A DNA stretch of 64,000 nt from Brachybacterium sp. Z12 (lineage in GTDB: Bacteria > Actinomycetota > Actinomycetes > Actinomycetales > Dermabacteraceae), in NCBI RefSeq assembly GCF_014400405.1, contig NZ_CP060496.1, positions 2,666,001-2,730,000 of the forward strand, given 5' to 3'. The translations under genes were made by a program, and so were the position numbers. Below are positions 1 through 64,000 of the stretch, in pieces. Position 1 is the first letter of the stretch; the number at the start of each line of letters is the position of its first letter. The notes below the pieces were generated by a model, which made no database searches, was not told the origin of the DNA, and saw nothing but the letters and a program-made list of their open reading frames with translations.

Positions 1-198
1 GCGCTCGGGCGGGAGATCCGGGGCCGGAAGGTCACCACGTCGACCGAGCTGGCCACGGTGATCCTCGAGGAGGCGGAGGTCGCCGCCGTGCCCGGTGAGG
101 CCTTCGGCGCCCCCGGCCATCTGCGCTTCTCGTATGCCCTTGCCGATGACGACATCACCGAGGGCATCGACCGGGTGGCCGCGCTCCTGGCCGAATGA
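1..198 (+). CDS. Aminotransferase class I/II, C-terminal fragment
   Basis: Only the last 65 codons are in the window; the gene runs in from the left edge. The translation ends with a typical fold-type I PLP aminotransferase tail: an acidic helix, a VPGEAFG segment, then HLRFSYA (the arginine that binds the substrate alpha-carboxylate in this family) and a final helix ending in LLAE. This matches the end of aspartate/aromatic aminotransferases of the AspC/DapC/Aat class; the substrate cannot be told from this piece. The stop overlaps the start of the adenosine deaminase gene (ATGA), so the two are translationally coupled. Confidence 0.75.
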
Positions 199-1231
199 GC
201 GGGGCGGAGGGCACGGTCCGCGATCTTGCGGCACTGCCCAAGGCGCACCTGCACCTCCACTTCACGGGGTCGATGCGCCAGCAGACGCTCCTGGACCTGG
301 CGGTGGAGCGAGGCATCCGCCTGCCCCGCTCCCTCACCGACGACGTCGCGCTGCAGGTGGAGCCCACCCGTCGTGGCTGGTTCCGCTTCCAGCGCCAGTA
401 CGACGCGGCGCGGGCCGTCGTCGACTCCGAGACGGCGATGCGCCGCCTCCTGCACGAAGCGGCGCTGGACGATGCCGCGGAGGGCTCGGGGCGGCTCGAG
501 CTGCAGGTGGACCCCACCAGCTACGCGCCCTTCGTGGGCGGCCTGACCCCGGCGATCGAGATCCTGCTGGATCAGGCGGCGCGCTCGGAGCAGGAGACGG
601 GTGTGAGCATCGGGATCGTCATCGCCGCCTCCCGCACCCGCCATCCTCTGGATGCCCGCACCCTCGCGCGGCTCGCGGCCCGCAATGCCGGTCCGGTGAT
701 CGGTTTCGGGCTGTCGAACGACGAACGCCGAGGGATCACCGCGGAGTACGGCCCGGCCTTCCGGATCGCGCGCGAGGCGGGGCTGCTGTCGGTGCCGCAC
801 GGCGGCGAGCTGCTGGGCCCCTCCCATGTCCGGGACGTGGTGGAGCATCTGCATCCGCACCGGCTGGGCCACGGGGTGCGTGCAGCGGAGGATCCCGAGC
901 TGCTGGACCGGATCGTCGAGGCCGGGATCGGCCTCGAGGTCTGCCCGGCCTCCAACGCCTCGTTGGGGGTGGTGGAGAACGCCGTCGATGTGCCGCTGCG
1001 GCGGCTGGTCGAGGCGGGCGCGGAGATCGCCCTCGGCGCCGACGACCCGCTGCTGTTCGGCTCCCGCCTCCTGGACCAGTACGAGACCGCGAGGGCGATC
1101 GGCTTCGACGACGCCGAGCTCGCGGAGCTCGCCGCCGCCTCCATCAGGATCTCGGCCGCGCCCGAGCAGGTGAGGAGCGACTGCTGGGCGGTGTGCGGGA
1201 CTGGCTCGCCTCCGCCCCGGCCGCGCTCTAG
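195..1231 (+). CDS. add: Adenosine deaminase (frame break near 1180)
   Basis: Zinc-dependent amidohydrolase of the adenosine/adenine deaminase family, converting adenosine to inosine in purine salvage. The N-terminal metal motif HLHLHF lies at residues 18-23. Later come PHGGE (His ligand and catalytic Glu), [14 protein letters not shown] and LGADDP (Asp ligand), in family order. Length is about 345 residues, normal for the family. The start overlaps the aminotransferase stop by ATGA. As written the frame runs to 1241 with an unfamiliar tail; shifting by one base near 1180 restores [13 protein letters not shown] and a stop at 1231, so a one-base indel is likely. Confidence 0.85.
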
Positions 1232-1420
1232 GCTCCAGTGATCACGCCTTCGACCAGTTCCACCTGACCAGCGCCGGGGAGCCGGGAAGCCTCGAGGCCC
1301 TGCCCCTGGTGCTCCCGATCACCGGCTACCGAAAGCTGATCGTCAGGCGGCGGGACCGCCGACGACGTCGGGGGACGGTGCCGTTCGTCCGTCGCTTCCC
1401 CGACGATCCTCGTCCGCGCC

Positions 1421-2662
1421 TCAGCGGTCCTGTCCGGCGCCTTCCGAGGGCAGGGCGAGGAAGAACACCGGTGCCTCGAAGCCCTGCTCGGCGAAGGCGG
1501 TCGAGATCGCGGAGGCGACCTGCTCGGCCTGGTCGGCCTCGACCAGGGCGATGGTCGACCCTCCGAAGCCGCCGCCGGTCATCCGCGCACCGTGGGCGCC
1601 GGCCGCACGGGCTGCGTCGACCGCCACATCAAGGTGCGGGACCGTGACCTCGTAGTCCTCGCGCAGAGAATCGTGCGAGGCGTTCAGCAGGGCCCCCAGC
1701 TCGGCGACGTGCTCACGGACGCTGCCTGCGGCGAGCAGGGCGTCGAAGTCCTTGACCCGCTGGATCTCGGTGATCACGTGGTGGGCACGGCGACGCACCA
1801 CCTCGTCCCCGATCCGCGACAGCAGCGTCTGGAGAGCGGCCGGGTCCGCGGCCTCCGCGTCCCGCAGCGTCGGCACGCCGAGCGCCTCGGCCGCGCGCTC
1901 GCTGTCCGCGCGCCGCGCGGTGTACTCCCCGTCGACATGGGAATGCTCGGCGCGGGTGTCCGTGATCAGCAGCGCCAGGCCCTGGGAGGCGAGGTCCCAC
2001 GGCACCGGCCGGGTGGAGAAGTCCCGGCAGTCCAGGAACAGCGCATGGCCCTCGCGGGAGAGCACCGAGGCGGACTGGTCCAGCCCGCCCGTGGAGGCAC
2101 CGGCGAAGTCGGTCTCAGCGGTGATCGCGGCACGCACGCGGTCCAGCGGCTCGGTGCTCAGCGTCAGCAGCGCCTCGATCGCCTCCGCAGAGGCGCATTC
2201 GAGCGCCGCGGAGCTCGAGAGCCCGGCACCCAGAGGCACCTGGCCGTCGATCATGATGTCCATACCGCGGGTGGAGGCGCCGGAGATGCGGGAGCGCAGC
2301 GCCCACAGCACCCCCGCCACATAGGCGGGCCAGCCGGTGACGGCCTCCGGCGTGAGCGTGCGCGCATCGATGTCGAGCACGGTCTCGTCCTGTGCGGAGC
2401 GCACCCGCAGCCGGTCGGTGGGGGTGCGAGCGGCCGCCGCGAAGCAGCGGTGGGAGATCGCCATCGGCAGGCAGAACCCGTCCTGGTAGTCGACGTGCTC
2501 GCCGATGATGTTGACGCGTCCGGGCGCGGACCACACACCGTCGGGCTCATAGCCGAAAGACTCCTCGAACAACTGCGCGGCGCGTTCCGCGGCCTCCGAG
2601 CGGCCCGGGGCCGCGGACAGCTCGACAGTCGCCGGGGAGGCGGGAGAGGCGGCAGAATTCAT
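1421..2662 (-). CDS. galK: Galactokinase
   Basis: GHMP-family kinase of 413 residues that phosphorylates galactose to galactose-1-phosphate, the first Leloir pathway step in the cytosol. The galactokinase signature GRVNIIGEHVDY lies about residues 48-59, the ATP-binding GHMP loop PLGAGLSSSAALE near residue 142, and the third GHMP motif RMTGGGFGGS near the C-terminus. The length fits galactokinase. No galT or galE lies next to it. Start ATG at 2662 leaves a short alanine-rich N-terminal extension. The reading frame is intact. Confidence 0.93.
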   Translation of the reverse strand: MNSAASPASPATVELSAAPGRSEAAERAAQLFEESFGYEPDGVWSAPGRVNIIGEHVDYQDGFCLPMAISHRCFAAAARTPTDRLRVRSAQDETVLDIDARTLTPEAVTGWPAYVAGVLWALRSRISGASTRGMDIMIDGQVPLGAGLSSSAALECASAEAIEALLTLSTEPLDRVRAAITAETDFAGASTGGLDQSASVLSREGHALFLDCRDFSTRPVPWDLASQGLALLITDTRAEHSHVDGEYTARRADSERAAEALGVPTLRDAEAADPAALQTLLSRIGDEVVRRRAHHVITEIQRVKDFDALLAAGSVREHVAELGALLNASHDSLREDYEVTVPHLDVAVDAARAAGAHGARMTGGGFGGSTIALVEADQAEQVASAISTAFAEQGFEAPVFFLALPSEGAGQDR

Positions 2663-2773
2663 GGACTTCCTTCCGAAGCGGTGAAGAGCCGGGGGCGCAG
2701 CGGAGGCGCGTCCTGCCCGGCTCGGCGTCGGAGAGTCTATCCGTCATGGAGACAAGAGCCGAAGAGCCTGCTC

Positions 2774-3849
2774 TCAGGGACGCGCGGCGAGGCAGGCGAC
2801 CGAAGGAGCGGGGATCGGCTCCCCCACCCTCTCGAGCCTCTCCTCGGAGCGCCGCAGCACATCGATGCGGTCACCCTCCTGCGCGGCGACCAGCACCAGC
2901 TCGCCCCACTGCATGAAGTGCCGCGGATGTGAACCGACCTCGATCTCGGCCACCAGCTGCGGCCGCATCAGCGTGAGCGAGAGCAGGGAGAGGGTGTCCG
3001 GGCCCCGGTTGGCCACGAGCAGGAAGGAGTCGTCTGCCGAGAGCTCGATATGGGAGACCGCGTTCTCGCCCTCTCGGCCGCTGGCGGGGATCATCGACCG
3101 CACGCTCCAGCGGTGTGTGGCCCTGCCCTGCGGCGCGGCGGTACCCGGACGCGGCGGCGTGACCTCTTCACGGTCTGCGGTGGCGACCATGCCCGAGAGC
3201 TCGCAGGAGATGTGGAGCTGCTCGGACTCGTGGTCCGGGGCGAGGTGCCGCGGGCCGCTGCCGCTGCGCAGCGGGATCTCCCCGGCGATGTCGATCATGC
3301 CTTCGAGGTTCTGTCGGTACAGCAGCACCCGGTCCAGGCCGAGATCCGGGACGGCGAGCAGCTCGGTGCCCGGCAGTGCGACCACCTGATGCGGATGGGG
3401 CGCGGCGCCATCGCTGTGGTCGTGATGGTCGTCCAGATCGATCTGCTCGACCGGGACGCCCTCGGCATCCAGCCGCACGGTGGCGACGGTGCCGGCTCCG
3501 TACTGCGCGATCACCAGCGTGGAAGGGTCCGAGCCGTAGCTCAGATGACAGCCTCCGCGACCTTCGACGGCGACATCGCCGACGATCCGGGCCTCGTCGC
3601 CGTCGGCGTTCACACGCACTGCGACCACGCGGGTGGGCTCGCTCTCGAGCACGGCGTAGAGGAGGGACCCGTCCCGTCCCGGCTCCAGAGCACGAAGGAG
3701 GGATCAGGGAGGTCCACCACGGCCAGCCGCTCGACGGTCGGCACCACGGACTCGCCGTCCTGGGACAGCCTCAGCAGCTCGATGCCCGGGCCTCGGCCGG
3801 TGCCGCTGCGCGAATACCCTGCAGCGGCGATCAGTGCGGTGGTGCTCAT
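2774..3849 (-). CDS. Lactonase-family beta-propeller protein (5-bp duplication breaks frame)
   Basis: Cytosolic seven-bladed beta-propeller of the 6-phosphogluconolactonase/YkgB (Lactonase, PF10282) type, possibly hydrolysing 6-phosphogluconolactone, though members of this family have varied substrates. Repeating blade motifs are visible (SYGSDPSTLVIAQYG, PHPHQVVALPGTELLAVPD, SPRHFMQWG-like elements, SHIELSADDSFLLVANRG). The N-terminal part starts at 3849 and the rest is in another frame; the switch falls in a 5-bp tandem repeat at 3667-3680, and removing one unit joins the two parts as DGSLLYAVLESEP. Convergent to nothing close; galK lies downstream on the same strand after a 110-bp gap. Confidence 0.75.
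3667..3680. repeat. 5-bp tandem repeat (CCCGT) causing frame break in lactonase gene
   Basis: The plus strand reads CCCGTCCCGTCCCG. Deleting one 5-bp unit restores a single lactonase reading frame. It can be a slippage mutation or an assembly error. Confidence 0.6.
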
Positions 3850-3878
3850 GCGGACTCCTCGTGTTCGGTGCGCCGCCC

Positions 3879-5357
3879 CTATACGCCCTCGCGGTCCGGG
3901 GGCGGGTCGAGATCGTCCAGGAAGGAGGGATCGTCGAACATCGCGGACGACAGCGCTGTCATCTCACCGGTCATCGTAGACGGCTCGATCACGGGGGCAC
4001 CACGTCGGCGCCGCTGCTGGCGCGAGCCCAGCGAGAGACGGCGTCGGCGCAGCGTGGTGAACGGCGAGGAGATGGCCGGGGTGTAGGCGATCCCGGTGCG
4101 GCGGAAGTACGGCATCAGGCGCGAGGCGAGCAGCTGCCCCAGCACCACACCGGCAGCGATCGAGATCGCGATCTCGCCGGCCCCCAGCAGCTCGGCGACG
4201 CCGGCGTCGAGATCGTCGCCCAGTCCCAGCAGACCGCGGTAGATGAGGCTTCCGGGGACCAGCGGGATCACGCCTGCCATCACGAAGGCCAGGGATGGGG
4301 CGCGGAGCCGATCCGCGAGCGCGGTGGACACCATGCCGGTGCCGAAGGCCGCCACGGCGACGGCGACGGCGCGATCCAGCACCAGGCTGGACAGCAGATG
4401 CGCGATGATCGCGGAACCGGCGGCGACCAGCGCGGCGAACAGCAGCAGCCGAGCGGGCACCTGCGTGCCGACCCCGTACCCGAGCCCCATCCCCAGTCCG
4501 GAGATGATGACCACCATCGCTGTGGTGAGGGTGAGCGGAACGGAGGCGCTGACGGAGATGTCCGCGCCGATCACGTCAGCCAGCAGCATTCCTCCGCGCA
4601 CTCCGGCCACGAGCCCGACGGTGAGCATCAGCGCCTCGAGAATTCGCCCGGCCGCGGTGACATACCAGCCGGTGACCGCATCCTGGACTGCGCTGATCGA
4701 GGAGAGGCCTGCCAGCTGCACGATGATGCAGGAGATCACCACCGTCGAAGGGTTTGCGCTCTCATCGAGCAGGGCCACGAGTACGGCGCCCCCACCGCGA
4801 TGAAGCCCCCAGCACCTGGCTGTAGAAGGGCGGGATGTTCCATCGCGCCAGCAGCTCGCCGATCGCGATCAGCAGCCCGGCAGAGAGGGTCGCGGCGAGC
4901 ACCACGAGGCTGCCCGCACCGAAGAAGAGCGCCGCAGCACCGCCCATGACGGCGAAACCGGCGACCACCAGGGGATGCGGTACAGAGGCTGGCGCTGCGG
5001 GATGGCGGACGCCTGACGGCGTGCCTCGTCCAGCGGGAGCTCGCCGGAGAGGTAGCCGTGGGAGACGTCCTCGAAGGCGGCCAGCCGGGCGAAGTCCTGC
5101 ACCCGCTCGCTCGCGGAGCGCACCCTGGTGAAGGGTGTCGCGGACTCGTCCGCCAGGTAAGAGATCGTGACCTCGTTGAACGTCACCTGCACCGAGACAT
5201 TGCGCAGGCCGGAGGAGCTCGTGACCCGCAGCACGGTCGCGGTGACCTCGGAGGCTGCCGCGCCGTTGGTCAGCAGACCCTCGCCGATCCTCATGGCGAG
5301 GTCGAACACGGCATGGAGCCGAGTGGAATCTGTGGGCACGGATCGATCGTGCCACAC
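3879..5357 (-). CDS. Threonine/serine exporter family protein, ThrE-like (two frame breaks)
   Basis: Inner-membrane exporter of the ThrE/YjjP-YjjB type. The N-terminal soluble DUF1212 part has GEGLLTNGAAASEV and FNEVTISY (first 130 residues). A first membrane block follows (VVAGFAVMGGAAALFF and further helices), then the DUF3815 part with about five helices and PLVPGSLIYRGLLGL. The C-terminal tail after residue 450 is hydrophilic. The three segments lie in three frames, joined near 4975 and near 4800 at G/C runs, so the full-length product is about 490 residues if these are indels. GTG at 5357 is taken as start; a second GTG at 5339 is also possible. Confidence 0.8.
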
Positions 5358-5455
5358 CGGGAAGCACGCTGAACACCTCGCCGCCCACGGGGGCTCGTCA
5401 CACCCCGGGCGCGCCCGTGTTCCGGGCCCGCGCCCGACTCAGGCTCGCGGGCGAC

Positions 5456-5746
5456 TCAGAGGTTCGGCGAGGAGGACAGCACCGCGAGGGAGATCGCGAG
5501 CACCAGCAGCACCGCGACGTCGAGCCCGCGGGAGCGCACCGCGAGAGCGCCGACGGCCCGCACCGGCAGCACGGCCCGCAGCACGGCCAGCACTCCGAGC
5601 AGGATGGCCAGGAGCAGCCCGGCCAGCGACGCGGAGGAGATCACGCCAACCACCAGGATCCCGCCCAGCGCGCACAGCGCGACGGTGAGCACCGCCTGCC
5701 GCTGGAAGGCGGCGGTGAGGGTGGTGGGGGAACGACGCTCGAGCAC
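5456..5746 (-). CDS. Small membrane protein, DUF3017-like
   Basis: Protein of 96 residues starting with GTG at 5746, with three hydrophobic helices (about residues 18-38, 40-58 and 72-90). It fits the size, topology and chromosomal setting (near purH/purN in actinobacteria) of DUF3017 proteins, whose function is unknown. The frame is open further upstream but that stretch lacks membrane-protein composition and would overlap the promoter of the divergent aspA. Assignment to DUF3017 rests on pattern and context only. Confidence 0.55.
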   Translation of the reverse strand: MLERRSPTTLTAAFQRQAVLTVALCALGGILVVGVISSASLAGLLLAILLGVLAVLRAVLPVRAVGALAVRSRGLDVAVLLVLAISLAVLSSSPNL

Positions 5747-5858
5747 GAACCCATCGTACGGCCCGCGCCATACGGGCCGTGCGTCGGCCCCAACGCGGCT
5801 ACCCTGGCCGTGGTCGGCAGCGCCGTCGACCACAGAGCGACCTGGAGGGCTCCTTCAC

Positions 5859-7373
5859 ATGACCATCCCCGGTGCGACGACCGCCGCAGCGACCCGCACG
5901 GAGCACGATCTGCTCGGCGATCGCGATGTTCCTGCCGATGCCTACTACGGCGTCCAGACCCTGCGCGCGCAGGAGAATTTCCACATCACCGATGTGCCGC
6001 TGAGCCACTTCCCGCGCTTGATCGAAGCGCTCGCGCAGGTCAAACGGGCCACGGCGCGCGCGAATCACGGCCTCGGAGCGCTTGATGACCAGCGAGCAGC
6101 CGCGATCGAGCAGGCCTGCGCTGAGATCGCGGGCGGTGAGCTCCACGAGCACTTCGTGGTGGACATGATCCAGGGCGGTGCCGGCACCAGCACCAATATG
6201 AATGCGAACGAGGTGATCGCGAACCGCGCTCTGGAGATCCTCGGCCATGCCAAGGGCGAGTACGAGCATCTCCACCCGAACAACCACGTCAACCTCTCCC
6301 AGTCCACGAACGACGTGTACCCCACGTCGCTGCGGCTCGCGATCCTGCTGACCTTCCCGGCCCTGGTGGACTCGATGGAGCATCTGATCTCCACCCTGCG
6401 TGCTAAGGGCGAGGAATACTCCGAGATCCTGAAGATGGGCCGCACCCAGATGCAGGACGCCGTACCGATGACCGTGGGTCAGGAGTTCAATGCCTGGGCC
6501 ACCACGATCGAGGAGGACGTCGAGCGTCTCACCCGCACCGCGGCGGCGTTCCAGGAGATCAACCTCGGCGCCACCGCGATCGGCACCGGCATCACCACGG
6601 ACCCGCGCTATGCGCAGCTCGCCACCGAGGAGCTGTCGTCCCTGACCGGCATCGACTTCATGGTCTCGGTCGATCTGGTCGAGGCCACCAGCGACACGGG
6701 CGCCTTCGTGACGTTCTCGGGGATCCTCCGCCGGATCGCGGTGAAGATCTCGAAGATCTGCAATGATCTGCGGCTGCTGTCCTCGGGGCCCCGGGCGGGT
6801 TTCCACGAGATCAACCTGCCGTCGGTGCAGCCGGGCAGCTCGATCATGCCGGGCAAGGTGAATCCGGTGATCCCGGAGGTCGTCAACCAGGTCGCCTTCG
6901 AGGTGATCGGCAACGATCTCACGGTGGCCTTCGCCGCCGAGGGCGGGCAGCTGCAGCTGAACGCCTTCGAGCCCGTGATCGCCTTCAACATCCTCGAGTC
7001 CACACGCATCATGACCCGGGCGATGAACACCCTCGCCGATCGCTGCATCGCGGGCATCACCGTGAACGAGGACGTCCTCGAGGATCATCTGCGCCGCTCG
7101 ATCGGCGTGGTCACCGCGCTGGTGCCGGTGATCGGCTATGCCGCTGCGACCGATGTGGCGGCCACCGCTCTGGACACCGGCCGACCGGTCGCCGAGCTGG
7201 TGCTCGAACGCGGCCTGCTGGATGAGGCACGGCTGAATTCTCTGCTGTCCCCGGCCTCGATGACCCGCCCGCACCATGCCACCCCCACCGGCAGCCTGCC
7301 GGCGGTCTCCCAGACCTGGCTGGACTCCGGGGAGATCGCCCGCCTGCCCGAAGAGCCGCTCACCGAGGGCTGA
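5859..7373 (+). CDS. aspA: Aspartate ammonia-lyase
   Basis: Homotetrameric enzyme converting L-aspartate to fumarate and ammonia. Start ATG at 5859 is chosen because an AGGG-type ribosome site (GGAGGG at 5844) sits just upstream; this gives 504 residues, a little longer than the usual 470. Family motifs: GGAGTSTNMNANEV near residue 107, the conserved HPN-type substrate motif LHPNNHVN, and the fumarase/aspartase signature GSSIMPGKVNP near residue 330. The TSTNMN and SSIMPGKVNP forms favour AspA over fumarase, but class II fumarases look alike. The frame is intact and ends in a short tandem duplication. Confidence 0.88.
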   Translation: MTIPGATTAAATRTEHDLLGDRDVPADAYYGVQTLRAQENFHITDVPLSHFPRLIEALAQVKRATARANHGLGALDDQRAAAIEQACAEIAGGELHEHFVVDMIQGGAGTSTNMNANEVIANRALEILGHAKGEYEHLHPNNHVNLSQSTNDVYPTSLRLAILLTFPALVDSMEHLISTLRAKGEEYSEILKMGRTQMQDAVPMTVGQEFNAWATTIEEDVERLTRTAAAFQEINLGATAIGTGITTDPRYAQLATEELSSLTGIDFMVSVDLVEATSDTGAFVTFSGILRRIAVKISKICNDLRLLSSGPRAGFHEINLPSVQPGSSIMPGKVNPVIPEVVNQVAFEVIGNDLTVAFAAEGGQLQLNAFEPVIAFNILESTRIMTRAMNTLADRCIAGITVNEDVLEDHLRRSIGVVTALVPVIGYAAATDVAATALDTGRPVAELVLERGLLDEARLNSLLSPASMTRPHHATPTGSLPAVSQTWLDSGEIARLPEEPLTEG

Positions 7374-7419
7374 TTCCCCTCCCCCGTCCCACCGAGGGCT
7401 GGCTCCCCTCCCTCGTCCC
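7362..7419. repeat. 29-bp imperfect tandem duplication over the aspA stop codon
   Basis: Two adjacent 29-bp units (7362-7390 and 7391-7419) differ at only a few positions. The first holds the last codons and stop of aspA; in the second unit the equivalent of the stop TGATTC reads TGGCTC, so the duplicated stop is lost there. Confidence 0.7.
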
Positions 7420-7428
7420 TATCGGGCG

Positions 7429-7498
7429 CGACACGCCGACCGAGAGCACCGGTTCCCTCCATTGACGGGAGCTGCCGGTGTTCTGGGTCGGCGTGTCG
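7429..7498. terminator. Long hairpin between convergent aspA and ppk2
   Basis: Outer arms CGACACGCCGACC (7429-7441) and GGTCGGCGTGTCG (7486-7498) pair perfectly, and inner arms AGCACCGG and CCGGTGTT extend the stem. It sits between convergent genes, so a bidirectional terminator is likely; there is no clear T-run. Confidence 0.55.
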
Positions 7499-7601
7499 TG
7501 ATGTTCGAGCGTGGGAGAGGGCGCGGCGTACCGAGAGGGGCAGGCGCTGTGTTCGCAGGAGCGGAGACGCGCGGTCGGGCGCTGGCCGAGGGAGCCTCAG
7601 C

Positions 7602-8507
7602 TCACTCGTCGGCCTCTTCCATCTTGCCTCGCATGACGAGCTTCGGATCCGGGGTGCCCACGACCTCGTGATCCTTGCCGTCGTACTCGAACTGCGAGAG
7701 GAAGTAGCGCATCGCGTTGAGGCGGGCGCGCTTCTTGTCGTTCGAGCGGATGATGGTCCACGGCGCGTACTTCTTGTCCGTGCGGCGGAACATCTCCTCC
7801 TTCGCCGCGGTGTACGCCTCCCAGCGGTCCAGGGACTCGAGGTCCATCGGGGACAGCTTCCAGCGCCGCACCGGGTCCAGCTGACGGATCGCGAAGCGGG
7901 TGCGCTGCTCCTTCTGGGAGACGGAGAACCAGAACTTGGTCACGTAGATGCCGGAGTCGACGAGCATGCGCTCGAAGTAGGGCACCTGGTTCATGAAGGT
8001 CTCGTACTGCTCGGGCGTGGCGAAGCCCATCACCCGCTCCACCCCGGCGCGGTTGTACCAGGAGCGGTCGAACAGCACCATCTCGCCGTCGGTCGGCAGA
8101 TGCTGGATGTAGCGCTGGAAGTACCACTGGCCGCGCTCACGGTCGCTGGGTTTGTTCAGGGCGACGACGCGGGCGGTGCGCGGGTTCAGGTGCTCGGTGA
8201 AGCGCTTGATGGTGCCGCCCTTGCCGGCCGCGTCCCGCCCCTCGAAGATGATGATCGACTTCTGGTCGTTGTCCTCGAGCCAGTACTGGTACTTCAGCAG
8301 CTCGACCTGCAGCTTGTACTTCTCGAGCTCGTACTCCTCCCGGTCCATGCGGGTCTCGTACGGGTAGCCCTCCTGCCAGGTGTAGACCGGGTTGCCCTGC
8401 GGATCGATGAGGTCCGGATCCGGGGTGTGCCCGTCCATGACCGAGTACCCCTCTTCGCGCAGATGCTCGATGTACTCGCGCAGGCTCTGGTTGTCGGGGA
8501 TCTTCAC
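7602..8507 (-). CDS. ppk2: Polyphosphate kinase 2
   Basis: P-loop kinase of 301 residues that transfers phosphate between polyphosphate and nucleotides. The Walker A motif EGRDAAGKGG is near residue 90, followed by the PPK2 lid and Walker B region LFDRSWYNRAGVERVMGF near residue 145. Later conserved elements include RRWKLSPMD and WEAYTAAKEEM. Length and the N-terminal extension before the kinase core fit class I PPK2 enzymes (single domain, NDP-phosphorylating). GTG start at 8507. Convergent to aspA. Confidence 0.9.
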   Translation of the reverse strand: MKIPDNQSLREYIEHLREEGYSVMDGHTPDPDLIDPQGNPVYTWQEGYPYETRMDREEYELEKYKLQVELLKYQYWLEDNDQKSIIIFEGRDAAGKGGTIKRFTEHLNPRTARVVALNKPSDRERGQWYFQRYIQHLPTDGEMVLFDRSWYNRAGVERVMGFATPEQYETFMNQVPYFERMLVDSGIYVTKFWFSVSQKEQRTRFAIRQLDPVRRWKLSPMDLESLDRWEAYTAAKEEMFRRTDKKYAPWTIIRSNDKKRARLNAMRYFLSQFEYDGKDHEVVGTPDPKLVMRGKMEEADE

Positions 8508-8632
8508 GGTCGCTCCTTCGCACGCTGGTGTGTGGGGCCAACTCTAGAGGCCCTGGATGTCGCTGGGGTGAGCACAGGGACCTCGACGCGACCGGCGGGG
8601 CGGGTGTCCCACCGGTCGGTCGGGTGCACTGC

Positions 8633-10291
8633 TCAGTGCGCGAAGTGCCGGGTGCCGGTGAGGTACATGGTCACGCCCGCCGCGCGGCAGGCCTCGATGA
8701 CCTCCTCGTCCCGGATCGATCCGCCGGGCTGCACGATGGCCTTCACGCCCGCGTCCAGGAGGATCTGGGCACCATCGGCGAAGGGGAAGAAGGCGTCGGA
8801 GGCGGCGACCGCGCCCCGGGCCCGCTCCGGGGCGCTCTCACCCTCGGCGTGCTGGCCCAGGCTGTTCGCGCGGGAGACCGCGAGGCGGCAGGAGTCCAGG
8901 CGGTTGACCTGACCCATCCCGATGCCCACGGCGGCAGAGTCCTTGGCCAGCAGGATCGCGTTGGACTTCACCGCGCGCACCGAGCGCCAGGCGAAAGCGA
9001 GATCCGCGAGGGTGGCGTCGTCCGCCGCGTCACCGGCGGCGAGGGTCCACTGCGCGGGGTCATCGCCGTCGGCGGCGATGGTGTCCGCGTCCTGGATCAG
9101 CATCCCACCCCAGATCTCGCGCATCTCGACGCCGCGGGAGTACTCGCCGGAAAGGCGTAGGATCCGCAGGTTCTTCTTGGTGCGCAGCAGATCCAGTGCC
9201 TCGTCCTCGTAGCCGGGGGCCAGGATGACCTCGGTGAAGACGGGCTTGATCTGCTGGGCCATCGCAAGGGTGACCGTGCGGTTGGTAGCGATCACGCCGC
9301 CGTAGGCGGAAACCGGGTCGGTGCCGTGGGCGCGGGCATGCGCCAGAGCGATGTCCTCACCCTCACCGGCGACGGCGACACCGCAGGGGTTGTTGTGCTT
9401 GACCACGGCGACGCACGGACGGTCGTGGTCGTAGGCGGCGCGCACGGCGGCGTCGGCGTCGACGTAGTTGTTGTAGCTCATCTCCTTGCCACCGAGCTGC
9501 TCGGCTCCGGCGAGGCCGGGCGCGGACTCGTCGGTGACGGCCAGGCGCGCCCGCTGATGCGGGTTCTCGCCGTAGCGCAGGGTGGCGGTGATGCCGAGCT
9601 CGGCGGCGTCGGCCTCGGAGAGGTCGAGGATGCTGATGTCCTCGCCGGCCTCGCCCTCCTCGTCGGCCTCGACCGCGTCGTCGGCGGTGCCTTCGAGCTG
9701 CTCGAGCATCCAGTCGCTGATCGCGTCGTCGTACTCACCGGTGCGGGTGAAGGCGATGGTGGCCAGCTCCTGGCGCTCGGCGAGGGTGAATCCGCCGGCG
9801 GCCGCGGCCTGGGCCGCGATCGGGTAGACCTCCGGGTCGACGACCACTGCGAGGGAGGCGAAGTTCTTCGCCGCGGCGCGCACCATGGTGGGGCCGCCCA
9901 CGTCGATCTTCTCGATGATCTCGTCGAAGCTGCCGCCCGCGGCGACGGTCTCGCTGAACGGGTACAGGTTCACCACGACCAGGTCGAAGGGGGCGATGTC
10001 GTGCGCCTCGAGCTGGCTGCGATGCGCCTCGAGCCGCTGATCGGCGAGGATCCCGCCGTGGATCCGCGGGTGGAGGGTCTTGACGCGGCCGTCGAGCATC
10101 TCCGGGAAGCCGGTCACTGTCTCGACCTCGGTGACCGCGATGCCGGCGTCACGGATCGTGGCCCCGGTGGATCCGGTGGAGACGATCTCGACGCCGTGGT
10201 CGGCGAGGGTGCGGGCGAGGTCGACGATCCCGGTCTTGTCGAAGACGGAGATGAGGGCTCGACGGATGGGGCGGCGTGCTTCGGTGCTCAC
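8633..10291 (-). CDS. purH: Bifunctional AICAR transformylase/IMP cyclohydrolase
   Basis: Catalyses the last two steps of IMP synthesis. The N-terminal IMP cyclohydrolase (about residues 1-200) has SVFDKTG, GSTGAT and PHRIHGG-like [12 protein letters not shown] motifs. The C-terminal AICAR formyltransferase has [15 protein letters not shown] and SNAILLAKD, ending with LTGTRHFAH. Length 552 residues is slightly above the usual 520 because of an acidic insert near residue 225. GTG start. It follows purN on the same strand with a gap of about 135 bp, a common actinobacterial order. Confidence 0.95.
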
Positions 10292-10428
10292 GTGGCGTGC
10301 TCCTGTTCGGATCTGCTGCTGCGGCGGGCACCCAGGCGGTCGATGCCCACGACGTCACTCCCCGGTGGTCGCCCACCTTCGCCAGTCGTGTGCGGTCAGT
10401 CTATCCGGCAGGCGCGCGGGCGCGAGGG

Positions 10429-11001
10429 TCAGCCGGCGGCGGTGAGACGCCGCACGACGTCGACCAGGAGCGGCTGCTCGACCGCCTTGATCCGCTCGTG
10501 GAGGCTGTCCTCGGTGTCGTCGTCCAGGACCTCCACGGCGCTCTGGGCGAGGATCCGCCCGGTGTCCACGCCGGCATCGACCTCGATGACGCTGCAGCCG
10601 GTGATCTTCACCCCGTGGGCGAGGGCGTCGCGCACGCCGTGGGCTCCGGGGAAGGAGGGCAGCAGGGCGGGATGGGTGTTGATGATGCGGCCTCCGAAGG
10701 CGTCCAGCAGCGGAGGGCCGACGAGCTTCATGAATCCGGCGAGGACCACCAGGTGCGGGGCGTGCGTGCGCACGGCCGCGGTGAGCGCCTCGTCCCAGGA
10801 GGCACGGTCCGGATAGTCGCTCAGGCGCACGATCCGGGTGGGGATCTCCGCGGCGCGGGCGTGCTCGAGGCCGGGAGCGTCACGGTCCGCGACCACGGCC
10901 ACCACCTGGTACGGGCACTCCGCAGTGCGGGAGGCGTCGAGGAGGGCGGCGAGGTTCGAGCCGGTGCCGGAGATGAGGACGACGACGGGGAGGCGGTTCA
11001 C
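10429..11001 (-). CDS. purN: Phosphoribosylglycinamide formyltransferase
   Basis: Uses 10-formyl-THF to formylate GAR, the third step of purine synthesis. The 190-residue protein starts with GTG at 11001 so that the Rossmann strand VVVLISGTGSNL begins at residue 6. The catalytic motif NTHPALLPSFPG is near residue 105 and the catalytic Asp lies in EVDAGVDTG. Upstream of this start the frame is open but shows no family similarity. Followed by purH downstream. Confidence 0.92.
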   Translation of the reverse strand: MNRLPVVVLISGTGSNLAALLDASRTAECPYQVVAVVADRDAPGLEHARAAEIPTRIVRLSDYPDRASWDEALTAAVRTHAPHLVVLAGFMKLVGPPLLDAFGGRIINTHPALLPSFPGAHGVRDALAHGVKITGCSVIEVDAGVDTGRILAQSAVEVLDDDTEDSLHERIKAVEQPLLVDVVRRLTAAG

Positions 11002-11120
11002 GGCTCCAGGGTAGTCGCCGCGGTGGGCCGCAGCGGCCGCACCTCCCCTGAGGTGACGAGTGCGCAACGGCGAACGGCGCTGGGCGCCCCCGGTCCGTCG
11101 GACGGGCACAATGGGGTCAT

Positions 11121-11534
11121 ATGAACAGCGACTCCTCCCCCGACCGGACCAAGGACAAGCCTCCGGCGCGACGCCGCCTGGCGGGCGGACTGGTCCTGGC
11201 GATGCTGGCCTCCTTGCTGCTGATGCTCTCGCCGCTGCCGTACTCGATGCTGTCCGGGGTCACCGGCCTGGTGGCCCTGGTGCTGCTGATCCCGCTGATC
11301 GTGCGGTCGGTCAGGGAGCGCCGTTACTCGATGGCGGTCATCGGCGCGCTGCTGGGCGTGCCCGCCACGTTGATGGTGATCGTCGGTGCGGCGGTCAGCG
11401 TCGTGTTCTACGGGCCGATGGCTGAGCTCGAGCAGTGCCGCTCGACGGCGATCACCGAGCAGGCTCGGATCCAGTGCGAGGACGCTGTCCTGGACTCCAC
11501 TGCCCAGTGGGTCAGCGATCTGTTCGGCGGCTGA
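11121..11534 (+). CDS. Small membrane protein of unknown function
   Basis: Protein of 137 residues: a charged N-terminus, three hydrophobic helices (about residues 20-40, 44-60 and 70-95), then a hydrophilic tail with two cysteines (QCRST and QCEDA) that could sit outside the membrane. No family recognised. It is divergent from purN and its 3' end overlaps the 3' end of the DUF6350 gene by about 23 bp. Confidence 0.6.
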   Translation: MNSDSSPDRTKDKPPARRRLAGGLVLAMLASLLLMLSPLPYSMLSGVTGLVALVLLIPLIVRSVRERRYSMAVIGALLGVPATLMVIVGAAVSVVFYGPMAELEQCRSTAITEQARIQCEDAVLDSTAQWVSDLFGG

Positions 11535-13085
11535 TCCAGGAGCCGGGCTGCGAGGAGTCCGGGGCGTCGTCCTCGTCGAGCGCCCGGGCATCGACCTCCG
11601 TGTCGAGCTCGTCACCGTGCTTCTCCACCGGCTCCGCGGCCGGTTCCTCGACCTCTGCAGCCGCATCGGCGGCGCACCCTCGGCATCATCAGCGGAGGCG
11701 TCGACCGGTCCATCGGGTGAGCTCCCTGCCTGCAGCGGCTCGACCGCAGGGTCGTCCTCGGCAGCCGCGTCTCGACTGTCTACCCCGTCTCGCCCTTCTC
11801 CTGTAGCCCCGGCGCGCTCATCGCGCTCCGCGGCCTCTACCCGGGCACGCAGGGAGCTGATCGTGCTGCGGGACCACGGGATCAGCGGCGTCGCGAGCAC
11901 GCCGAGGATCGCGGCGGTGGTGAGCACCACGATGCCGAGCAGCGGCAGCACCAGCGTGCTCATCTGCGGGCCCAGGTGCACGAGCCGTCCGTCCCCGATG
12001 CCGCCGGTGGACAGGCCTGCCAGGAGCAGGCAGGCGACCACCACGGTGAGCGGGTAGCCCACCCAGGCGATGATCTGGTCGCGACGCTCGTACGCGGCGA
12101 CGTCGCGCACCAGGCGCACCGCGCCGAGGGCCACGGGGATCGCGGGCAGGATCATCAGGGCCCAGGCCCAGGCCGGGAAGTCGCCGGGGCCGGGCAAGGC
12201 GCCGAGGATGGGCAGTGCCGGCAGCACGCCCGTCTCGGAGCCCGTCAGCGAGATGCCGGTGGCTGTGCCCACGCCCACGGTGCCGCCGAGCAGCACCGTC
12301 AGTGCCCACACCGCGATCAGCGGCAGCAGGGCGAGCTGGATCAGCGTCAGCGCGAGACCGCCCACGATCCCGGGAGCGAGGCCGTCGAACAGCGCCGCCT
12401 GGGCCGGCACGGACAGCAGCAGCAGCACCACCACGATCGCCGCGCCCATCCAGAGCAGGCCGCTCACGGCGAGCAGTGCGGAACGCGCGATGTCCCCGTA
12501 GGGCGCGGGCAGCAGCTCGAGCACCCGCACCCCGGGCACGGACTCCGTCGGCTCGCGGCGCAGCGACCACAGCAGCCCGATCAGCCCGCCGATCAGCGCG
12601 ACCATCGCCCCGGAGACCACCGCCGAGGTGACCACGGGCGAGGAGTCCGCGCTGCGGCCCATGCTGGCCAGGACCGCCAGCCCGATCGCGTAGACCAGGG
12701 TGTACATCCCCAGCGCGGAGCCTGCATCACGCAGCGCCCCGGTGCGCAGCACGCCGTCGTCCCGCACCGGTCGCAGCGCCCGCCCCACGCGCCGCATCGC
12801 CATGGCGGAGAGCAGCATCAGCAGGATCAGCAGCCCGAAGGGGGTCAGGGTCACGGCGCCGTCGATCACGCCGGTGGTCAGCACGATGCCGCCGCCGTGT
12901 CCGAGGATCAGGAGGTTCAGCGAGATGAGGATCGCGTCCAGGGCGGTCGCGCTCGATGCGGTCCCGGCGACCTGCGTGGCCAGCGCCGGCACGATCACCA
13001 CGGCGAGCGCGATGCCGAGCGAGGAGAGTGCACCGAGGACACCGCGGACCAGTGGCGTCGCGATGCTGTCGACCTTGCTGCTCAC
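11512..13085 (-). CDS. DUF6350 membrane protein (frame break near 11675)
   Basis: Polytopic inner-membrane protein with about ten to eleven hydrophobic helices over its first 420 residues, then an acidic, alanine-rich cytoplasmic tail. It fits the DUF6350 family, annotated in some actinobacteria as cell-division-linked PerM-like, normally found next to purN as here. The printed frame continues into arginine-rich nonsense past 11675; a one-base shift there restores an acidic tail that includes HGDELDTEVDARALDEDD and ends at 11512. GTG start at 13085. Confidence 0.7.
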
Positions 13086-13250
13086 GCGTCGGCTCCTCGG
13101 TACTGGTCACGGCGGAGACGCGGAGCCGGGGTCGGCCCCGCGGGCCCCACGGACGGGGTCGCCGGTCCATGGTCGCACCTCGCGGTGGCTGCTCCGCGCA
13201 TCTGGTGACGGGACACGGGTCACGGCGCCGCACCGCCCGGGTGTCGCATA

Positions 13251-14549
13251 ATGACGGGGATGTCTGCCCAGCTCCTGACCCCCGACGCCCCCGCGGCGAT
13301 GCTGTTCGTCCGCACCCAGCGCATCGAGGAACCTGTCGATCTGCTCGAACATGTTCCCGCCGATCTCAGCGGGGCCTGGATCCGCCACAGCCAGGGTTTC
13401 GTGGCCCGAGGCACGGCATGGTCCGTGCAGACCGCAGGGCCGCACCGGTTCGCGGCCGCCAGCGCCGCCTTCCGCGAGCTGGTCGCCGACGCCCGGGTCG
13501 ATGACGAGGTGCGGGTGCGCACCAGCGGTCTGATCTCTCTGGGCAGCTTCTCCTACGCCGACAGCTCGGCGCGACCCTCGACGCTGATGGTCCCGCGCGC
13601 GCTGCTCGGAGTGCACGACGGCGAAACCTTCCTCACCGTGGTCGGAGTCGGCGAGGAGCCTGAGCTGCCCGCGTCCTGGCGCGATCTGTTCCCCTCTGGC
13701 CCCGTGCCGGAGGCACCGCTGGACGAGCTCGACGTCGAGGCGGACCACACCCCGGACGAGTACCAGTCGCTGGTGCAGGACGCGGTCGCGGAGATCCGTG
13801 CGGGTCGCGCCGCGAAGGTGGTGCTGTCCGAGCGGACCACCGTGCGCTCCGAGGGCGCGCTCGAGCCGGCGGTGATGCTGACCCGCCTGGCACGGGCCTA
13901 CCCGAGCACCTGGGTGTATCACCTCCAGGACATCGTGGGCGCGAGCCCGGAGATGCTCGCCCAGACCGAGGATGGCCGGGTCTTCTCGCGGGTGCTGGCC
14001 GGCTCACGCCCGGTGGCCGACGACGGCGAGCTCGACGAGATCGATCGCCGTGCCTTCCGCACGGACGCCAAGGAGCTGTCCGAGCACGCCTTCGCGGTCG
14101 ATTCCGTGGTGGAGCGCCTGGCCGGCCTGGCCGAGGAGATCGAGGTCTCCGGCGACCCGTTCGTGCTGCGCCTGCCGGGGCTGGAGCACCTGGCCTCGGA
14201 TGTCTCGGCGCGGCTGCGGGAGGGCACCACCAGCCTCGACGTCGCTTCGCGCTTGCACCCGTCGGCGGCGGTGTCCGGCACCCCGCGCGAGGAGGCCGAC
14301 GAGATCATCGCGCGCCTGGAGCCGCAGGACCGCGGCGGCTATGCCTCACCGGTGGGGTGGATGGACTCCCGCGGCGACGGGCAGTGGGCGATCGCGCTGC
14401 GGATGGCGCACCTGGTCGATGGCCACACGGTGGTGATGCAGGCCGGCGGCGGCCTGGTCGCGGCCTCCGATCCCGTCTCCGAACATGCTGAGGCGCTCGC
14501 GAAGTGCCGGCCCATGCTGCGGGCGCTGCGCGGCGATCAGCCCGCCTGA
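13251..14549 (+). CDS. menF: Isochorismate synthase
   Basis: Chorismate-binding enzyme of 432 residues, converting chorismate to isochorismate at the entry to menaquinone synthesis. The C-terminal chorismate-binding domain (about residues 160-425) shows GSRPVADD, the FRTDAKELSEHAF helix, the LHPSAAVSGTPREEA substrate segment and DRGGYASPVGWMDSRGDG. Siderophore enzymes (EntC/DhbC) are close relatives, but menD, menC, menB, menE and menA downstream favour MenF. A second ATG at 13260 is an alternative start. Confidence 0.88.
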   Translation: MTGMSAQLLTPDAPAAMLFVRTQRIEEPVDLLEHVPADLSGAWIRHSQGFVARGTAWSVQTAGPHRFAAASAAFRELVADARVDDEVRVRTSGLISLGSFSYADSSARPSTLMVPRALLGVHDGETFLTVVGVGEEPELPASWRDLFPSGPVPEAPLDELDVEADHTPDEYQSLVQDAVAEIRAGRAAKVVLSERTTVRSEGALEPAVMLTRLARAYPSTWVYHLQDIVGASPEMLAQTEDGRVFSRVLAGSRPVADDGELDEIDRRAFRTDAKELSEHAFAVDSVVERLAGLAEEIEVSGDPFVLRLPGLEHLASDVSARLREGTTSLDVASRLHPSAAVSGTPREEADEIIARLEPQDRGGYASPVGWMDSRGDGQWAIALRMAHLVDGHTVVMQAGGGLVAASDPVSEHAEALAKCRPMLRALRGDQPA

Positions 14550-14552
14550 GGC

Positions 14553-15889
14553 TCAGTCCCCGCGTGTGCCCAGCGTGACCTCGACCGTCTGCACGGTCCC
14601 GTCGCGCACCACCTCGAGCTGGTGGCTCGAGCCGATCTCCAGACCGCGCACCACGCCGGTCAGCGCGGCGGCGCCACCGACCGGGATCTCGTCGACGCCG
14701 ATGATGAGGTCACCGTCCTGCAAATCGGAGCCAGCCGCCGGGCTGTCCGGTTCGATGCCGACCACCTCGGCGCCCCGGTAGCTGGCCTCGCCGTCGGAGG
14801 CGGAGCCGTCGGTGCTGGTCACTCCCAGGAAGGAGTGTTCGGCGGTGCCGTCCTCCTGGAGCTGCTCGGCGATCATCATCGCGGTGCTGGACGGGATCGC
14901 GAAGCCCAGCCCGATGCTCCCCACCTGGCCGGAGCCGCCGGGGATCCCGGCGATCGCGGTGTTGATGCCGATCACCTGACCGGCGGCGTCCACGAGCGGG
15001 CCCCGGAGTTGCCGGGGTTGATCGCCGCGTCGGTCTGGATCGCGGAGCTGTAGGTGGTGTCGGACCCGTCGGCCTCCTCCCCGAGGCGGTGACCGGGCGG
15101 TCGACCGCGGAGACGATGCCGGTGGTCACGGTGTTCTCCAGGCCCAGCGGGGTGCCCAGAGCCATCAGGGCTGCCCCACCTCGACGGTGGTGGAATCTGC
15201 GAAGGTGGCTGGCTGGAGCCCGTCGGGGGCGGAGTCCATGCGGATCACCGCGAGGTCGGTGGTGGGGTCGGAGCCGACGATCGAGGCGGTGTAGCTGAGC
15301 CCATCGCTGGTGGTGACCTGGAGATCCTGCCCGCCGTCGACCACGTGATCGTTGGTGAGGATGGTGCCCTGCTCGTCGAGGATCACGCCGGTGCCCTGGC
15401 TGGTGCCGTTGCCGGTGGCGACGTGGATCGCGACCGCGCTGGGCGAGACCTGCTCGGCGATCGCCGCCCAGTCAGCGGCCTCGCCGCTGGAGACGGCCGC
15501 GGGCCGGGCTTCGGTGGCGGAGGCAGGTGCTTCCTGCGCGGTGGTGGGTTCAGGGGCGAGGAGCTGGTCGTAGGCGACCACTCCGCCGAGCGTCGCCCCG
15601 CTGGACAGGAGCATGCCCAGTGCGACCAGCGCCGTGATCCCGCCCCAGCCCGGGCCACGGCGCACTGCGGTGGGTGCGGCCGACGGCGAGGGCTGCGTGG
15701 CCGGTGCGGTGGGCATCGTCCAGTGAGCCGACGGGGCAGGTGGCTGTTCGACCCGCGGAATGGGGGCCCAGGGGGCCGGCGGGGCAGGCTCTGGGCCGCG
15801 GAGGTGGTGGTCTGCGGCGGCGTCCGCCTGTCCGGCAGCGGGGGATGCTCGCTCTCGGGCCTCGTGTGCTCGTCCTTCATGGGGTCCAT
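14553..15889 (-). CDS. HtrA/DegP-type serine protease with PDZ domain (at least four frame breaks)
   Basis: Membrane-anchored trypsin-like protease. A proline-rich cytoplasmic N-terminus precedes one transmembrane helix (LVALGMLLSSGATLGGVVAY). The protease domain has the His motif LTNDHVV, the Asp motif TTDLAVIRM and, after correction, the Ser motif GNSGGPL; a PDZ domain with GDLIIGVDE closes the protein. Breaks lie near 15770, 15166, 15085 and 15005; three of these are repaired by one added or removed base in a G run, such as GGGGC versus GGGGGC at the catalytic serine. Start ATG 15889 lies 14 bp after menD. Confidence 0.78.
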
Positions 15890-15903
15890 ATCAGCACCTC
15901 TGC

Positions 15904-17633
15904 TCAAGAGTTCGTCGTGACGCCGCTGGGCGTCTCCTGGACGACGAGCACTCGCAGCCCGTGCGGGGGTTCGGCGAGGGCGGTCTGGAGGGTGTCCGTG
16001 GTGACGCGCCGGGCCGGTGCCCCGAGGGCGGTGGCCGCCGCCGCGAGATCCACGCCGTGCGGGGTGGTGAAGAAGCGACGCAGCAGCGCCGGGGCGCCGC
16101 GGCGTGTTCGAGTCCGGAGAAGATCCGGCCGCCGCCGTCATCGACGACGATGATGTCGAGGTCGGGGCGCTGCTCGGCGGGCCCGATGAGGAGCCCGGTG
16201 AGATCGTGCAGGGCGGTGAGGTCCCCGACCAGGAGCCGCACCCGGCCCGGTGCCGAGTCGGCCTCGCGGGCCAGGGCGATGCCGCCGGCCATCGCGGTGG
16301 TGCCGTCGATTCCGGCCAGTCCCCGGTTCGCGATCACCCGCGCGGCGCTGGGCCCGGCATGCTGCTCGAGGTCGCGCACGAGGCTCGAGGAGCCGAGCAC
16401 CAGCACGTCCGTGGGGCCGCAGGCGTCCCAGACGGCGAGCGCGGCGCGCTGCTGCCAGCTTCCCGGCAGAGCCGCGGCGGTCTCATCAGCTGCGGCGATC
16501 CAGGCCTCAAGGTGCTCCCGGCGACGTTCCGGATCGACCGGCCCACCGGCTGCCTCCGGGCTCGCCTCCCCCACCGCGGCCGGGACCACGAGGTGGGCGC
16601 GGCGTGCGACATCGGGCCAGTCCGGGTGCGGGTCGACCACGATCACCTCGACATCCTCGGCACCGAGCAGCGCACCGACGACGGGGCGGGAGAGCGTGGG
16701 GTGGCCGAACACGATCGCCCGTCGCGGGCGCAGCGGATGCTCGGGGCCGGCCATGATCTCGCGCAGCAGCGCGGGGTAGCGGGGCACCAGAGTGCTGCCG
16801 TGGAGCGCGCCGGAGCTGGGCTCGGCCAGGAGCGGCAGCTGATGCCGGGAGGCGAGCTCGGCGGCGGCAGGTCCCGCGCCATCGCCGGCGACGACCACGG
16901 TGCGATCATCCACCGGCACCTGGTGCGGAGCGGGTTCGCTGCAGCGGGCGCGGCGGGTGAGCACGATCCGGCGACGGTCCTCGGAGGGCACCGGCTCCTC
17001 TGCGGCGTCAGTGCCCGTCCGAGGCACCAGCGGATCACGGAAGGAGAGGTTCAGGTGCACCGGGCCGGGGTGCTCCCCGGTCGCGAGGGCCAGCGCCCGG
17101 GCGGCGGTGGAGACGGCGGTGCGCAGCTCGAGCTCGGTCGCCTCGGCAGCGGCGGGGGCGGGCAGATCCACGGCCAGGCGCACCAGGGAGCGGAACATGC
17201 CAGCCTGGCGCGTGGCCTGGTTGGCACCCACCTCGCGCAGCTCGGCCGGCCTGTCCGCGGTGAGCACCAGCAGCGGGATGCGCGAGTGGTGCGCTTCCAT
17301 CACCGCGGCGTGCAGGTGTGCGGTGGCGGTGCCGGAGGTGGTGACCACGGCGGCAGGGTGGGCGGGCCGCTCACGGCTCAAACCGAGGGCGGTGAAGGCC
17401 GCGGCGCGCTCATCGATCCGTACATGGGCGCGGATCGTGCCTGCGATGTCCTCGGCGGCGAGGCCGTAGACCAGCGGGGCCGAGCGGGAGCCGGGGGCGA
17501 GCACCGCTTCGCGCAGCCCGAGCGCGGCCAGCGCGCCCCAGAGCGCGACGGACTGATCCACCGCTCCCGAACCGGTGGGGCGCGGCGCGGGGATCCAGGC
17601 CGGTGGAGTGGGCGGGACGGTTCGCTGATGCAC
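15904..17633 (-). CDS. menD: SEPHCHC synthase MenD (frame break near 16105)
   Basis: Thiamine-diphosphate enzyme adding a 2-oxoglutarate-derived unit to isochorismate, the first committed menaquinone step. The PYR domain has APGSRSAPLVYGL, the catalytic-Glu region IDERAAAFTALGL and TSGTATAHLHAAV; the PP domain ends with DDGGGRIFSGLEH. Past 16105 the frame turns to arginine-rich sequence, whereas a one-base shift gives LLRRFFTTPHGVDL, the expected end of MenD, with a stop at 15904. GTG start at 17633. menC lies upstream on the same strand with a short gap. Confidence 0.88.
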
Positions 17634-17691
17634 CCCGTCAGCGTAGTGCCGTCACCGCCTCACCGCCGGGCGCCGGGCCGCCGGTGCCTGG

Positions 17692-18668
17692 TCAGAGCTG
17701 CGTGGCACAGTCCTCGAGCCGCTGCTCCCAGCGGGCGGCGAGCTCCGCACCGGCGGCGTGACGGTCCAGCAGCTCCGGCGCCGGCTCGGGGCGGCCAACG
17801 GGCAGCACCCCTCCGCCGCGCGGAGCGGCTCCGCGACCAGGTCACCGGTGAGCAGGGTGCCCGTGGCCAGTCCGCAGGCGTGGGGCAGCTCGGGCAGGGC
17901 CGCGGCGAGGGCGAGCCCGGCGCTGAGGCCCACGCTGGATTCGAGGGCGGAGGAGACCACCACCGGCAGCCCGGCCTGCTCCGCCAGCTCTAGGCAGCGC
18001 TGCACACCACCCAGCGGCTGCACCTTCATCACCAGCAGGTCGGCAGCCTCGGCGCGGGCGACGAGCAGCGGATCCTCGGCACGGCGCACGGATTCGTCGG
18101 CCGCGATCGGGATGTCCAGGGCGCGGCGGAGCGCGGCGAGATCTTCGAGGGCCGCGCAGGGCTGCTCGGCGTACTCGAGGCCGCCGGCGGCGCGTTCCAG
18201 CACCGGCAGGGCCTCCAGCGCCTCCTCGAGAGTCCAGGCTGCGTTGGCATCGATCCGCAGGCGGGCGCCTGGGCCCATCGCGTCGCGCACCGCCTCGATC
18301 CGCTCGGCGTCCTCGGCGAGGGTGGACCCCGGATCGGCGACCTTGATCTTCGCCGTGCGGGCCCCGCCGACGGTCGCGATGCGGTGCGCGAGCACCGCGG
18401 GCACCACGGGGATGGTGGCGTTGACCTCGATCTCCTCGCGCAGCGGTGTGGGGCGCTCCTCGGCGGCGTCCGTGAGCGCGGCCCGCAGCCACGCCGCGGA
18501 CTCCGCGGCGTCGTAGTCCCAGAACGGGGAGAACTCGGCCCAGCCGGCGGGGCCATGCAGCAGCAGGCCGTCACGCTCGGTGATGCCTCGGAACCGGGTG
18601 GTCATCGGGATCGACCACGCATGGACGCGGTCGATGCCGCGCTCGCGCAGGGCGGAAGGGAGTCGCAT
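17692..18668 (-). CDS. menC: o-Succinylbenzoate synthase (frame break near 17812)
   Basis: Enolase-superfamily enzyme dehydrating SHCHC to o-succinylbenzoate. The catalytic KxK motif is KIKVAD; metal ligands appear in RIDANAAW, YAEQPC and IAADESV; the second catalytic lysine is in LVMKVQPLGG. Start ATG at 18668 gives the conserved N-terminal barrel cap. Near 17812 a one-base shift replaces an arginine-rich tail by VLPVGRPEPAPELLDRHAAG and a stop at 17692. Divergent from the GNAT gene, upstream of menD on the same strand. Confidence 0.85.
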
Positions 18669-18722
18669 GCCCACGAGGGTAATGAGCTGGCGGCGCCGGG
18701 TCGAAGCGAACAGGGTGGGGCG

Positions 18723-19289
18723 GTGACTTCCCCACTCGATCCTCCCTCCGCCCACGCGTACGCTCTGCGCCCCGTGCGCGTGGCAGATGCCCCATCCGTT
18801 CTGGCCGCCCACCTCTCCGCGTCGGACATGGCGCGGCAGGGCACGGTGACCACCCTCGAGCAGGCTCGCGAGCAGGTGGCCTGGCTGCTCGAGGAGGACC
18901 GTCGGGCCACCGCGATCGTCGACGGGCGCGACGCCCTCATGGGTCTCGTCGCGCTCAGCATCGACCGTGAGAATCGCAGCGGCTGGTTCTTCTATTGGCT
19001 CCACGCCGCGCACCGCGGGCAGGGCCTGGTCGCGCGCGCTGCGGCGACGGTCGCGGACCGGGCACTGTCCCCGTCGGCCGCCGGAGGCTGGGGGCTCGAC
19101 CGCCTCGAGCTCGGCCACCGGGTGAACAATCCCGCCTCCGGCGCCGTGGCGCGCGCCGCCGGATTCGTGCAGGAAGGCACCGAGCGGGGCAAGTTCCTCA
19201 TCGACGGCGAGCGCGTGGACGTGCTCACCTACGGGCGGCTGCGCAGTGATCCGGGACCAGCCGTCCCCGGACTACCCTGGCAACCATGA
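18723..19289 (+). CDS. GNAT-family N-acetyltransferase (RimJ-like)
   Basis: Protein of 188 residues from GTG at 18723. It begins with an ALRPVRVADAPSV strand as in RimJ/RimL-type acetyltransferases, has the acetyl-CoA loop HRGQGLVARAA (Q/RxxGxG/A), an RLELGHRVNNPASGAVARAAGF segment typical of the fold, and EGTERGKFLIDGERVDV near the end. Substrate unknown; could be a protein N-terminus or small amine. Its stop overlaps the menB start (ATGA), so it is translationally coupled with the menaquinone genes. Confidence 0.8.
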   Translation: MTSPLDPPSAHAYALRPVRVADAPSVLAAHLSASDMARQGTVTTLEQAREQVAWLLEEDRRATAIVDGRDALMGLVALSIDRENRSGWFFYWLHAAHRGQGLVARAAATVADRALSPSAAGGWGLDRLELGHRVNNPASGAVARAAGFVQEGTERGKFLIDGERVDVLTYGRLRSDPGPAVPGLPWQP

Positions 19290-20281
19290 CCACTGCTCCT
19301 GCCCCGCTGCCCCGTCAGGTCTCCGACACCTTCGATCCGCGTCGCTGGCGCGAGGTGCCCGCGAGCGAGCACGGCGGAGGCTCCTTCACGGACATCACCT
19401 ACCACCGGGCCGTGGAGCGCGTGGAGTCCCCGGACGGCGAGCGCACCCAGCGTGACCTGCCCACGGTGCGCATCGCCTTCGACCGCCCCGAGGTGCGCAA
19501 CGCCTTCCGCCCCCATACGGTGGACGAGCTGTACCGGGCTCTGGACCACGCCCGCCTGGACACGGGTGTCGGCGTCATCCTGCTCACCGGCAACGGTCCC
19601 TCCCCCAAGGACGGCGGCCATTCCTTCTGCTCGGGCGGGGACCAGCGCATCCGCGGCCGGGCCGGTTACGAGTACGCCGAGCAGGAGGCCTACGGGGACA
19701 CCACGCAGGTGCGCACCGGCTCCTCGGGCCGGTTGCACATCCTCGAGGTGCAGCGCCTGATGCGCACCATGGGCAAGGTGGTGATCTCGCTCGTGAACGG
19801 CTGGGCCGCGGGCGGCGGGCACTCCCTGCACGTCGTCTCGGACCTCTCGATCGCCTCCCGCGAGCACGCGCGGTTCAAGCAGACCGACGCGGACGTCGGC
19901 TCCTTCGACGGCGGTTATGGCTCCGCCTACCTCGCCAAGCAGGTGGGGCAGAAGCGGGCCCGCGAGATCTTCTTCCTCGCCGAGGAATACTCCGCTCAGG
20001 ACGCCTACGACTGGGGTGCCGTCAACCGGGTCGTCGAGCATGCGCAGATCGAGGAGACGGCGCTGGAGATGGCCGCCACCATCGCCACCAAGTCCCCGCA
20101 GGCAATCCGGATGCTGAAGTTCGCCTTCAACCTCGCCGACGACGGGCTGATGGGACAGCAGGTCTTCGCCGGGGAGGCCACCCGCCTGGCCTACATGACC
20201 GATGAGGCCGCCGAGGGCCGCGACTCCTTCCTCGAGAAGCGCGACCCCGACTGGTCGCAGTTCCCGCACCCGCAGGGCTGA
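19286..20281 (+). CDS. menB: 1,4-Dihydroxy-2-naphthoyl-CoA synthase
   Basis: Crotonase-family Dieckmann cyclase turning o-succinylbenzoyl-CoA into DHNA-CoA. Seen motifs: RPEVRNAFRP, the oxyanion-hole region FCSGGDQRIRGR, GWAAGGGHSLHVVSDL and DADVGSFDGGYGSAYLA with the catalytic Asp/Tyr region. Length 331 residues matches the long actinobacterial MenB form. Start overlaps the GNAT stop; menE follows after 1 bp. The frame is intact. Confidence 0.95.
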   Translation: MTTAPAPLPRQVSDTFDPRRWREVPASEHGGGSFTDITYHRAVERVESPDGERTQRDLPTVRIAFDRPEVRNAFRPHTVDELYRALDHARLDTGVGVILLTGNGPSPKDGGHSFCSGGDQRIRGRAGYEYAEQEAYGDTTQVRTGSSGRLHILEVQRLMRTMGKVVISLVNGWAAGGGHSLHVVSDLSIASREHARFKQTDADVGSFDGGYGSAYLAKQVGQKRAREIFFLAEEYSAQDAYDWGAVNRVVEHAQIEETALEMAATIATKSPQAIRMLKFAFNLADDGLMGQQVFAGEATRLAYMTDEAAEGRDSFLEKRDPDWSQFPHPQG

Positions 20282-20282
20282 C

Positions 20283-21619
20283 ATGAGCGACACCGCCCCG
20301 GGCGGGGAGCTCCCCTGGCTCGTCCCGCCCCCGTACGACGCCTCCGCCGCGTCCCTCACCGCCCACGCGCACGCGATCGGCGAGGCGATGGCGGGGCGGG
20401 GCCGACTGTGGCTGGGGCCCTTCGCGCCGCCCTCCCGGCTGCCCGCCGGCTTCGAGGACACCGCGCTGGTGGTGCCCACCTCCGGCTCCACCGGGGCAGC
20501 GAAAGCGGTCGCCCTGAGCCGGGAGGCGCTGCTCGCCTCGCAGGATGCGACCGCTCAGCTGTTCGCGGACGACGGCACCGCCCCCAGCACCCGTGGGCAC
20601 GGATTCTGGCTGCCGCTGCTCCCGCCCACTCACATCGCCGGGGTGCAGGTCATCGCTCGCGCCCACCGAGCCGCCCAGGTGCTCGGCCTCGAGGCCGCCG
20701 CGCTCCCCGCTCCGCTGCCGGACCTGCGCGGCCACTTCGACGCAGCGACGTTCGCCACGCTCGCCGAGCCCGCGCTCACCCAGGCCGAACAGCTCGGGCT
20801 GCCCGCGATCACCTCGCTCGTCCCCACCCAGCTGGCCCGGATCGCCACCGGCACCAGCGGAGCCGACGTCCGCTCTCGCGCCCTGCTCAAGCGCTTCGCC
20901 GCAGTGCTCGTGGGCGGCGCGGCGACCAGTCCCGACGTCCTCGCCGGGGCCCGTGCCCAGAAGATCGCGGTGCGCACCACCTACGGCTCCTCAGAGACCG
21001 CGGGAGGCTGCGTCTACGACCGGGAGCCCCTGCCCGGCGTGCAGCTGCGCGTGGTGGACCCCGACCTCACCGGGGCGGGCCGGCTGGAGATCTCTTCCCC
21101 CACCCTGGCGCTCGGCTATCTCACCGCCGACGGCGGCACCGACTCCGCTCCCTTCGGGGACGGGCCCGCGCCCGCAGCTTCGGGGAGAGGCCCGCCCGCA
21201 GCTTCGGGGAGAGGCCCGCCCGCAGCTTCCTCACCTCAGATCTCGCACAGCTCGACGTCGCAGGCACCCTGACGGTGCTGGGCCGCGCCGACGACGTGAT
21301 CAACACCGGTGGCCGCAAGGTCCTCCCCCAGGATGTGGAACGGGCCATCGAGCGTTCGCTGATGCTGCGCGGGATGGTGCGCGGGAGCGTGGTGGTGGGG
21401 GTCGAGGATGCCGAGTGGGGGCAGCGCGTCGAGGCGCTGGTGACCCTCGAGCCCGGACTCGATCCCGACGATGCGACCGCTCTGGTGCGCTCGGCGCTGC
21501 GCACCAGCGAGGTGCCCGGGCACATGATCCCCAAGCGGGTGCACGTGGTCGCCGAGCTGCCGCTGCTGGGCATCGGCAAGGTGGACCGCGCCGCCGCACG
21601 CCGCCTCGCCTCCCGCTGA
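20283..21619 (+). CDS. menE: o-Succinylbenzoate-CoA ligase (frame break near 21170 at a tandem repeat)
   Basis: AMP-forming ligase activating o-succinylbenzoate. The adenylation P-loop [15 protein letters not shown] is near residue 63 and the second motif [12 protein letters not shown] near residue 238; the C-terminal lid begins at [16 protein letters not shown] and contains the catalytic lysine in GIGKVDRAA. The N-terminal and C-terminal parts lie in different frames; the switch is beside a 24-bp tandem repeat at 21171-21229 that adds about 16 residues not usual in MenE. Start ATG 20283, one base after the menB stop. Confidence 0.85.
21171..21229. repeat. 24-bp tandem repeat (2.4 copies) inside menE
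   Basis: Two perfect 24-bp units (21171-21194, 21195-21218) and an 11-bp partial third. In the frame that leads into the C-terminal lid each unit encodes RSFGERPA. The unit length is a multiple of three, so copy number can vary without changing frame, but the junction just upstream shifts the frame. Confidence 0.85.
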
Positions 21620-21747
21620 CCCGAGCCTCCGAGACCAGGGGGCGGGCTGTGCCGTCGGCCACTGGCCGGTCCCGGGCTGCGGCACCGACGTATCCTCGTG
21701 GGGGCCGTCGCACGGCGCGGTGCCGTACACGAACCTCGAGGAGCACG

Positions 21748-22643
21748 ATGGCCAGCCTGTCGCAGTGGGTGCAGGGCGCCCGTCCCCGCACCCTTCCGGC
21801 GGCCTTCGCCCCGGTCGCCGCCGGCACCGGCGCGGCCATCTGGCACCTGCAGAGCGTGCACGGTGACGTGGACTGGGCGCTGGTGATCCCGCGGGCGCTG
21901 CTAGCCCTCGCAGTGTCCTTCTCCCTGCAGATCGGCGTGAACTACGCCAATGACTACTCCGATGGGATCCGCGGCACCGACGATGACCGGGTGGGGCCCT
22001 TCCGCCTGACCGGCTCCGGAGCGGCGGCACCCGCCACCGTCAAGCGGGCTGCGATCCTCGCCCTGGCCCTCGGCGGGCTGTTCGGCCTCGCGCTCATCGC
22101 ACTGGCCCAGATCTGGTGGACGCTGGTGGTGGGCGCCGCAGCGATCGCCGCCGCCTGGTTCTACACGGGGGCAAGAAGCCCTACGGATACCTGGGGCTCG
22201 GCGAGCTCTTCGTGTTCGTGTTCTTCGGCCTGGTCGCCGTCAACGGCACCGCCTATGCGATCACCCAGCAGCCCTCCTGGGTGGCGCTGCTCGCCTCGGT
22301 CGCCATCGGTCTGCTCGCCGTGGCGCTGATGCTCACCAACAACCTGCGTGACATCCCCACCGATGTCATCGCCGGGAAGCGCACCCTCGCGGTGCGGCTG
22401 GGCGACCGCGGCACCCGGCTGCTGTACACCGCAGCCCTGCTGGCCCCCTTCGCCCTGATGGTGCCGGTGATCGTGGCGCATCTGCCGGTGGCGCTCGTGC
22501 TGCTGGCGCTGCCGCTGGCGATCGGCCCCGTGCAGACCGTGCTGCGCGGCGCTCAGGGGAAGGCTCTGATCCCCGTGCTCGGCAGGACGGGGCAGCTCGA
22601 GCTCGTCTACTCCGTGCTGCTGCTCATCGGCCTGCTCCTCTGA
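21748..22643 (+). CDS. menA: 1,4-Dihydroxy-2-naphthoate polyprenyltransferase (frame break near 22166)
   Basis: Integral membrane UbiA-family enzyme attaching the prenyl chain to DHNA. The first Asp-rich motif [14 protein letters not shown] is near residue 70 and the second, NLRDIPTD, near residue 195, with about eight hydrophobic helices. The two halves lie in different frames, joined at a G run near 22166 where one extra G gives [16 protein letters not shown], a hallmark of MenA. Product about 298 residues after correction. Its 3' end overlaps the convergent DUF4229 gene. Confidence 0.9.
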
Positions 22644-23088
22644 CACCGTCGGCCCCGCCGATCCCGTCAGTCCCGTCAGCCCCGTCGATCCCGTCAGCCC
22701 CGTCGGCATCCGGATCCGCGAGGTCCGGCAGCTCGCCAGGTCCGGCGGCATCGTCCTCCCCCTCGAGGTTCTCCCCGAAGGGATCTTCCGGGGCGCTGCC
22801 CTCTCCGTCGGGGTCCGGCGCCGCTGCGCTGTCGAGCAGCGAGTCCTCGAACTCTGCGTCCTCGTCGATCTCCTTCTCGCGGCGCTGGGCCCGGCGCTCG
22901 TCGGCCGCCTTCCAGCGCATCGCCGCGGCATCCCGCAACCGGTCCAGGAACAGGATGGAGATCAGCATGGCGATCAGCGCCGCCAGCACGCCTGCCAGCA
23001 TCACCCCGACATCCAGCAGGGTGAGCAACCACCAGAGCAGGACCCACAGTCCCAGGCGGATCACGGCGTAGAGCAGGAAATGACGCAT
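22624..23088 (-). CDS. DUF4229-like small membrane protein with Gly-Asp-rich tail
   Basis: Protein of 154 residues with two N-terminal hydrophobic helices (about residues 5-22 and 27-48), a basic stretch (RRAQRREKEID), then a long acidic tail that ends in repeats of the type DGADGIDG. Size and position beside menA match DUF4229 proteins of actinobacteria; function unknown. Start ATG 23088. The tail-to-tail overlap with menA is 20 bp. Confidence 0.65.
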   Translation of the reverse strand: MRHFLLYAVIRLGLWVLLWWLLTLLDVGVMLAGVLAALIAMLISILFLDRLRDAAAMRWKAADERRAQRREKEIDEDAEFEDSLLDSAAAPDPDGEGSAPEDPFGENLEGEDDAAGPGELPDLADPDADGADGIDGADGTDGIGGADGVRGAGR

Positions 23089-23173
23089 GGGTCCAGAGTA
23101 GTTCGCCCACCTGTGCCCGCACATCGCCGCTCGCCCCCACACGGCGATCAGGTCCGTTGCCTACACTTCGGGC

Positions 23174-23548
23174 ATGGCCCGCGGCGTTATTGCAGTTCTC
23201 TCCATCGCTCTGACCGTCTTCGCGCTCGCTGACTGCGTGCAGACAGAGGACGACAAGATCCGAGGGCTGCCCAAGTGGGCCTGGATCGTCCTGATCGTGC
23301 TGATCCCCTGGGTGGGGCCGATCACCTGGCTCTTCGTCGGCAAGGACCGCAGCTCCCCCGGCAACGGCGGGCGCCCCCACCGCCAGGGCCCGCTCGCCCC
23401 GGACGAGGATCCGGACTTCCTGCGCAAGCTCGACGAGGACATCCGCCGTGAGCGTCGCGAGAAGCATCAGCGCGGGCAGGACGGCGACGGCCCCGGCACG
23501 GAGGAGGGCGGCGATGCCGCCCCGGGCGAGGACGGCCGCAGCGCCTGA
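23174..23548 (+). CDS. PLDc_N domain membrane protein
   Basis: Protein of 124 residues. Two membrane helices: MARGVIAVLSIALTVFALAD and WAWIVLIVLIPWVGPITWLF, the latter being the conserved core of the phospholipase D nuclease N-terminal domain (PF13396) found also at the front of cardiolipin synthases. Here there is no catalytic HKD domain; a charged tail follows. Stand-alone PLDc_N proteins are common near menaquinone and cytochrome c maturation genes in actinobacteria; function unknown. Confidence 0.75.
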   Translation: MARGVIAVLSIALTVFALADCVQTEDDKIRGLPKWAWIVLIVLIPWVGPITWLFVGKDRSSPGNGGRPHRQGPLAPDEDPDFLRKLDEDIRRERREKHQRGQDGDGPGTEEGGDAAPGEDGRSA

Positions 23549-23659
23549 GCGCGCACGCCTGAGCACCGCCCTGGCACGGCCCCTCGAAGCCGCGCCCCAC
23601 CAGCCCCGAGAGCACTCAGTGCATCGAAACGCCAGAGCACCCGGTGCACCGATGAGAAC

Positions 23660-23695
23660 AGCGGCCCGGGACGGTAGGAACCGTCCCGGGCCGCT
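23660..23695. terminator. GC-rich hairpin between PLDc_N gene and ccsB
   Basis: Perfect inverted repeat AGCGGCCCGGGACGGT / ACCGTCCCGGGCCGCT with a 4-base loop. It lies between two convergent genes, fitting a bidirectional terminator. Confidence 0.8.
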
Positions 23696-23725
23696 GTGCA
23701 CGGTGCCTGCTCGCTGGCTCCGGGC

Positions 23726-24802
23726 TCAGAGCCCCGAGTAGGAGTGCAGGCCGTTGATGACCGTGTTGACGATGGTGTAGTTGAACACCACGGCGACGAA
23801 ACCGGCCAGCGCGAGCCCGGCGGCGCGGCTGCCACGGAAGCCGCCGGTCGCACGGGCGTGCAGGTAGGCCGCGTAGATCACCCAGATGATGAAGGTCCAC
23901 ACCTCCTTGGGGTCCCAGCCCCAGAAGCGTCCCCATGCCTCACGGGCCCAAATCGCGCCGAAGATGAGGGTAAAGGTCCAGCACACGAAGGCGGTGGAGT
24001 GGATGCGGAAGCTCAGCGACTCCAGCACGGTCGAGGAGGGCAGGCGATCCAGCACATGGCCGAAGCGACCCCAGTGCTCGGGGAGGTCCTCCCCGGCTGA
24101 CGCCTTCTCCACCAGGGCGCGCTCGTGCCGGGCCTGCAGCAGCTGCAGGGCGGCGACCACCGCACCGAGGATCGACAGGGCGGTGGCGATGATCGCGATG
24201 CCGATGTGGATGATCAGCCAGTGGGAGTTCTGGAGGCTGGGGGTGAGCGCGGCGGCGGGGACGATCCAGAAGGTCTGAGCGAGCAGCAGCACCAGCAGCA
24301 CCGGGCTGACCACGAAGGTGCCCAGCACCCGCAGCTCGGTGCGCTTGATGCTGAACACCAGGAACGCGACCATCACCAGCGCGGAGCTGGTGGTCGCGAA
24401 CTCGTACATGTTCGTCCACGGCACCCGCTGGGTCGCGGCCGCACGGGCCCCCACCCCCACCACATGCAGCAGCGTCCCGGCGATGGCGAGCAGGAAGGCG
24501 AACTTCTGCGCGGTCATCGTGCCGGGAGTTCGCTCTCCTGCCCCATCGGTGGGCGCGGTGAGGCCGCCTGTGCTCCCGCTGCGACCGTCCGTCCCGGCCG
24601 TGCTGGCACCGCCGGCGGTGACGGCCGCGCCGTGCAGGACACGGGCCCCGTCCGGCGACTCCTGCGCGGCGAGGCGTCGATCGCTGCGCCGCTGCGAGAG
24701 CGAGGCGAGATCGGCGGAGAAGCCGAACATGGCCAGCACGTAGAGGACGATCGCCACCACGAGCGAGAGATTCGAGAGCTCCGCGAGCTGCTCATTGATC
24801 AC
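23726..24802 (-). CDS. ccsB: Cytochrome c biogenesis protein CcsB (ResC type)
   Basis: Membrane component of System II haem delivery to apocytochrome c, working with ResB. Polytopic, 358 residues, with the haem-handling tryptophan motif GRFWGWDPKEVWTFIIW near residue 285 and conserved histidines in the helices around it; a variable glycine/threonine-rich loop lies near residues 50-95. GTG start at 24802 overlaps the resB stop (GTGA). Last gene of the coupled phosphatase-tlpA-ccdA-resB-ccsB operon. The frame is intact. Confidence 0.93.
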   Translation of the reverse strand: MINEQLAELSNLSLVVAIVLYVLAMFGFSADLASLSQRRSDRRLAAQESPDGARVLHGAAVTAGGASTAGTDGRSGSTGGLTAPTDGAGERTPGTMTAQKFAFLLAIAGTLLHVVGVGARAAATQRVPWTNMYEFATTSSALVMVAFLVFSIKRTELRVLGTFVVSPVLLVLLLAQTFWIVPAAALTPSLQNSHWLIIHIGIAIIATALSILGAVVAALQLLQARHERALVEKASAGEDLPEHWGRFGHVLDRLPSSTVLESLSFRIHSTAFVCWTFTLIFGAIWAREAWGRFWGWDPKEVWTFIIWVIYAAYLHARATGGFRGSRAAGLALAGFVAVVFNYTIVNTVINGLHSYSGL

Positions 24803-26514
24803 TGTGCACTTCCTTCAGAGGTGTCATCCGGGGCCTGAGAGGACCGTCCCCGGTCCTGGCCGGGCTCCGCATCCGGGGGCCTTCCTGTGCGCTCGAGAGC
24901 TTCGAGGCCAGAGCTTGCACGTCCTCCTCGAGCATCGGGTCGTCGCTGCGCGCCAGGCCTGCGACCTCGAGCACCGCGCCACCCTCGGTGGGGCGCACCC
25001 GCACCCACACCCGTCGGCGAGGGACGAACAGGGAGAGGATCAGTCCGCCGACGGCGACCAGCGAGCTGATCAGCACCCAGCGCTCGAACGGGTCGTGGGC
25101 GATGTCGAAGGCCGCGTAGCGGCGCAGCCCGTCGAAGCTCACGGTGGTGCCATCGGGCAGAGAATACTCCTGCCCGGCGTAGAGACGGATCAGCACCGGG
25201 TCGCCGTCCTCGCCCGCGACCGGGGTGAGCGTGCTGACGTCGACCTCGTAGGCGTTCTGCGGGATGCCGTCGTCGAGTCCCAGGTCTCCCTGGTGGACGG
25301 TCAGCGCGAGCTGGGGGTCCAGGGCGTCGGGGTAGAGCGAGCGCGGCCCCTGCTCGTCGATGGTGCCGGTGGGCAGGAAGAAGCCGACCACGGCTGTCTG
25401 CTCGGGGCGGGCGTCCGGGGCCTTGATCACCAGCTGCGAGGAGTAGCCCATGTCCCCCAGCGGGACGGTGATGATCGGGCCCTCGGCGACCACGGTGCCC
25501 TCGGGGTCCGTCACGGTGACCTCGGGAGCGTAACCGTTGCCCAGCAGGTACATCGATGCCCCGTCGACGTGGAGGGGCTTGTTGACCTGGATGGTCTGCG
25601 AGAGCTGTTCCTCACCGGGGTCGTCACCGCGATGTCGGCCTCGAAGGAGCGGGGCTCGCCGACGCTGCCGGACTCGCCGGGTTGGACGTAGGTGGCGCGG
25701 AAGTCCTCGAGGGTGAAGCGGAACGGCGGCATCTCCGTCTCGTCGAACCAGGCGCCGGACTCGAAGGAGTCGTACTGGGTCAGCGAGTTCGAGAAGCCGG
25801 AGCCCTCGATGACGGTGATCTGGCCGCGATAGTTGGTCATCTGGCCACCGGCGATGCACACCAGCACGCCCACCAGCGCGATGTGGAAGGCCAGGTTCCC
25901 GGTCTCGCGCAACAGGCCGCGTTCGGCGCTGACGGAGCGGGATGCCTTCTCCTCCCGGATCTCGGCGCGGTACCGGGAGCGGCGCAGCGACCGGTGCGCC
26001 TGCTCGATCAGGGCGTCGGGGTCCGCGCCCGGCAGCTCGATCCGGGTGTGCCCGGTGAAGCGGGTCAGGCGGGAGGGGTGCGCGGCGGCTTCGCGCGCAG
26101 CTGCCGCAGGTGCACGCCGACGCGCGGAATGATGCAGCCGATCAGCGAGATGAACAGCAGCAGGTAGATCGCCGAGAACCAGGGCGAGGAGAAGACGTTG
26201 AAGAAGCCCAGCGCATCGAGGATCTCTCCCCACCGGCCGTTCTCCTCGAGGAACTGGTCGGTCAGGCCCGGGTTCACGCTGCGCTGCGGGTAGAGCGAAC
26301 CGGGCACTGCGGCGATCGCCAGCAGCATCAGCAGGATCAGCGCGGTCTGCATGCTGGTCAGCTGGCGCCAGAGGAACAGCAGGGTGCCCTTCGGGCCCAG
26401 CCCGGGGACGTTGACCGGAGCGGTGCCGTCGACCTCGGGCTTGCTGCTCCAGGAGCCGCTCGTGCCGGGGGCGGGACCCGAGCTCTCGGTGGGGGTCGCG
26501 TTCTTGTCGTTCAT
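24799..26514 (-). CDS. resB: Cytochrome c biogenesis protein ResB (three frame breaks)
   Basis: Membrane partner of CcsB in System II. N-terminal helix pair with LWRQLTSMQTALILLMLLA and the conserved SLYPQRSVNPG segment; a third helix in FSAIYLLLFISLIGCIIPR; then FHIALVGVLVCIAGG, a large extracytoplasmic domain and the final helix WVLISSLVAVGGLILSLFVP. The segments lie in different frames with switches near 26078, 25618 and 24885. Start ATG 26514 overlaps the ccdA stop; the stop overlaps the ccsB start. Corrected length is about 570 residues, normal for actinobacterial ResB. Confidence 0.85.
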
Positions 26515-27318
26515 CACACCACCGGCTCGAAGTTTCCGATCAGGCCCTGCAGCTCGGTCATCCATGTCGTCCACACCCCGGTCATCAGCAGCACGCCGAT
26601 CGCGATCAGCAGCGCTCCGGAGAGCAGTCCGATGGTCCGACGGTGAGCGGCGAGCTTCTTGCTCAGACCCAGTGCCCGCTCGAACAGCAGCGCGAACACC
26701 ACGAAGGGGATGCCCAGGCCCAGCGAGTACGCCAGCGCGAGCACGGCGCCGCGCAGTGCGGCACCGTCCCCTCCCCGTCGAGGGACAGGGCGATGATGGC
26801 GGCGTAGGTGGGACCGATGCAGGGGGTCCAGCTGAGTCCGAAGATCACACCCATGAGGGGAGCGCCGAGCAGTCCCGCGTCGGGACGCTTCGAGGAGACC
26901 GGGCGGGTGGCCGACAGGCCCGGGAAGACCCCATGAAGAGCAGGCCCATGAGGATCACGATCGCTCCCGCGACCCTGTTGATCCAGACGGCGTGCTCCTG
27001 GAGCAGGTATCCCAGCGCCCCGGCGAAACCGCCGAGGATCATGAACACCACGGCGAAGCCGCCCACGAACAGCCCGCTGCCTGCGAGCATCCGCCCGGTG
27101 GCGGGCCGGGCACGCCTGCCGCCGGCGGGCTTCCCCGGACCGACCGCGCTCTGGCCCGCGAGCCCGGAGACGTATCCGAGGTAGCCGGGCACGACCGGCA
27201 GCACGCAGGGCGAGAGGAAGGCGACCAGCCCGGCGGCCGCGGCGACGGCCAGCGCCAGCAGCAGCGAACCGGACATCGCGGTGGCCTGGAAAGCGGATCC
27301 GACCTCGGCGAGGATCAT
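26514..27318 (-). CDS. ccdA: Cytochrome c biogenesis protein CcdA (two frame breaks)
   Basis: DsbD-type membrane protein carrying electrons to extracytoplasmic TlpA. The redox cysteines are in AFLSPCVLPVVPGYLGYVSG (helix 1) and LSWTPCIGPTYAA (helix 4), the standard CcdA pair; six hydrophobic helices. Frame switches near 26926 (FMGVFPGL after repair) and near 26770. Start ATG 27318 overlaps the tlpA stop (ATGA) and the stop overlaps resB (TGATG), so the genes are tightly coupled. Confidence 0.87.
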
Positions 27319-27930
27319 TCGGCGACCACCGTGTCGATCATCGCGCGCAGCACCGAGGGGTCCGCGGCGCCGGAGATGCGCGCGGCGACCCGGCCCTCGC
27401 GGTCGATCACCAGGGTGGAGGGGACGGCGTTGGGCGCGACCTGCCCGCGCAGCAGCGTACATGATCTCGGCGTCCGGATCGGGCATCGAGGGGTAGGTGA
27501 TGCCGTAGCTCTCCTCGAAGGCCTGCGCCGGGCCGGCGGCGTCACGCACGTTGACGCCGAGGAAGGCGACGCCCTGTTCGAGGTACTCCTCGTGGATCTC
27601 CTGGAGGTCGGGGGCCTCCTTGCGGCAGGGCGGGCAGGAGGCGTACCAGACGTTCAGCACCAGCACCTCTCCGCGCAGATCGGCGGCGGAGAGGTCCTCA
27701 TCGTCATAGGAGGTGCCGGAGAACTCGAGCGGCTCGGCGCGGTCAGCGGCCGGGATCTCGGTGGACACCCCGCTGCCGGAGACGTAGCCGGAGTCCCCGG
27801 AGGCGTAGCGGTCTCCGGTGTCGGTGCCGCAGGCGGCCAGCAGCAGCGCTGCGGTGGTTCCTCCGGCGGCGCCCAGCAGGGACCGTCGAGTCAGCGCCGG
27901 CATGCCCGGCCGTGTGGTCCGGGCGCTCAC
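27315..27930 (-). CDS. TlpA/ResA-type thiol-disulfide lipoprotein (frame break near 27455)
   Basis: Extracytoplasmic thioredoxin-like protein that keeps apocytochrome haem-site cysteines reduced. N-terminal signal with twin arginines and lipobox (TRRSLLGAAGG then LLLAAC, lipidated Cys near residue 33). The thioredoxin fold holds VLNVWYASCPPCRKEAP with the CPPC active site and, after the break, the cis-Pro strand NAVPSTLVIDREGRV. One-base repair near 27455 joins the two. GTG start at 27930 overlaps the phosphatase stop. Confidence 0.85.
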
Positions 27931-28574
27931 GTGAGCTTGCCTCCGGTGGCGTCGACCGCCCCGGCGTACAGCGCGGCGGCGGGCTCGGCGTAGCTGACGT
28001 CGGCGAGGTGCGGGCCCACGAAGCGGAGGCTGGTGACCGAGCACAGTCCGCACTCGCGGTGGCGGGGGTCGTGGAACAGGGGCTTGCCCTCGGCGCTGCG
28101 GCGGGTCACCCAGATCGGCAGCTGGTGGAGCACCAGCACCGCCTCGCGCCCCTCGGCTTCGGCGCGCACATCGTGCACCGCGGAGACCACCCGCGCGACC
28201 TGCTCGCGGTAGGGCTCGCCCCAGGAGGGACGGAAGGGGTTCATGAACCAGCGCCAGTTGCGCGGATCGCTCAGCTTCGCCTCGCCGTGGCCCATCCGAT
28301 GGCCCTCGAAGTGGTTGCCCGATTCGATGATGCGCTGGTCGGTGGTGACGTCCAGCCCGTGCGGGGCGGCGATCGGGGCGGCGGTCTGCTGTGCGCGCAG
28401 CAGCGGGGAGGAGCGGACCACGGCGATATCCGCCTCGGCGAGGTGTTCGCCGACCAGTGCGGCCATCTGCTCACCTCGGTCGCTCAGCCGGTACCCGGGG
28501 CGGCGTCCGTACAGGATCCGCTCGGGGTTGCGCACCTCGCCGTGGCGGACGAGGTGGACCGTGGTGGTGGTCAT
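27927..28574 (-). CDS. Histidine phosphatase family protein
   Basis: Phosphoglycerate-mutase-like cytosolic phosphatase of 215 residues. The catalytic signature is HLVRHGEVRNP (phospho-His at residue 11), with RSSPLLRAQQTA carrying the second arginine and a later VLVLHQLPIWVTRR carrying the second histidine. First gene of the operon with TlpA, CcdA, ResB and CcsB; the same order is known in mycobacteria (Rv0525-Rv0529), so a role linked to this locus is likely but its substrate is unknown. Confidence 0.85.
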   Translation of the reverse strand: MTTTTVHLVRHGEVRNPERILYGRRPGYRLSDRGEQMAALVGEHLAEADIAVVRSSPLLRAQQTAAPIAAPHGLDVTTDQRIIESGNHFEGHRMGHGEAKLSDPRNWRWFMNPFRPSWGEPYREQVARVVSAVHDVRAEAEGREAVLVLHQLPIWVTRRSAEGKPLFHDPRHRECGLCSVTSLRFVGPHLADVSYAEPAAALYAGAVDATGGKLT

Positions 28575-28651
28575 GGCTGTGGTGTCCTCTTTCGCTGTCG
28601 CGCTGCGGGATCACACCCGAGCGGCCTCACGGTACCAATCGAACCTCCGGA

Positions 28652-29233
28652 TCAGCGGGGCGCGGGGGCGCTCTGGTGAGGTGCCGGACATCCGACGGCG
28701 ACGGGGGCGTCGTCATCGAGCGTCTTGGACAGGATGCGGCCGAGCTCGAGGAGGTCGTCGTGGCCGATGACGTCCAGCAGCTGCTCGCGCACCGAGCGCA
28801 CGTGCGTGGGGGCGGCACGCTCGAGCATGGCCGCGCCCGCGTCGGTCAGCTGGGCCTGGCGGCCGCGACCGTCGTCAGTGCAGCGCACCCGCTCGACCAG
28901 CCCGCGCTTCTCCATGCGGGTGATGGTGTGGGTCAGGCGCGAGCGGGAGTGGACGACCTGGTCGGCCAGCTCGGACATGCGCAGGAATTTGTTCTCCGCC
29001 TCGGACAGCCGCACCAGGATCTCGTACTCGCCGAGGGTCAGGTCGACCTCGGGATCGGCCTGGAGCGCCTCGCTGAACCTGTCGCTCAGCAGCGTGGTGG
29101 CGTACAGGTAGGTGCGCCAGGCGAGCTGTTCCGTCGATGTCAGCCAGAACTCCTCAGGCGTCGAAGCCTGATCGTTCGATACTGTTCCTGTCGTGTCATG
29201 CGTCACGTTGTCCTCTTTCCGGAGTTCCGACAC
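28652..29233 (-). CDS. MarR-family transcriptional regulator
   Basis: Winged-helix dimeric repressor of 193 residues. The core shows LTLGEYEILVRLSEAENKFL, the recognition region LADQVVHSRSRLTHTITRMEKRGLVERV and the beta wing DDGRGRQAQLTDAG. Divergent from the YceI gene; a single AT-rich partly palindromic stretch (29250-29268) lies between them and is the probable operator, so the regulator likely controls itself and yceI. Effector unknown; a lipophilic acid or oxidant would be usual for the family. Confidence 0.88.
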   Translation of the reverse strand: MSELRKEDNVTHDTTGTVSNDQASTPEEFWLTSTEQLAWRTYLYATTLLSDRFSEALQADPEVDLTLGEYEILVRLSEAENKFLRMSELADQVVHSRSRLTHTITRMEKRGLVERVRCTDDGRGRQAQLTDAGAAMLERAAPTHVRSVREQLLDVIGHDDLLELGRILSKTLDDDAPVAVGCPAPHQSAPAPR

Positions 29234-29268
29234 TTGCCATCATCCCTGACTTTAGTTTATATTTCAAG
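29234..29268. promoter_or_regulatory. Divergent promoter and likely MarR operator
   Basis: TTGCCA at 29234-29239 and TATATT at 29258-29263 (18-bp spacing) give a plausible promoter for yceI. The AT-rich CTTTAGTTTATATTTCAAG at 29250-29268 has CTT...AAG ends, overlaps that -10 and also offers TATAAA on the other strand toward the MarR gene. Such an AT island is exceptional in this sequence. Confidence 0.45.
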
Positions 29269-29328
29269 CAAGAGCGCGGTGGCCGACTTCCGGACACCTC
29301 ACCCCATTCAACTCCAAGGAGACGCATC

Positions 29329-29859
29329 ATGACGGACCTGACCCCCGGCACCTGGACCCTCGACCCCGCCCACACCTCCGCCGCCTTCACCGTGCGCCAC
29401 GCCGGCATCTCCAAGGCCCGCGGCCAGTTCACCGACATCGAAGGCTCCCTCGAGGTCGGTGAGGGCGGCGAGAACCTCGCCTTCAACACCTCGCTGAAGA
29501 CCGCCTCGATCAACACCGCCCAGCCGGACCGCGACAACCACCTGCGCAGCGGCGACTTCTTCGATGCTGAGAAGTTCCCGGAGATCACCTTCACCTCCAC
29601 CAAGGTCGAGGGCGACAAGCTCATCGGGGACCTCACCATCCGCGACATCACCAAGTCGGTCGAGCTGGACTTCACCTACGAGGGCGCCGCCACCGACCCC
29701 TTCGGCGTCTACCGCTCGGGCTTCACCGGTGAGACCACGATCTCTCGCAAGGAGTTCGGCCTCACCTGGAACGCGGCCCTCGAGGCCGGTGGCGTGATGG
29801 TCGGCGACAACGTGAAGATCCTCATCGAGGCCGAGTTCACCGCTCCGACCGCCGCCTGA
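29329..29859 (+). CDS. YceI family protein
   Basis: Lipocalin-like protein of 176 residues from ATG 29329. Family features: GTWTLDPAHTSAAFTVRH at the start, ASINTAQPDRDNHLRSGDFFDAEKFP in the middle, and the GEIT-like end SRKEFGLTWNA. YceI folds bind polyisoprenoids such as quinone-type lipids. There is no signal peptide, as in many actinobacterial members, so it probably acts in the cytosol. Controlled with the divergent MarR gene by inference. Confidence 0.9.
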   Translation: MTDLTPGTWTLDPAHTSAAFTVRHAGISKARGQFTDIEGSLEVGEGGENLAFNTSLKTASINTAQPDRDNHLRSGDFFDAEKFPEITFTSTKVEGDKLIGDLTIRDITKSVELDFTYEGAATDPFGVYRSGFTGETTISRKEFGLTWNAALEAGGVMVGDNVKILIEAEFTAPTAA

Positions 29860-29974
29860 TCCTCCCCTCTCCCCGGCGCCCTGCGCCGCGTGAGATGCAC
29901 GGGCCGTCCGCACTGCGCGGGCGGCCCGTCGGCGTCCCTGCTCCTGCTGGCCCGACCTCGATAAGGTTCGCTCC

Positions 29975-30280
29975 ATGACCACCCCGCGCATCCCTTCTCC
30001 CACCGACCCGCAGGCTCGGGTCCTGTACCTCACCCGTGAGGGCTGTCACCTGTGCGAGGACGCGCTGCCGGTGGTGCGGGCCGAGGCGGACCGAGTCGGC
30101 TCGACCGTGGAGGTGCGGGACATCGACGAGGACGCGCAGCTGCAGGCCGACTGGGACTACGACGTGCCGGTCATCATCGTGGACAGCAAGGTCCATGCGA
30201 AGTATCGGGTCGACGCCGAGCAGCTCCGTGCCGCCCTGCGCAAGCGTCCCTGGTGGCGCCGGCTGACCGGCCGCGCCTGA
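29975..30280 (+). CDS. Glutaredoxin-like protein (DUF836 type)
   Basis: Small cytosolic thioredoxin-fold protein, 101 residues. The active site is LTREGCHLCEDALPV (CxxC at residues 25-28 or so), with a cis-proline strand YDVPVIIVDSKV and the family-typical ending KRPWWRRLTG. Probable thiol-disulfide or metal-handling role; partner unknown. Followed by a strong terminator. Confidence 0.82.
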   Translation: MTTPRIPSPTDPQARVLYLTREGCHLCEDALPVVRAEADRVGSTVEVRDIDEDAQLQADWDYDVPVIIVDSKVHAKYRVDAEQLRAALRKRPWWRRLTGRA

Positions 30281-30336
30281 GCCCCGCGGCCGGGGTGCAC
30301 AACCCCGCGGGCGGCGCGCACAGCGCCTGGACGTGC

Positions 30337-30369
30337 GACGGCCCCCATCTCGTCGAGATGGGGGCCGTC
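30337..30369. terminator. Perfect hairpin terminator between glutaredoxin-like gene and bS22
   Basis: Arms GACGGCCCCCATCTCG and CGAGATGGGGGCCGTC pair over 16 bp with a one-base centre. It separates two convergent genes, so it likely serves both. Confidence 0.85.
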
Positions 30370-30385
30370 ACATGTCACTCAGCTA

Positions 30386-30484
30386 TCACTTCTTGTTGCG
30401 ACGCTGGTGGCGGGTCTTGCGAAGCAGCTTGCGGTGCTTCTTCTTGGACATGCGCTTACGTCGCTTCTTGACGACAGAACCCAT
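30386..30484 (-). CDS. Ribosomal protein bS22 (AURKAIP1/COX24 type), 32 residues
   Basis: Very short gene. The product starts [18 protein letters not shown], continues [14 protein letters not shown], and is almost all basic. This is the signature of the small actinobacterial ribosomal protein known as bS22 in mycobacteria, which sits in the 30S subunit near the decoding centre. Start ATG at 30484, stop TGA at 30386-30388. Easily missed by gene finders because of length. Confidence 0.93.
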
Positions 30485-30669
30485 AGGTGCCTCAGTTCTG
30501 CAGGTCGATGCCTGCTGGTGGTGCAGCGGATCAGGTAATGCGCGGCCCGCGGAGACTGCACGGCGGAACGCTGAGATGCACGCTGTGAATGCTTACAGAC
30601 GATCCGTGTTGCTCCGTGCGGGCCCGACGCCACGGTCGACCAGCCATCCTACACGGCGCTTCTGCATGC

Positions 30670-32359
30670 TCAGCCGTGCGCCAATGCGAGATCCCTCGCA
30701 GTCCCGGTGGCCCTGGCCAGCTCCGACTCGACCTCGTCGACCACCTCTCGCTGGGCCACCTCCCGCACCCGTTCCATGAGCACACGGCGCGCCCTGCGTC
30801 GGTGCCAGGAGCTGGCCAGTGCCGCGGTCAGACCGCCTGCGATGCCGATCAGGATGCCCGCGGCGATGCCGAGCACCACCAGCGCCGTGGGCAGCGGGAT
30901 CGGGATCCACAGCTCCCGGACCATGGGCATCGGCGGCGGGGGCAGCCCGAGGAAGGCCAGGGCCGCATTCAGCGCGAGCCAGCCCAGGCCCACCACCCAG
31001 GTGAGCAGGGCCAGCCACTGCAGCACATCCAGCACGGGCCACCACCAGGAGGTGCTGCGAGAGCGCAGATCGGCACCTGCGACGGCCTGGTCCAGGGCGC
31101 CGTCCAGCTCGTCCTCGCGCGAACGCGCGGCGGCGCGCACCGCGGCCCGCCAGGGGTCGCTGCCCCCTTCGGAGGCGGAGTCGGCGAAGCGGCGCACCCG
31201 CCGGCGGCGCGGGCACGGGTGGCGGCGTCCGGCTCGGGCAGGGAGGTGCGCTCGAGGCCCTCCCCGTCCCGCTGCCGGCCGATGCCGAGCCGGCCCAGCG
31301 GATCGGGGCGCACCTCGCGCACCCACCGCAGGGGCGGCCAGCCCACCTTGCGCGCGGCGCGGTGACGATAGGAGGCGCCGGCGGCCTGGGCGACCGGCTC
31401 GACCCGCGCCGCCGCAGCCAGATCGTCGACGAGGGCGTCGATCTGCACGGGCGTGACCCGATCGGGCAGCCCTGCGGGATCCGCGGCCTCCTGCAGCGCC
31501 TCGGCGGCTGCGCGCACATCGGCGCGGTGCCGCTCGACCACGGCCTCGCGGCTGCGGGCGATGGTCACCAGGTGCTCACGCAGCTCCTGGACCCCCTCCC
31601 CGTGGTCGCGGAGGTCGCGAGCACCGGGGCGCGCTCGAGGCCGTCGGCCCGGGCGATCCCGGCGAGAGAGTCGAGCACCGGCTCGCGCTCGTCCTGCCGG
31701 ATCCGGTCGATCTGGTTGAGCACCAGCACCGTGACCGCGTCGTGCCCGGCGAAGGGCTGGACGAACTCCTGGTGGAGGACGGCGTCGGCGTACTTCTGCG
31801 GATCGGTGACCCAGACGATCACGTCCACCAGTCCGCTCATCCGCTCGGCGACGGCGCGATGGGCCGATTCGACCGAGTCGAGGTCCGGCAGGTCCAGCAG
31901 CACGATGCCGGGGGCGTCGGCCTGGTGGGTACGACGGGCCCGACGGCCGGCCGGCGGGCGCTGCGCGGCGGTCGCGAGCTCGGCATCGGTGCCGTCCAGC
32001 AGATGGCGCTGCTCGATCTGGAGCCAGTCCAGCAGCGCGTCGCTGCCCGCGGCACCGACCACGGCGGCCACCGGCACCGCAGTGGTGGGACGACGCACCG
32101 CCGCGTTCGAGATCTCCTTGCCCACCAGCGCGTTGACCAGGGACGACTTGCCGGAACCGGTGGCTCCGAACAGGCCGATCACGGTGTGCTCGGCGGAGAG
32201 GGCGCGGCGGCGGTCGACGCGCTCGAGCAGTTCGCGCGCCGTGGTGATGTCGGCGCTCGGGGCGATGCCGTCGAGGGCGTCGGCGGCCCGGCCCAGGGCC
32301 TCGATCCGCTCGATCAGCGGGGCGGGCGCGGTCGCGGCGCGACCCAGCAGCGGGCTCAT
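30670..32359 (-). CDS. Dynamin-like/YfjP-type GTPase B (two frame breaks)
   Basis: Membrane-linked GTPase. G1 is LFGATGSGKSSLVNAL near residue 63, G3 DLPDLDSVES, G4 LVLNQIDRI. After a helical middle region come two C-terminal hydrophobic helices (WLALLTWVVGLGWLAL and ALVVLGIAAGILIGIAGG). Breaks near 31605 and 31205 separate the GTPase, middle and membrane parts. Start ATG 32359 overlaps the stop of the upstream GTPase gene by 4 bp. The pairing resembles tandem bacterial dynamin-like proteins such as DynA/DynB, but that function is inference. Confidence 0.75.
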
Positions 32360-34109
32360 GCGTCCTCCCTGATCTCCTGGCCGAGCCGGGTGAGCGCCTC
32401 GGCGTCCTTCCGCAGCAGCTCGGCGGAGCCGACCTCCCCGAGCTCGTCGAGCCGGTCCAGGAAGGGTCCGGAGCGGCTGGCGACCAGCTGATCGAGCCTC
32501 GAGGTGAGGCGTTCGCGGGCGGCCGCCGCCATCCTGCGCACGGCCTCGTCGCCGAAGATCGTCTCCAGCAGCTTCTGGCCCACGACGGCGGTCGTGGCGC
32601 CGGCACCGATCTCGAGACCGGTGGGGATGAAGGCGGTCGACGCGAACACCACGACCATCAGCGCCACGCCCACCGCGTTCACACCGAGGGAGAGCAGGCG
32701 CGCCTTGGTGCGGCGGTCGGCGCCCTCAGAGCGCACGAGATCCAGCACATCGCCCTGCCAGGCGCGGATCGCGGCGGAGACCTCCTCGGCGTAGCCGTCG
32801 GGGATGCGGGCGAGGTCCTGCCCCTCGGAGAGGTGGCGGCCCGCGGCGGAGGACCGCCAGGCGGAGTCGGCGCGCTCGGCGGCGCGGGCGGTCTCGTCGA
32901 TCACCACGTGCACCAGCCCCGTTCCCAGGGCCTGCTCCGCGGCGATCGCCGGTGCCGGCTCGCCGCTGAGCGTGCGGGTGACGCGGTCGCGCGCCCGAGT
33001 GACCAGGGCTTCGACGCTGCGGAAGAACTCGCCCGTGCCCACCACGTCCTGCCAGCGGGAGAGCACCTCGCCACGCAGCAGGGAGCCGTCGCCGAGCGCC
33101 TCCTCGATCCGTTCGCGGGCGCCGGAGAAAGCTTCGATCGCCTGCTCGCGCAGCTGCTGGCGCTCGGCGTCCTGGGTCGCGGCGTGCTCCGCGAGCCTGT
33201 CCGCCGAGCCGGCGAGGCCGTCGACGGCTCCGGCCAGGGTGCGCCGGGCGATGCGGCCGCGGCCCACCTCGTCCGCGGCGAGCGCGGTGAAGCGGTCGCT
33301 CAGCTCGGTGATCACCGCGGGGGCAGCATGCCGTCGGCGTCGAGCTCGCTCTCCGGGACGAGGAACAGCTTCTCCGCCTCGATCCCGTGGCGCTCGAGCA
33401 TGGCGCGCAGGTCCTCGGCGAGCTCCTCGGCGACGCCCTCGCGGTCCGGGATGCGGTTCATGACCACGTCCACGGTGACGTCCCGCTCCGCGGCGGTGCG
33501 CAGCACCTCCCAGGGCACAGCGTCGGCGTAGCGGTTGGCGGTGGTGACGAAAAGCCACAGGTCCGCGGCGCGCAGCAGCTGCCTCGCGAGCTCCCGGTTC
33601 CCGGCGGCGACGGAGTCGATGTCCGGGGCGTCCAGCAGGGCGAGCCCCTGCGGGACCCGGTCCTGGGCGTGCAGCTCGAGGGAGGTCGCCGGGTCGATGT
33701 CACCGGTGGTGTCGGCGGCCCCGGGCGCCTCGGGGTCGTTGCTCTGGCCCGCGTGGACCCGGGCCAGGCCGGGCAGGATGCGGGTGCCGGTGAACCAGGC
33801 CTCGTCGGCCGGGTGGTGCAGCAGCACCGGCCGACGGGTGGTGGGGCGGATCGCGCCGGAGCGGGTGACGGGATGGCCCACCAGGGCGTTGACGAGGGTG
33901 GACTTGCCGGCACCGGTCGATCCACCGATGACCACCAGCAGGGGCGCATCGAGCGACTCGAGCCGCGGGATCACGTGATCGGAGAGCTGTGACAGGACGG
34001 CGCCGGTCTCGGCGCGGGCCTGGTCCGCCCCCTCGACGGGCAGCGGCAGCTCGAGGTCTCGCAGATGCTCGGCGAAGGCGTCGAGCACCTGGGTGGTCCG
34101 AGTCGTCAT
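32356..34109 (-). CDS. Dynamin-like/YfjP-type GTPase A (frame break near 33320)
   Basis: First of two coupled GTPases. G1 is VVIGGSTGAGKSTLVNALVG near residue 60, G2 a conserved RPTTRRPVLLH, G3 LLDAPDIDSV and a G4-like VVMNRIPD. The C-terminal half is long helical with a hydrophobic hairpin (VGVALMVVVFASTAFIPTGLE then GAGATTAVVG). A break near 33320 separates the G domain from the helical part. Corrected length is about 585 residues. The organisation (G domain, helices, paired membrane insertion) suits a dynamin-like membrane-remodelling role. Confidence 0.77.
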
Positions 34110-34222
34110 GTCTCCCCCTCGATCGATGCTCTCAGGTGTTCTGCGTCATTGTGGCAGGATCCGGGCATCTCGATGGCGCGCAGGGGGATTCCACTCGCGT
34201 GGATCAGGGCGCGCACCCGGGC

Positions 34223-35482
34223 TCAGTCCAGGAACGGGTCCAGGCCCCATTCAGGGAACACGGCCCGCCGCACCGCCTGAACCGCCCGGTCCAGTCCGTC
34301 CTCGGGATCGAAGCCCTGCTCCCAGCCCCGGGCCGCGAGCGGACGCCCGTCCCCGAAGGTGACCAGGCCCGGCTCAGGCGAGAGCCCATGGGACTCGCGG
34401 GCGGCGCCGGCGGCCTCGATGAACGCCTGCGGCAGCGGCCTCGGCCTCGATCGCCTCGCCGGTGACGATCGCGATCAGATGCGCCCAGGAGCGCGGGACC
34501 ACGTCGATCACCGCGTACCCGCCGCCGCCGAGGGCGAGCCAGCGGCCCTCGCAGACCTCGTCGGCCAGCTCACGCATCAGCAGCATCACCTCGCGCTGCG
34601 CCTCGAGGGAGACCGAGAGGTCCGCCAGCGGGTCCAGGCGGTGGGTGTCGGCGCCGTGCTGGGTGACCAGCAGGGTGGGCCGCACCGCCCGCACCAGGGC
34701 CGGGACCGTCGCGCGGATCGCGCGCACCCATCCGTCGGCGGTGGTGCGCGAGGGCAGCGGCACGTTGATCGCCGTGCCCGGGGCGCCGCGGCCGCCGGAG
34801 TCCTGGACGAAGCCGGTGCCCGGGAACAGCCGCTCCCCGTCTCGTGGACGGACAGTGTGATCGCGCGCGACTCGTCCCAGAGCGCACGCTCCACGCCGTC
34901 GCCGTGGTGGACGTCCACATCCACGTACATCACCCGCTCCTCCCCCGCGTCCAGGGCGTGGCGGATGGCGAGGGCGGCGTCGTTGTAGACGCAGAACCCG
35001 GACGCCGTCGCGGGTTTGGCGTGGTGGAGACCGCCTGCGAAGTTCACGGCCCGCCGCACCCGTCCCGAGCGGATCGCCTCGACCGCGGCGAGGGAACCGC
35101 CCGCGATCCGGGCGGAGGCGGTGTGCATCCCGTGGAACGGCGGGACGTCATCGCCGCCCAGCCCGAAGCGGATCAGCTGATCGAGCTCCTGGGCGGTGAT
35201 CTCCTCGAGCGGCCGCGAGGCCCGTTTGACGGCCTTGATGTACTCCGGGTAGTGGATTCGTGCCAGCTGCTCATCACTCGCGACCGGAGCATGGAAAATC
35301 TGCACGCCGGGGCGTTCGAGCAGTCCTGTGCTGCGGGCGAGCTCGTGGGTCAGGGCGAGGCGGATCGGGGCCATCGGGTGGTACGGGCCGAAGTCGTACT
35401 CGCACAGCGCGTCCTCCCACACCACCCCCGTGGCAGGGACGGCAGGGCGAGAGGGGTCCGGGGCGGGCACATCGTCGGGCAT
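34223..35482 (-). CDS. acuC: AcuC-type histone deacetylase family protein (two frame breaks)
   Basis: Zinc-dependent deacetylase of the class I HDAC/AcuC family, probably acting on acetylated acetyl-CoA synthetase or other proteins. Motifs: YHPMAPIRL near the start, GGLHHAKPATASGFCVYND, the zinc-binding DVDVHHGDGVE, TQHGADTHRLDPLADL and LGGGGY. Frame switches near 34840 (before the INVPLPS strand) and 34435; the repaired C-terminus ends VFPEWGLDPFLD with a stop at 34223. Start ATG 35482. Acetoin use itself is not shown by neighbours, so the symbol denotes homology only. Confidence 0.82.
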
Positions 35483-35613
35483 GTCCCGAAGCGTACCCAG
35501 CGCCGACGCCTCCCGCCCCTGGTCCCGGCGAAGCTCTGATCGTTCCCGGGCGCCGACGGTCGTAGACTTCCGCCGACGCTCCCGGCGAATGCCGGGACCA
35601 GGACGGGAGCACG

Positions 35614-37027
35614 ATGCGCGGGCTCGGGACACAGAAAGCGCGGCGACGCGGTGCGATCTCTCGTGCCCGACGCCGTGGCCCGGGCTGGCGCGGCCATCTC
35701 AGGGCGCTGTTCAAGCCCACCCCGGCACGGGTCGCGCTGGGCGTGTTCACGCTCCTGATCGGTGTGTTCACGGCGCTGCTCTCGCTGCCTGCAGCGACTG
35801 TCGGCGGCGAGCGCACGGCGCTGATCGATGCGCTGTTCACCGCTGTCTCCGCGATCTGCGTGACGGGCCTGGTCACGGTCGAGACCGGTGTCCACTGGTC
35901 CACCTTCGGTCTCACCGTGATCATGATCGCGATGAAGCTCGGCGGCCTCGGCCTGATGACCGTCGCCTCGCTGCTGAGCCTGTCGGTGATGCATCGCCTG
36001 GGCCTCGCCCAGCGCGTGATCACCGCGCAGGAGACTCGGGCGGAGCGCCTCGCCGAGGTGGGCGGCGTGCTGAGGATCATCCTCATCACCTCGACCGCCT
36101 TCGAACTCGCGACCTTCGTGGCGCTGGCGCCGTACATGATCATCACCGAGCACGGGATCCGTGAATCTGTTCCTGGGACTTTTCTACGCGATCAGTGCCT
36201 TCAACAACGCCGGCTTCGTGCCCGAGGCGGTGGGCACCGCCCAGTACCTCGGCGATCCCTTCTTCAGCATCCCGATCGGGCTCGCGGTCCTGGTGGGATC
36301 GCTCGGCTTCCCGGTCATCCTGGTGGTGGTGCGCAAGCTGCGCACACCGCGCCGCTGGAGCCTGCACGCGAAGCTCACCCTGTCCACCACCGCGCTGCTG
36401 CTGGGGCTCGGCTTCGTCGGCTACCTGGCGATGGAGTGGTCGAATCCCGCGACGCTCGGCGGGCAAGGCCTGGGCACCAAGCTGCTCGGCGCCGGGTTCG
36501 CGACCGTGATGCCCCGCTCCGGCGGCTTCGCGACCCTGGACGTCTCCCAGATGACCGCAGAATCGCGCCTGCTGACGAACCTGCTGATGTTCATCGGCGG
36601 CGGGTCCGGCTCCACCGCGGGCGGTATCCGGGTCACCACCTTCGCGCTGCTGATGCTCTCGATCTGGGCGGAGATCCGTGGCAACCCGGAGGTGGAGGCG
36701 TTCGGGCGCCGGATCCCCCACGAGACCATCCGGCAGGCGATCGGGGTGCTGGTCATGAGCGCCACCATGGTGTTCCTGGCGACCTTCCTCCTGCTGCGGA
36801 TGACGCCCTACTCGCTCGACGCCACGCTGTTCGAGGCGCTGTCCGCCTTCGGCACGGTGGGGCTGTCCACCGGGATCACCGCGGCTCTGCCCGATGAGGC
36901 GAAATGGGTGCTGATCGCCTGCATGTACGTGGGGCGCCTGGGGCCGATGACTCTCGGCGCGGCCCTCGCGGTCCGTTCCCGGGTGCGGATGATCCAGCTC
37001 CCGCAGGAACGCCCGATCGTCGGCTGA
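35614..37027 (+). CDS. ktrB: Potassium uptake protein KtrB/TrkH type (frame break near 36160)
   Basis: Membrane pore of a Ktr/Trk potassium transporter. Four P-loops with selectivity glycines are visible: SAICVTGLVTVET, SAFNNAGFVPEA, MPRSGGFATLDV and SAFGTVGLSTGIT; GGGSGSTAGGIRV is the intramembrane loop after the third. A basic N-terminus precedes the first helix. One indel near 36160 separates the first P-loop from the rest. Corrected length about 471 residues. The regulatory KtrA gene follows after about 100 bp. Confidence 0.88.
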
Positions 37028-37124
37028 CCTCTCGTCTCCGCACCGGAGGCACCGCACACGCCGTGCTTAGACTGTGCCCGCCCCGCTCTCGGCCCGCCGT
37101 GAGCCCCACCTCGCAGGAGCGCCC

Positions 37125-37789
37125 ATGCCACGCAGAGCACGCGATGAAGGAGTGCTGGTGATCGGCCTGGGCCGATTCGGTGCCTCGATCGCCCTGACCC
37201 TCGAGAAGCTCGGCACCGAGGTGCTCGCGATCGACACCGACGAGGGCCTGGTCCAGAAGTACTCCGGGCAGCTCACCCATGTGGTGCGTGCCGATGCCAC
37301 CCAGCCCGAGGTGCTCGACCAGGTGGGCGCCGCGGACTTCTCGATCGCCGTGGTCGGCGTGGGCACCACCATCGAGGCGAGCGTGCTGATCGCCGCGAAC
37401 CTGGTCGATCTGGGCAAGCCGGTGATCTGGGCGAAGGCGATCTCCTCGGCCCACGGCCGGATCCTGCAGCGCATCGGCGCCCACCACGTGGTCTACCCGG
37501 AGGCCGACGCCGGCAAGCGGGTCGCGCACCTGGTCAACGGGCGCCTGATGGACTTCATCGAATTCGATGACGACTTCGCGATCGTGAAGATGCATCCCCC
37601 GCACGAGGTGCAGGGCCTGACGCTGGCCGAGTCCGACATCCGCCAGCGGTACGGCGTCACCGTGGTGGGGGTGAAGTCCCCGGCAAGGACTTCACCTATG
37701 CGGTGCCCGAGACGATGGTCGCCGCCCACGACCTGCTGATCGTCTCCGGCCGCACCGAGCTGATCGAGAAGTTCTCGCAGCGACCCTGA
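37125..37789 (+). CDS. ktrA: Potassium uptake regulatory protein KtrA (frame break near 37685)
   Basis: Cytosolic RCK protein gating KtrB. The Rossmann motif is VLVIGLGRFGASIALTLEKL, followed by the acidic strand end AIDTDE and a TrkA_C domain after residue 140 (FDDDFAIVKMHPP). A single missing G in CCCCGGC near 37685 breaks the frame; restoring it gives KSPGKDFTYAVPETM and a stop at 37789. Start ATG 37125, 220 residues after repair. Confidence 0.88.
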
Positions 37790-37822
37790 GATCTCCGGTG
37801 TCGGCGCGCGGGGATGTCGCCG

Positions 37823-37880
37823 GCGGGCCGATGGTGATGCCAGTCGGCACATCTGCCAGCTGACATCACCATCGGCCCGC
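37823..37880. terminator. Long hairpin between convergent ktrA and proC
   Basis: Arms GCGGGCCGATGGTGATG (37823-37839) and CATCACCATCGGCCCGC (37864-37880) pair perfectly over 17 bp; the loop holds a second smaller inverted repeat (TGCCAGTCGGCA / TGCCAGCTGACA). Confidence 0.7.
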
Positions 37881-37930
37881 GCATGACATGACGGGGCCCG
37901 GCACGCCGACGTCCGGGCCGCTCCGGACGC

Positions 37931-38783
37931 TCAGCCCTCGGTCAGCTCGCGGGACTTCCGGGCGGCTGCTGCCATCGTCTCGGCCAGTCCGGCCCGCACG
38001 CCCTCCCGCTCGAAGGCGGCGTAACCCTCCGCCGTGGTGCCGCCGGGGCTGCACACCCCGGCCTTGGCGACGGCGGGATGCGCACCGGACTCCATCAGCA
38101 TGGTCGCCGCCCCGCGCAGGGTCTGCTGGACCAGGGAGTCGGCGAGGTCGCGCTTGAGCCCCTGGCGCACCGCCTCCTCGGTCATCGCCTCGATGATCGC
38201 GAAGGCGAAACCGGCGAGGAGCCTGCGGCAGCGATGAAGGCGTGGACCTGGTCCTCGGTGATATCCACGGCCACGCCCGCACGCGAGAACAGGGCATGGA
38301 CCAGCTGGTGCTGCTCATCGGTGACGGAGCTGCCGCACATCAGACCCACAGCTCCCTCCCCCACCGAGATCGGAGTGTTCGGCATCGCCCGCACCACCGC
38401 GACGCCTGCAGGCAGCGCCTGCTGGATCTGCGCGAGAGTGATGCCCGCGGCCAGGAGATCACGACGGCACCTGCGGGCAGCTCATCGCGCAGCTCGGTGA
38501 CCACATCGAGGATCTGGTACGGCTTGACGCCGAGCACCACCACGTCGGCCCCCTCGAGTGCCTCGGAGCGGGTGGAGGCGGCGCTCGCACCGAGCTCGGA
38601 AGCAGCACGCTCGCTGCTGGCGGTGCTCGAGTTCGCGATCCGGAGGTGCTGCGGACTCACCCCGGCCTCGAGCATCGTGCGCACGACGGGTCCGCCCATG
38701 TTCCCGGCGCCGATCACGGCGACCTGGAGAGCGCCGAGGTCGACGGCGGGGGTGGAATCGGCGGCTGCGGCGGAGTCGTTCAT
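37931..38783 (-). CDS. proC: Pyrroline-5-carboxylate reductase (two frame breaks)
   Basis: NAD(P)H-dependent last step of proline synthesis. N-terminal Rossmann motif VAVIGAGNMGGPVV near residue 22; VLGVKPYQILDVV; then VRAMPNTPISVGEGAVGL; the dimer domain has KAGVCSPGGTTAEGYAAFE near the C-terminus (family form SPGGTT). Segments are in three frames with switches near 38455 and 38225. Start ATG 38783. About 284 residues after repair, slightly long for ProC owing to an N-terminal extension. Confidence 0.87.
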
Positions 38784-38897
38784 GTGGTCAGCGTAGTGCG
38801 GGCCGGGTTCTGCCGCAGATCATCGCCCGCTGAGCGGGCCGATCCTGTCCCGGACGCGGTTCCGCTCCGCCCCGGGCACGTGGCGGAGCCGCCCAGC

Positions 38898-39848
38898 TCA
38901 CCGCGTGCGCGCGGCCTTCCTCGCCTCGACCAGGACGAGCAGCTGGACCGCAAGGATCCCGAGCACGCCGATGCCCAGCAGCAGCGGCCAGTCCGAGGCG
39001 GGGGCCTGGAGCGATCCGGTCGTGCCCTGCCAGGGCCAGAGGCTGCGCAGCGCTCCCACCATCACGCCGGAGAGCACCACCATCGTGCCGCGGTGGTAGC
39101 GCACCAGCAGATGGCGCATCAGCCTCACGATCACGACCAGGCCCACGCAGGCCCAGAGCCCGAACCAGGCGATGTAGCGCAGGTCCCGCTCGTCGACGGC
39201 CTGGAGGGTGGGCTGGTACAGGCCGAGGCTGAGCAGGATGAACGATCCCGACAGTCCGGGCAGCACGAGCGCGCAGATCGCGATCGCGGCAGCCGGGGCG
39301 ATGATCCAGGGGCTCGGCTCGAGCGACGTCGTGGGCAGGGAGGTGGCCGCCAGACCCGCGATCACGCCGAGGCCGAAGCGGAGGTATTCAGGGGTGCGCC
39401 ACGAGCCGCCGGAGAGCCGCACCGGGACCAGCACGGAGCCGAGCACCAGTCCCAGGAACAGCGCGCGCATCGTCTGGGGGTGCTCCTCGACGAGCCCGGC
39501 GATGGGACCGGCGACCGTGAACACCGCCGCGGCCATCCCGATCATCAGCGGGATCACCAGCACCCAGGGGATCGCGCGGAGGTGCTCGCGCATCCCGGCG
39601 ATGCGGTCCGGGCCGAGGAGCAGGCGGCGGGCAGCACCGGTGAGGTGGTGCCCGGCGTCGATCAGCTCGTCGTAGATGCCGGTCACCAGGGCGACGGTGC
39701 CGCCGCTGACCCCGGGCACCGTCTCCACCACGCCGATGAGCAGCCCGCGCAGGAGGTTGCCGAGGGGGTTGCGGTGCTGAGGCAGCTCGGGTCGTCCAGC
39801 GGTCTCGGCGGGGGTGTCGAGAGAGGCGTTCGGGGCGGCATCGGTCAT
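38898..39848 (-). CDS. DUF368 family polyprenyl-phosphate translocase
   Basis: Polytopic membrane protein of 316 residues with about eight helices. Family hallmarks: GLLIGVVETVPGVSGGTVALVTGIYDEL (exact PGVSGGT motif, split here by residue numbering 36-63) and the matching CALVLPGLSGSFILLSLGLY in the second half, giving the inverted-repeat look of DUF368. DUF368 proteins (PopT) return undecaprenyl phosphate across the membrane for cell-wall synthesis. Intact frame. Its own promoter region, since proC lies downstream after about 110 bp. Confidence 0.88.
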   Translation of the reverse strand: MTDAAPNASLDTPAETAGRPELPQHRNPLGNLLRGLLIGVVETVPGVSGGTVALVTGIYDELIDAGHHLTGAARRLLLGPDRIAGMREHLRAIPWVLVIPLMIGMAAAVFTVAGPIAGLVEEHPQTMRALFLGLVLGSVLVPVRLSGGSWRTPEYLRFGLGVIAGLAATSLPTTSLEPSPWIIAPAAAIAICALVLPGLSGSFILLSLGLYQPTLQAVDERDLRYIAWFGLWACVGLVVIVRLMRHLLVRYHRGTMVVLSGVMVGALRSLWPWQGTTGSLQAPASDWPLLLGIGVLGILAVQLLVLVEARKAARTR

Positions 39849-39937
39849 GGTGACAGCCTACGAAGCCTGCACCCTCACAGGAGGGGGCCCGCTGCTGCGA
39901 GTGGGCGTCCTCACCTGCGCTCCCGGCCTTTACCGGT

Positions 39938-40189
39938 TCAGCGGCCGCGGCCCCAGTGCGGGGGCACGTCCCCGGCGATCCGGGCGTCGTTGGACTCGTC
40001 GGCCCCGGGCTCCGGGGCGTCCTCGGCGACGCGGTCCGGGAGGATCGGCCTGCGCTCCTGTGCGGCGGGCTCCCGCTCCCGCTGCTCTGAGGAGTCGGGC
40101 TCGTCCCAGGGGATCGGCTTGCCGGTCACCGAGGAGATGACGACGCGGCGCTGCGGCCGGGCCGCCGGATCGGAGCCCTTCGCGCTCAC
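39938..40189 (-). CDS. Small hydrophilic protein, unknown
   Basis: Predicted 83-residue protein from GTG at 40189, overlapping the stop of the large helicase-like gene (GTGA). It contains RRVVISSVTGKPIPWDEPD followed by an acidic, arginine-rich low-complexity tail ending HWGRGR. No recognised domain. The coupling suggests it is made together with the helicase-like protein. Confidence 0.5.
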   Translation of the reverse strand: MSAKGSDPAARPQRRVVISSVTGKPIPWDEPDSSEQREREPAAQERRPILPDRVAEDAPEPGADESNDARIAGDVPPHWGRGR

Positions 40190-43100
40190 TGCCGTTCCTG
40201 GTAGCGGCGAATGGCGCTGGAGACCGAGACGTCCAGCAGCACCGAACGCTGCTCGAAGCCGAGGAAGCTGCGCACCTCGGTGGCCAGGTGCTCCTCGAGG
40301 CGTGCCCGCCCGTCGGAGCAGATGTACTCCACCACCGCGTCGAAGTCGTCGCTCGAGTAGAAGGACAGCGGGTGCCCGGCAGGGATCTGCGGGCGCGGCA
40401 GTCGATGGCGGATGGTGCCCACGCCCGTCGGGGAGTCGGAGCTCTCCTCGGCCTGCACCAGGCGCAGCGCCCGATCCACGGCGCGACGGATCCGCTCGGC
40501 CTCGCCATCGGGGTCGATGAACAGGGCCCAGGACCACACGCGCTCGGTCGCCCAGCCGGCGGCTTCGAGGCGCTCCGCCCGCAGGCGATCACGCTCGCGC
40601 TGGCTGGGGGTGTCGACGTAGTGGGAGCCGTCGGTGTCCACGGCCAGCAGCAGGCGACCCGGCATCTCGGGATGGCCCAGCGCCAGCTCGATCCGATCGG
40701 AGGAGAGGCCGAAGTCCCGCTCGACCAGGAGCCCGAGGCGGAAGAGACGGTCGGCGAGGTCCTGCACGAGGGCGTCGGTCTCGAGCTCGCGCGGCGCACG
40801 CGGGGCGAGGGACGGTTCCTCCTCATCGGCCTGGTCGGTGGCGGTGTCCTGCTCGGCGGGCGCGTCCTGCGCGGGCTCGTCGGCCGGATCTTCGCTCGTG
40901 GCGCTCACCGCCTCGGCCGCCGCTGTCTCCGCGCCGTCCTCCGCTGCGGCGGCGCTCTGCGGCGACTGCGCGGATTTGCGGGCCAGCGCGGCCTCGATCG
41001 CGGCGTCCACGTCCGCGTCGGAGAGGTCCGCCTCCGGGGCGGCACCTTCCTCTGTGCGCGGGGCGGGGGCGAAGAGCGTTCCTGGACGGGCTGGGCGGGA
41101 GAGGAGCGCACGCCTTGCGGCTCTCGCGGGGCGATCTCCTCCTCGCTTCCGGTGAGGGAGGCGACGTGCGGGACCACGGGGGCGTCGGGCCCGCCCTGCA
41201 GCACCCACAGCATCGCCCGCAGGTCGCGGGCGCCGTCGCTGCGCAGCCGGGCGTGGTCGAGGTCCTGGACCCCGATCGAGGAGACCACGGTGGTACGGCC
41301 CCGGGCCCGGGTGATCACGGTCGCCAGCGCCTTGCGGCCGCCGGCCTCCGAGAGCGGGCCGAAGCGGTGCAGCAGGCGGCCGTGGGGCGTCATCCCGAAG
41401 CCGACCGAGACGATGATGTCGTCCCTCAGCACCGCGGTGGCCTGATCCGCGGGCAGGACGGTGAAGACCTCCTCGGCGCCGGGGTCGAAGTAGTCCCGCA
41501 GCGCAGGGATCACGGAGACGGTGTTCATGATCCGCTCCATCAGCCGCCTCGCGTGCTCCTCCGTGAAGGTGAGCACCGCGAGCGAGCGCTCGGGACGGGT
41601 GCGGGCGTGCTCGATGACGAGGTCGGTGACGCGGCGCAGCTCGGCCTCGGTGCTCTCCACGTATTCCATGCCCTCGGTGACCGGTCCGCGACCGTTCTCG
41701 ACCAGGATCAGGCGATCCTGCTCGGGTGCGATGGGGCTGGGCACCGCGATGACCTCGCCCACCAGGGCACGGCGCTGGGCGAAACCGCGCAGCTCCTCGG
41801 TCGCGGGGTGGGGGTCGCGCAGGATCTCGACGTGCGGGGCGATCCGCAGCATGTCGTCCAGCAGGCTGGGCGCGGAGTCCCCGCCGTATTCGAGGGGGTC
41901 GCCGACGACGACGGTCTGCTCGCCGCGGACGATCGAGGGCAGCGCGGCGGCGGTGGGCAGGCGCCCGCCATCGGCCACGATCACCACATCGAAATGGCGG
42001 CCGCGCGGGATCACCTGTGGCACCAGGTACGGGGAGGCGAGCCAGGCGGGGCGGGCGGCGAAGAGGATGTCCTCGTACTTCGCGGCGAGGTCTCGGATGG
42101 AGACGGTGGAGGAGCGGGCGAGCTCGGCGATCGCGGCACGGGAGGTGTCCGGGTACGACTTCATCGTCTCCACGCGGGTCTCATCCGCGGCGGCGTGCAC
42201 GCGGGCGGCGGCATGGGCGAGGTGCTCCGCGTCCAGCCGACGGAAGCGCTCGGCGACCTGGGACAGCGAGGTGCCATCGTACTGGGAGATCGTGGGCTCG
42301 GCGCCGGCGATCAGCTCGAGCACGCTGCGCCACCAGCTGAGTTCGAGCTCCGCGCCGACCTGTTCGATCGGCACCCGGCGGGTGCGGAGGTCCTCGACCA
42401 GCTCGCCGAGGCCGTCGAAGGCGAAGCGTCGCAGCAGCTCGGTGCGGCGAGGGAGCGTCTCGAGGTCCGCGCGGTCCGCGGCGAGGGCCTCGATCCGCTG
42501 CTCGAGCTCGTCGAGGTCGGTGCGGGCGAGATCCGCGCCGGCATCCGTCCCGTCCAGCAGCACGGAGAGCTCGTCGAGGGCCTTCTCGGAGCGTGCCGCG
42601 GCGCGGCGGACGGTGTCGAGGTCATCCGGCAGCGAGGGACGGGAGACGCCTCTGCCGCCGCTCGAGGAGCCCTCGGCGGGCTCGAGAGCAGCGCGCCGCC
42701 AGGTCTCGGCGACCGTCCTGGCCTCCCCGAGGTCCCGGTGGAGGTCCGGGGAGAGCGCTGCCGGACGCTGCAGGGCGGCGGCGTCCTTGCGCAGACGGCG
42801 GCGCACGCCGAAGCCCATCGTGACGCCTCGATCCTCGCGCCACCGCTTCTCGGCGGTGGCGGCGACGAGGTCCGCGAGCGGTGCCGAGAACACCGCGGAT
42901 TGGAAGGTGCCCAGCAGGGTGCGCACCCGGTCGAGCAGGGCGAGTCGCTCCTCGAGCTGGGCGAGGGTGGTGGGCTCGGTGAGGCCGAGCTCCCCGCCGG
43001 CGCGGGCGCAGGCCTTCCGCAGCTGCGGCAGGATCTCCTCGCGCAGCTGGTCGATGAGCTCTTCGGCGCGGACGGCCTGGGTGTCGCTGCTGATCGGCGC

Positions 43101-44782
43101 GCCATACCAGGCGGTGAGCTCGGGGCCGGTGGTGAGCACCCCGATCTCTGCCGCCTCGCGCAGCGTCATGGCGTAGCGGTCGCGCTCCTCGCCGATCATC
43201 TGAGCGGCGACGTCCGCTCGCAGGCGCACCTGGGTGCGCGGCGCGGGGCTCAGCCTCGTCAGCGCGGCGAGCGCCGAGATGGCGTCGTGCGCGGAGGCGT
43301 CCCAGGGCTGCTGGATGCGGTGCATCGCCTCGACGTGGCCCACCAGGATGTCGCGGCTCTCGGCAAGCTCCTCGGGCGCGACGTCCTCGGGTCCCAGCCC
43401 GTGCGATCCCGCACGGCGGAGGCTGCGCAGCAGCGCGGCGGAGGCGTTGCGCTGGAGGGACGGGTCCGGCGAGAGGTCGAAGACGAGCTCGTCCAGGCCG
43501 CGGTCCTGGGCGATCTCGACCAGCTGGGCGAGGTTGCGCCGACGCTGGGAGACGATCAGCACGGACCGGCCGCGGGCGTTGAGCTCCTCGGCGAGGTCGA
43601 CCACGAGGCCGAGGCTCGTGGTGCCGGGCGGGGTGGCGACGGCGAGGTCCTGACCTGCCAGGACGCGGGCGAGCACCTCGCGGTGGCCAGGCTCGACGGC
43701 GGCGACCAAGTCGTCCTCCGGGACCTCGGGGACCTCCCCAGCGGCCTCGTCGCCGCGCACCACGGCGCGTGCGCCCTCATCCCCGGCGAGCGCTGCGACC
43801 AGCGGGGAGGAGGACCAGTCGGCGCGGTCGGCGGCGAGATCCTCGGCCACGGACCCCGCAGCGTCCATCAGGTTGCCGACCACGAGGGCGTGCAGCACGC
43901 GGAAGCCGGGCAGAGGCTGTCCGAGCGAACGGAAGGCGTCGAGCACCGGGGTGGGGTCGAAGCCGTGCGTGCTGTCGGTGGTGGCCAGCAGCGCGCGGGC
44001 GTCGACGGCGACGCCCGCCTCCCGCAGGGCACGCAGCAGCACGGGGTTCAGATCGGCGGTCGCATCGACCTCGAGGTCGACGTCCTCACGGGCGTTGCCG
44101 CGCAGACGCAGGGTGATCGGGCGCACCAGCACCGGTGCGTGGATCGGGGCGGAGCCGTCCTCGGGGTACCAGATCGCCTCACCGATGCCGAGGTGGCAGG
44201 TGGTCAGGCCCACCTCCTCCGCGTGGCGCTCGGCGATCTCGCGGATGGAGCGGGCGTGGGCTCGCGCATCGGCCAGGGCCCCCACCTCCCGCACCAGGGA
44301 GGACAGGCGGGTGGGACCGCGACCGGCCAGCAGCTGGGCGAGCCCCGAGGGATGCGAATGGGTCAGGTCCAGCACCACGCCGCCGGCGCGGATCTGGGTG
44401 AGGAAGGACGGGGCGTCTAGACCACCGGTGATCTGCTGGGACCAGCGGTCCAGGGCGTCGGCGACCCGGTCGTCGCGGCTCAGCGGACGGTGCTCGTGGG
44501 GCGTGACGGGGAGATCGTCCTCGTCCTGCTCGGGGGCGATCCCGGCGCCGACGTCCTCGAGGTGGCGGTCGACCACCACCTCGTACCCGCTTGCCTCCTC
44601 GCGCCCCGACACCGGGTGCTCCGGGGCAGCGGGGGGGCGGCCGGCTCGCGCTCGTCCGTGCGGGCTCTGTCCGCTGCGGCGCCGCGCCGTTCACGGGCAA
44701 GGGTGGACAGGACGTCGTCGCGAGGCGACTCGTCCTCGCCCGAACGCTCCGACCGCTTCTTCCCGCGCAGGAAACTCCACAT
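40186..44782 (-). CDS. Giant SF1-helicase-like/REase_MTES_1575 protein with degenerate Walker motifs (two frame breaks)
   Basis: About 1530 residues after repair of breaks near 44640 (G run) and 41085. Layout: charged N-terminus, DUF4011-like region, an SF1 RecA-like fold, a C-terminal RecA-like fold, a low-complexity Ala/Glu linker and a restriction-endonuclease-like domain. The Walker A position reads ATPPGTTSLG instead of GPPGTGKS, and motif II reads VIVADGGRLP instead of VIFDEASQ; the downstream GEQTVVVGDPLEYGG and VITRARGRTTVVSSI still align with helicase motifs III and VI. The nuclease-like end has RIELALG, LLAVDTDGSHY and RERDRLRAERLEAAGW, the REase_MTES_1575 pattern. ATP hydrolysis is therefore doubtful; the fold assignment is by motif order, not by a search. 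Confidence 0.7.
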
Positions 44783-44889
44783 GGACGCCCACGCTACCGG
44801 CGTCGGGGCCCGAGCCCGTGCAGGCGTGCCGACTCCTGCTGCCCGGCCTCCTCACAATCCCCGCACGAGCGGTGAGCGAGCCCCTCAGC

Positions 44890-45747
44890 TCACACCTCGT
44901 GCAGCCGCACCGAAGCTTCTGCGAGATGGGAGCGCAGCGCCTCGGGGACCGGTCCGGCGATCACGAGGTCGGTGAGCACGGAGATCGGGCAGATGCCGGC
45001 CAGGGCGCGGTGGCCGATCTTGTCCGCGGTCGCGAGTCCCACCACCCGCCGGGAGTGACCGATCATGATCCGGGTGACGCCGGCCTCCGCATCGGAGTTG
45101 CAGGTCAGTCCCGCTCCGATGTCGAGGCCGACGGTGCCCACAAACATCGTGTCCAGCCAGAGGTCACGCATGGTGGCGGTCGCGAGCGGGCCGGTCAGCT
45201 CGAAGGAATAGGGCTCGGCGACACCGCCCAGCACCACGGTGCGCACGGAGGGGCGCAGCACCGCTTCGGTGGCGATGTTCAGCGCCGCACAGACGACGGT
45301 CAGGCCGGGGGTCCCGTTGCGGGAGTCGATGTCGGGCCGTGCCACGGCACGCCGTGCGGTCGAGGTGGTGGTGCGACCGCCGTTGAACCCGATGATCTGC
45401 CCGGGCTCCACCATCGCGGCCGCGCTGTCGGCGACCCGTTCCCGCTGTGCGGCTCCCTCGTCGGCGGCCCGGGGGACGGTCGCGAGCGAGTAGGCGACGT
45501 CGACGGCGACGATCCCGCCGTGGGTGCGGCGCGCGAGCTGGGCGCGCTCCATCTCCATGAAGTCCCTGCGCACGGTGGACTCGCTGACGCCGAGCTCCTC
45601 GGCGACCCCGGCCACACTCAGCCGCTTGGTCGAGGCCAGCAGGGTGAGCACGTGGTCCCAGCGGGAGCTGCGGTCCGTGGGAGGGGTCCGGGGCCGATCC
45701 GGCTCCGGGCCCGGCTTCTCGTCAGAACCAGAATTATGCACAGTCAC
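44890..45747 (-). CDS. DeoR-family transcriptional regulator
   Basis: Sugar-metabolism-type regulator of 285 residues. The N-terminal HTH shows LSVAGVAEELGVSESTVRRDFMEME and the DeoR signature continues LARRTHGG. The C-terminal DeoRC sensor has the phosphosugar loop IGFNGGRTTTS, DTMFVGTVGLD and a late VIAGPVPE. Ligand unknown, presumably a phosphorylated sugar. No obvious metabolic target is adjacent; it is divergent from the small MT0933-type gene. Confidence 0.88.
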   Translation of the reverse strand: MTVHNSGSDEKPGPEPDRPRTPPTDRSSRWDHVLTLLASTKRLSVAGVAEELGVSESTVRRDFMEMERAQLARRTHGGIVAVDVAYSLATVPRAADEGAAQRERVADSAAAMVEPGQIIGFNGGRTTTSTARRAVARPDIDSRNGTPGLTVVCAALNIATEAVLRPSVRTVVLGGVAEPYSFELTGPLATATMRDLWLDTMFVGTVGLDIGAGLTCNSDAEAGVTRIMIGHSRRVVGLATADKIGHRALAGICPISVLTDLVIAGPVPEALRSHLAEASVRLHEV

Positions 45748-45831
45748 GCGCTCAGTATTGCGCGTTCCGCCACGACTGGCCGAGGATCCGAGCAGATCTC
45801 CTCATATGGGCACCGTTGCCGGAGGTCACAT

Positions 45832-45861
45832 TTGAGTCACGCGTCCGAATCGGCATATGTT
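45832..45861 (+). promoter_or_regulatory. Possible promoter of the MT0933-type gene
   Basis: TTGAGT (45832-45837) and TATGTT (45856-45861) at 18-bp spacing, about 50 bp before ATG 45912, with a purine-rich GAAAGGAC ribosome site at 45896. Supported by pattern only. Confidence 0.35.
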
Positions 45862-45911
45862 GACGCCGTCGCCCCGGAACGGGGTGTTCCGCGAACGAAA
45901 GGACATTGATC

Positions 45912-46121
45912 ATGGGTTTCGATGACGCGCTAAACAAGGCCAAGGGCTACGCCAACGACAATCCGGACAAGGTCGAGCAGGGGCTGAGCGGCGCCTCCGA
46001 CAAGGTCAAGGAGCGCACGCCGGACAACATCGACGGCCACGTCGACACCGGCACCGATGCCGCTCGCGACCGTCTGGGTCTCGGCGGCGACAAGGACAAG
46101 GACGACAAGAAGGGCAACTGA
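45912..46121 (+). CDS. MT0933-type small antitoxin-like protein
   Basis: Highly charged 69-residue protein: MGFDDALNKAKGYANDNPDK, a short helical part and a Lys/Asp-rich C-terminus (GGDKDKDDKKGN). This matches the MT0933/Rv0909-type antitoxin family (PF14013), many members of which are simply abundant small cytosolic proteins with no adjacent toxin. No toxin gene is seen here, so a stress-related protein is as likely as an antitoxin. ATG 45912 is preferred to the ATG two codons upstream because of spacing from GAAAGGAC. Confidence 0.75.
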   Translation: MGFDDALNKAKGYANDNPDKVEQGLSGASDKVKERTPDNIDGHVDTGTDAARDRLGLGGDKDKDDKKGN

Positions 46122-46139
46122 GCCCTCTTACGACAGAGG

Positions 46140-46171
46140 AGCCCCCGACGCCTGCTGAGGCGTCGGGGGCT
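46140..46171 (+). terminator. Hairpin terminator after MT0933-type gene
   Basis: Perfect inverted repeat AGCCCCCGACGCC / GGCGTCGGGGGCT with a 6-base loop, then TCTTCTCTGTC. Also lies ahead of the convergent copC end. Confidence 0.85.
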
Positions 46172-46224
46172 CTTCTCTGTCTGGGTCTGTGCGGGCTCAT
46201 GCCCGGCAACCTGGCCGGGAGGGA

Positions 46225-46883
46225 TCAGTCGCGACGGCGCACGATGAAGAACACCGCCGCACCCGCGCCGACGATCACCACGGCAAGCACGATGATCAGC
46301 GCGCCCATGCCCAGCCCGGCGTCCTCCTCGGACTCGGCGCCGGTCTCCGGCTCCTCATCACCGGCGGGTGCGGTCTGCTCCGCTCCCCGGCATCGCTCGC
46401 CTCGGCCGCGCCGGTCGCAGCAGCGTCATCGCCGCCGCCGTCACTGGGCTCGGCGACCTCGGCCGGATCCTGCTCGACGGTGAGGGTGAAGGTGCCCTCG
46501 ATCGGGTGGCCGTCGCTGGAGACCACGCGCCACTGGACGGTGTGGGTGCCGGCGGGCAACGGCTCGGTCAGGGTCGCGGTCGCGACGGGACCCTCGACGG
46601 TCGGGACGATCTCGGCCAACTCGGTGCCAGACTCATCGGTGATCCGCACCAGCGGGCTCACCTCGAGGATGTCCGCTGAATAGGTGAGGGCGATCTCCTC
46701 GGGAGAGGTCTCGAGGGTGGCGCCGTCCTCCGGATCGGAGCTGAGCAGGGTGTCGTGCGCCTGCGCCGGGGCGGGGAGCGCCAGCAGCGCGGCGAGCAGG
46801 AGAGCACCGCACAGCGCGAGCAGCGACGCGGGGCGGGTGCGAACGGGGTGAACCGCAGTGGAGCGACTGGTCAGCGACATCAT
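46225..46883 (-). CDS. CopC domain membrane-anchored copper-binding protein (frame break near 46385)
   Basis: Exported protein: signal sequence (LLALCGALLLAALLALPAPAQA) cleaved before HDTLLSSDPEDGATLE, so the mature N-terminus is histidine, the usual CopC copper ligand. CopC Ig-like fold follows with SPEEIALTY and the DGHPIEGTFTLTV end. Then an acidic linker and, after a one-base repair near 46385, a final helix (GALIIVLAVVIVGAGAAVFF) and RRRD anchor. No CopD gene is next to it. About 219 residues after repair. Confidence 0.8.
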
Positions 46884-46932
46884 CTGCGCAGGTTACGCCA
46901 GTGACGTCGACGTCGCCATGGTGCCGATCACG

Positions 46933-48366
46933 TCATTCGTGCGGCAGCTCCACGTGGTGCTCGAGCACCGGCAGTGCGGCCCGCGCGGCCGCGATCTCCT
47001 CGAGGTCGAGATCGACCAGCAGCAGTCCGGGTTCGCGTCCCAGCTCCTGGCGGAGAGCGCCGAGCGGGCCGACGACGGCGCTGCGGCCGATGCCCCGTGT
47101 GGCCTTCCCGGTGTACTCCGCAGGCGGGGCTTGATCGGCGGCGAGCACGACGGTGGTCGAGTCCAGGGCGCGGGCGCGCAGCAGCAGCTGCAGTTGCTCG
47201 CGCTTGCCGGGGCCCTCCGCCCAGGCCAGGGGCAGCAGGATCGCCTGCGCCCCGCGACGGGCCAGCGCCGTGAACTGCTCGGGGAAACGCACGTCGTAGC
47301 AGGTCGCGATCCCGAATCGGGTGCCGTGCAGGTCGAAGGTGACCAGCTCATCCCCCGGGGCGACGGTGCGGGACTCATCGGCCCCGAAGGCGTCGAACAG
47401 GTGGATCTTGCGGTAGTCGAGGTGCGGGTCCCAGTTCGGGCCGCGCACGATCACGGTGTTGTGGACGCGGCCGTCCTCGGTGGGGGTGAAGGAGCCGGCG
47501 ACCACCACCACCGAGTGCTGCTCCGCCAGTTCCTGGACCAGCTGGGCGAAGGCGTCGTGGTGCGCAATCGCCACATCCCGCAGATCGGTGCCGAAGGGGG
47601 TGAGCGTCGCCTCGGGCAAAAGCACCAGGTGAGCACCCTCCTCCGCGGCTTCTGCCACTGCGCCGCACACGGTCGCGAAAGTCTCCTCGACATCCTCGGA
47701 GACCTCGATCTGGGCCAGCGCGATCCGGGGCCCGGCGGCGCGGCGCACCTGTTCGAGGAGGTCCGGGGTGTCGATGTCCGCCCCTTCGGCGCCGGTGGCG
47801 GGCAGCGTCATCAGCTCCTCCTCGCCGAGCCGGCCGTAGAGGCGGCGCAGGCTCAGATCCGCCCAGCCGCCGTGCGGGTGCGCGACCGCGGCGAGCGCCT
47901 CGCGCAGCCGGCCCAGGGGCCAGGCGGCGGCGAGGAACTGGAGGTGGCCGTCCTTCGCCTCGAGCGCGACCACCCGGGAGGTCGCCGCGCTGCGGGCCGC
48001 GAGAGCACGCAGCGTCTCGGGGCGCAGCATGGGCATGTCCCCGCCGAGCACCAGCACGGTCGCGGCGTCGGACCCTTCGGAGAACTCGTCGACACCGCGG
48101 GCGAGAGCGGCCAGCGGCCCGGAGCGCGGCGGGTCCTCGAGCACGAAGCGGGCGCCATGGCGGGAGGCGAGCTCATCGCCGTCCTCACCGCTGGGGCCCA
48201 CCACGATGCGGCGGCCGACGGGCGCGGTGCGCAGCACCCGCTCGAGCACGCTGGTCCCGGCGATCGGCAGCCGGGTCTTGTCCGTCCCGCCGAGGCGGGA
48301 GGAGGCGCCACCGGCCAGGATCACGGCGGCGACGGTGGCAGAGGTCTCGTGGGGCGCGCTCGACAT
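46933..48366 (-). CDS. MobA-like nucleotidyltransferase fused to carbon-nitrogen hydrolase
   Basis: One intact frame of 477 residues joins two enzymes. Residues 1-215: NTP_transferase_3 domain with the nucleotide motif VILAGGASSRLGG, LVLGGDMPML (metal-binding Asp) and DIDTPDLLE, as in MobA molybdenum-cofactor guanylyltransferase. Residues 216-477: nitrilase-superfamily amidase beginning RIALAQIEV with the triad Glu in LLPEATLTPFG, Lys in YRKIHLFDAFG and Cys in ATCYDVRFPE. The junction AGPRIALAQ has no start codon, so the second half is not a separate gene. Substrates unknown. ATG at 48366. Confidence 0.85.
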   Translation of the reverse strand: MSSAPHETSATVAAVILAGGASSRLGGTDKTRLPIAGTSVLERVLRTAPVGRRIVVGPSGEDGDELASRHGARFVLEDPPRSGPLAALARGVDEFSEGSDAATVLVLGGDMPMLRPETLRALAARSAATSRVVALEAKDGHLQFLAAAWPLGRLREALAAVAHPHGGWADLSLRRLYGRLGEEELMTLPATGAEGADIDTPDLLEQVRRAAGPRIALAQIEVSEDVEETFATVCGAVAEAAEEGAHLVLLPEATLTPFGTDLRDVAIAHHDAFAQLVQELAEQHSVVVVAGSFTPTEDGRVHNTVIVRGPNWDPHLDYRKIHLFDAFGADESRTVAPGDELVTFDLHGTRFGIATCYDVRFPEQFTALARRGAQAILLPLAWAEGPGKREQLQLLLRARALDSTTVVLAADQAPPAEYTGKATRGIGRSAVVGPLGALRQELGREPGLLLVDLDLEEIAAARAALPVLEHHVELPHE

Positions 48367-48440
48367 GCCTCGATCCTCCCACGGGACGCTAGGATGACCG
48401 CGGCCCTTCGTCGCGGCATCTGCTGCGGCCGGGTGGTTTC

Positions 48441-48513
48441 GCCCCCGTAGCTCAGGGGATAGAGCACCGCTCTCCTAAAGCGGGTGTCGGACGTTCGAAT
48501 CGTCTCGGGGGCA
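48441..48513 (+). tRNA. tRNA-Arg (CCT anticodon)
   Basis: Folds as a 73-nt cloverleaf: acceptor GCCCCCG/CGGGGGC plus discriminator A, D-arm GCTC...GAGC, anticodon arm CCGCT-CTCCTAA-AGCGG with CCT in the loop, and T-arm GGACG-TTCGAAT-CGTCT. No encoded CCA. It carries the attL end of the downstream island. Confidence 0.95.
48472..48489. other. attL core, 18 bp inside tRNA-Arg
   Basis: CTCCTAAAGCGGGTGTCG runs from the anticodon loop into the variable region. The identical 18 bases recur at 54517-54534. Beyond the core the two copies differ in the T-arm. Confidence 0.75.
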
Positions 48514-48538
48514 CGAAGATGACCAGCACGAACGCGCC

Positions 48539-48905
48539 TCACCGCGCCTTCTCCAGTGATCCGTCGGGTTCCTGTGACCCCCGCGGACACCCGCCCGGCC
48601 GTTGATCAGTGCCAGCGTCTTCACTTCCCACGACATGCGTTTAGCGCGGTGTGACCTACAGCGACGAGTAGCCCGCCCAGGTCCGCACGGTGGCCAGCGG
48701 TACTCCCGCACGAGCCCACTCGGACACGGCGACGTGGCGAAGGTCGTACAGCCGCAGCTCCGGAGCGATCACCGCCTAGCGCACATCACGACGCAGGTTA
48801 CGCGACGCGACCAGTCCTCCCCGGGAGCAGTGAACACACGATCCCGTGGTGCACGGGTCACGATGTGACGCTCCAAGTCCTCCCGGACAGCTGCCGCCAC
48901 CGGAA
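48539..48905 (-). pseudogene. Tyrosine recombinase (integrase) C-terminal remnant
   Basis: Reading toward the tRNA, the fragment shows VREDLERHIVTRAPRDRVF, then (other frame) GGLVASRNLRRDVR, an in-frame TAG at 48776-48778, LRLYDLRHVAVSEWARAG with the catalytic H-x-L-R motif region, LATVRTWAGYSSL, a TAG at 48656-48658 and VTPR followed by TAA at 48641-48643 where the nucleophilic tyrosine is expected, then THV. So the active-site residue is lost to a stop. The stop TGA at 48539 lies 26 bp from the tRNA, the usual place for an integrase gene. Confidence 0.75.
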
Positions 48906-49206
48906 CGAATGAAGTCGAGGTCGCGACCCTCGTAGCTGAGCGGCTCACGCTGGATCGGTCCGTGGGCGATCTCGGGAGCCTCGGGCTGCGCGGCGTCGAA
49001 CTCCGCGAGCATCTCCTCGACCTTCTCGGGGCTGTCCTCCCGCGGGAGACGTTCCGTGCCGCGACGGTTTCGCTCATCTCCCGGTTGAGCTTCCAGTGCT
49101 TGCGTGCCGAGTGCTCGTGTTACTTGTCCCGCAGGAATCCTTGCACGTCCTCGTTGTCGTTCAGGCCGAGCTTCTCGGCCACTTGCTTGGGTCGCCATGT
49201 CGTCAT
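48905..49206 (-). pseudogene. Small helix-turn-helix type protein remnant
   Basis: Starts TTWRPKQVAEKLGLNDNED (a DNA-binding-like helix pair), reaches GFLRDK, then a TAA stop and continues in frame as HEHSARKHWKLNREM. Downstream the frame shifts to KVEEMLAEFDAAQPEAPEI and PLSYEGRDLDFIR. No family recognised; the pieces could come from more than one gene. Not functional as written. Confidence 0.4.
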
Positions 49207-49339
49207 AGCGCTGACCGTAGCGGTCAGGTGCGACATGCGGGGGTCGAACCCTGCATCGTCACCGAAAGTTCGCTGTGAAGGCGACTCGACGTCGAGCCTT
49301 CGCTGGCGAAGCGCGAGCCGTGAGGGCCATGGCGCTCGG

Positions 49340-49505
49340 TGGTTGACGCGGTCGCGAACATATCGCGCGGCGGATCCGAGGGTGGCTGCCGGCACACGAC
49401 GCAGCGCCCCGCGGTCGCAGAGATCGACGACATGCTAACGAGAGACGCCGAGCATGCCTGCCGTCTCTGCCGTGGTCAGCCAGCCCTTCACCGGGATGAC
49501 CACTT
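49340..49505 (-). pseudogene. Excisionase-like HTH remnant
   Basis: Minus strand frame reads GWLTTAETAGMLGVSR, a TAG stop, then HVVDLCDRGALRRVP. This is the pattern of helix-turn-helix type 17 (Xis/MerR-like) DNA-binding domains that partner integrases, broken by one nonsense codon in the turn region. Together with the integrase remnant it forms the decayed recombination module of the island. Confidence 0.55.
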
Positions 49506-49531
49506 ACGTCCGAGCACCACAAACACAACGA

Positions 49532-49579
49532 AGGGGTCGTCACCTCGATCGGACGTGACCGATCGAGGCGACGACCCCT
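49532..49579. terminator. Long hairpin terminator
   Basis: Arms AGGGGTCGTCACCTCGATCGG and CCGATCGAGGCGACGACCCCT pair over 21 positions with one mismatch around a 6-base loop. It follows the small membrane protein gene of the cysteine-rich precursor operon. Confidence 0.8.
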
Positions 49580-49591
49580 AGGTATGCGGAG

Positions 49592-49784
49592 TCAGGAGTC
49601 GAACTTCGGCTTGACCTGCCAGGCGTAGAACGCGCTGGCGGCAGCAAGCCCCGAGTACCACCACGATCAAGCCGGCAACCTCGTTCCCGCCCCGGATCGC
49701 GCTGGGTAGAAGCAGAATCAACACCGCGGATGAAACGACCATCACGGCGAAGGACGCAAGAAAATGCCAGATCGACTTAGTCAT
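49592..49784 (-). CDS. Small two-helix membrane protein, possible immunity protein (frame break)
   Basis: About 64 residues. MTKSIWHFLASFAVMVVSSA forms the first helix, a charged turn (RGGNE) follows and the second helix is VAGLIVVVLG plus, after a one-base repair, LAAASAFYAWQVKPKFDS to the stop at 49592. It starts 21 bp after the cysteine-rich precursor gene on the same strand and shares the terminator. Small two-helix membrane proteins next to bacteriocin genes are often immunity proteins; that role is inferred. Confidence 0.5.
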
Positions 49785-49804
49785 GACCAGATTATCCTTT
49801 CGAC

Positions 49805-50541
49805 TCAAGAAAGGCAGCCCATGACACCCGCGATGGAAGCAGCACCGATGGTTGCCACCCCGCCTATGCATGCCGCGCAGACTGCTGCAGTCGGCGCGGT
49901 GTACGGAACCGCGCACGCGCCGCCACACATATTCACGATGAGGGCCGCGACAACAATGCTCACTCCAAGGACTGCTGCCACACACTTCACCTCGGATGAG
50001 ACCATCAATTCAATCCCGCCAGATTCTCCAGAGACCTCGCTGGGATCGATGGAGTCAGTACGAAGAAGCTCACCGCCTTCATACATGGTGATCTCGAACG
50101 GCCCATCGTCGATTTGGGTGACGATGGACTCTGCATACTCCGCGATCTGCTCGTTGGAGTCGAGTAGTACGAAGGTAAGGTTGCTGACCTCGACATGGTG
50201 AGCTCCCGAGATCGGGAAGGACACCACTGTCGCGGTCTCGGAACCGAAGTCGATCGTGTACACCTTCGCGTTCGAGTAGCCCACCGTTTCGGGGGAAGAG
50301 TGCGGGGTGATACCTGACGAATCCGCCAGTTTCCTCACATGTGCAACCAGCCTCTGCGTCTCATCTGCTCCGGCGAGAACAAAGTCGGGGGCATCGCCTC
50401 CGTTGAGTTCTGCGCGCCCCCTCTGAGAGCAGTCACCCTGTTCGGTGATGTTTCAGCATTCGCCTGGGCCCCGATAGCGACCGTCCCGCCGATAAGCGCG
50501 GCAGGCGCTAGCTTCATAAGGTTCCTGCGTGTTGTACCCAT
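49805..50541 (-). CDS. Tat-exported precursor with cysteine-rich hydrophobic C-terminus, halocin-C8-like bacteriocin candidate (frame break near 50415)
   Basis: Start ATG 50541 has GGGGG six bases upstream; an ATG at 50544 also exists. The N-terminus is a twin-arginine signal, MGTTRRNLMKLAPAALIGG ending AQANA. After a break near 50415 (repair gives ELNGGDAPDFVLAGADETQ) comes a soluble middle domain of about 110 residues, then a C-terminus from KCVAAV with six cysteines spaced C-x18-C-x3-C-x11-C-x2-C-x17-C, including CGGAC and CAAC, and otherwise Gly/Ala/Val/Ile. Tat signal, middle domain and Cys-rich hydrophobic end is the layout of halocin C8 precursors. About 245 residues. Function inferred only. 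Confidence 0.6.
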
Positions 50542-50810
50542 CATTCACCCCCATACGGACCGGGGAACCCGGTGCCGCTCGTTGCAATCATCTCTGGCTA
50601 CTACGTGATTACGACGCTATCGCGGCGGTCGATGAGTGTCAACGAATCAGGCAATCGGTGGTGTCATAGCGTCGTAGCAACACTCCCGGTCGGTGGAAGC
50701 CCTAGGCGAGGAGGCCAGGGATGGCACGGCGGGGATTGACGTTCACAGAGCGGTCGGAGATCTCGACAGCGGCGAAAGCGGGATGGGGCGTCTGCGGGTC
50801 AAGTCCCTGG

Positions 50811-52198
50811 AAGTGGTGTAGCGGTCCTCCGTTGAGAAGGGTCAGGCTGTCAGCGCGGGCAGGGCATCGGTACTCACCTCGTTCCCGGGGCTGGTGGTGG
50901 TGAGTGTGAGACGGCAGCGGGCGAGGACGTCGAGGCCGAGGTAACGGCGTCCTTCGGCCCATTCATCGGTCTGCTCGGCCAGGACCGCGCTGACGAGGCG
51001 GACGATCGCGTCGCGGGTAGGGAATATTCCGACGGAATCGGTGCGGCGGCGGATCTCGCGGTTCAGCCGTTCGGTGGGATTGTTCGACCAGATCTGGACC
51101 CAGACGTCCTTGGGGAAGCCGGTGAACGCGAGCACGTCAGCGCGGGCGGCGTCGAGGTGCTCGGCCACGGCCGGGAGCTTCTCACTGACATAGTCCAGCA
51201 GCCGGTCGAACTGGGCGTTCACGGCTGTCGCGTCGGGCTGGTCATAGACGCTGTGGAGCATCGCCTTCACCGCTGGCCACATTCCCTTGGGACAGATGCT
51301 CTTCAGGTTCGCGGCGTGGTGGGTGCGGCATCGCTGCCAGGACGCCCCGGGCAGATGCGCGGCGATCGCCTCGACCAGCCCGGCGTGCGCGTCGGAGGTG
51401 ACCAGGCGAACTCCACCCAAGCCTCGGACGACGAGGTCAGCGAAGAAACTGCTCCATGCCGCGCCGGTCTCGCTGGTGGCGACCCGCATGCCGAGAACCT
51501 CGCGGTGCCCGTCGCCGTTGACGCCGGTCGCGAGCAAGACGACCGCGTTGATCACTCGGCCGCCTTCGCGGACCTTCATCGTCAGCGCGTCGGCGGAGAC
51601 GAACGTGAACGGGCCAGCAGCGTCCAGAGGCCGGTGGCGGAACTGCTCGACGTGCTCGTCGAGCTCGGCGGCTGCCATGCGGCTGACCTGTGACTTCGAG
51701 TGGCTGTTGATGCCGAGGGTCCACCAGTTTGTCCATGCGGCGGGTGGAGACGCCGGCGAGATAGCAGTCCGCCACGACCATGATCAGGGCGGACTCGGCA
51801 CGCTTGCGACGCTCGAGCAGCCAGTCCGGGAAGTAAGTACCGGTGCGGAGCTTGGGGACGGCCACGTCGATCGTGCCGAGGCGGGTATCGAGGTCGCGGT
51901 GGCGATAGCCGTTGCGCTGGGCAGACCGGTCGGGGCTGGGCCGGCCGTACTCCGCGCCGGCGACCGCATCAGCGTCCGCGGAGAGGAGCTCGTTGATGAT
52001 CGTCTGCAGCATGCTGCGCATCAGATCTGGGGAGGCTTCGGCCAGGGCTTCACCGAGCAGGCCATGAGGGTCGACAATATGAGGAGCGGTCATCGTGATG
52101 ACTCCGTTCGAGAGTGCTGTGGAAGGTTCACTCGAAGGATCACACGGTGGCCGCGTCCTCGTCCGGGACGATCACGGGGCCACCGCGCTACACCACTA
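50811..52198 (-). mobile_element. IS256-family insertion sequence
   Basis: The ends share the inverted core AGTGGTGTAGCG (left 50812-50823; complement at 52186-52197), which is typical of the IS256 group termini, and enclose one transposase gene on the minus strand. It sits inside the IS30 transposase gene. No convincing 8-bp target duplication is visible. Confidence 0.75.
50842..52093 (-). CDS. IS256-family transposase (frame break near 51725)
   Basis: Mutator-type DDE transposase. N-terminal part (from ATG 52093) has [40 protein letters not shown] and [10 protein letters not shown], then a break, then [13 protein letters not shown]. The catalytic acids are in [21 protein letters not shown] and [14 protein letters not shown]; the CxxH-type region WQRCRTHH is present. 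About 415 residues after repair, the family length, so the element may be recent; the single break may be an assembly indel. Confidence 0.85.
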
Positions 52199-53090
52199 TG
52201 CGGGGCTCAACTCGTCTGCGCCGGAACTCGACGAAGACTCGTGGCTATCAGGCCGTGACAGCTGACGTGAGGGCGCAGCGCCGCCGGTCCCGCCCGCAGC
52301 CGAGGAAGGTCGCGAAGGATCCCGTGCTCAAGGTCCGGGTGAACGCCGACCTCGCAGAGTCATGGACACCGCACGAGATCGCGGGCCGCTTGCGTCTGGA
52401 GGCCGCAGACCCGACCGTTGAACGCATAGCCAACTCCCCGACGCTCACGGCCGCACCGTCAGCGGAGAAGCGATTTACCAGTACATCTACGCGATCCCGC
52501 GCGGGGAACTCGCCAAGCGCGGGATCTTCCTGCAGCCCAAGCGGACCAAGCGGCGTGCCCGGACAACGGGTCGGTCCCGGGGCGGGCCGATCGTGGGTAT
52601 GGCCCGGATCGCGGAACGCGGCGAGGATGCCGCCGCCCGGCGGGTCCCTGGTCGCTGGGAGGGTGAACTGACCATCGGGAAGAACGGGACCTCGTGCGCC
52701 GCGACGCTGGTGGAGCGGATGAGCGGGTTCACCGGCCTGCTGGCCCTGCCCTCGATACACGCCGAGGGCACCGCAGATGCGGTCATCGACTACTTCAATG
52801 AGTTACCCGAGATGATGCGCGCCTCACTGGCGTGGGACCAGGGCAGCGAGATGGCCCAGCACGCAAAGGTTTCCCTGACCACAGACATGCCGGTCTACTT
52901 CGCTGATCCCCACTCGCCGTGGCAGCGGCCCACCAACGAGAACACGAACCGCCTCTACCGGGAGTAGTACCTCCCCAAGGGCACCGCGATCCCGGACCAC
53001 CAGCCCTATCTGACCACCATCGCAGAGGAAATCAACAACCGTCCCCGCCGCCGTCTGGGCTTCCTCACGCCCACGGAATCCTTCACCCGA

Positions 53091-53495
53091 CTACTCGCCG
53101 GCGATCCTCATGTTGCTTCCACGCTTTGACACCACCGCCCTCCAGGACTTCTCTAGCTCCGCAACTGTTATATTGGACTTCACCTCGATCACCGCGTCGC
53201 AGCACTCGACCGGCACGATTCGATAGCTATCGTCCGTCCACAGCGGTGGAGTGATGGCATCGATAATCATCACGTCGCACTGCCCAGAGCGTTGGCCAAA
53301 ACTTGAAATAAGTTCTCCGCTACCTGCGACTTCGGCCGTTCGAAGGAAGTAATCATCCAGAAATCGACGCAGTGCATCCTCGCGCAATGCTCCCTTGGAA
53401 CCTCTATGTTCCACGATTCCACTGCCTCGAAAGTCGCTCTCCATCTTGGTAGCGATCTCTTCAAGAATCCGATGCAAACCCTCGTCTGCAGCCAT
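53091..53495 (-). pseudogene. DUF6602-like nuclease-fold protein, truncated by IS30
   Basis: ATG 53495. The N-terminal helix ADEGLHRILEEIATKMESDF leads into VEHRGSKGALREDALRRFLDDY, then DVMIIDAITPPLW and the strand-helix ECCDAVIEVKSNITVAELE. A glutamate/lysine EVKS following an acidic DVMIID is the layout of restriction-endonuclease folds, and the whole matches DUF6602 proteins seen in defence islands. Coding sequence proper ends at 53137, where IS30 begins; the last 15 codons come from the element. The native C-terminus is missing. Confidence 0.55.
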
Positions 53496-53740
53496 GGGAC
53501 CATGATGCCAGACTTCTTACCCTGAGAGCACTCTGCTCGTGATGCTCCCAGCTCGTCGTAAGCATGTGCTGTCGTGGCCGATCTGCGAAGCCGCCGGATC
53601 GTCAATACACATGCGAGAACTTTCCTTACGGACTCAAGGCGGCGGCTCCGCCACCGCGCGGCGCCCAGCGCCGTCCGCCCGCGTGTCCTCGCTCCGCTGC
53701 GGGCCGCGGTGCTCCGTCGCTGTGCTGCCGAATAGCAAAA

Positions 53741-53771
53741 GCCGGTCCCCTCTCGTCAGGAAGGGACCGGC
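53741..53771 (-). terminator. Hairpin terminator after the gene at 53785-54225
   Basis: Arms GCCGGTCCCCT and AGGGACCGGC pair; on the minus strand the stem is followed by TTTTGCTATTC, giving a short T-run. Confidence 0.75.
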
Positions 53772-53784
53772 CACGCTCATGGGA

Positions 53785-54225
53785 TCAGTCGTCATGCATT
53801 GCACGTATCAAGTCAGCCTCCTCTGCGTCGGTACGCAGAAGCTGGACTGTCGTCTGAATATCCTCGGCCGCTAACCCCCACTCCATCGCTGCGTACTCCC
53901 GCAAGAGCTCCTCCAGTTCAAATGGGTCCTCTGCCTCGGCAGTCGCCACCGGGGTCATGAATACCCCGAAGACCTGGCCCTCGTCATCTTCATATGCCAC
54001 GGCCACCGCCTCCTTCACAGCTCGGCCGTGCAGGGCGTGCTCAGGGCGGTCGCCCATGACCAGACGCCACAGGCCGACATGCTCTTCGATACGATTCCGA
54101 GGCACCCGCTTCACGAGCGGATACCCCGCTGGATGGTCTTGCTCTTCGACGTACTCTGCGGATGGCGCATGTTCCACGCCATCTTCCACGGGCGTGCGCC
54201 GCGGATCTTGTCTCTCTTCACTCAT
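53785..54225 (-). CDS. Hypothetical acidic protein, island cargo
   Basis: Predicted 146-residue soluble protein from ATG 54225, rich in Glu and Asp. Segments include YPLVKRVPRNRIEEHVGLWR, AVKEAVAVAYEDDEGQVFGV and FELEELLREYAAMEWGLAAE. No domain or signal peptide recognised. It is the last gene before the attR end, has its own terminator and its composition differs from the core genes. The 290 bp upstream (54226-54516) hold no gene that can be supported. Confidence 0.5.
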   Translation of the reverse strand: MSEERQDPRRTPVEDGVEHAPSAEYVEEQDHPAGYPLVKRVPRNRIEEHVGLWRLVMGDRPEHALHGRAVKEAVAVAYEDDEGQVFGVFMTPVATAEAEDPFELEELLREYAAMEWGLAAEDIQTTVQLLRTDAEEADLIRAMHDD

Positions 54226-54516
54226 GGCAACCTCCGGGTTCTCTTCACTACGTGCTCGATGCGATCCTCGTGCAGCACTCCGACAGTCGAGAGACCCATC
54301 CCTGCAGCAATCACCCCGGCCGGGTGCAGAGTTCTGAGGGCCAAGCATCTTTGGCTCTGCTGCCGCGGGCGCTCCGCACCCTTGCCATCGGAGTGCAGCT
54401 GGGCACGCTGGCCCGTGACCCCCTGGTGACACCCGAGCGTGCAACCGCCGCCAGTTGCTTCCGCTCGGACACCCTGTGCACCGCCTGCAATGTCCAGCGC
54501 AACAACCTGTCCAGGA

Positions 54517-54558
54517 CTCCTAAAGCGGGTGTCGCGCGTTCGATTCGCGCCGGGGGCA
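54517..54558. other. attR: displaced 3' end of tRNA-Arg
   Basis: Contains the 18-bp core (54517-54534) followed by a T-arm GCGCG-TTCGATT-CGCGC and CGGGGGCA, which would complete the tRNA acceptor stem. This is a full alternative 3' half without a 5' half, and probably the original tRNA end before the island replaced it with its own copy. Confidence 0.75.
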
Positions 54559-54593
54559 CTGCAGGAACTACAGGTCAGAGCTGTACAGCGTCG

Positions 54594-55385
54594 TCAGCTC
54601 AGGCCCTCCGAGGCGCTCAGGTCCTCGAGCCGTCCGCGGTCCTTCACCGCAGTCCAGCGGCGCCCGGAGTCGATCAGCCCCTCCTTCTTCCACCTGCTCA
54701 TGACCCGGGAGACCGATTCCGGGGTGGAGCGGGCGAGCCCGGCGAGGTCCCCGCGCGAGAGCGGGACCTCCAGCAGGATGCCGTCGCGCCCGCGGTCCTC
54801 ACCGAGCTTGTCGGCCAGGCGCAGCAGCGTGCTCGCGACCCGCTGCTCGACGGTGGCTGTGCTCTGGGAGCCGATATCGGACTGCGCGCGGGAGAGCCGG
54901 GCGGCGACGTCGTCCAAGACCCGCAGCGCGATGCGGGGCTGCTCGGCGAGGACGGTGCGGAAGTCCCCCTGGTCGATGCGCAGCACGCAGGTGCCCACCA
55001 GCGCTGAGGCGGTCTGGTGGTGGTGCGGCTCGCCGAGCGTGCTCATGGCCCCGAACAGCTCGCCGGGGACAAGCAGGTCGGTGACGGTCTCGGTCCCGCC
55101 CGCTGTGTCCTGGGAGAGCTTCACCCGGCCCTCGGCCACCACGTAGAGCGCCTCCGCCGGTTCCCCGGCCCGATAGATCCGCTCATCCGGCGCGAAGGTC
55201 AGGGTGCTCATGCGACGGTCGATCCGGTCGAGCGCCGCCTCGTCGAGGCCGACGAAGTACGGCGCCCGGGCGAGGACATGCAGCCGCACCGGTCGCGGGC
55301 ACTGATGCGGCAGGGTGATCTCCGTGAGCGGGATCGTGCGCCGCCCCTTCGGGGCGGGCCCGGTCGGCGACTCCAGAGTGTTCAT
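54594..55385 (-). CDS. Crp/Fnr-family transcriptional regulator
   Basis: Protein of 263 residues. The cyclic-nucleotide-like domain shows ERIYRAGEPAEALYVVAEGRVKL and VPGELFGAMSTLGEP; the C-terminal winged HTH is LSRGDLAGLARSTPESVSRVMSRWKKEGLI. The set of N-terminal cysteines needed for an Fnr iron-sulfur cluster is absent (only two scattered cysteines). Start ATG 55385. Divergent from the HMA/P-type ATPase operon with a TGAC-N4-GTCA palindrome between them. Confidence 0.87.
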   Translation of the reverse strand: MNTLESPTGPAPKGRRTIPLTEITLPHQCPRPVRLHVLARAPYFVGLDEAALDRIDRRMSTLTFAPDERIYRAGEPAEALYVVAEGRVKLSQDTAGGTETVTDLLVPGELFGAMSTLGEPHHHQTASALVGTCVLRIDQGDFRTVLAEQPRIALRVLDDVAARLSRAQSDIGSQSTATVEQRVASTLLRLADKLGEDRGRDGILLEVPLSRGDLAGLARSTPESVSRVMSRWKKEGLIDSGRRWTAVKDRGRLEDLSASEGLS

Positions 55386-55443
55386 GGCTCGACTGTAACC
55401 AGCCGCCTGCATCCGCCCGGTCCAGAAGTGCTGTGCAGTTGAT

Positions 55444-55455
55444 TGACGGCCGTCA
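55444..55455. promoter_or_regulatory. Crp/Fnr-type operator TGACGGCCGTCA
   Basis: Perfect 12-bp palindrome in the divergent intergenic region. A -10-like TATGTT at 55479-55484 predicts a start near 55491, which places the palindrome centre at -41.5, the class II activator position. No good -35 is present, as expected for an activated promoter. Confidence 0.5.
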
Positions 55456-55539
55456 TGTCGCCGCCCCGGCACCCTTCCTATGTTTGAGGCACATCGAGGG
55501 AAGCACCTCGAGAAGCACCCTTCAGAAGGAAGGCTCACC

Positions 55540-55776
55540 ATGACTGCCACCCCCGCCACCACCCACTCCATCTTCCGCGCCGAAGGCTTCAGCTGCCCTT
55601 CCTGCGTCACCAAGATCGAGAAGCAGGTGGGCCGGCTCGAGGGCGTTCAGAACGTCACCGTGAAGTTCGCCTCCGGTCGTGTCGAGGTCGACCACAACCC
55701 CGCCGTCACCACCCCCGACGAGATCGTCGGCGCGATCGGCAAAGCCGGCTACAAGGCCGCACTGTCGGCCTTCTGA
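55540..55776 (+). CDS. Heavy-metal-associated (HMA) metallochaperone
   Basis: Small cytosolic ferredoxin-like metal carrier of 78 residues. The metal site is EGFSCPSCVTKIEKQV (CPSC in place of the CopZ MxCxxC methionine, here preceded by Phe-Ser), and the fold ends with IVGAIGKAGYKA. Start ATG at 55540 follows an AGAAGGAAGG ribosome site. The next gene is the P-type ATPase, to which it probably delivers a metal ion. Confidence 0.87.
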   Translation: MTATPATTHSIFRAEGFSCPSCVTKIEKQVGRLEGVQNVTVKFASGRVEVDHNPAVTTPDEIVGAIGKAGYKAALSAF

Positions 55777-55858
55777 CCCCCTGGTGGCCGTGCCGCATGG
55801 CGCGGCCACCTCCTCCGCACCGCCCCTCTGCTCATCTGCCCACGGAAGGCACCACACC

Positions 55859-57858
55859 ATGTCCGCTCTGACCCGCTGGCTGCGAAGTCCCTGGGGCGCC
55901 CCGGTCGCCTCGGGTCTGCTCATCGTCCTTGCCGCGATCATCTCGTTCTCCGCCGGGGTGAACCCCTTCGGCGCCGGCCACCAGCACGGCATCAGCCTCT
56001 CACTCGAGGGGCCCGCTCCCCTGATCGTCTCTGACCTCGTCATGGTCGCGGCGGCGCTGGTCGCCGGCATCCCGATCATCCTCAAGGCCGCGCGAGCCCT
56101 GATGGTGAAGGTCATCGCCATCGACCTGCTGGTCTCCATCGCCGCGATCGGTGCACTGATCATCGGCGAGTACTGGGAGGCCGCTGCGGTGACCTTCCTG
56201 TTCGCCATCGGGCACGCCCTCGAGGCGGGCACCATGAATCGCACCCGCTCCGCGCTCGCCGAGCTCGTGGCCGTCGCCCCCGACGTCGCCGTGGTGATGC
56301 GGGACGGCATGCAGGAGGAGATCTCCGCCGCTCAGGTCCAGCAGGGCGCGACGGTGCTGGTCAAGAACGGTGCCAAGGTCCCCGTCGACGGGATCGTCAT
56401 CGCCGGCACCGGCGCAGTGGACGAAGCCTCCATCACCGGCGAGTCCCTCCCCGTCGAGAAGGTCGAGGGCGATCAGGTGTTCGCCGGCACCATCTCCGGC
56501 GGCGGCTTCCTGCAGGTGCGCGCCACCGGCATCGGCGCGGACACCACCCTGGCGCGGATCATCCACCGCGTCGAAGAGGCACAGGACGCGAAGGCTCGCA
56601 CCCAGTCGTTCATGGAGCGCTTCTCCACCTGGTACACCCCGGGCATCATCCTGCTCGCCCTGACCGCGGGGCTCCTGACGGGGAACGTCGTGCTCGCCCT
56701 GACCCTGCTGGTGATCGGCTGCCCCGGGGCACTGGTCATCTCGATCCCCGTCTCGATCGTGGCCGGCATCGGCCGCGGCGCCAAGGACGGCATCCTCATC
56801 AAGGGTGGCGAGTTCCTCGAGACCAGCGCGAAGATCTCTGCTGTCGCGCTGGACAAGACCGGCACCCTCACCGAGGGCAGGCCCTACCTCACCGACGTCA
56901 CCGTCCTGGATCCCCACCTCACCCGCGCCGACGTGCTGGGCTGGGCCGCCCGCGCCGAGGCCGGCTCCGAGCACCCCTGGCGCGGCCGATCATCGACGCC
57001 GCCGCAGCCGAAGGGCTCTCGACCGACGGTCTGCCCGAGCTCACAGAGCCGGTGCCCGGCAAGGGCATCGTCGCGACCCTCGAGGGGCGTCGCGTGGCCG
57101 TGGGCAACCTGCCGCTGCTGAGGGCCGAGGGCATCCCCGAGGACCACGGCGCCGCCGCGGAGGTCGAGCGGCTCGCGGGGCTCGGACGCACCCCGATGGT
57201 CGTCGCACTCGACGGCCGGGTGATCGGTGTGGTCGCGGTCGCCGACAGGCTCCGCCCCGACGCGAAGGAGATGATCGCGCGCCTCCACGCGAACGGGGTG
57301 AAGAAGGTCGTCATGCTCACCGGTGACAACCGGCGGGTCGCCGAGGCGGTCGCCGCCGAGGTAGGTGTGGACGAGGTCCGCGGACAGCTGCTGCCCGAGG
57401 ACAAGCTCGTCGCGGTCCAACAGCTCCAGCGCGAGGGGTACACCGTCGCGATGGTCGGCGACGGCGTCAACGATGCTCCGGCGCTCGCCACCGCCGATAT
57501 CGGCGTGGCGATGGGCGCCGCGGGCACCGGAGTCGCGATCGAGACGGCTGACATCGCTCTGATGAAGGATGACCTGCTGAAGCTGCCACAGGCGATCGGC
57601 CTGGCCCGCAGCACGGTCTCCGTGATGCGCCAGAACATCGCGATCGCTCTGCTCACGGTGGTCGCGCTGCTGATCGGCGTGTTCGGGGGCGGTGTCACCA
57701 TGGCGATCGGCATGCTGGTCCATGAGGGCTCCGTGCTGCTGGTGATCGTCAACGCTATGCGGCTGATGCGCAGGCGCCAACAGCAGGCCGGCCGCCCTCC
57801 CGTCGGCCCCGCCGGGACCCGCACGACGGACCCCGTTCGCGCGGAACAGACCGACTGA
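55859..57858 (+). CDS. Heavy metal P1B-type ATPase with CPG motif (frame break near 56983)
   Basis: Metal-exporting ATPase, about 667 residues after repair, without an N-terminal HMA domain. N-terminal GAGHQHG lies between the first helices. Actuator TGES in SITGESLPVEK; the transmembrane metal motif reads VIGCPGALVISIP (CPG rather than CPC or SPC); phosphorylation DKTGTLTEG; HP motif GSEHPLARPI after repair of a missing C near 56983; hinge GDGVNDAPALA. The metal is uncertain because CPG differs from the common classes. Downstream of the HMA gene, 82 bp apart. Confidence 0.87.
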
Positions 57859-57947
57859 CATCGCCCGGTGAACGGTTCCGACCGGCGCACTTCGCGCCGG
57901 CCGGACCGATGATCCGGGCCCGCCAGTCTCGAGAAGGAGTCCCCCTC

Positions 57948-58855
57948 ATGTCCGCAGTCTTCGTCGCCACCGCCTACGGCGGCCCGCAGGGCCAGCAGCT
58001 CACCGAGCGGGAGGCCCCGGCCCCTGGCCCCGGGGAGATCGCCATCGAGGTCCGCGCCGCCGGCGTGAACCCTGCCGACTGGAAGCGGCGTGAAGGAGCG
58101 TTCGGCACCCGTGGCAGGCTGCCGCTGGCGATGGGCCTGGAAGCCTCGGGCGTGGTGACCGCGCTCGGCGAGGGCGTCAGTTCCTTCGCTGTCGGGGACG
58201 GGGTCCTCGGGGCCCCTGCCCGCGGGCTCGGCGCCTTCGCCGAGCACACTGTCCTGGATGCCTCGGCGAGCGTGGCCAAGCCGGAGGAGATCTCCTTCGT
58301 CGACGCCGCGACGATCCCGGTGGCTGGGACCACCGCCTATGACCTCACCCATCAGGTCGAGATCGGGGCGGGGCAGATCCTGTTGGTCCTCGGTGCGGGC
58401 GGCGGGGTGGGGCTGATGGCCCTGCAGATCGCGAAGGTCCACGAGTTCCGGGCGATCGGCGTCGCCTCCGAGTCCAAGCGAGCCCTCGTCGAAGCCACCG
58501 GTGCGACCTTCGTGCCCTCCGGTGACGGGGTCGCCGACCGCGTGCGGGCGCTCGCCCCGGAGGGTGTCGACCTGCTGGCAGACCTCGTCGGCGGGCAGGC
58601 GCTGTGCGAGCTGGCGCCGCTGGCCAAGGATCCTGCGGTGATCGTCTCCGCCGCCGACGCCGAGACCGCTGCCGAGAGCTCGGCGGTGCCGGCCGGGAAC
58701 GGTTCGAGGGCGTGCTCGGCAAGATCACCGAGGTCGTCCAGCACGGACTGGTGGACCCGCATGTGGAGGCGACGTTCCCGCTCGCCAGAGCTGCCGAGGC
58801 GCTCGCTGCGGTGGAGTCCGGCCACGCCCGGGGAAGATCGTGATCGTGCCCTGAG
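57948..58855 (+). CDS. NADP-dependent quinone oxidoreductase-like protein (two frame breaks)
   Basis: Zinc-free medium-chain dehydrogenase of about 302 residues. GroES-like domain: EIAIEVRAAGVNPADWKRREG and GLEASGVVTALGEGVSSFAVGD. The NADPH-binding domain has LLVLGAGGGVGLMALQIAK (GxGxxG-type AAxGGVG) and ends in EATFPLARAAEALAAVESGHARGKIVI after repair of breaks near 58690 and 58835. ATG 57948 has GAGAAGGAG upstream. Last gene of the Crp-linked operon; role with the metal pump unknown. Confidence 0.82.
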
Positions 58856-58896
58856 CGGCCCTCGCGGGCGCCCGCACCTCCGGTAGCGTGGCGCAG

Positions 58897-60920
58897 ATGA
58901 CCTCCCCTCTGTCGCCCCCGCCGAGTCCTCGGGCCCGTTCACGGACTTCTCCGACATCGACGGCTTCCTGCGCATCCCGCGCCTCGCCTCCGTGGCCGCG
59001 AGCCGCGAGGGACGCGTCGTCGCCGCGGTCCAGGAGGCCGACGAGCCCGGCGCGAAGCTCGTCTCCTCCCTGTGGGAGCTGGACCCGCAGGGCCGGGAGC
59101 CCGCCCGTCGGCTGACCTTCTCCGCGAAGGGCGAGAGTTCCCCACGCTTCGCGCCCGACGGCTCGCTGCTGTTCAGCTCCGCACGCCCGGACCCCGAGGG
59201 CGGCGGCGAGGACGAGGCCTCCGCGATCTGGCGCCTGCCCCGCACGGGCGAGGCCCAGGTCGCTGCCTCCGCTCCCGGAGGCCTGTCGCTGCTGTCCGTC
59301 GCCGAGGACGGGACCATGCTCGGGGCCACCAGCGTGCTGCCCGGCGGCACCCTCGAGGAGGATGCCGAGCGGCGCAAGGCCCGCAAGGACGCGAAGCAGA
59401 CCACCATCTGGCACACCGGGATGCCGATCCGGCTGTGGGACCACGAGATCGGCGACCAGAGCCGCCGCCTGGTGCTGGTCTCCCCGGACGGCGACCTCAC
59501 CGATCTCACCCCTGACGTGGGCACCGTGACCCTCTACGCCGCCTCCGCGGACCTCTCCCCCGATGGCTCAACCGTGGCGACCTCCTGGACCCGGCGCGTG
59601 CGCGGCGGGGAGACCCGCAGCTCGATCGTGCTGATCGACACGGCGACCCTGCGCCGCAGCGCCCTGCTGGAGGCCGATGAACACGCGCAGTACGGCAGCC
59701 CGGTCTTCTCCCGCGACGGCAGCCGCCTGGCCGTGATCCGCTCGACCACCTCCTCCCCCACGGACACCAGCTACAGCCGCCTGGAGATCCACCCGATCGG
59801 CGGCGGCGACCCCGCGATCGCGCAGCTGGGCGACCTCACCCTCAGCGACCTCGAATGGGCGGCGGACGGCACCCTCCTGGTCGCCGGCGACCTGCACTCC
59901 TCCGGCGCGGTGCTCGCGATCGACCCGGCCACGGGCGAGGCACGCACAGTGGCCGGCGGCGGCGTGTTCTCCTCCCTCTCCGCCGGGGCCGACGGCAACG
60001 TGTTCGCGCTCCGCAGCGATGTGGCGGGCCCGTCCCGCCCGGTCCGGCTCACGGCCGACGGCAGCGCCGAGCTCCTCGCCCCGGGCACGGTCGATGCTCT
60101 GCCCGGCACGCTCGAATGGGTGGAGACGGCGGTGGACGGCATCACCGTCGGCGGCTGGCTGTGCCTCCCGGCCTCCGCCTCGGCCGACTCCCCCGCCCCG
60201 GTCATGCTGTGGGTCCACGGCGGTCCGCACGGCTCCTACAACGCGTGGAGCTGGCGCTGGTGCCCGTGGCTCGCCGTGGAGCGCGGCTACGCGGTGCTGA
60301 TGCCGGATCCTGCGATGTCCACCGGCTACGGGGACGCGGGACTGAACCGGGGCTGGCCGCGCCGCCCCGAGGTGGTCTACCGCGAATGCGAGACCCTCCT
60401 CGATGCAGTGCTCGAGCGGGACGAGCTCGACGGCTCGCGCACCGCGATGCTCGGCGCATCGTTCGGCGGGTTCATGGCCAACTGGATCGCCGGGCACACC
60501 GAGCGCTTCGACGCGATCGTCTCCCATGCGGGCCTGTGGGCGCTGGATCAGCAGCACCGCACCACCGATGCGGCGGCCTCGAAGATGCGCGTGCACCGCC
60601 ACGAGGAGGAGAACCCGGACTGGTACCGGGCCTCCTCCCCGCATCACGAGGTGGACGCGATCACCACCCCGATGCTGATCACGCACGGCAATCGCGACTA
60701 TCGGGTGCCGGTCAGCGAGGCGCTGCGGCTGTGGTGGGACCTGGTCTCCTCCTGGGACGGCGAGCCGCAGGACATGCCGCACCGCTTCCTGCAGCTGACC
60801 AGCGAGAACCACTGGGTGCTCACACCCTCGAATGCGCTGGCATGGAATGAGGCGGTGCTGGCCTTCTGCGATCAGCACGTGCTCGGCGCAGAGCCCGTCC
60901 CCGAGGTGCTGCCCTGGTGA
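58897..60920 (+). CDS. S9-family prolyl oligopeptidase (frame break near 58925)
   Basis: Alpha/beta-hydrolase peptidase of about 675 residues. The N-terminal beta-propeller has WD-like blades (LTFSAKGESSPRFAPDG, LVLVSPDGDL, FSRDGSRLAVIRS). The catalytic domain holds VMLWVHGGPHGSY (oxyanion hole), the nucleophile GASFGGFMANW, the Asp in HGNRDYRVP and the His in TSENHWVL, so the triad is complete. The first 15 codons are out of frame; a one-base repair in the CCCCC near 58915-58925 gives GPFTDFSDIDGFLRIPRLAS. No signal peptide, so cytosolic. Confidence 0.88.
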
Positions 60921-60973
60921 GCAGGCGGATCCGGCCGGCCAGCGGCTGCCACGTGCCAGGCGGCACCAGAAAT

Positions 60974-61028
60974 CTGCCCTCTACGTGAATTGAACGGCTA
61001 TACGGCGTTCAACTCATGTAGAGGGCAG
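60974..61028. terminator. Hairpin between convergent S9 peptidase and SulP genes
   Basis: Outer arms CTGCCCTCTAC and GTAGAGGGCAG pair perfectly; inner arms TTGAAC and GTTCAA pair as well. Both genes end toward it. Confidence 0.7.
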
Positions 61029-61078
61029 GTGAATGGTGGCTGGCCGGGGTGAGGTGGGCGGTGGGTGACGGGCGCTGG

Positions 61079-62554
61079 TCAGTTCAGCGTGCCGGTGAGC
61101 CGGCCGTGGAACTGTGTGGAGTGCTCGTCCAGCCCGGTGAAGCGCACCTCGATGTCGTGCTCGGCGTACTTGGTCTGCACCGAGTCGAGCACGGCCACGG
61201 TCGAGGCGTCCCAGATCTGGGCGGCGGCGAAGTCGACGGTGACCTGCGGCGGGTCCTCGGCGTAGGAGAACTGCTCGACCAGGTCGTTGCTGCTGCCGAA
61301 GAACAGCGGGCCCCGCACCGTGTACTGGGCCGCCCCGTCCGTGACCAGGCGACGGACGGTGGTCACGTGCGCGACCCGGCGGGCGAAGAGGACCATCGCC
61401 AGCAGTGCACCGGCCGCGACGCCGATCGCGAGGTTGTTGGTGGCCACCACGACCACGACGGTCGTGACCATCACCAGGGTCTCGGAGACCGGCATCCGCT
61501 TCAGGGTCGAGGGCTTCACGCTGTGGAGGTTCACGGTGGAGACGGCGACGACCATCATCACCGCGGCGAGCGCGGCCATCGGGATCGCCTCCATCAGATC
61601 GGAGAGCACGGTGACCAGGATCAGCAGCATCACGCCGGCGAAGAAGGTGGACAGCCGGGTGCGGGCCCGGCCGAGCTTCACGTTCACCACGGTCTGCCCG
61701 ATCATGGCGCAGCCGGCGATGCCGCCCCAGCAGCCCGCGAGGATGTTCGCGACGCCGAGCGCCCAGGATTCGCGGCTCTTGTGCGAGCGGGTGTCGGTGA
61801 TGTCGTCGACGAGCTTCGCGGTCAGCAGCGTCTCCATCAGGCCCACGAAGGCGACGCTGAGCGCGGTGGGCAGGATGAGGCGCAGGGTGTCGAGGTCCAG
61901 CGGCACCTCCAGCGGGGTGATCCCGGGCAGGCCGCCGGAGACCTCGCCCTGATCGCCGACGGTGGGGACGGAGAGGTGCGCGAACATCGCGATCGCGGTG
62001 ACCAGCACGATCGCGACCAGCGGCGCGGGCACGGCCTTGGTGAACCGTGGCAGCACGAGCACCACCACGAGCGTCAGCGCGAACAGCGGGTAGACCATCG
62101 CCGGCACGTCGAGGACGTGCTGCAGCTGCGCGGCGAAGATGAGAATGCCCAGCGCGTTGACGAAGCCGATCATCACCGAGCGCGGGATGAACCGCATGAT
62201 GCGCGCAAGCCCCAGCACCCCGAAGAGGATCTGGATGATGCCGGCGAGGATCACGGTGGGCAGGAGGTATTCGACGCCGTGGGTGTGGACCAGAGGTGCG
62301 ACGACGAGTGCGACCGCGCCCGCGGCCGCGGTGATCATGGCGGGCCGGCCGCCGAGGATCGACATCGAGATCGCCAGCACCACAGAGGCGATGAGGCTGA
62401 CCTTGGGGTCCACGCCCGCGATCACGGAGAACGAGATCACCTCGGGGATGAGCGCGAGGGTGGTCACCGCTCCGGCGAGCGCCTCGGTGGTCAACAGACG
62501 AGGGCTGCGGAGGGCCTGCAGCGTGGTGGGGCTCTTCACGGGCGCGTTGGTCAC
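61079..62554 (-). CDS. SulP-family inorganic anion transporter
   Basis: Membrane transporter of 491 residues with about ten to twelve helices and a C-terminal STAS domain. SulP features: IPEVISFSVIAGVDPKVSL, FVNALGILIFAAQLQHVLD and SVAFVGLMETLLTAKLVDD. The STAS part starts near residue 405 and contains VTVDFAAAQIWDASTVAVLD. Substrate could be sulfate or bicarbonate; neighbours give no hint. The frame is intact. A conserved SulP variant with an unusually short N-terminus. Confidence 0.87.
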   Translation of the reverse strand: MTNAPVKSPTTLQALRSPRLLTTEALAGAVTTLALIPEVISFSVIAGVDPKVSLIASVVLAISMSILGGRPAMITAAAGAVALVVAPLVHTHGVEYLLPTVILAGIIQILFGVLGLARIMRFIPRSVMIGFVNALGILIFAAQLQHVLDVPAMVYPLFALTLVVVLVLPRFTKAVPAPLVAIVLVTAIAMFAHLSVPTVGDQGEVSGGLPGITPLEVPLDLDTLRLILPTALSVAFVGLMETLLTAKLVDDITDTRSHKSRESWALGVANILAGCWGGIAGCAMIGQTVVNVKLGRARTRLSTFFAGVMLLILVTVLSDLMEAIPMAALAAVMMVVAVSTVNLHSVKPSTLKRMPVSETLVMVTTVVVVVATNNLAIGVAAGALLAMVLFARRVAHVTTVRRLVTDGAAQYTVRGPLFFGSSNDLVEQFSYAEDPPQVTVDFAAAQIWDASTVAVLDSVQTKYAEHDIEVRFTGLDEHSTQFHGRLTGTLN

Positions 62555-62709
62555 GTCCGGATGCTACCGGTGCGTCTCGCGCGGTGGCCGCGGCGCACTG
62601 TCCCGAGCTCGTTCCGGGTGCGGCGGGACACAGCGGGGAGGACTACGCTGAGGTCCCTGCTTCTTCGTGTGCAGCCTGCATCCGAGGATCTGACCGGACG
62701 GAGGATCCG

Positions 62710-62997
62710 ATGACTCCACGCACTCGCCGCCGTTTCGACGCCACCTGGTTGCCGTTCGGGATGATGATCGGTTTCACCGTGGGGATCGGCTTCGGACTGG
62801 CCCTCATCGACAATATCTTCGTGGGCGCGCTGATCGGCTTCTTCGTCGGTGCTGGGCTCGGCATCGCTCTCGGGTTCCGCGATCCCCGACGTTCGGGGAA
62901 CGAGGAGGACGCCGAGGACGATCTGTACCGGAAGCAGCACGGGGATCCCGGGCCCCAGGGTGGGCGCTCTCCGCAGCGTTCGCCCGAGGACGAGTGA
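62710..62997 (+). CDS. Small membrane protein of unknown function
   Basis: Protein of 95 residues from ATG 62710. A basic start (MTPRTRRRFDATWLP), two glycine-rich hydrophobic helices (FGMMIGFTVGIGFGLALI and FVGALIGFFVGAGLGIALGF) with GxxxG spacing that suits helix packing, and an acidic then basic tail. No family recognised. Lies alone between SulP and the lipoprotein gene. Confidence 0.65.
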   Translation: MTPRTRRRFDATWLPFGMMIGFTVGIGFGLALIDNIFVGALIGFFVGAGLGIALGFRDPRRSGNEEDAEDDLYRKQHGDPGPQGGRSPQRSPEDE

Positions 62998-63171
62998 GGG
63001 CAACCCGCTCCGGATCGGCGGGCGCAGAACCTTCACAGCCCCGACACTGCGATTTCATGGGGATTCCTTGACCCTCTCTTGACCCGATGGCACGGTGTGA
63101 CGCGGAAGGCATCGATTCCGGCTCCGTGACGGCACCACCGCCGCCGGGGCGCTCGAGGGAGAGGACCCACC

Positions 63172-64000
63172 ATGACCACGAGCATCGCCCGACGCACCCG
63201 ATCAACCCTCGCCCTCGTCGCCGGCGCAGCCCTGCTGGGACTGGCCGCCTGCGGGACCGACGGCGGCGACGAAGCGACCGCCCCACCCGCTGGCGGGAGC
63301 GAGGTCTCCGACGGCGGCGAGCAGGACCAGCAGGATCAGCCGATGGACGACCAGGCCCCCTCGGATGGCGGCGGCGCCACCGGGGACGGTGAAGAAGAGG
63401 CCACGCAGGATGAAGGCGGCACCGCGGCCTCGGGAGAACGAACCCGGATCATGCTGGTGACCGATCTCGGGATCGATGACACCTCGGGCGATGGCCCGCT
63501 GACGCTCCAGAACGAGGAGCTGGCCGAGCTGCTCGCCGCACCGTTCGAGGCCACTGCGGAGTGCGCCGACGAGCTCGTCCTCGAGCCGGGGAACACGGCC
63601 GGCTGCGTGGGCCCGGCGGGAATCGAGAAGCCCGAACCCACCCAGGAGTGGGTCGCGAACGCCGTGCGGGTCCCGCAGGCCGACGATCCGGCCGGCGGCA
63701 ACCAGGACGCGGTGCTGTTCTCGACCGGCACGGCACTGCCGGAGGGCGCCGATGACCTGTTGGACGAGGACATCACCCTCACCGGGCTGGGCTTCGGCTC
63801 CGCCTTCGGCATGGAGCCGCTGAGCGCCGAGCAGCTCGCCGAGAGCACGCTGCAGACCCTCACCTCCGAGCACGCCTACATCCCGGTCGGAGAGATGGCC
63901 GAATGGTCCGAGGTCACCTGCGAGGACAGCTTGGACTTCACGCAGTTCGAGACGGTGGACTGCGAGGCCACCACGACCGACGGCGAGAGCTGGGACCTCT
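63172..64000 (+). CDS. Secreted lipoprotein, 3' end outside window
   Basis: At least 276 codons with no stop before the window end. Signal peptide with lipobox: TRSTLALVAGAALLGLAAC, so lipidation at Cys 27. A long Asp/Glu/Gly/Gln linker (residues 28-90) precedes a folded domain that starts near TRIMLVTDLGIDDTSGDGP and has paired cysteines in ATAECADEL and AGCVGPAG. No family recognised; probably a surface-anchored protein. Start ATG 63172 is preceded by GAGGGAGAGGA. Confidence 0.75.
   Translation, partial: MTTSIARRTRSTLALVAGAALLGLAACGTDGGDEATAPPAGGSEVSDGGEQDQQDQPMDDQAPSDGGGATGDGEEEATQDEGGTAASGERTRIMLVTDLGIDDTSGDGPLTLQNEELAELLAAPFEATAECADELVLEPGNTAGCVGPAGIEKPEPTQEWVANAVRVPQADDPAGGNQDAVLFSTGTALPEGADDLLDEDITLTGLGFGSAFGMEPLSAEQLAESTLQTLTSEHAYIPVGEMAEWSEVTCEDSLDFTQFETVDCEATTTDGESWDL

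What the first reader, a model, noticed from the sequence alone, without database searches (positions are those of the whole stretch)
49592..50541. Candidate halocin-C8-like bacteriocin precursor with a putative immunity partner
A Tat signal, a soluble middle region and a hydrophobic C-terminus with six cysteines (C-x18-C-x3-C-x11-C-x2-C-x17-C) form the layout of halocin C8 precursors, where the N-terminal part is immunity and the C-terminus the peptide. A two-helix membrane protein of about 64 residues follows 21 bp later and they share a strong terminator. A Tat-exported cysteine-rich peptide of this kind in a decayed actinobacterial island is not a common annotated system.
Basis: inference. 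Interest (0 to 1): 0.78.

Follow-up and report, generated by a model that had tools for sequence, protein, structure and literature searches.

The report
Two-gene secreted bacteriocin cassette
This looks like a two-gene weapon kit, an exported protein ending in a small six-cysteine peptide plus a tiny membrane protein that probably protects its maker, with relatives on islands, plasmids and phages in two bacterial phyla; none of this activity has been shown yet.

Summary
The features are real. On the minus strand at 50541-49581 lie a Tat-type signal, an acidic middle region, a hydrophobic C-terminal core with six cysteines, a two-helix small ORF starting 20 nt downstream, and a strong terminator. 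As sequenced, the signal is in another frame than the rest; 12 of 30 comparable ORFs elsewhere in the window are also split, so this need not be decay. Relatives occur in other Micrococcales, Streptomyces, Bacillota plasmids and SPbeta-like Bacillus phages. The six cysteines are the only invariant columns of 22 aligned sequences, the core changes least, and 19 of 23 relatives carry a 54-84-residue two-helix ORF directly downstream, against 2 of 897 and 0 of 260 control ORFs. The core alone folds in silico as four helices. The cassette sits on a 6-kb island at tRNA-Arg with an empty site in relatives. No halocin-C8 model (TIGR04449, TIGR04450) reaches its cut-off, so membership is not shown; layout and probable action resemble it. 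Best reading: an undescribed family of exported, protease-released, disulfide-bonded bacteriocins with a separate membrane immunity protein. Killing, cleavage and immunity are inferred.

The parts
50338..50541 (-). N-terminal piece: twin-arginine signal of the precursor, in a different frame from the rest (ORF of 68 aa; only its first part is precursor)
   Evidence: TIGR01409 19.3 bits, cut-off 16.7; frames
49808..50452 (-). main open piece of the precursor, 215 aa: acidic middle region and C-terminal core
   Evidence: homologues; phrog_33667 E 2.4e-05
49808..50005 (-). C-terminal core as modelled, 66 residues, six cysteines, predicted four-helix fold; the proposed active peptide
   Evidence: alignment A2, spacing, selection, model
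49581..49784 (-). small two-helix membrane protein, proposed immunity partner; last residues probably off-frame as sequenced
   Evidence: partner in 19 of 23 homologue loci; BLASTP E 1e-10 to the partner of L145
49532..49579 (-). strong intrinsic terminator after both genes
48441..48514 (+). tRNA-Arg (anticodon CCT), left end and attachment site of the island
54517..54559 (+). 43-nt copy of the tRNA-Arg 3' half, right end of the island (86% identical)
   Evidence: left and right flanks side by side in relatives L072, L082, L083, L090
48515..54559 (.). 6.05-kb genomic island that carries the cassette
   Evidence: G+C 0.63-0.67 in the blocks 48001-54000, at the low end for the window

Best explanation
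A mobile two-gene bacteriocin cassette. Gene 1 encodes a precursor that is exported (Tat or Sec). Its middle region keeps the very hydrophobic C-terminus soluble and inactive; outside the cell six cysteines form three disulfides that lock a compact four-helix peptide of about 65 residues; an extracellular protease cuts it free and it acts on membranes of nearby relatives. Gene 2, a protein of 54-84 residues with two membrane helices, protects the producer. In one sub-group two different precursors lie in tandem with one partner, which suggests a two-peptide form. Shown here: export signal, conserved core and cysteines, conserved partner, presence on mobile elements, predicted fold. Inferred: disulfides, cleavage, killing, target and immunity.
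For: Six cysteines are the only invariant columns of the 22 rows of A2; spacing is 18-3-11-2-17 in 14 of 15 rows of one group and 17-3-7-2-14 in 7 of 7 of the other; core hydropathy 0.88-1.62 with at most 3 charges of either sign. In five pairs the core is 81-97% identical while middle (42-80%) and signal (28-75%) drift; dN 0.014 in the core against 0.10-0.16 in the middle for the two closest pairs (dS is saturated in several of the others). Core model pLDDT 79.6, helices 4-13, 17-32, 37-50, 55-65, cysteines at 8, 27, 31, 43, 46, 64. Two-helix partner directly downstream in 19 of 23 loci, with 2 of 897 and 0 of 260 controls, then in 2 of 3 loci found later and in 21 of 21 closely related viral contigs; a two-helix ORF upstream on the same strand in L029, L144, L037, L038 and divergent in L069. 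Two broken copies, L056 (no core) and L064/L066 (core cut short), keep an intact two-helix ORF, as an orphan immunity gene would. Apart from the precursor (11 of 12 loci) no ORF family of 70 aa or more is shared by more than 3 of 12 neighbourhoods. The pair is found on a tRNA island, plasmids and SPbeta-like phages. Tandem precursors with one partner in L011, L036, L061.
Against: No activity data. No bacteriocin model reaches its cut-off. No protease, exporter or disulfide enzyme is shared by the neighbourhoods (which tests sharing only, not what each locus holds). In phage Goe11 the pair lies in a run of hypothetical genes with yorP, yorR and nrdI, not beside a known host-conversion gene. The window copy is frame-broken as sequenced. 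The middle region is acidic in the window (18 D+E, 2 K+R) but not in every relative. L003 and L035 show no partner nearby.
Confidence: 0.7

Rival explanations
1. A true, very diverged halocin-C8-type system in which the N-terminal region of the precursor is itself the immunity factor and the small partner is an accessory.
For: Same layout as halocin C8: exported precursor of 283 aa that yields an immunity part and a 76-aa peptide (passages of PMC11509114). TIGR04450 (Gram-positive C8-like) is touched below cut-off by L029 (E 0.051), L011 (0.082), L036 (0.22) and L069 (1.8), 4 of 25 members scanned, always ending at model positions 235-239 of 240, and by 0 of 5 reversed sequences.
Against: TIGR04449 and TIGR04450 cut-offs never met, and 21 of 25 members give no TIGR04450 match at all. 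NF040679 also matched a reversed sequence (E 0.11), so its weak matches (E 0.39 and 7.9) carry no weight. The middle region drifts faster than the core and a separate partner is usual.
Confidence: 0.12
2. A maintenance or exclusion module of mobile elements: the exported protein acts within the producer's own population, against cells that lack the element or against incoming elements, rather than as a weapon between species.
For: The family sits on phages, plasmids and an island; in SPbeta the bacteriocin sublancin also serves prophage maintenance (passages of PMC8270828); the phage copy lies away from known conversion genes.
Against: The hydrophobic disulfide-type core under strong constraint and one small membrane partner fit a diffusible peptide. 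Many copies lie in genome contigs whose surroundings I did not type, so the link to mobile elements is not shown for them.
Confidence: 0.1
3. A secreted signal or a structural surface protein with a membrane-inserted hairpin; the partner is its membrane docking factor.
For: Core hydropathy is in the range of membrane segments; the partner is a membrane protein.
Against: Cysteine spacing and near-absence of change in the core; sporadic distribution, 8 other genomes of 396 in the order and 0 of 46 others in the family, unlike a structural protein.
Confidence: 0.08

Closest known systems
Halocin C8 (haloarchaea; TIGR04449 domain)
   Same: Exported precursor, long N-terminal part, C-terminal antimicrobial peptide released by proteolysis (passages of PMC11509114 and PMC12893001)
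   Different: No match to its model; six cysteines (halocin C8 has more, recalled); separate two-helix partner gene; Tat signal over cut-off only in the window copy
TIGR04450, Gram-positive C8-like putative immunity/bacteriocin fusion
   Same: Sub-threshold matches in 4 of 25 members, each ending at the model's C-terminus
   Different: At most 13.2 bits against a cut-off of 27; its name implies fused immunity, here there is a separate partner
phrog_33667 (unknown function; Bacillus SPbeta-like phages Goe11, Goe13, Goe14)
   Same: Homologous over most of the precursor: window E 2.4e-05, L067 6.9e-164; BLASTP of window against L067 E 2e-10; a 54-aa two-helix ORF overlaps the stop by 4 nt in 21 of 21 related viral contigs
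   Different: One more cysteine pair outside the six (read); annotated as hypothetical
SdpC/SdpI of Bacillus subtilis
   Same: Exported precursor whose hydrophobic C-terminal peptide is the toxin, with a membrane immunity protein (recalled)
   Different: No SdpC match; SdpI only at E 0.56 for one partner

Membership tests
Halocin C8 (TIGR04449) | C-terminal domain over the curated cut-off (24 bits) | tested here: not met
   no match in own genome; 0 of 246 phylum genomes over cut-off; none for the window pieces; the control Haloferax volcanii did match
Halocin C8 (TIGR04449) | Tat export signal | tested here: inconclusive
   window signal passes TIGR01409 but lies in another frame; no TIGR01409 match in the other 21 rows of A2
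Halocin C8 (TIGR04449) | N-terminal part confers immunity | not testable with these tools
   needs an experiment
Halocin C8 (TIGR04449) | mature C-terminal peptide kills relatives | not testable with these tools
   needs an experiment
TIGR04450 Gpos_C8_like | whole protein over 27 bits | tested here: not met
   best 13.2 bits; 0 of 198 order genomes over cut-off
phrog_33667 | significant match over most of the profile (no curated cut-off) | tested here: met
   window 33-209 on 63-246 of 252, E 2.4e-05; L006 E 0.0006; L061 first gene E 1.2e-10; L067 E 6.9e-164; the second gene of L061 does not match
SdpC/SdpI | Pfam match of precursor or partner | tested here: not met

The most novel reading that the evidence does not exclude
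An unnamed bacteriocin superfamily that spans Actinomycetota and Bacillota and moves on SPbeta-like phages, plasmids and tRNA islands: one exported precursor with a three-disulfide four-helix core plus one two-helix immunity protein, no dedicated exporter or modifying enzyme, with a one-peptide and a tandem two-peptide form. It would make phages such as Goe11 carriers of a further kind of bacteriocin and would be a bacterial counterpart of protease-activated halocin precursors.
Probability: 0.5. Interest if true: 0.75.

Novelty: new variant of a known kind. Interest (0 to 1): 0.62.

Why it matters
It defines by sequence a compact two-gene system that no NCBIfam or Pfam model covered at its cut-off in the members scanned (the Tat signal apart) and that PHROGs lists as unknown function. 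Because copies sit in phages of a laboratory Bacillus subtilis strain, killing and immunity can be tested directly. A 2026 paper on protease-activated haloarchaeal precursors says that no native bacterial precursor had been identified for that kind of interaction (passage of PMC12893001); this family is a candidate. Small, seemingly enzyme-free, disulfide-stabilised peptides would be easy to make and study.

Tried and rejected
TIGR04449 and TIGR04450 membership: tested, not met. NF040679 similarity: dropped because a reversed sequence matched as well. The one search hit in G641 (18.9 bits) was set aside on reading its frame. L012 reads as a DnaJ-like zinc region (by eye) and was dropped. In one search, 16 of 23 genomes have only matches of E 4e-6 to 9e-4 in open frames of 440-588 aa; I took them as chance and did not examine them. 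Rows: ORFs were picked out of homologous loci with a loose cysteine filter that fixed the C-x3-C and C-x2-C pairs, so part of the invariance in A2 is by construction; the homologous loci that fail the filter are L037 (pattern changed), L056 (core missing) and L064/L066 (core cut short). Also left out of A2: L015 (split over frames), the first gene of L036, L065 (partial), and L067-L069 and L143-L145 (found later). The 23 loci leave out L037, L056, L064/L066 and L069, and L143-L145, found later. Most of the 897 controls are open stretches that need not be genes, so a stricter set of 260 non-overlapping ORFs was added (0 partners). Fold search of the core found nothing (best E 8.6); the 215-aa model is too poor to use (pLDDT 43.5). 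PDB sequences: nothing relevant (best E 0.024 to an RNA-binding protein). PADLOC: one row at E 0.021 for L061, none else. Viral-contig scans with the window, L006, L009 and L061 proteins found no relative; L067 found 21 loci. Members of TIGR04449 or TIGR04450 for a profile-profile test could not be obtained. Papers: the searches in the open PMC library listed no paper that I recognised as describing this family; I saw listings only, and passages of three papers (PMC11509114, PMC12893001 with its abstract, PMC8270828).

Full report
What is there. On the minus strand the order is signal piece (50541-50338), main precursor piece (50452-49808, 215 codons open), small two-helix ORF (49784-49581), terminator (49579-49532). 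The signal piece passes the TIGR01409 Tat model (19.3 bits, cut-off 16.7). Signal and main piece are in different frames. The terminator is very stable (-50.9 kcal/mol, z -7.55).

Decay or sequencing error. The genome is one contig of 3.51 Mb with completeness 85.7%; 33 of 37 same-genus genomes score 99-100. From 90 kb of the relative G014 I took 62 non-overlapping ORFs of 150 codons or more; 30 could be placed in the window (over 55% identity, at least 60% covered), none inside the island, and 12 of these 30 fall into more than one frame. Frame breaks are thus common in this window and those in the cassette need not mean decay. Some of the 30 may be shadow ORFs, which does not affect the frame count. 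The organism is probably Brachybacterium (recalled from the look of the genome; no call names it).

Relatives. In the family only the own genome has the gene (1 of 47). In the order 10 of 396 genomes matched; one is the own and one a DnaJ-like false hit, leaving 8. In the phylum 2 of 396 including the own. With alignment A1 in two families of the order: 23 of 178 nominal, of which 7 are strong (E 7.5e-15 or better) and 16 weak and set aside, and 4 of 60. In the class 4 of 394 at E 1e-6 or better, including the own. These searches share some genomes. Named relatives: Nesterenkonia sp. F; plasmids of Arthrobacter agilis, a Streptomyces and Pseudalkalibacillus; through the second group, plasmids of Bacillus velezensis, Terribacillus and B. 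pumilus; SPbeta-like phages Goe11, Goe13, Goe14; 21 viral contigs. The window protein itself matches the B. velezensis member with E 2e-10 over 190 residues and phrog_33667 with E 2.4e-05. The distribution is sporadic and crosses phyla, as expected of a mobile trait.

The core. In A2 (22 rows) the six cysteines are the only invariant columns. Rows were chosen partly with a loose cysteine filter, as told under Tried and rejected; the exact lengths of the long gaps were not fixed by it. Group I (15 rows, with the window) has spacing 18-3-11-2-17 except L003 (9 in the third gap); group II (7 rows) has 17-3-7-2-14 in all. The Bacillus phage members keep six at similar spacing and add an outer pair; the B. 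pumilus member has the group II spacing (both read). Exceptions among homologous loci are L037, L056 and L064/L066. In five pairs the core is 81-97% identical where middle and signal are 42-80% and 28-75%; for the two closest pairs the core's dN is 0.014 at dS 0.72-0.88. The core on its own gave a four-helix model of pLDDT 79.6 from two sequences, the other four models 67-70; no solved structure resembles it. The C-x3-C and C-x2-C pairs sit in helices 2 and 3, the outer cysteines in helices 1 and 4, which suggests a disulfide-clamped helical hairpin with an outer bridge (inference; distances were not measured).

The partner. An ORF of 45-95 residues with two hydrophobic segments, starting between -20 and +80 of the precursor stop, occurs in 19 of 23 homologue loci; the controls are 2 of 897 open stretches and 0 of 260 non-overlapping ORFs. 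Three loci found afterwards gave 2 of 3 (L143, L145; not L144). L029, L144, L037 and L038 have a two-helix ORF upstream on the same strand and L069 a divergent one; L003 and L035 have none nearby. In 21 of 21 viral contigs, which are 93-100% alike and so not independent, a 54-aa two-helix ORF starts 4 nt inside the precursor's end. Several partners share a pattern around 'LPxLF' (by eye); the window partner matches that of L145 with E 1e-10 and that of L028 with E 0.001. No NCBIfam model names the ten partners scanned. Three loci (L011, L036, L061) have two different precursors and one partner. Two broken copies keep an intact two-helix ORF: L056, which lacks the core, and L064/L066, whose core is cut short. 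Among 12 neighbourhoods the precursor is shared by 11 and no other ORF family of 70 aa or more by more than 3.

The island. tRNA-Arg (CCT) at 48441-48514 has a 43-nt copy of its 3' half at 54517-54559. Of 29 relatives' loci at this tRNA that were compared, 4 (L072, L082, L083, L090) have the window's left and right flanks side by side, an empty site. In the other 25 the right flank did not appear in the roughly 1.5 kb held beyond the tRNA; at least two of these are cut by contig ends (L071, L091). The island also holds an IS256-family element whose copies on actinobacterial plasmids are 75-83% identical.

Known families. Apart from the Tat signal, NCBIfam and Pfam give no match over cut-off for the window pieces or the relatives scanned. 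TIGR04450 appears below cut-off in 4 of 25 members and in 0 of 5 reversed controls; NF040679 appears in a reversed control too. I take TIGR04450 as a hint, not proof, of distant kinship with halocin-C8-like proteins. Halocin C8 itself is an exported 283-residue precursor that gives an immunity part and a 76-residue peptide (passages of PMC11509114); its protease is unidentified (passage of PMC12893001).

Verdict. It works most likely like a halocin-C8 or SdpC type bacteriocin, but with its own cysteine pattern and a separate two-helix partner. It is not shown to be a member of either family. Killing, immunity and cleavage are inferences.

Noticed in passing
window 50793-52213, inverted arms 50795-50823 and 52186-52214: IS256-family element next to the cassette, with copies 75-83% identical on plasmids of Kocuria, Mycobacterium, Dietzia and others; its transposase reads in more than one frame here.
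   Followed up: partly
window 52114-53254 and 53495-53091: Fragments that look like an IS30-type transposase and a nuclease-like protein (recalled resemblance, no search run).
   Followed up: no
window 48441-48514: tRNA-Arg may be an insertion hotspot in this genus: only 4 of 29 relatives' loci compared show the window's right flank next to it.
   Followed up: partly
L011, L036, L061: Two different precursors in tandem with one partner, as in two-peptide bacteriocins.
   Followed up: partly
L056 (1411-1929) and L064/L066: Broken precursors (core missing or cut short) followed by an intact two-helix ORF, possibly immunity-only remnants.
   Followed up: partly
L142, 3992-4911: Phage Goe11 carries the pair (c01390, c01400, both hypothetical) between yorR and nrdI.
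   Followed up: partly
window as a whole: 12 of 30 comparable ORFs are split over frames, so annotation of this assembly is unreliable.
   Followed up: yes
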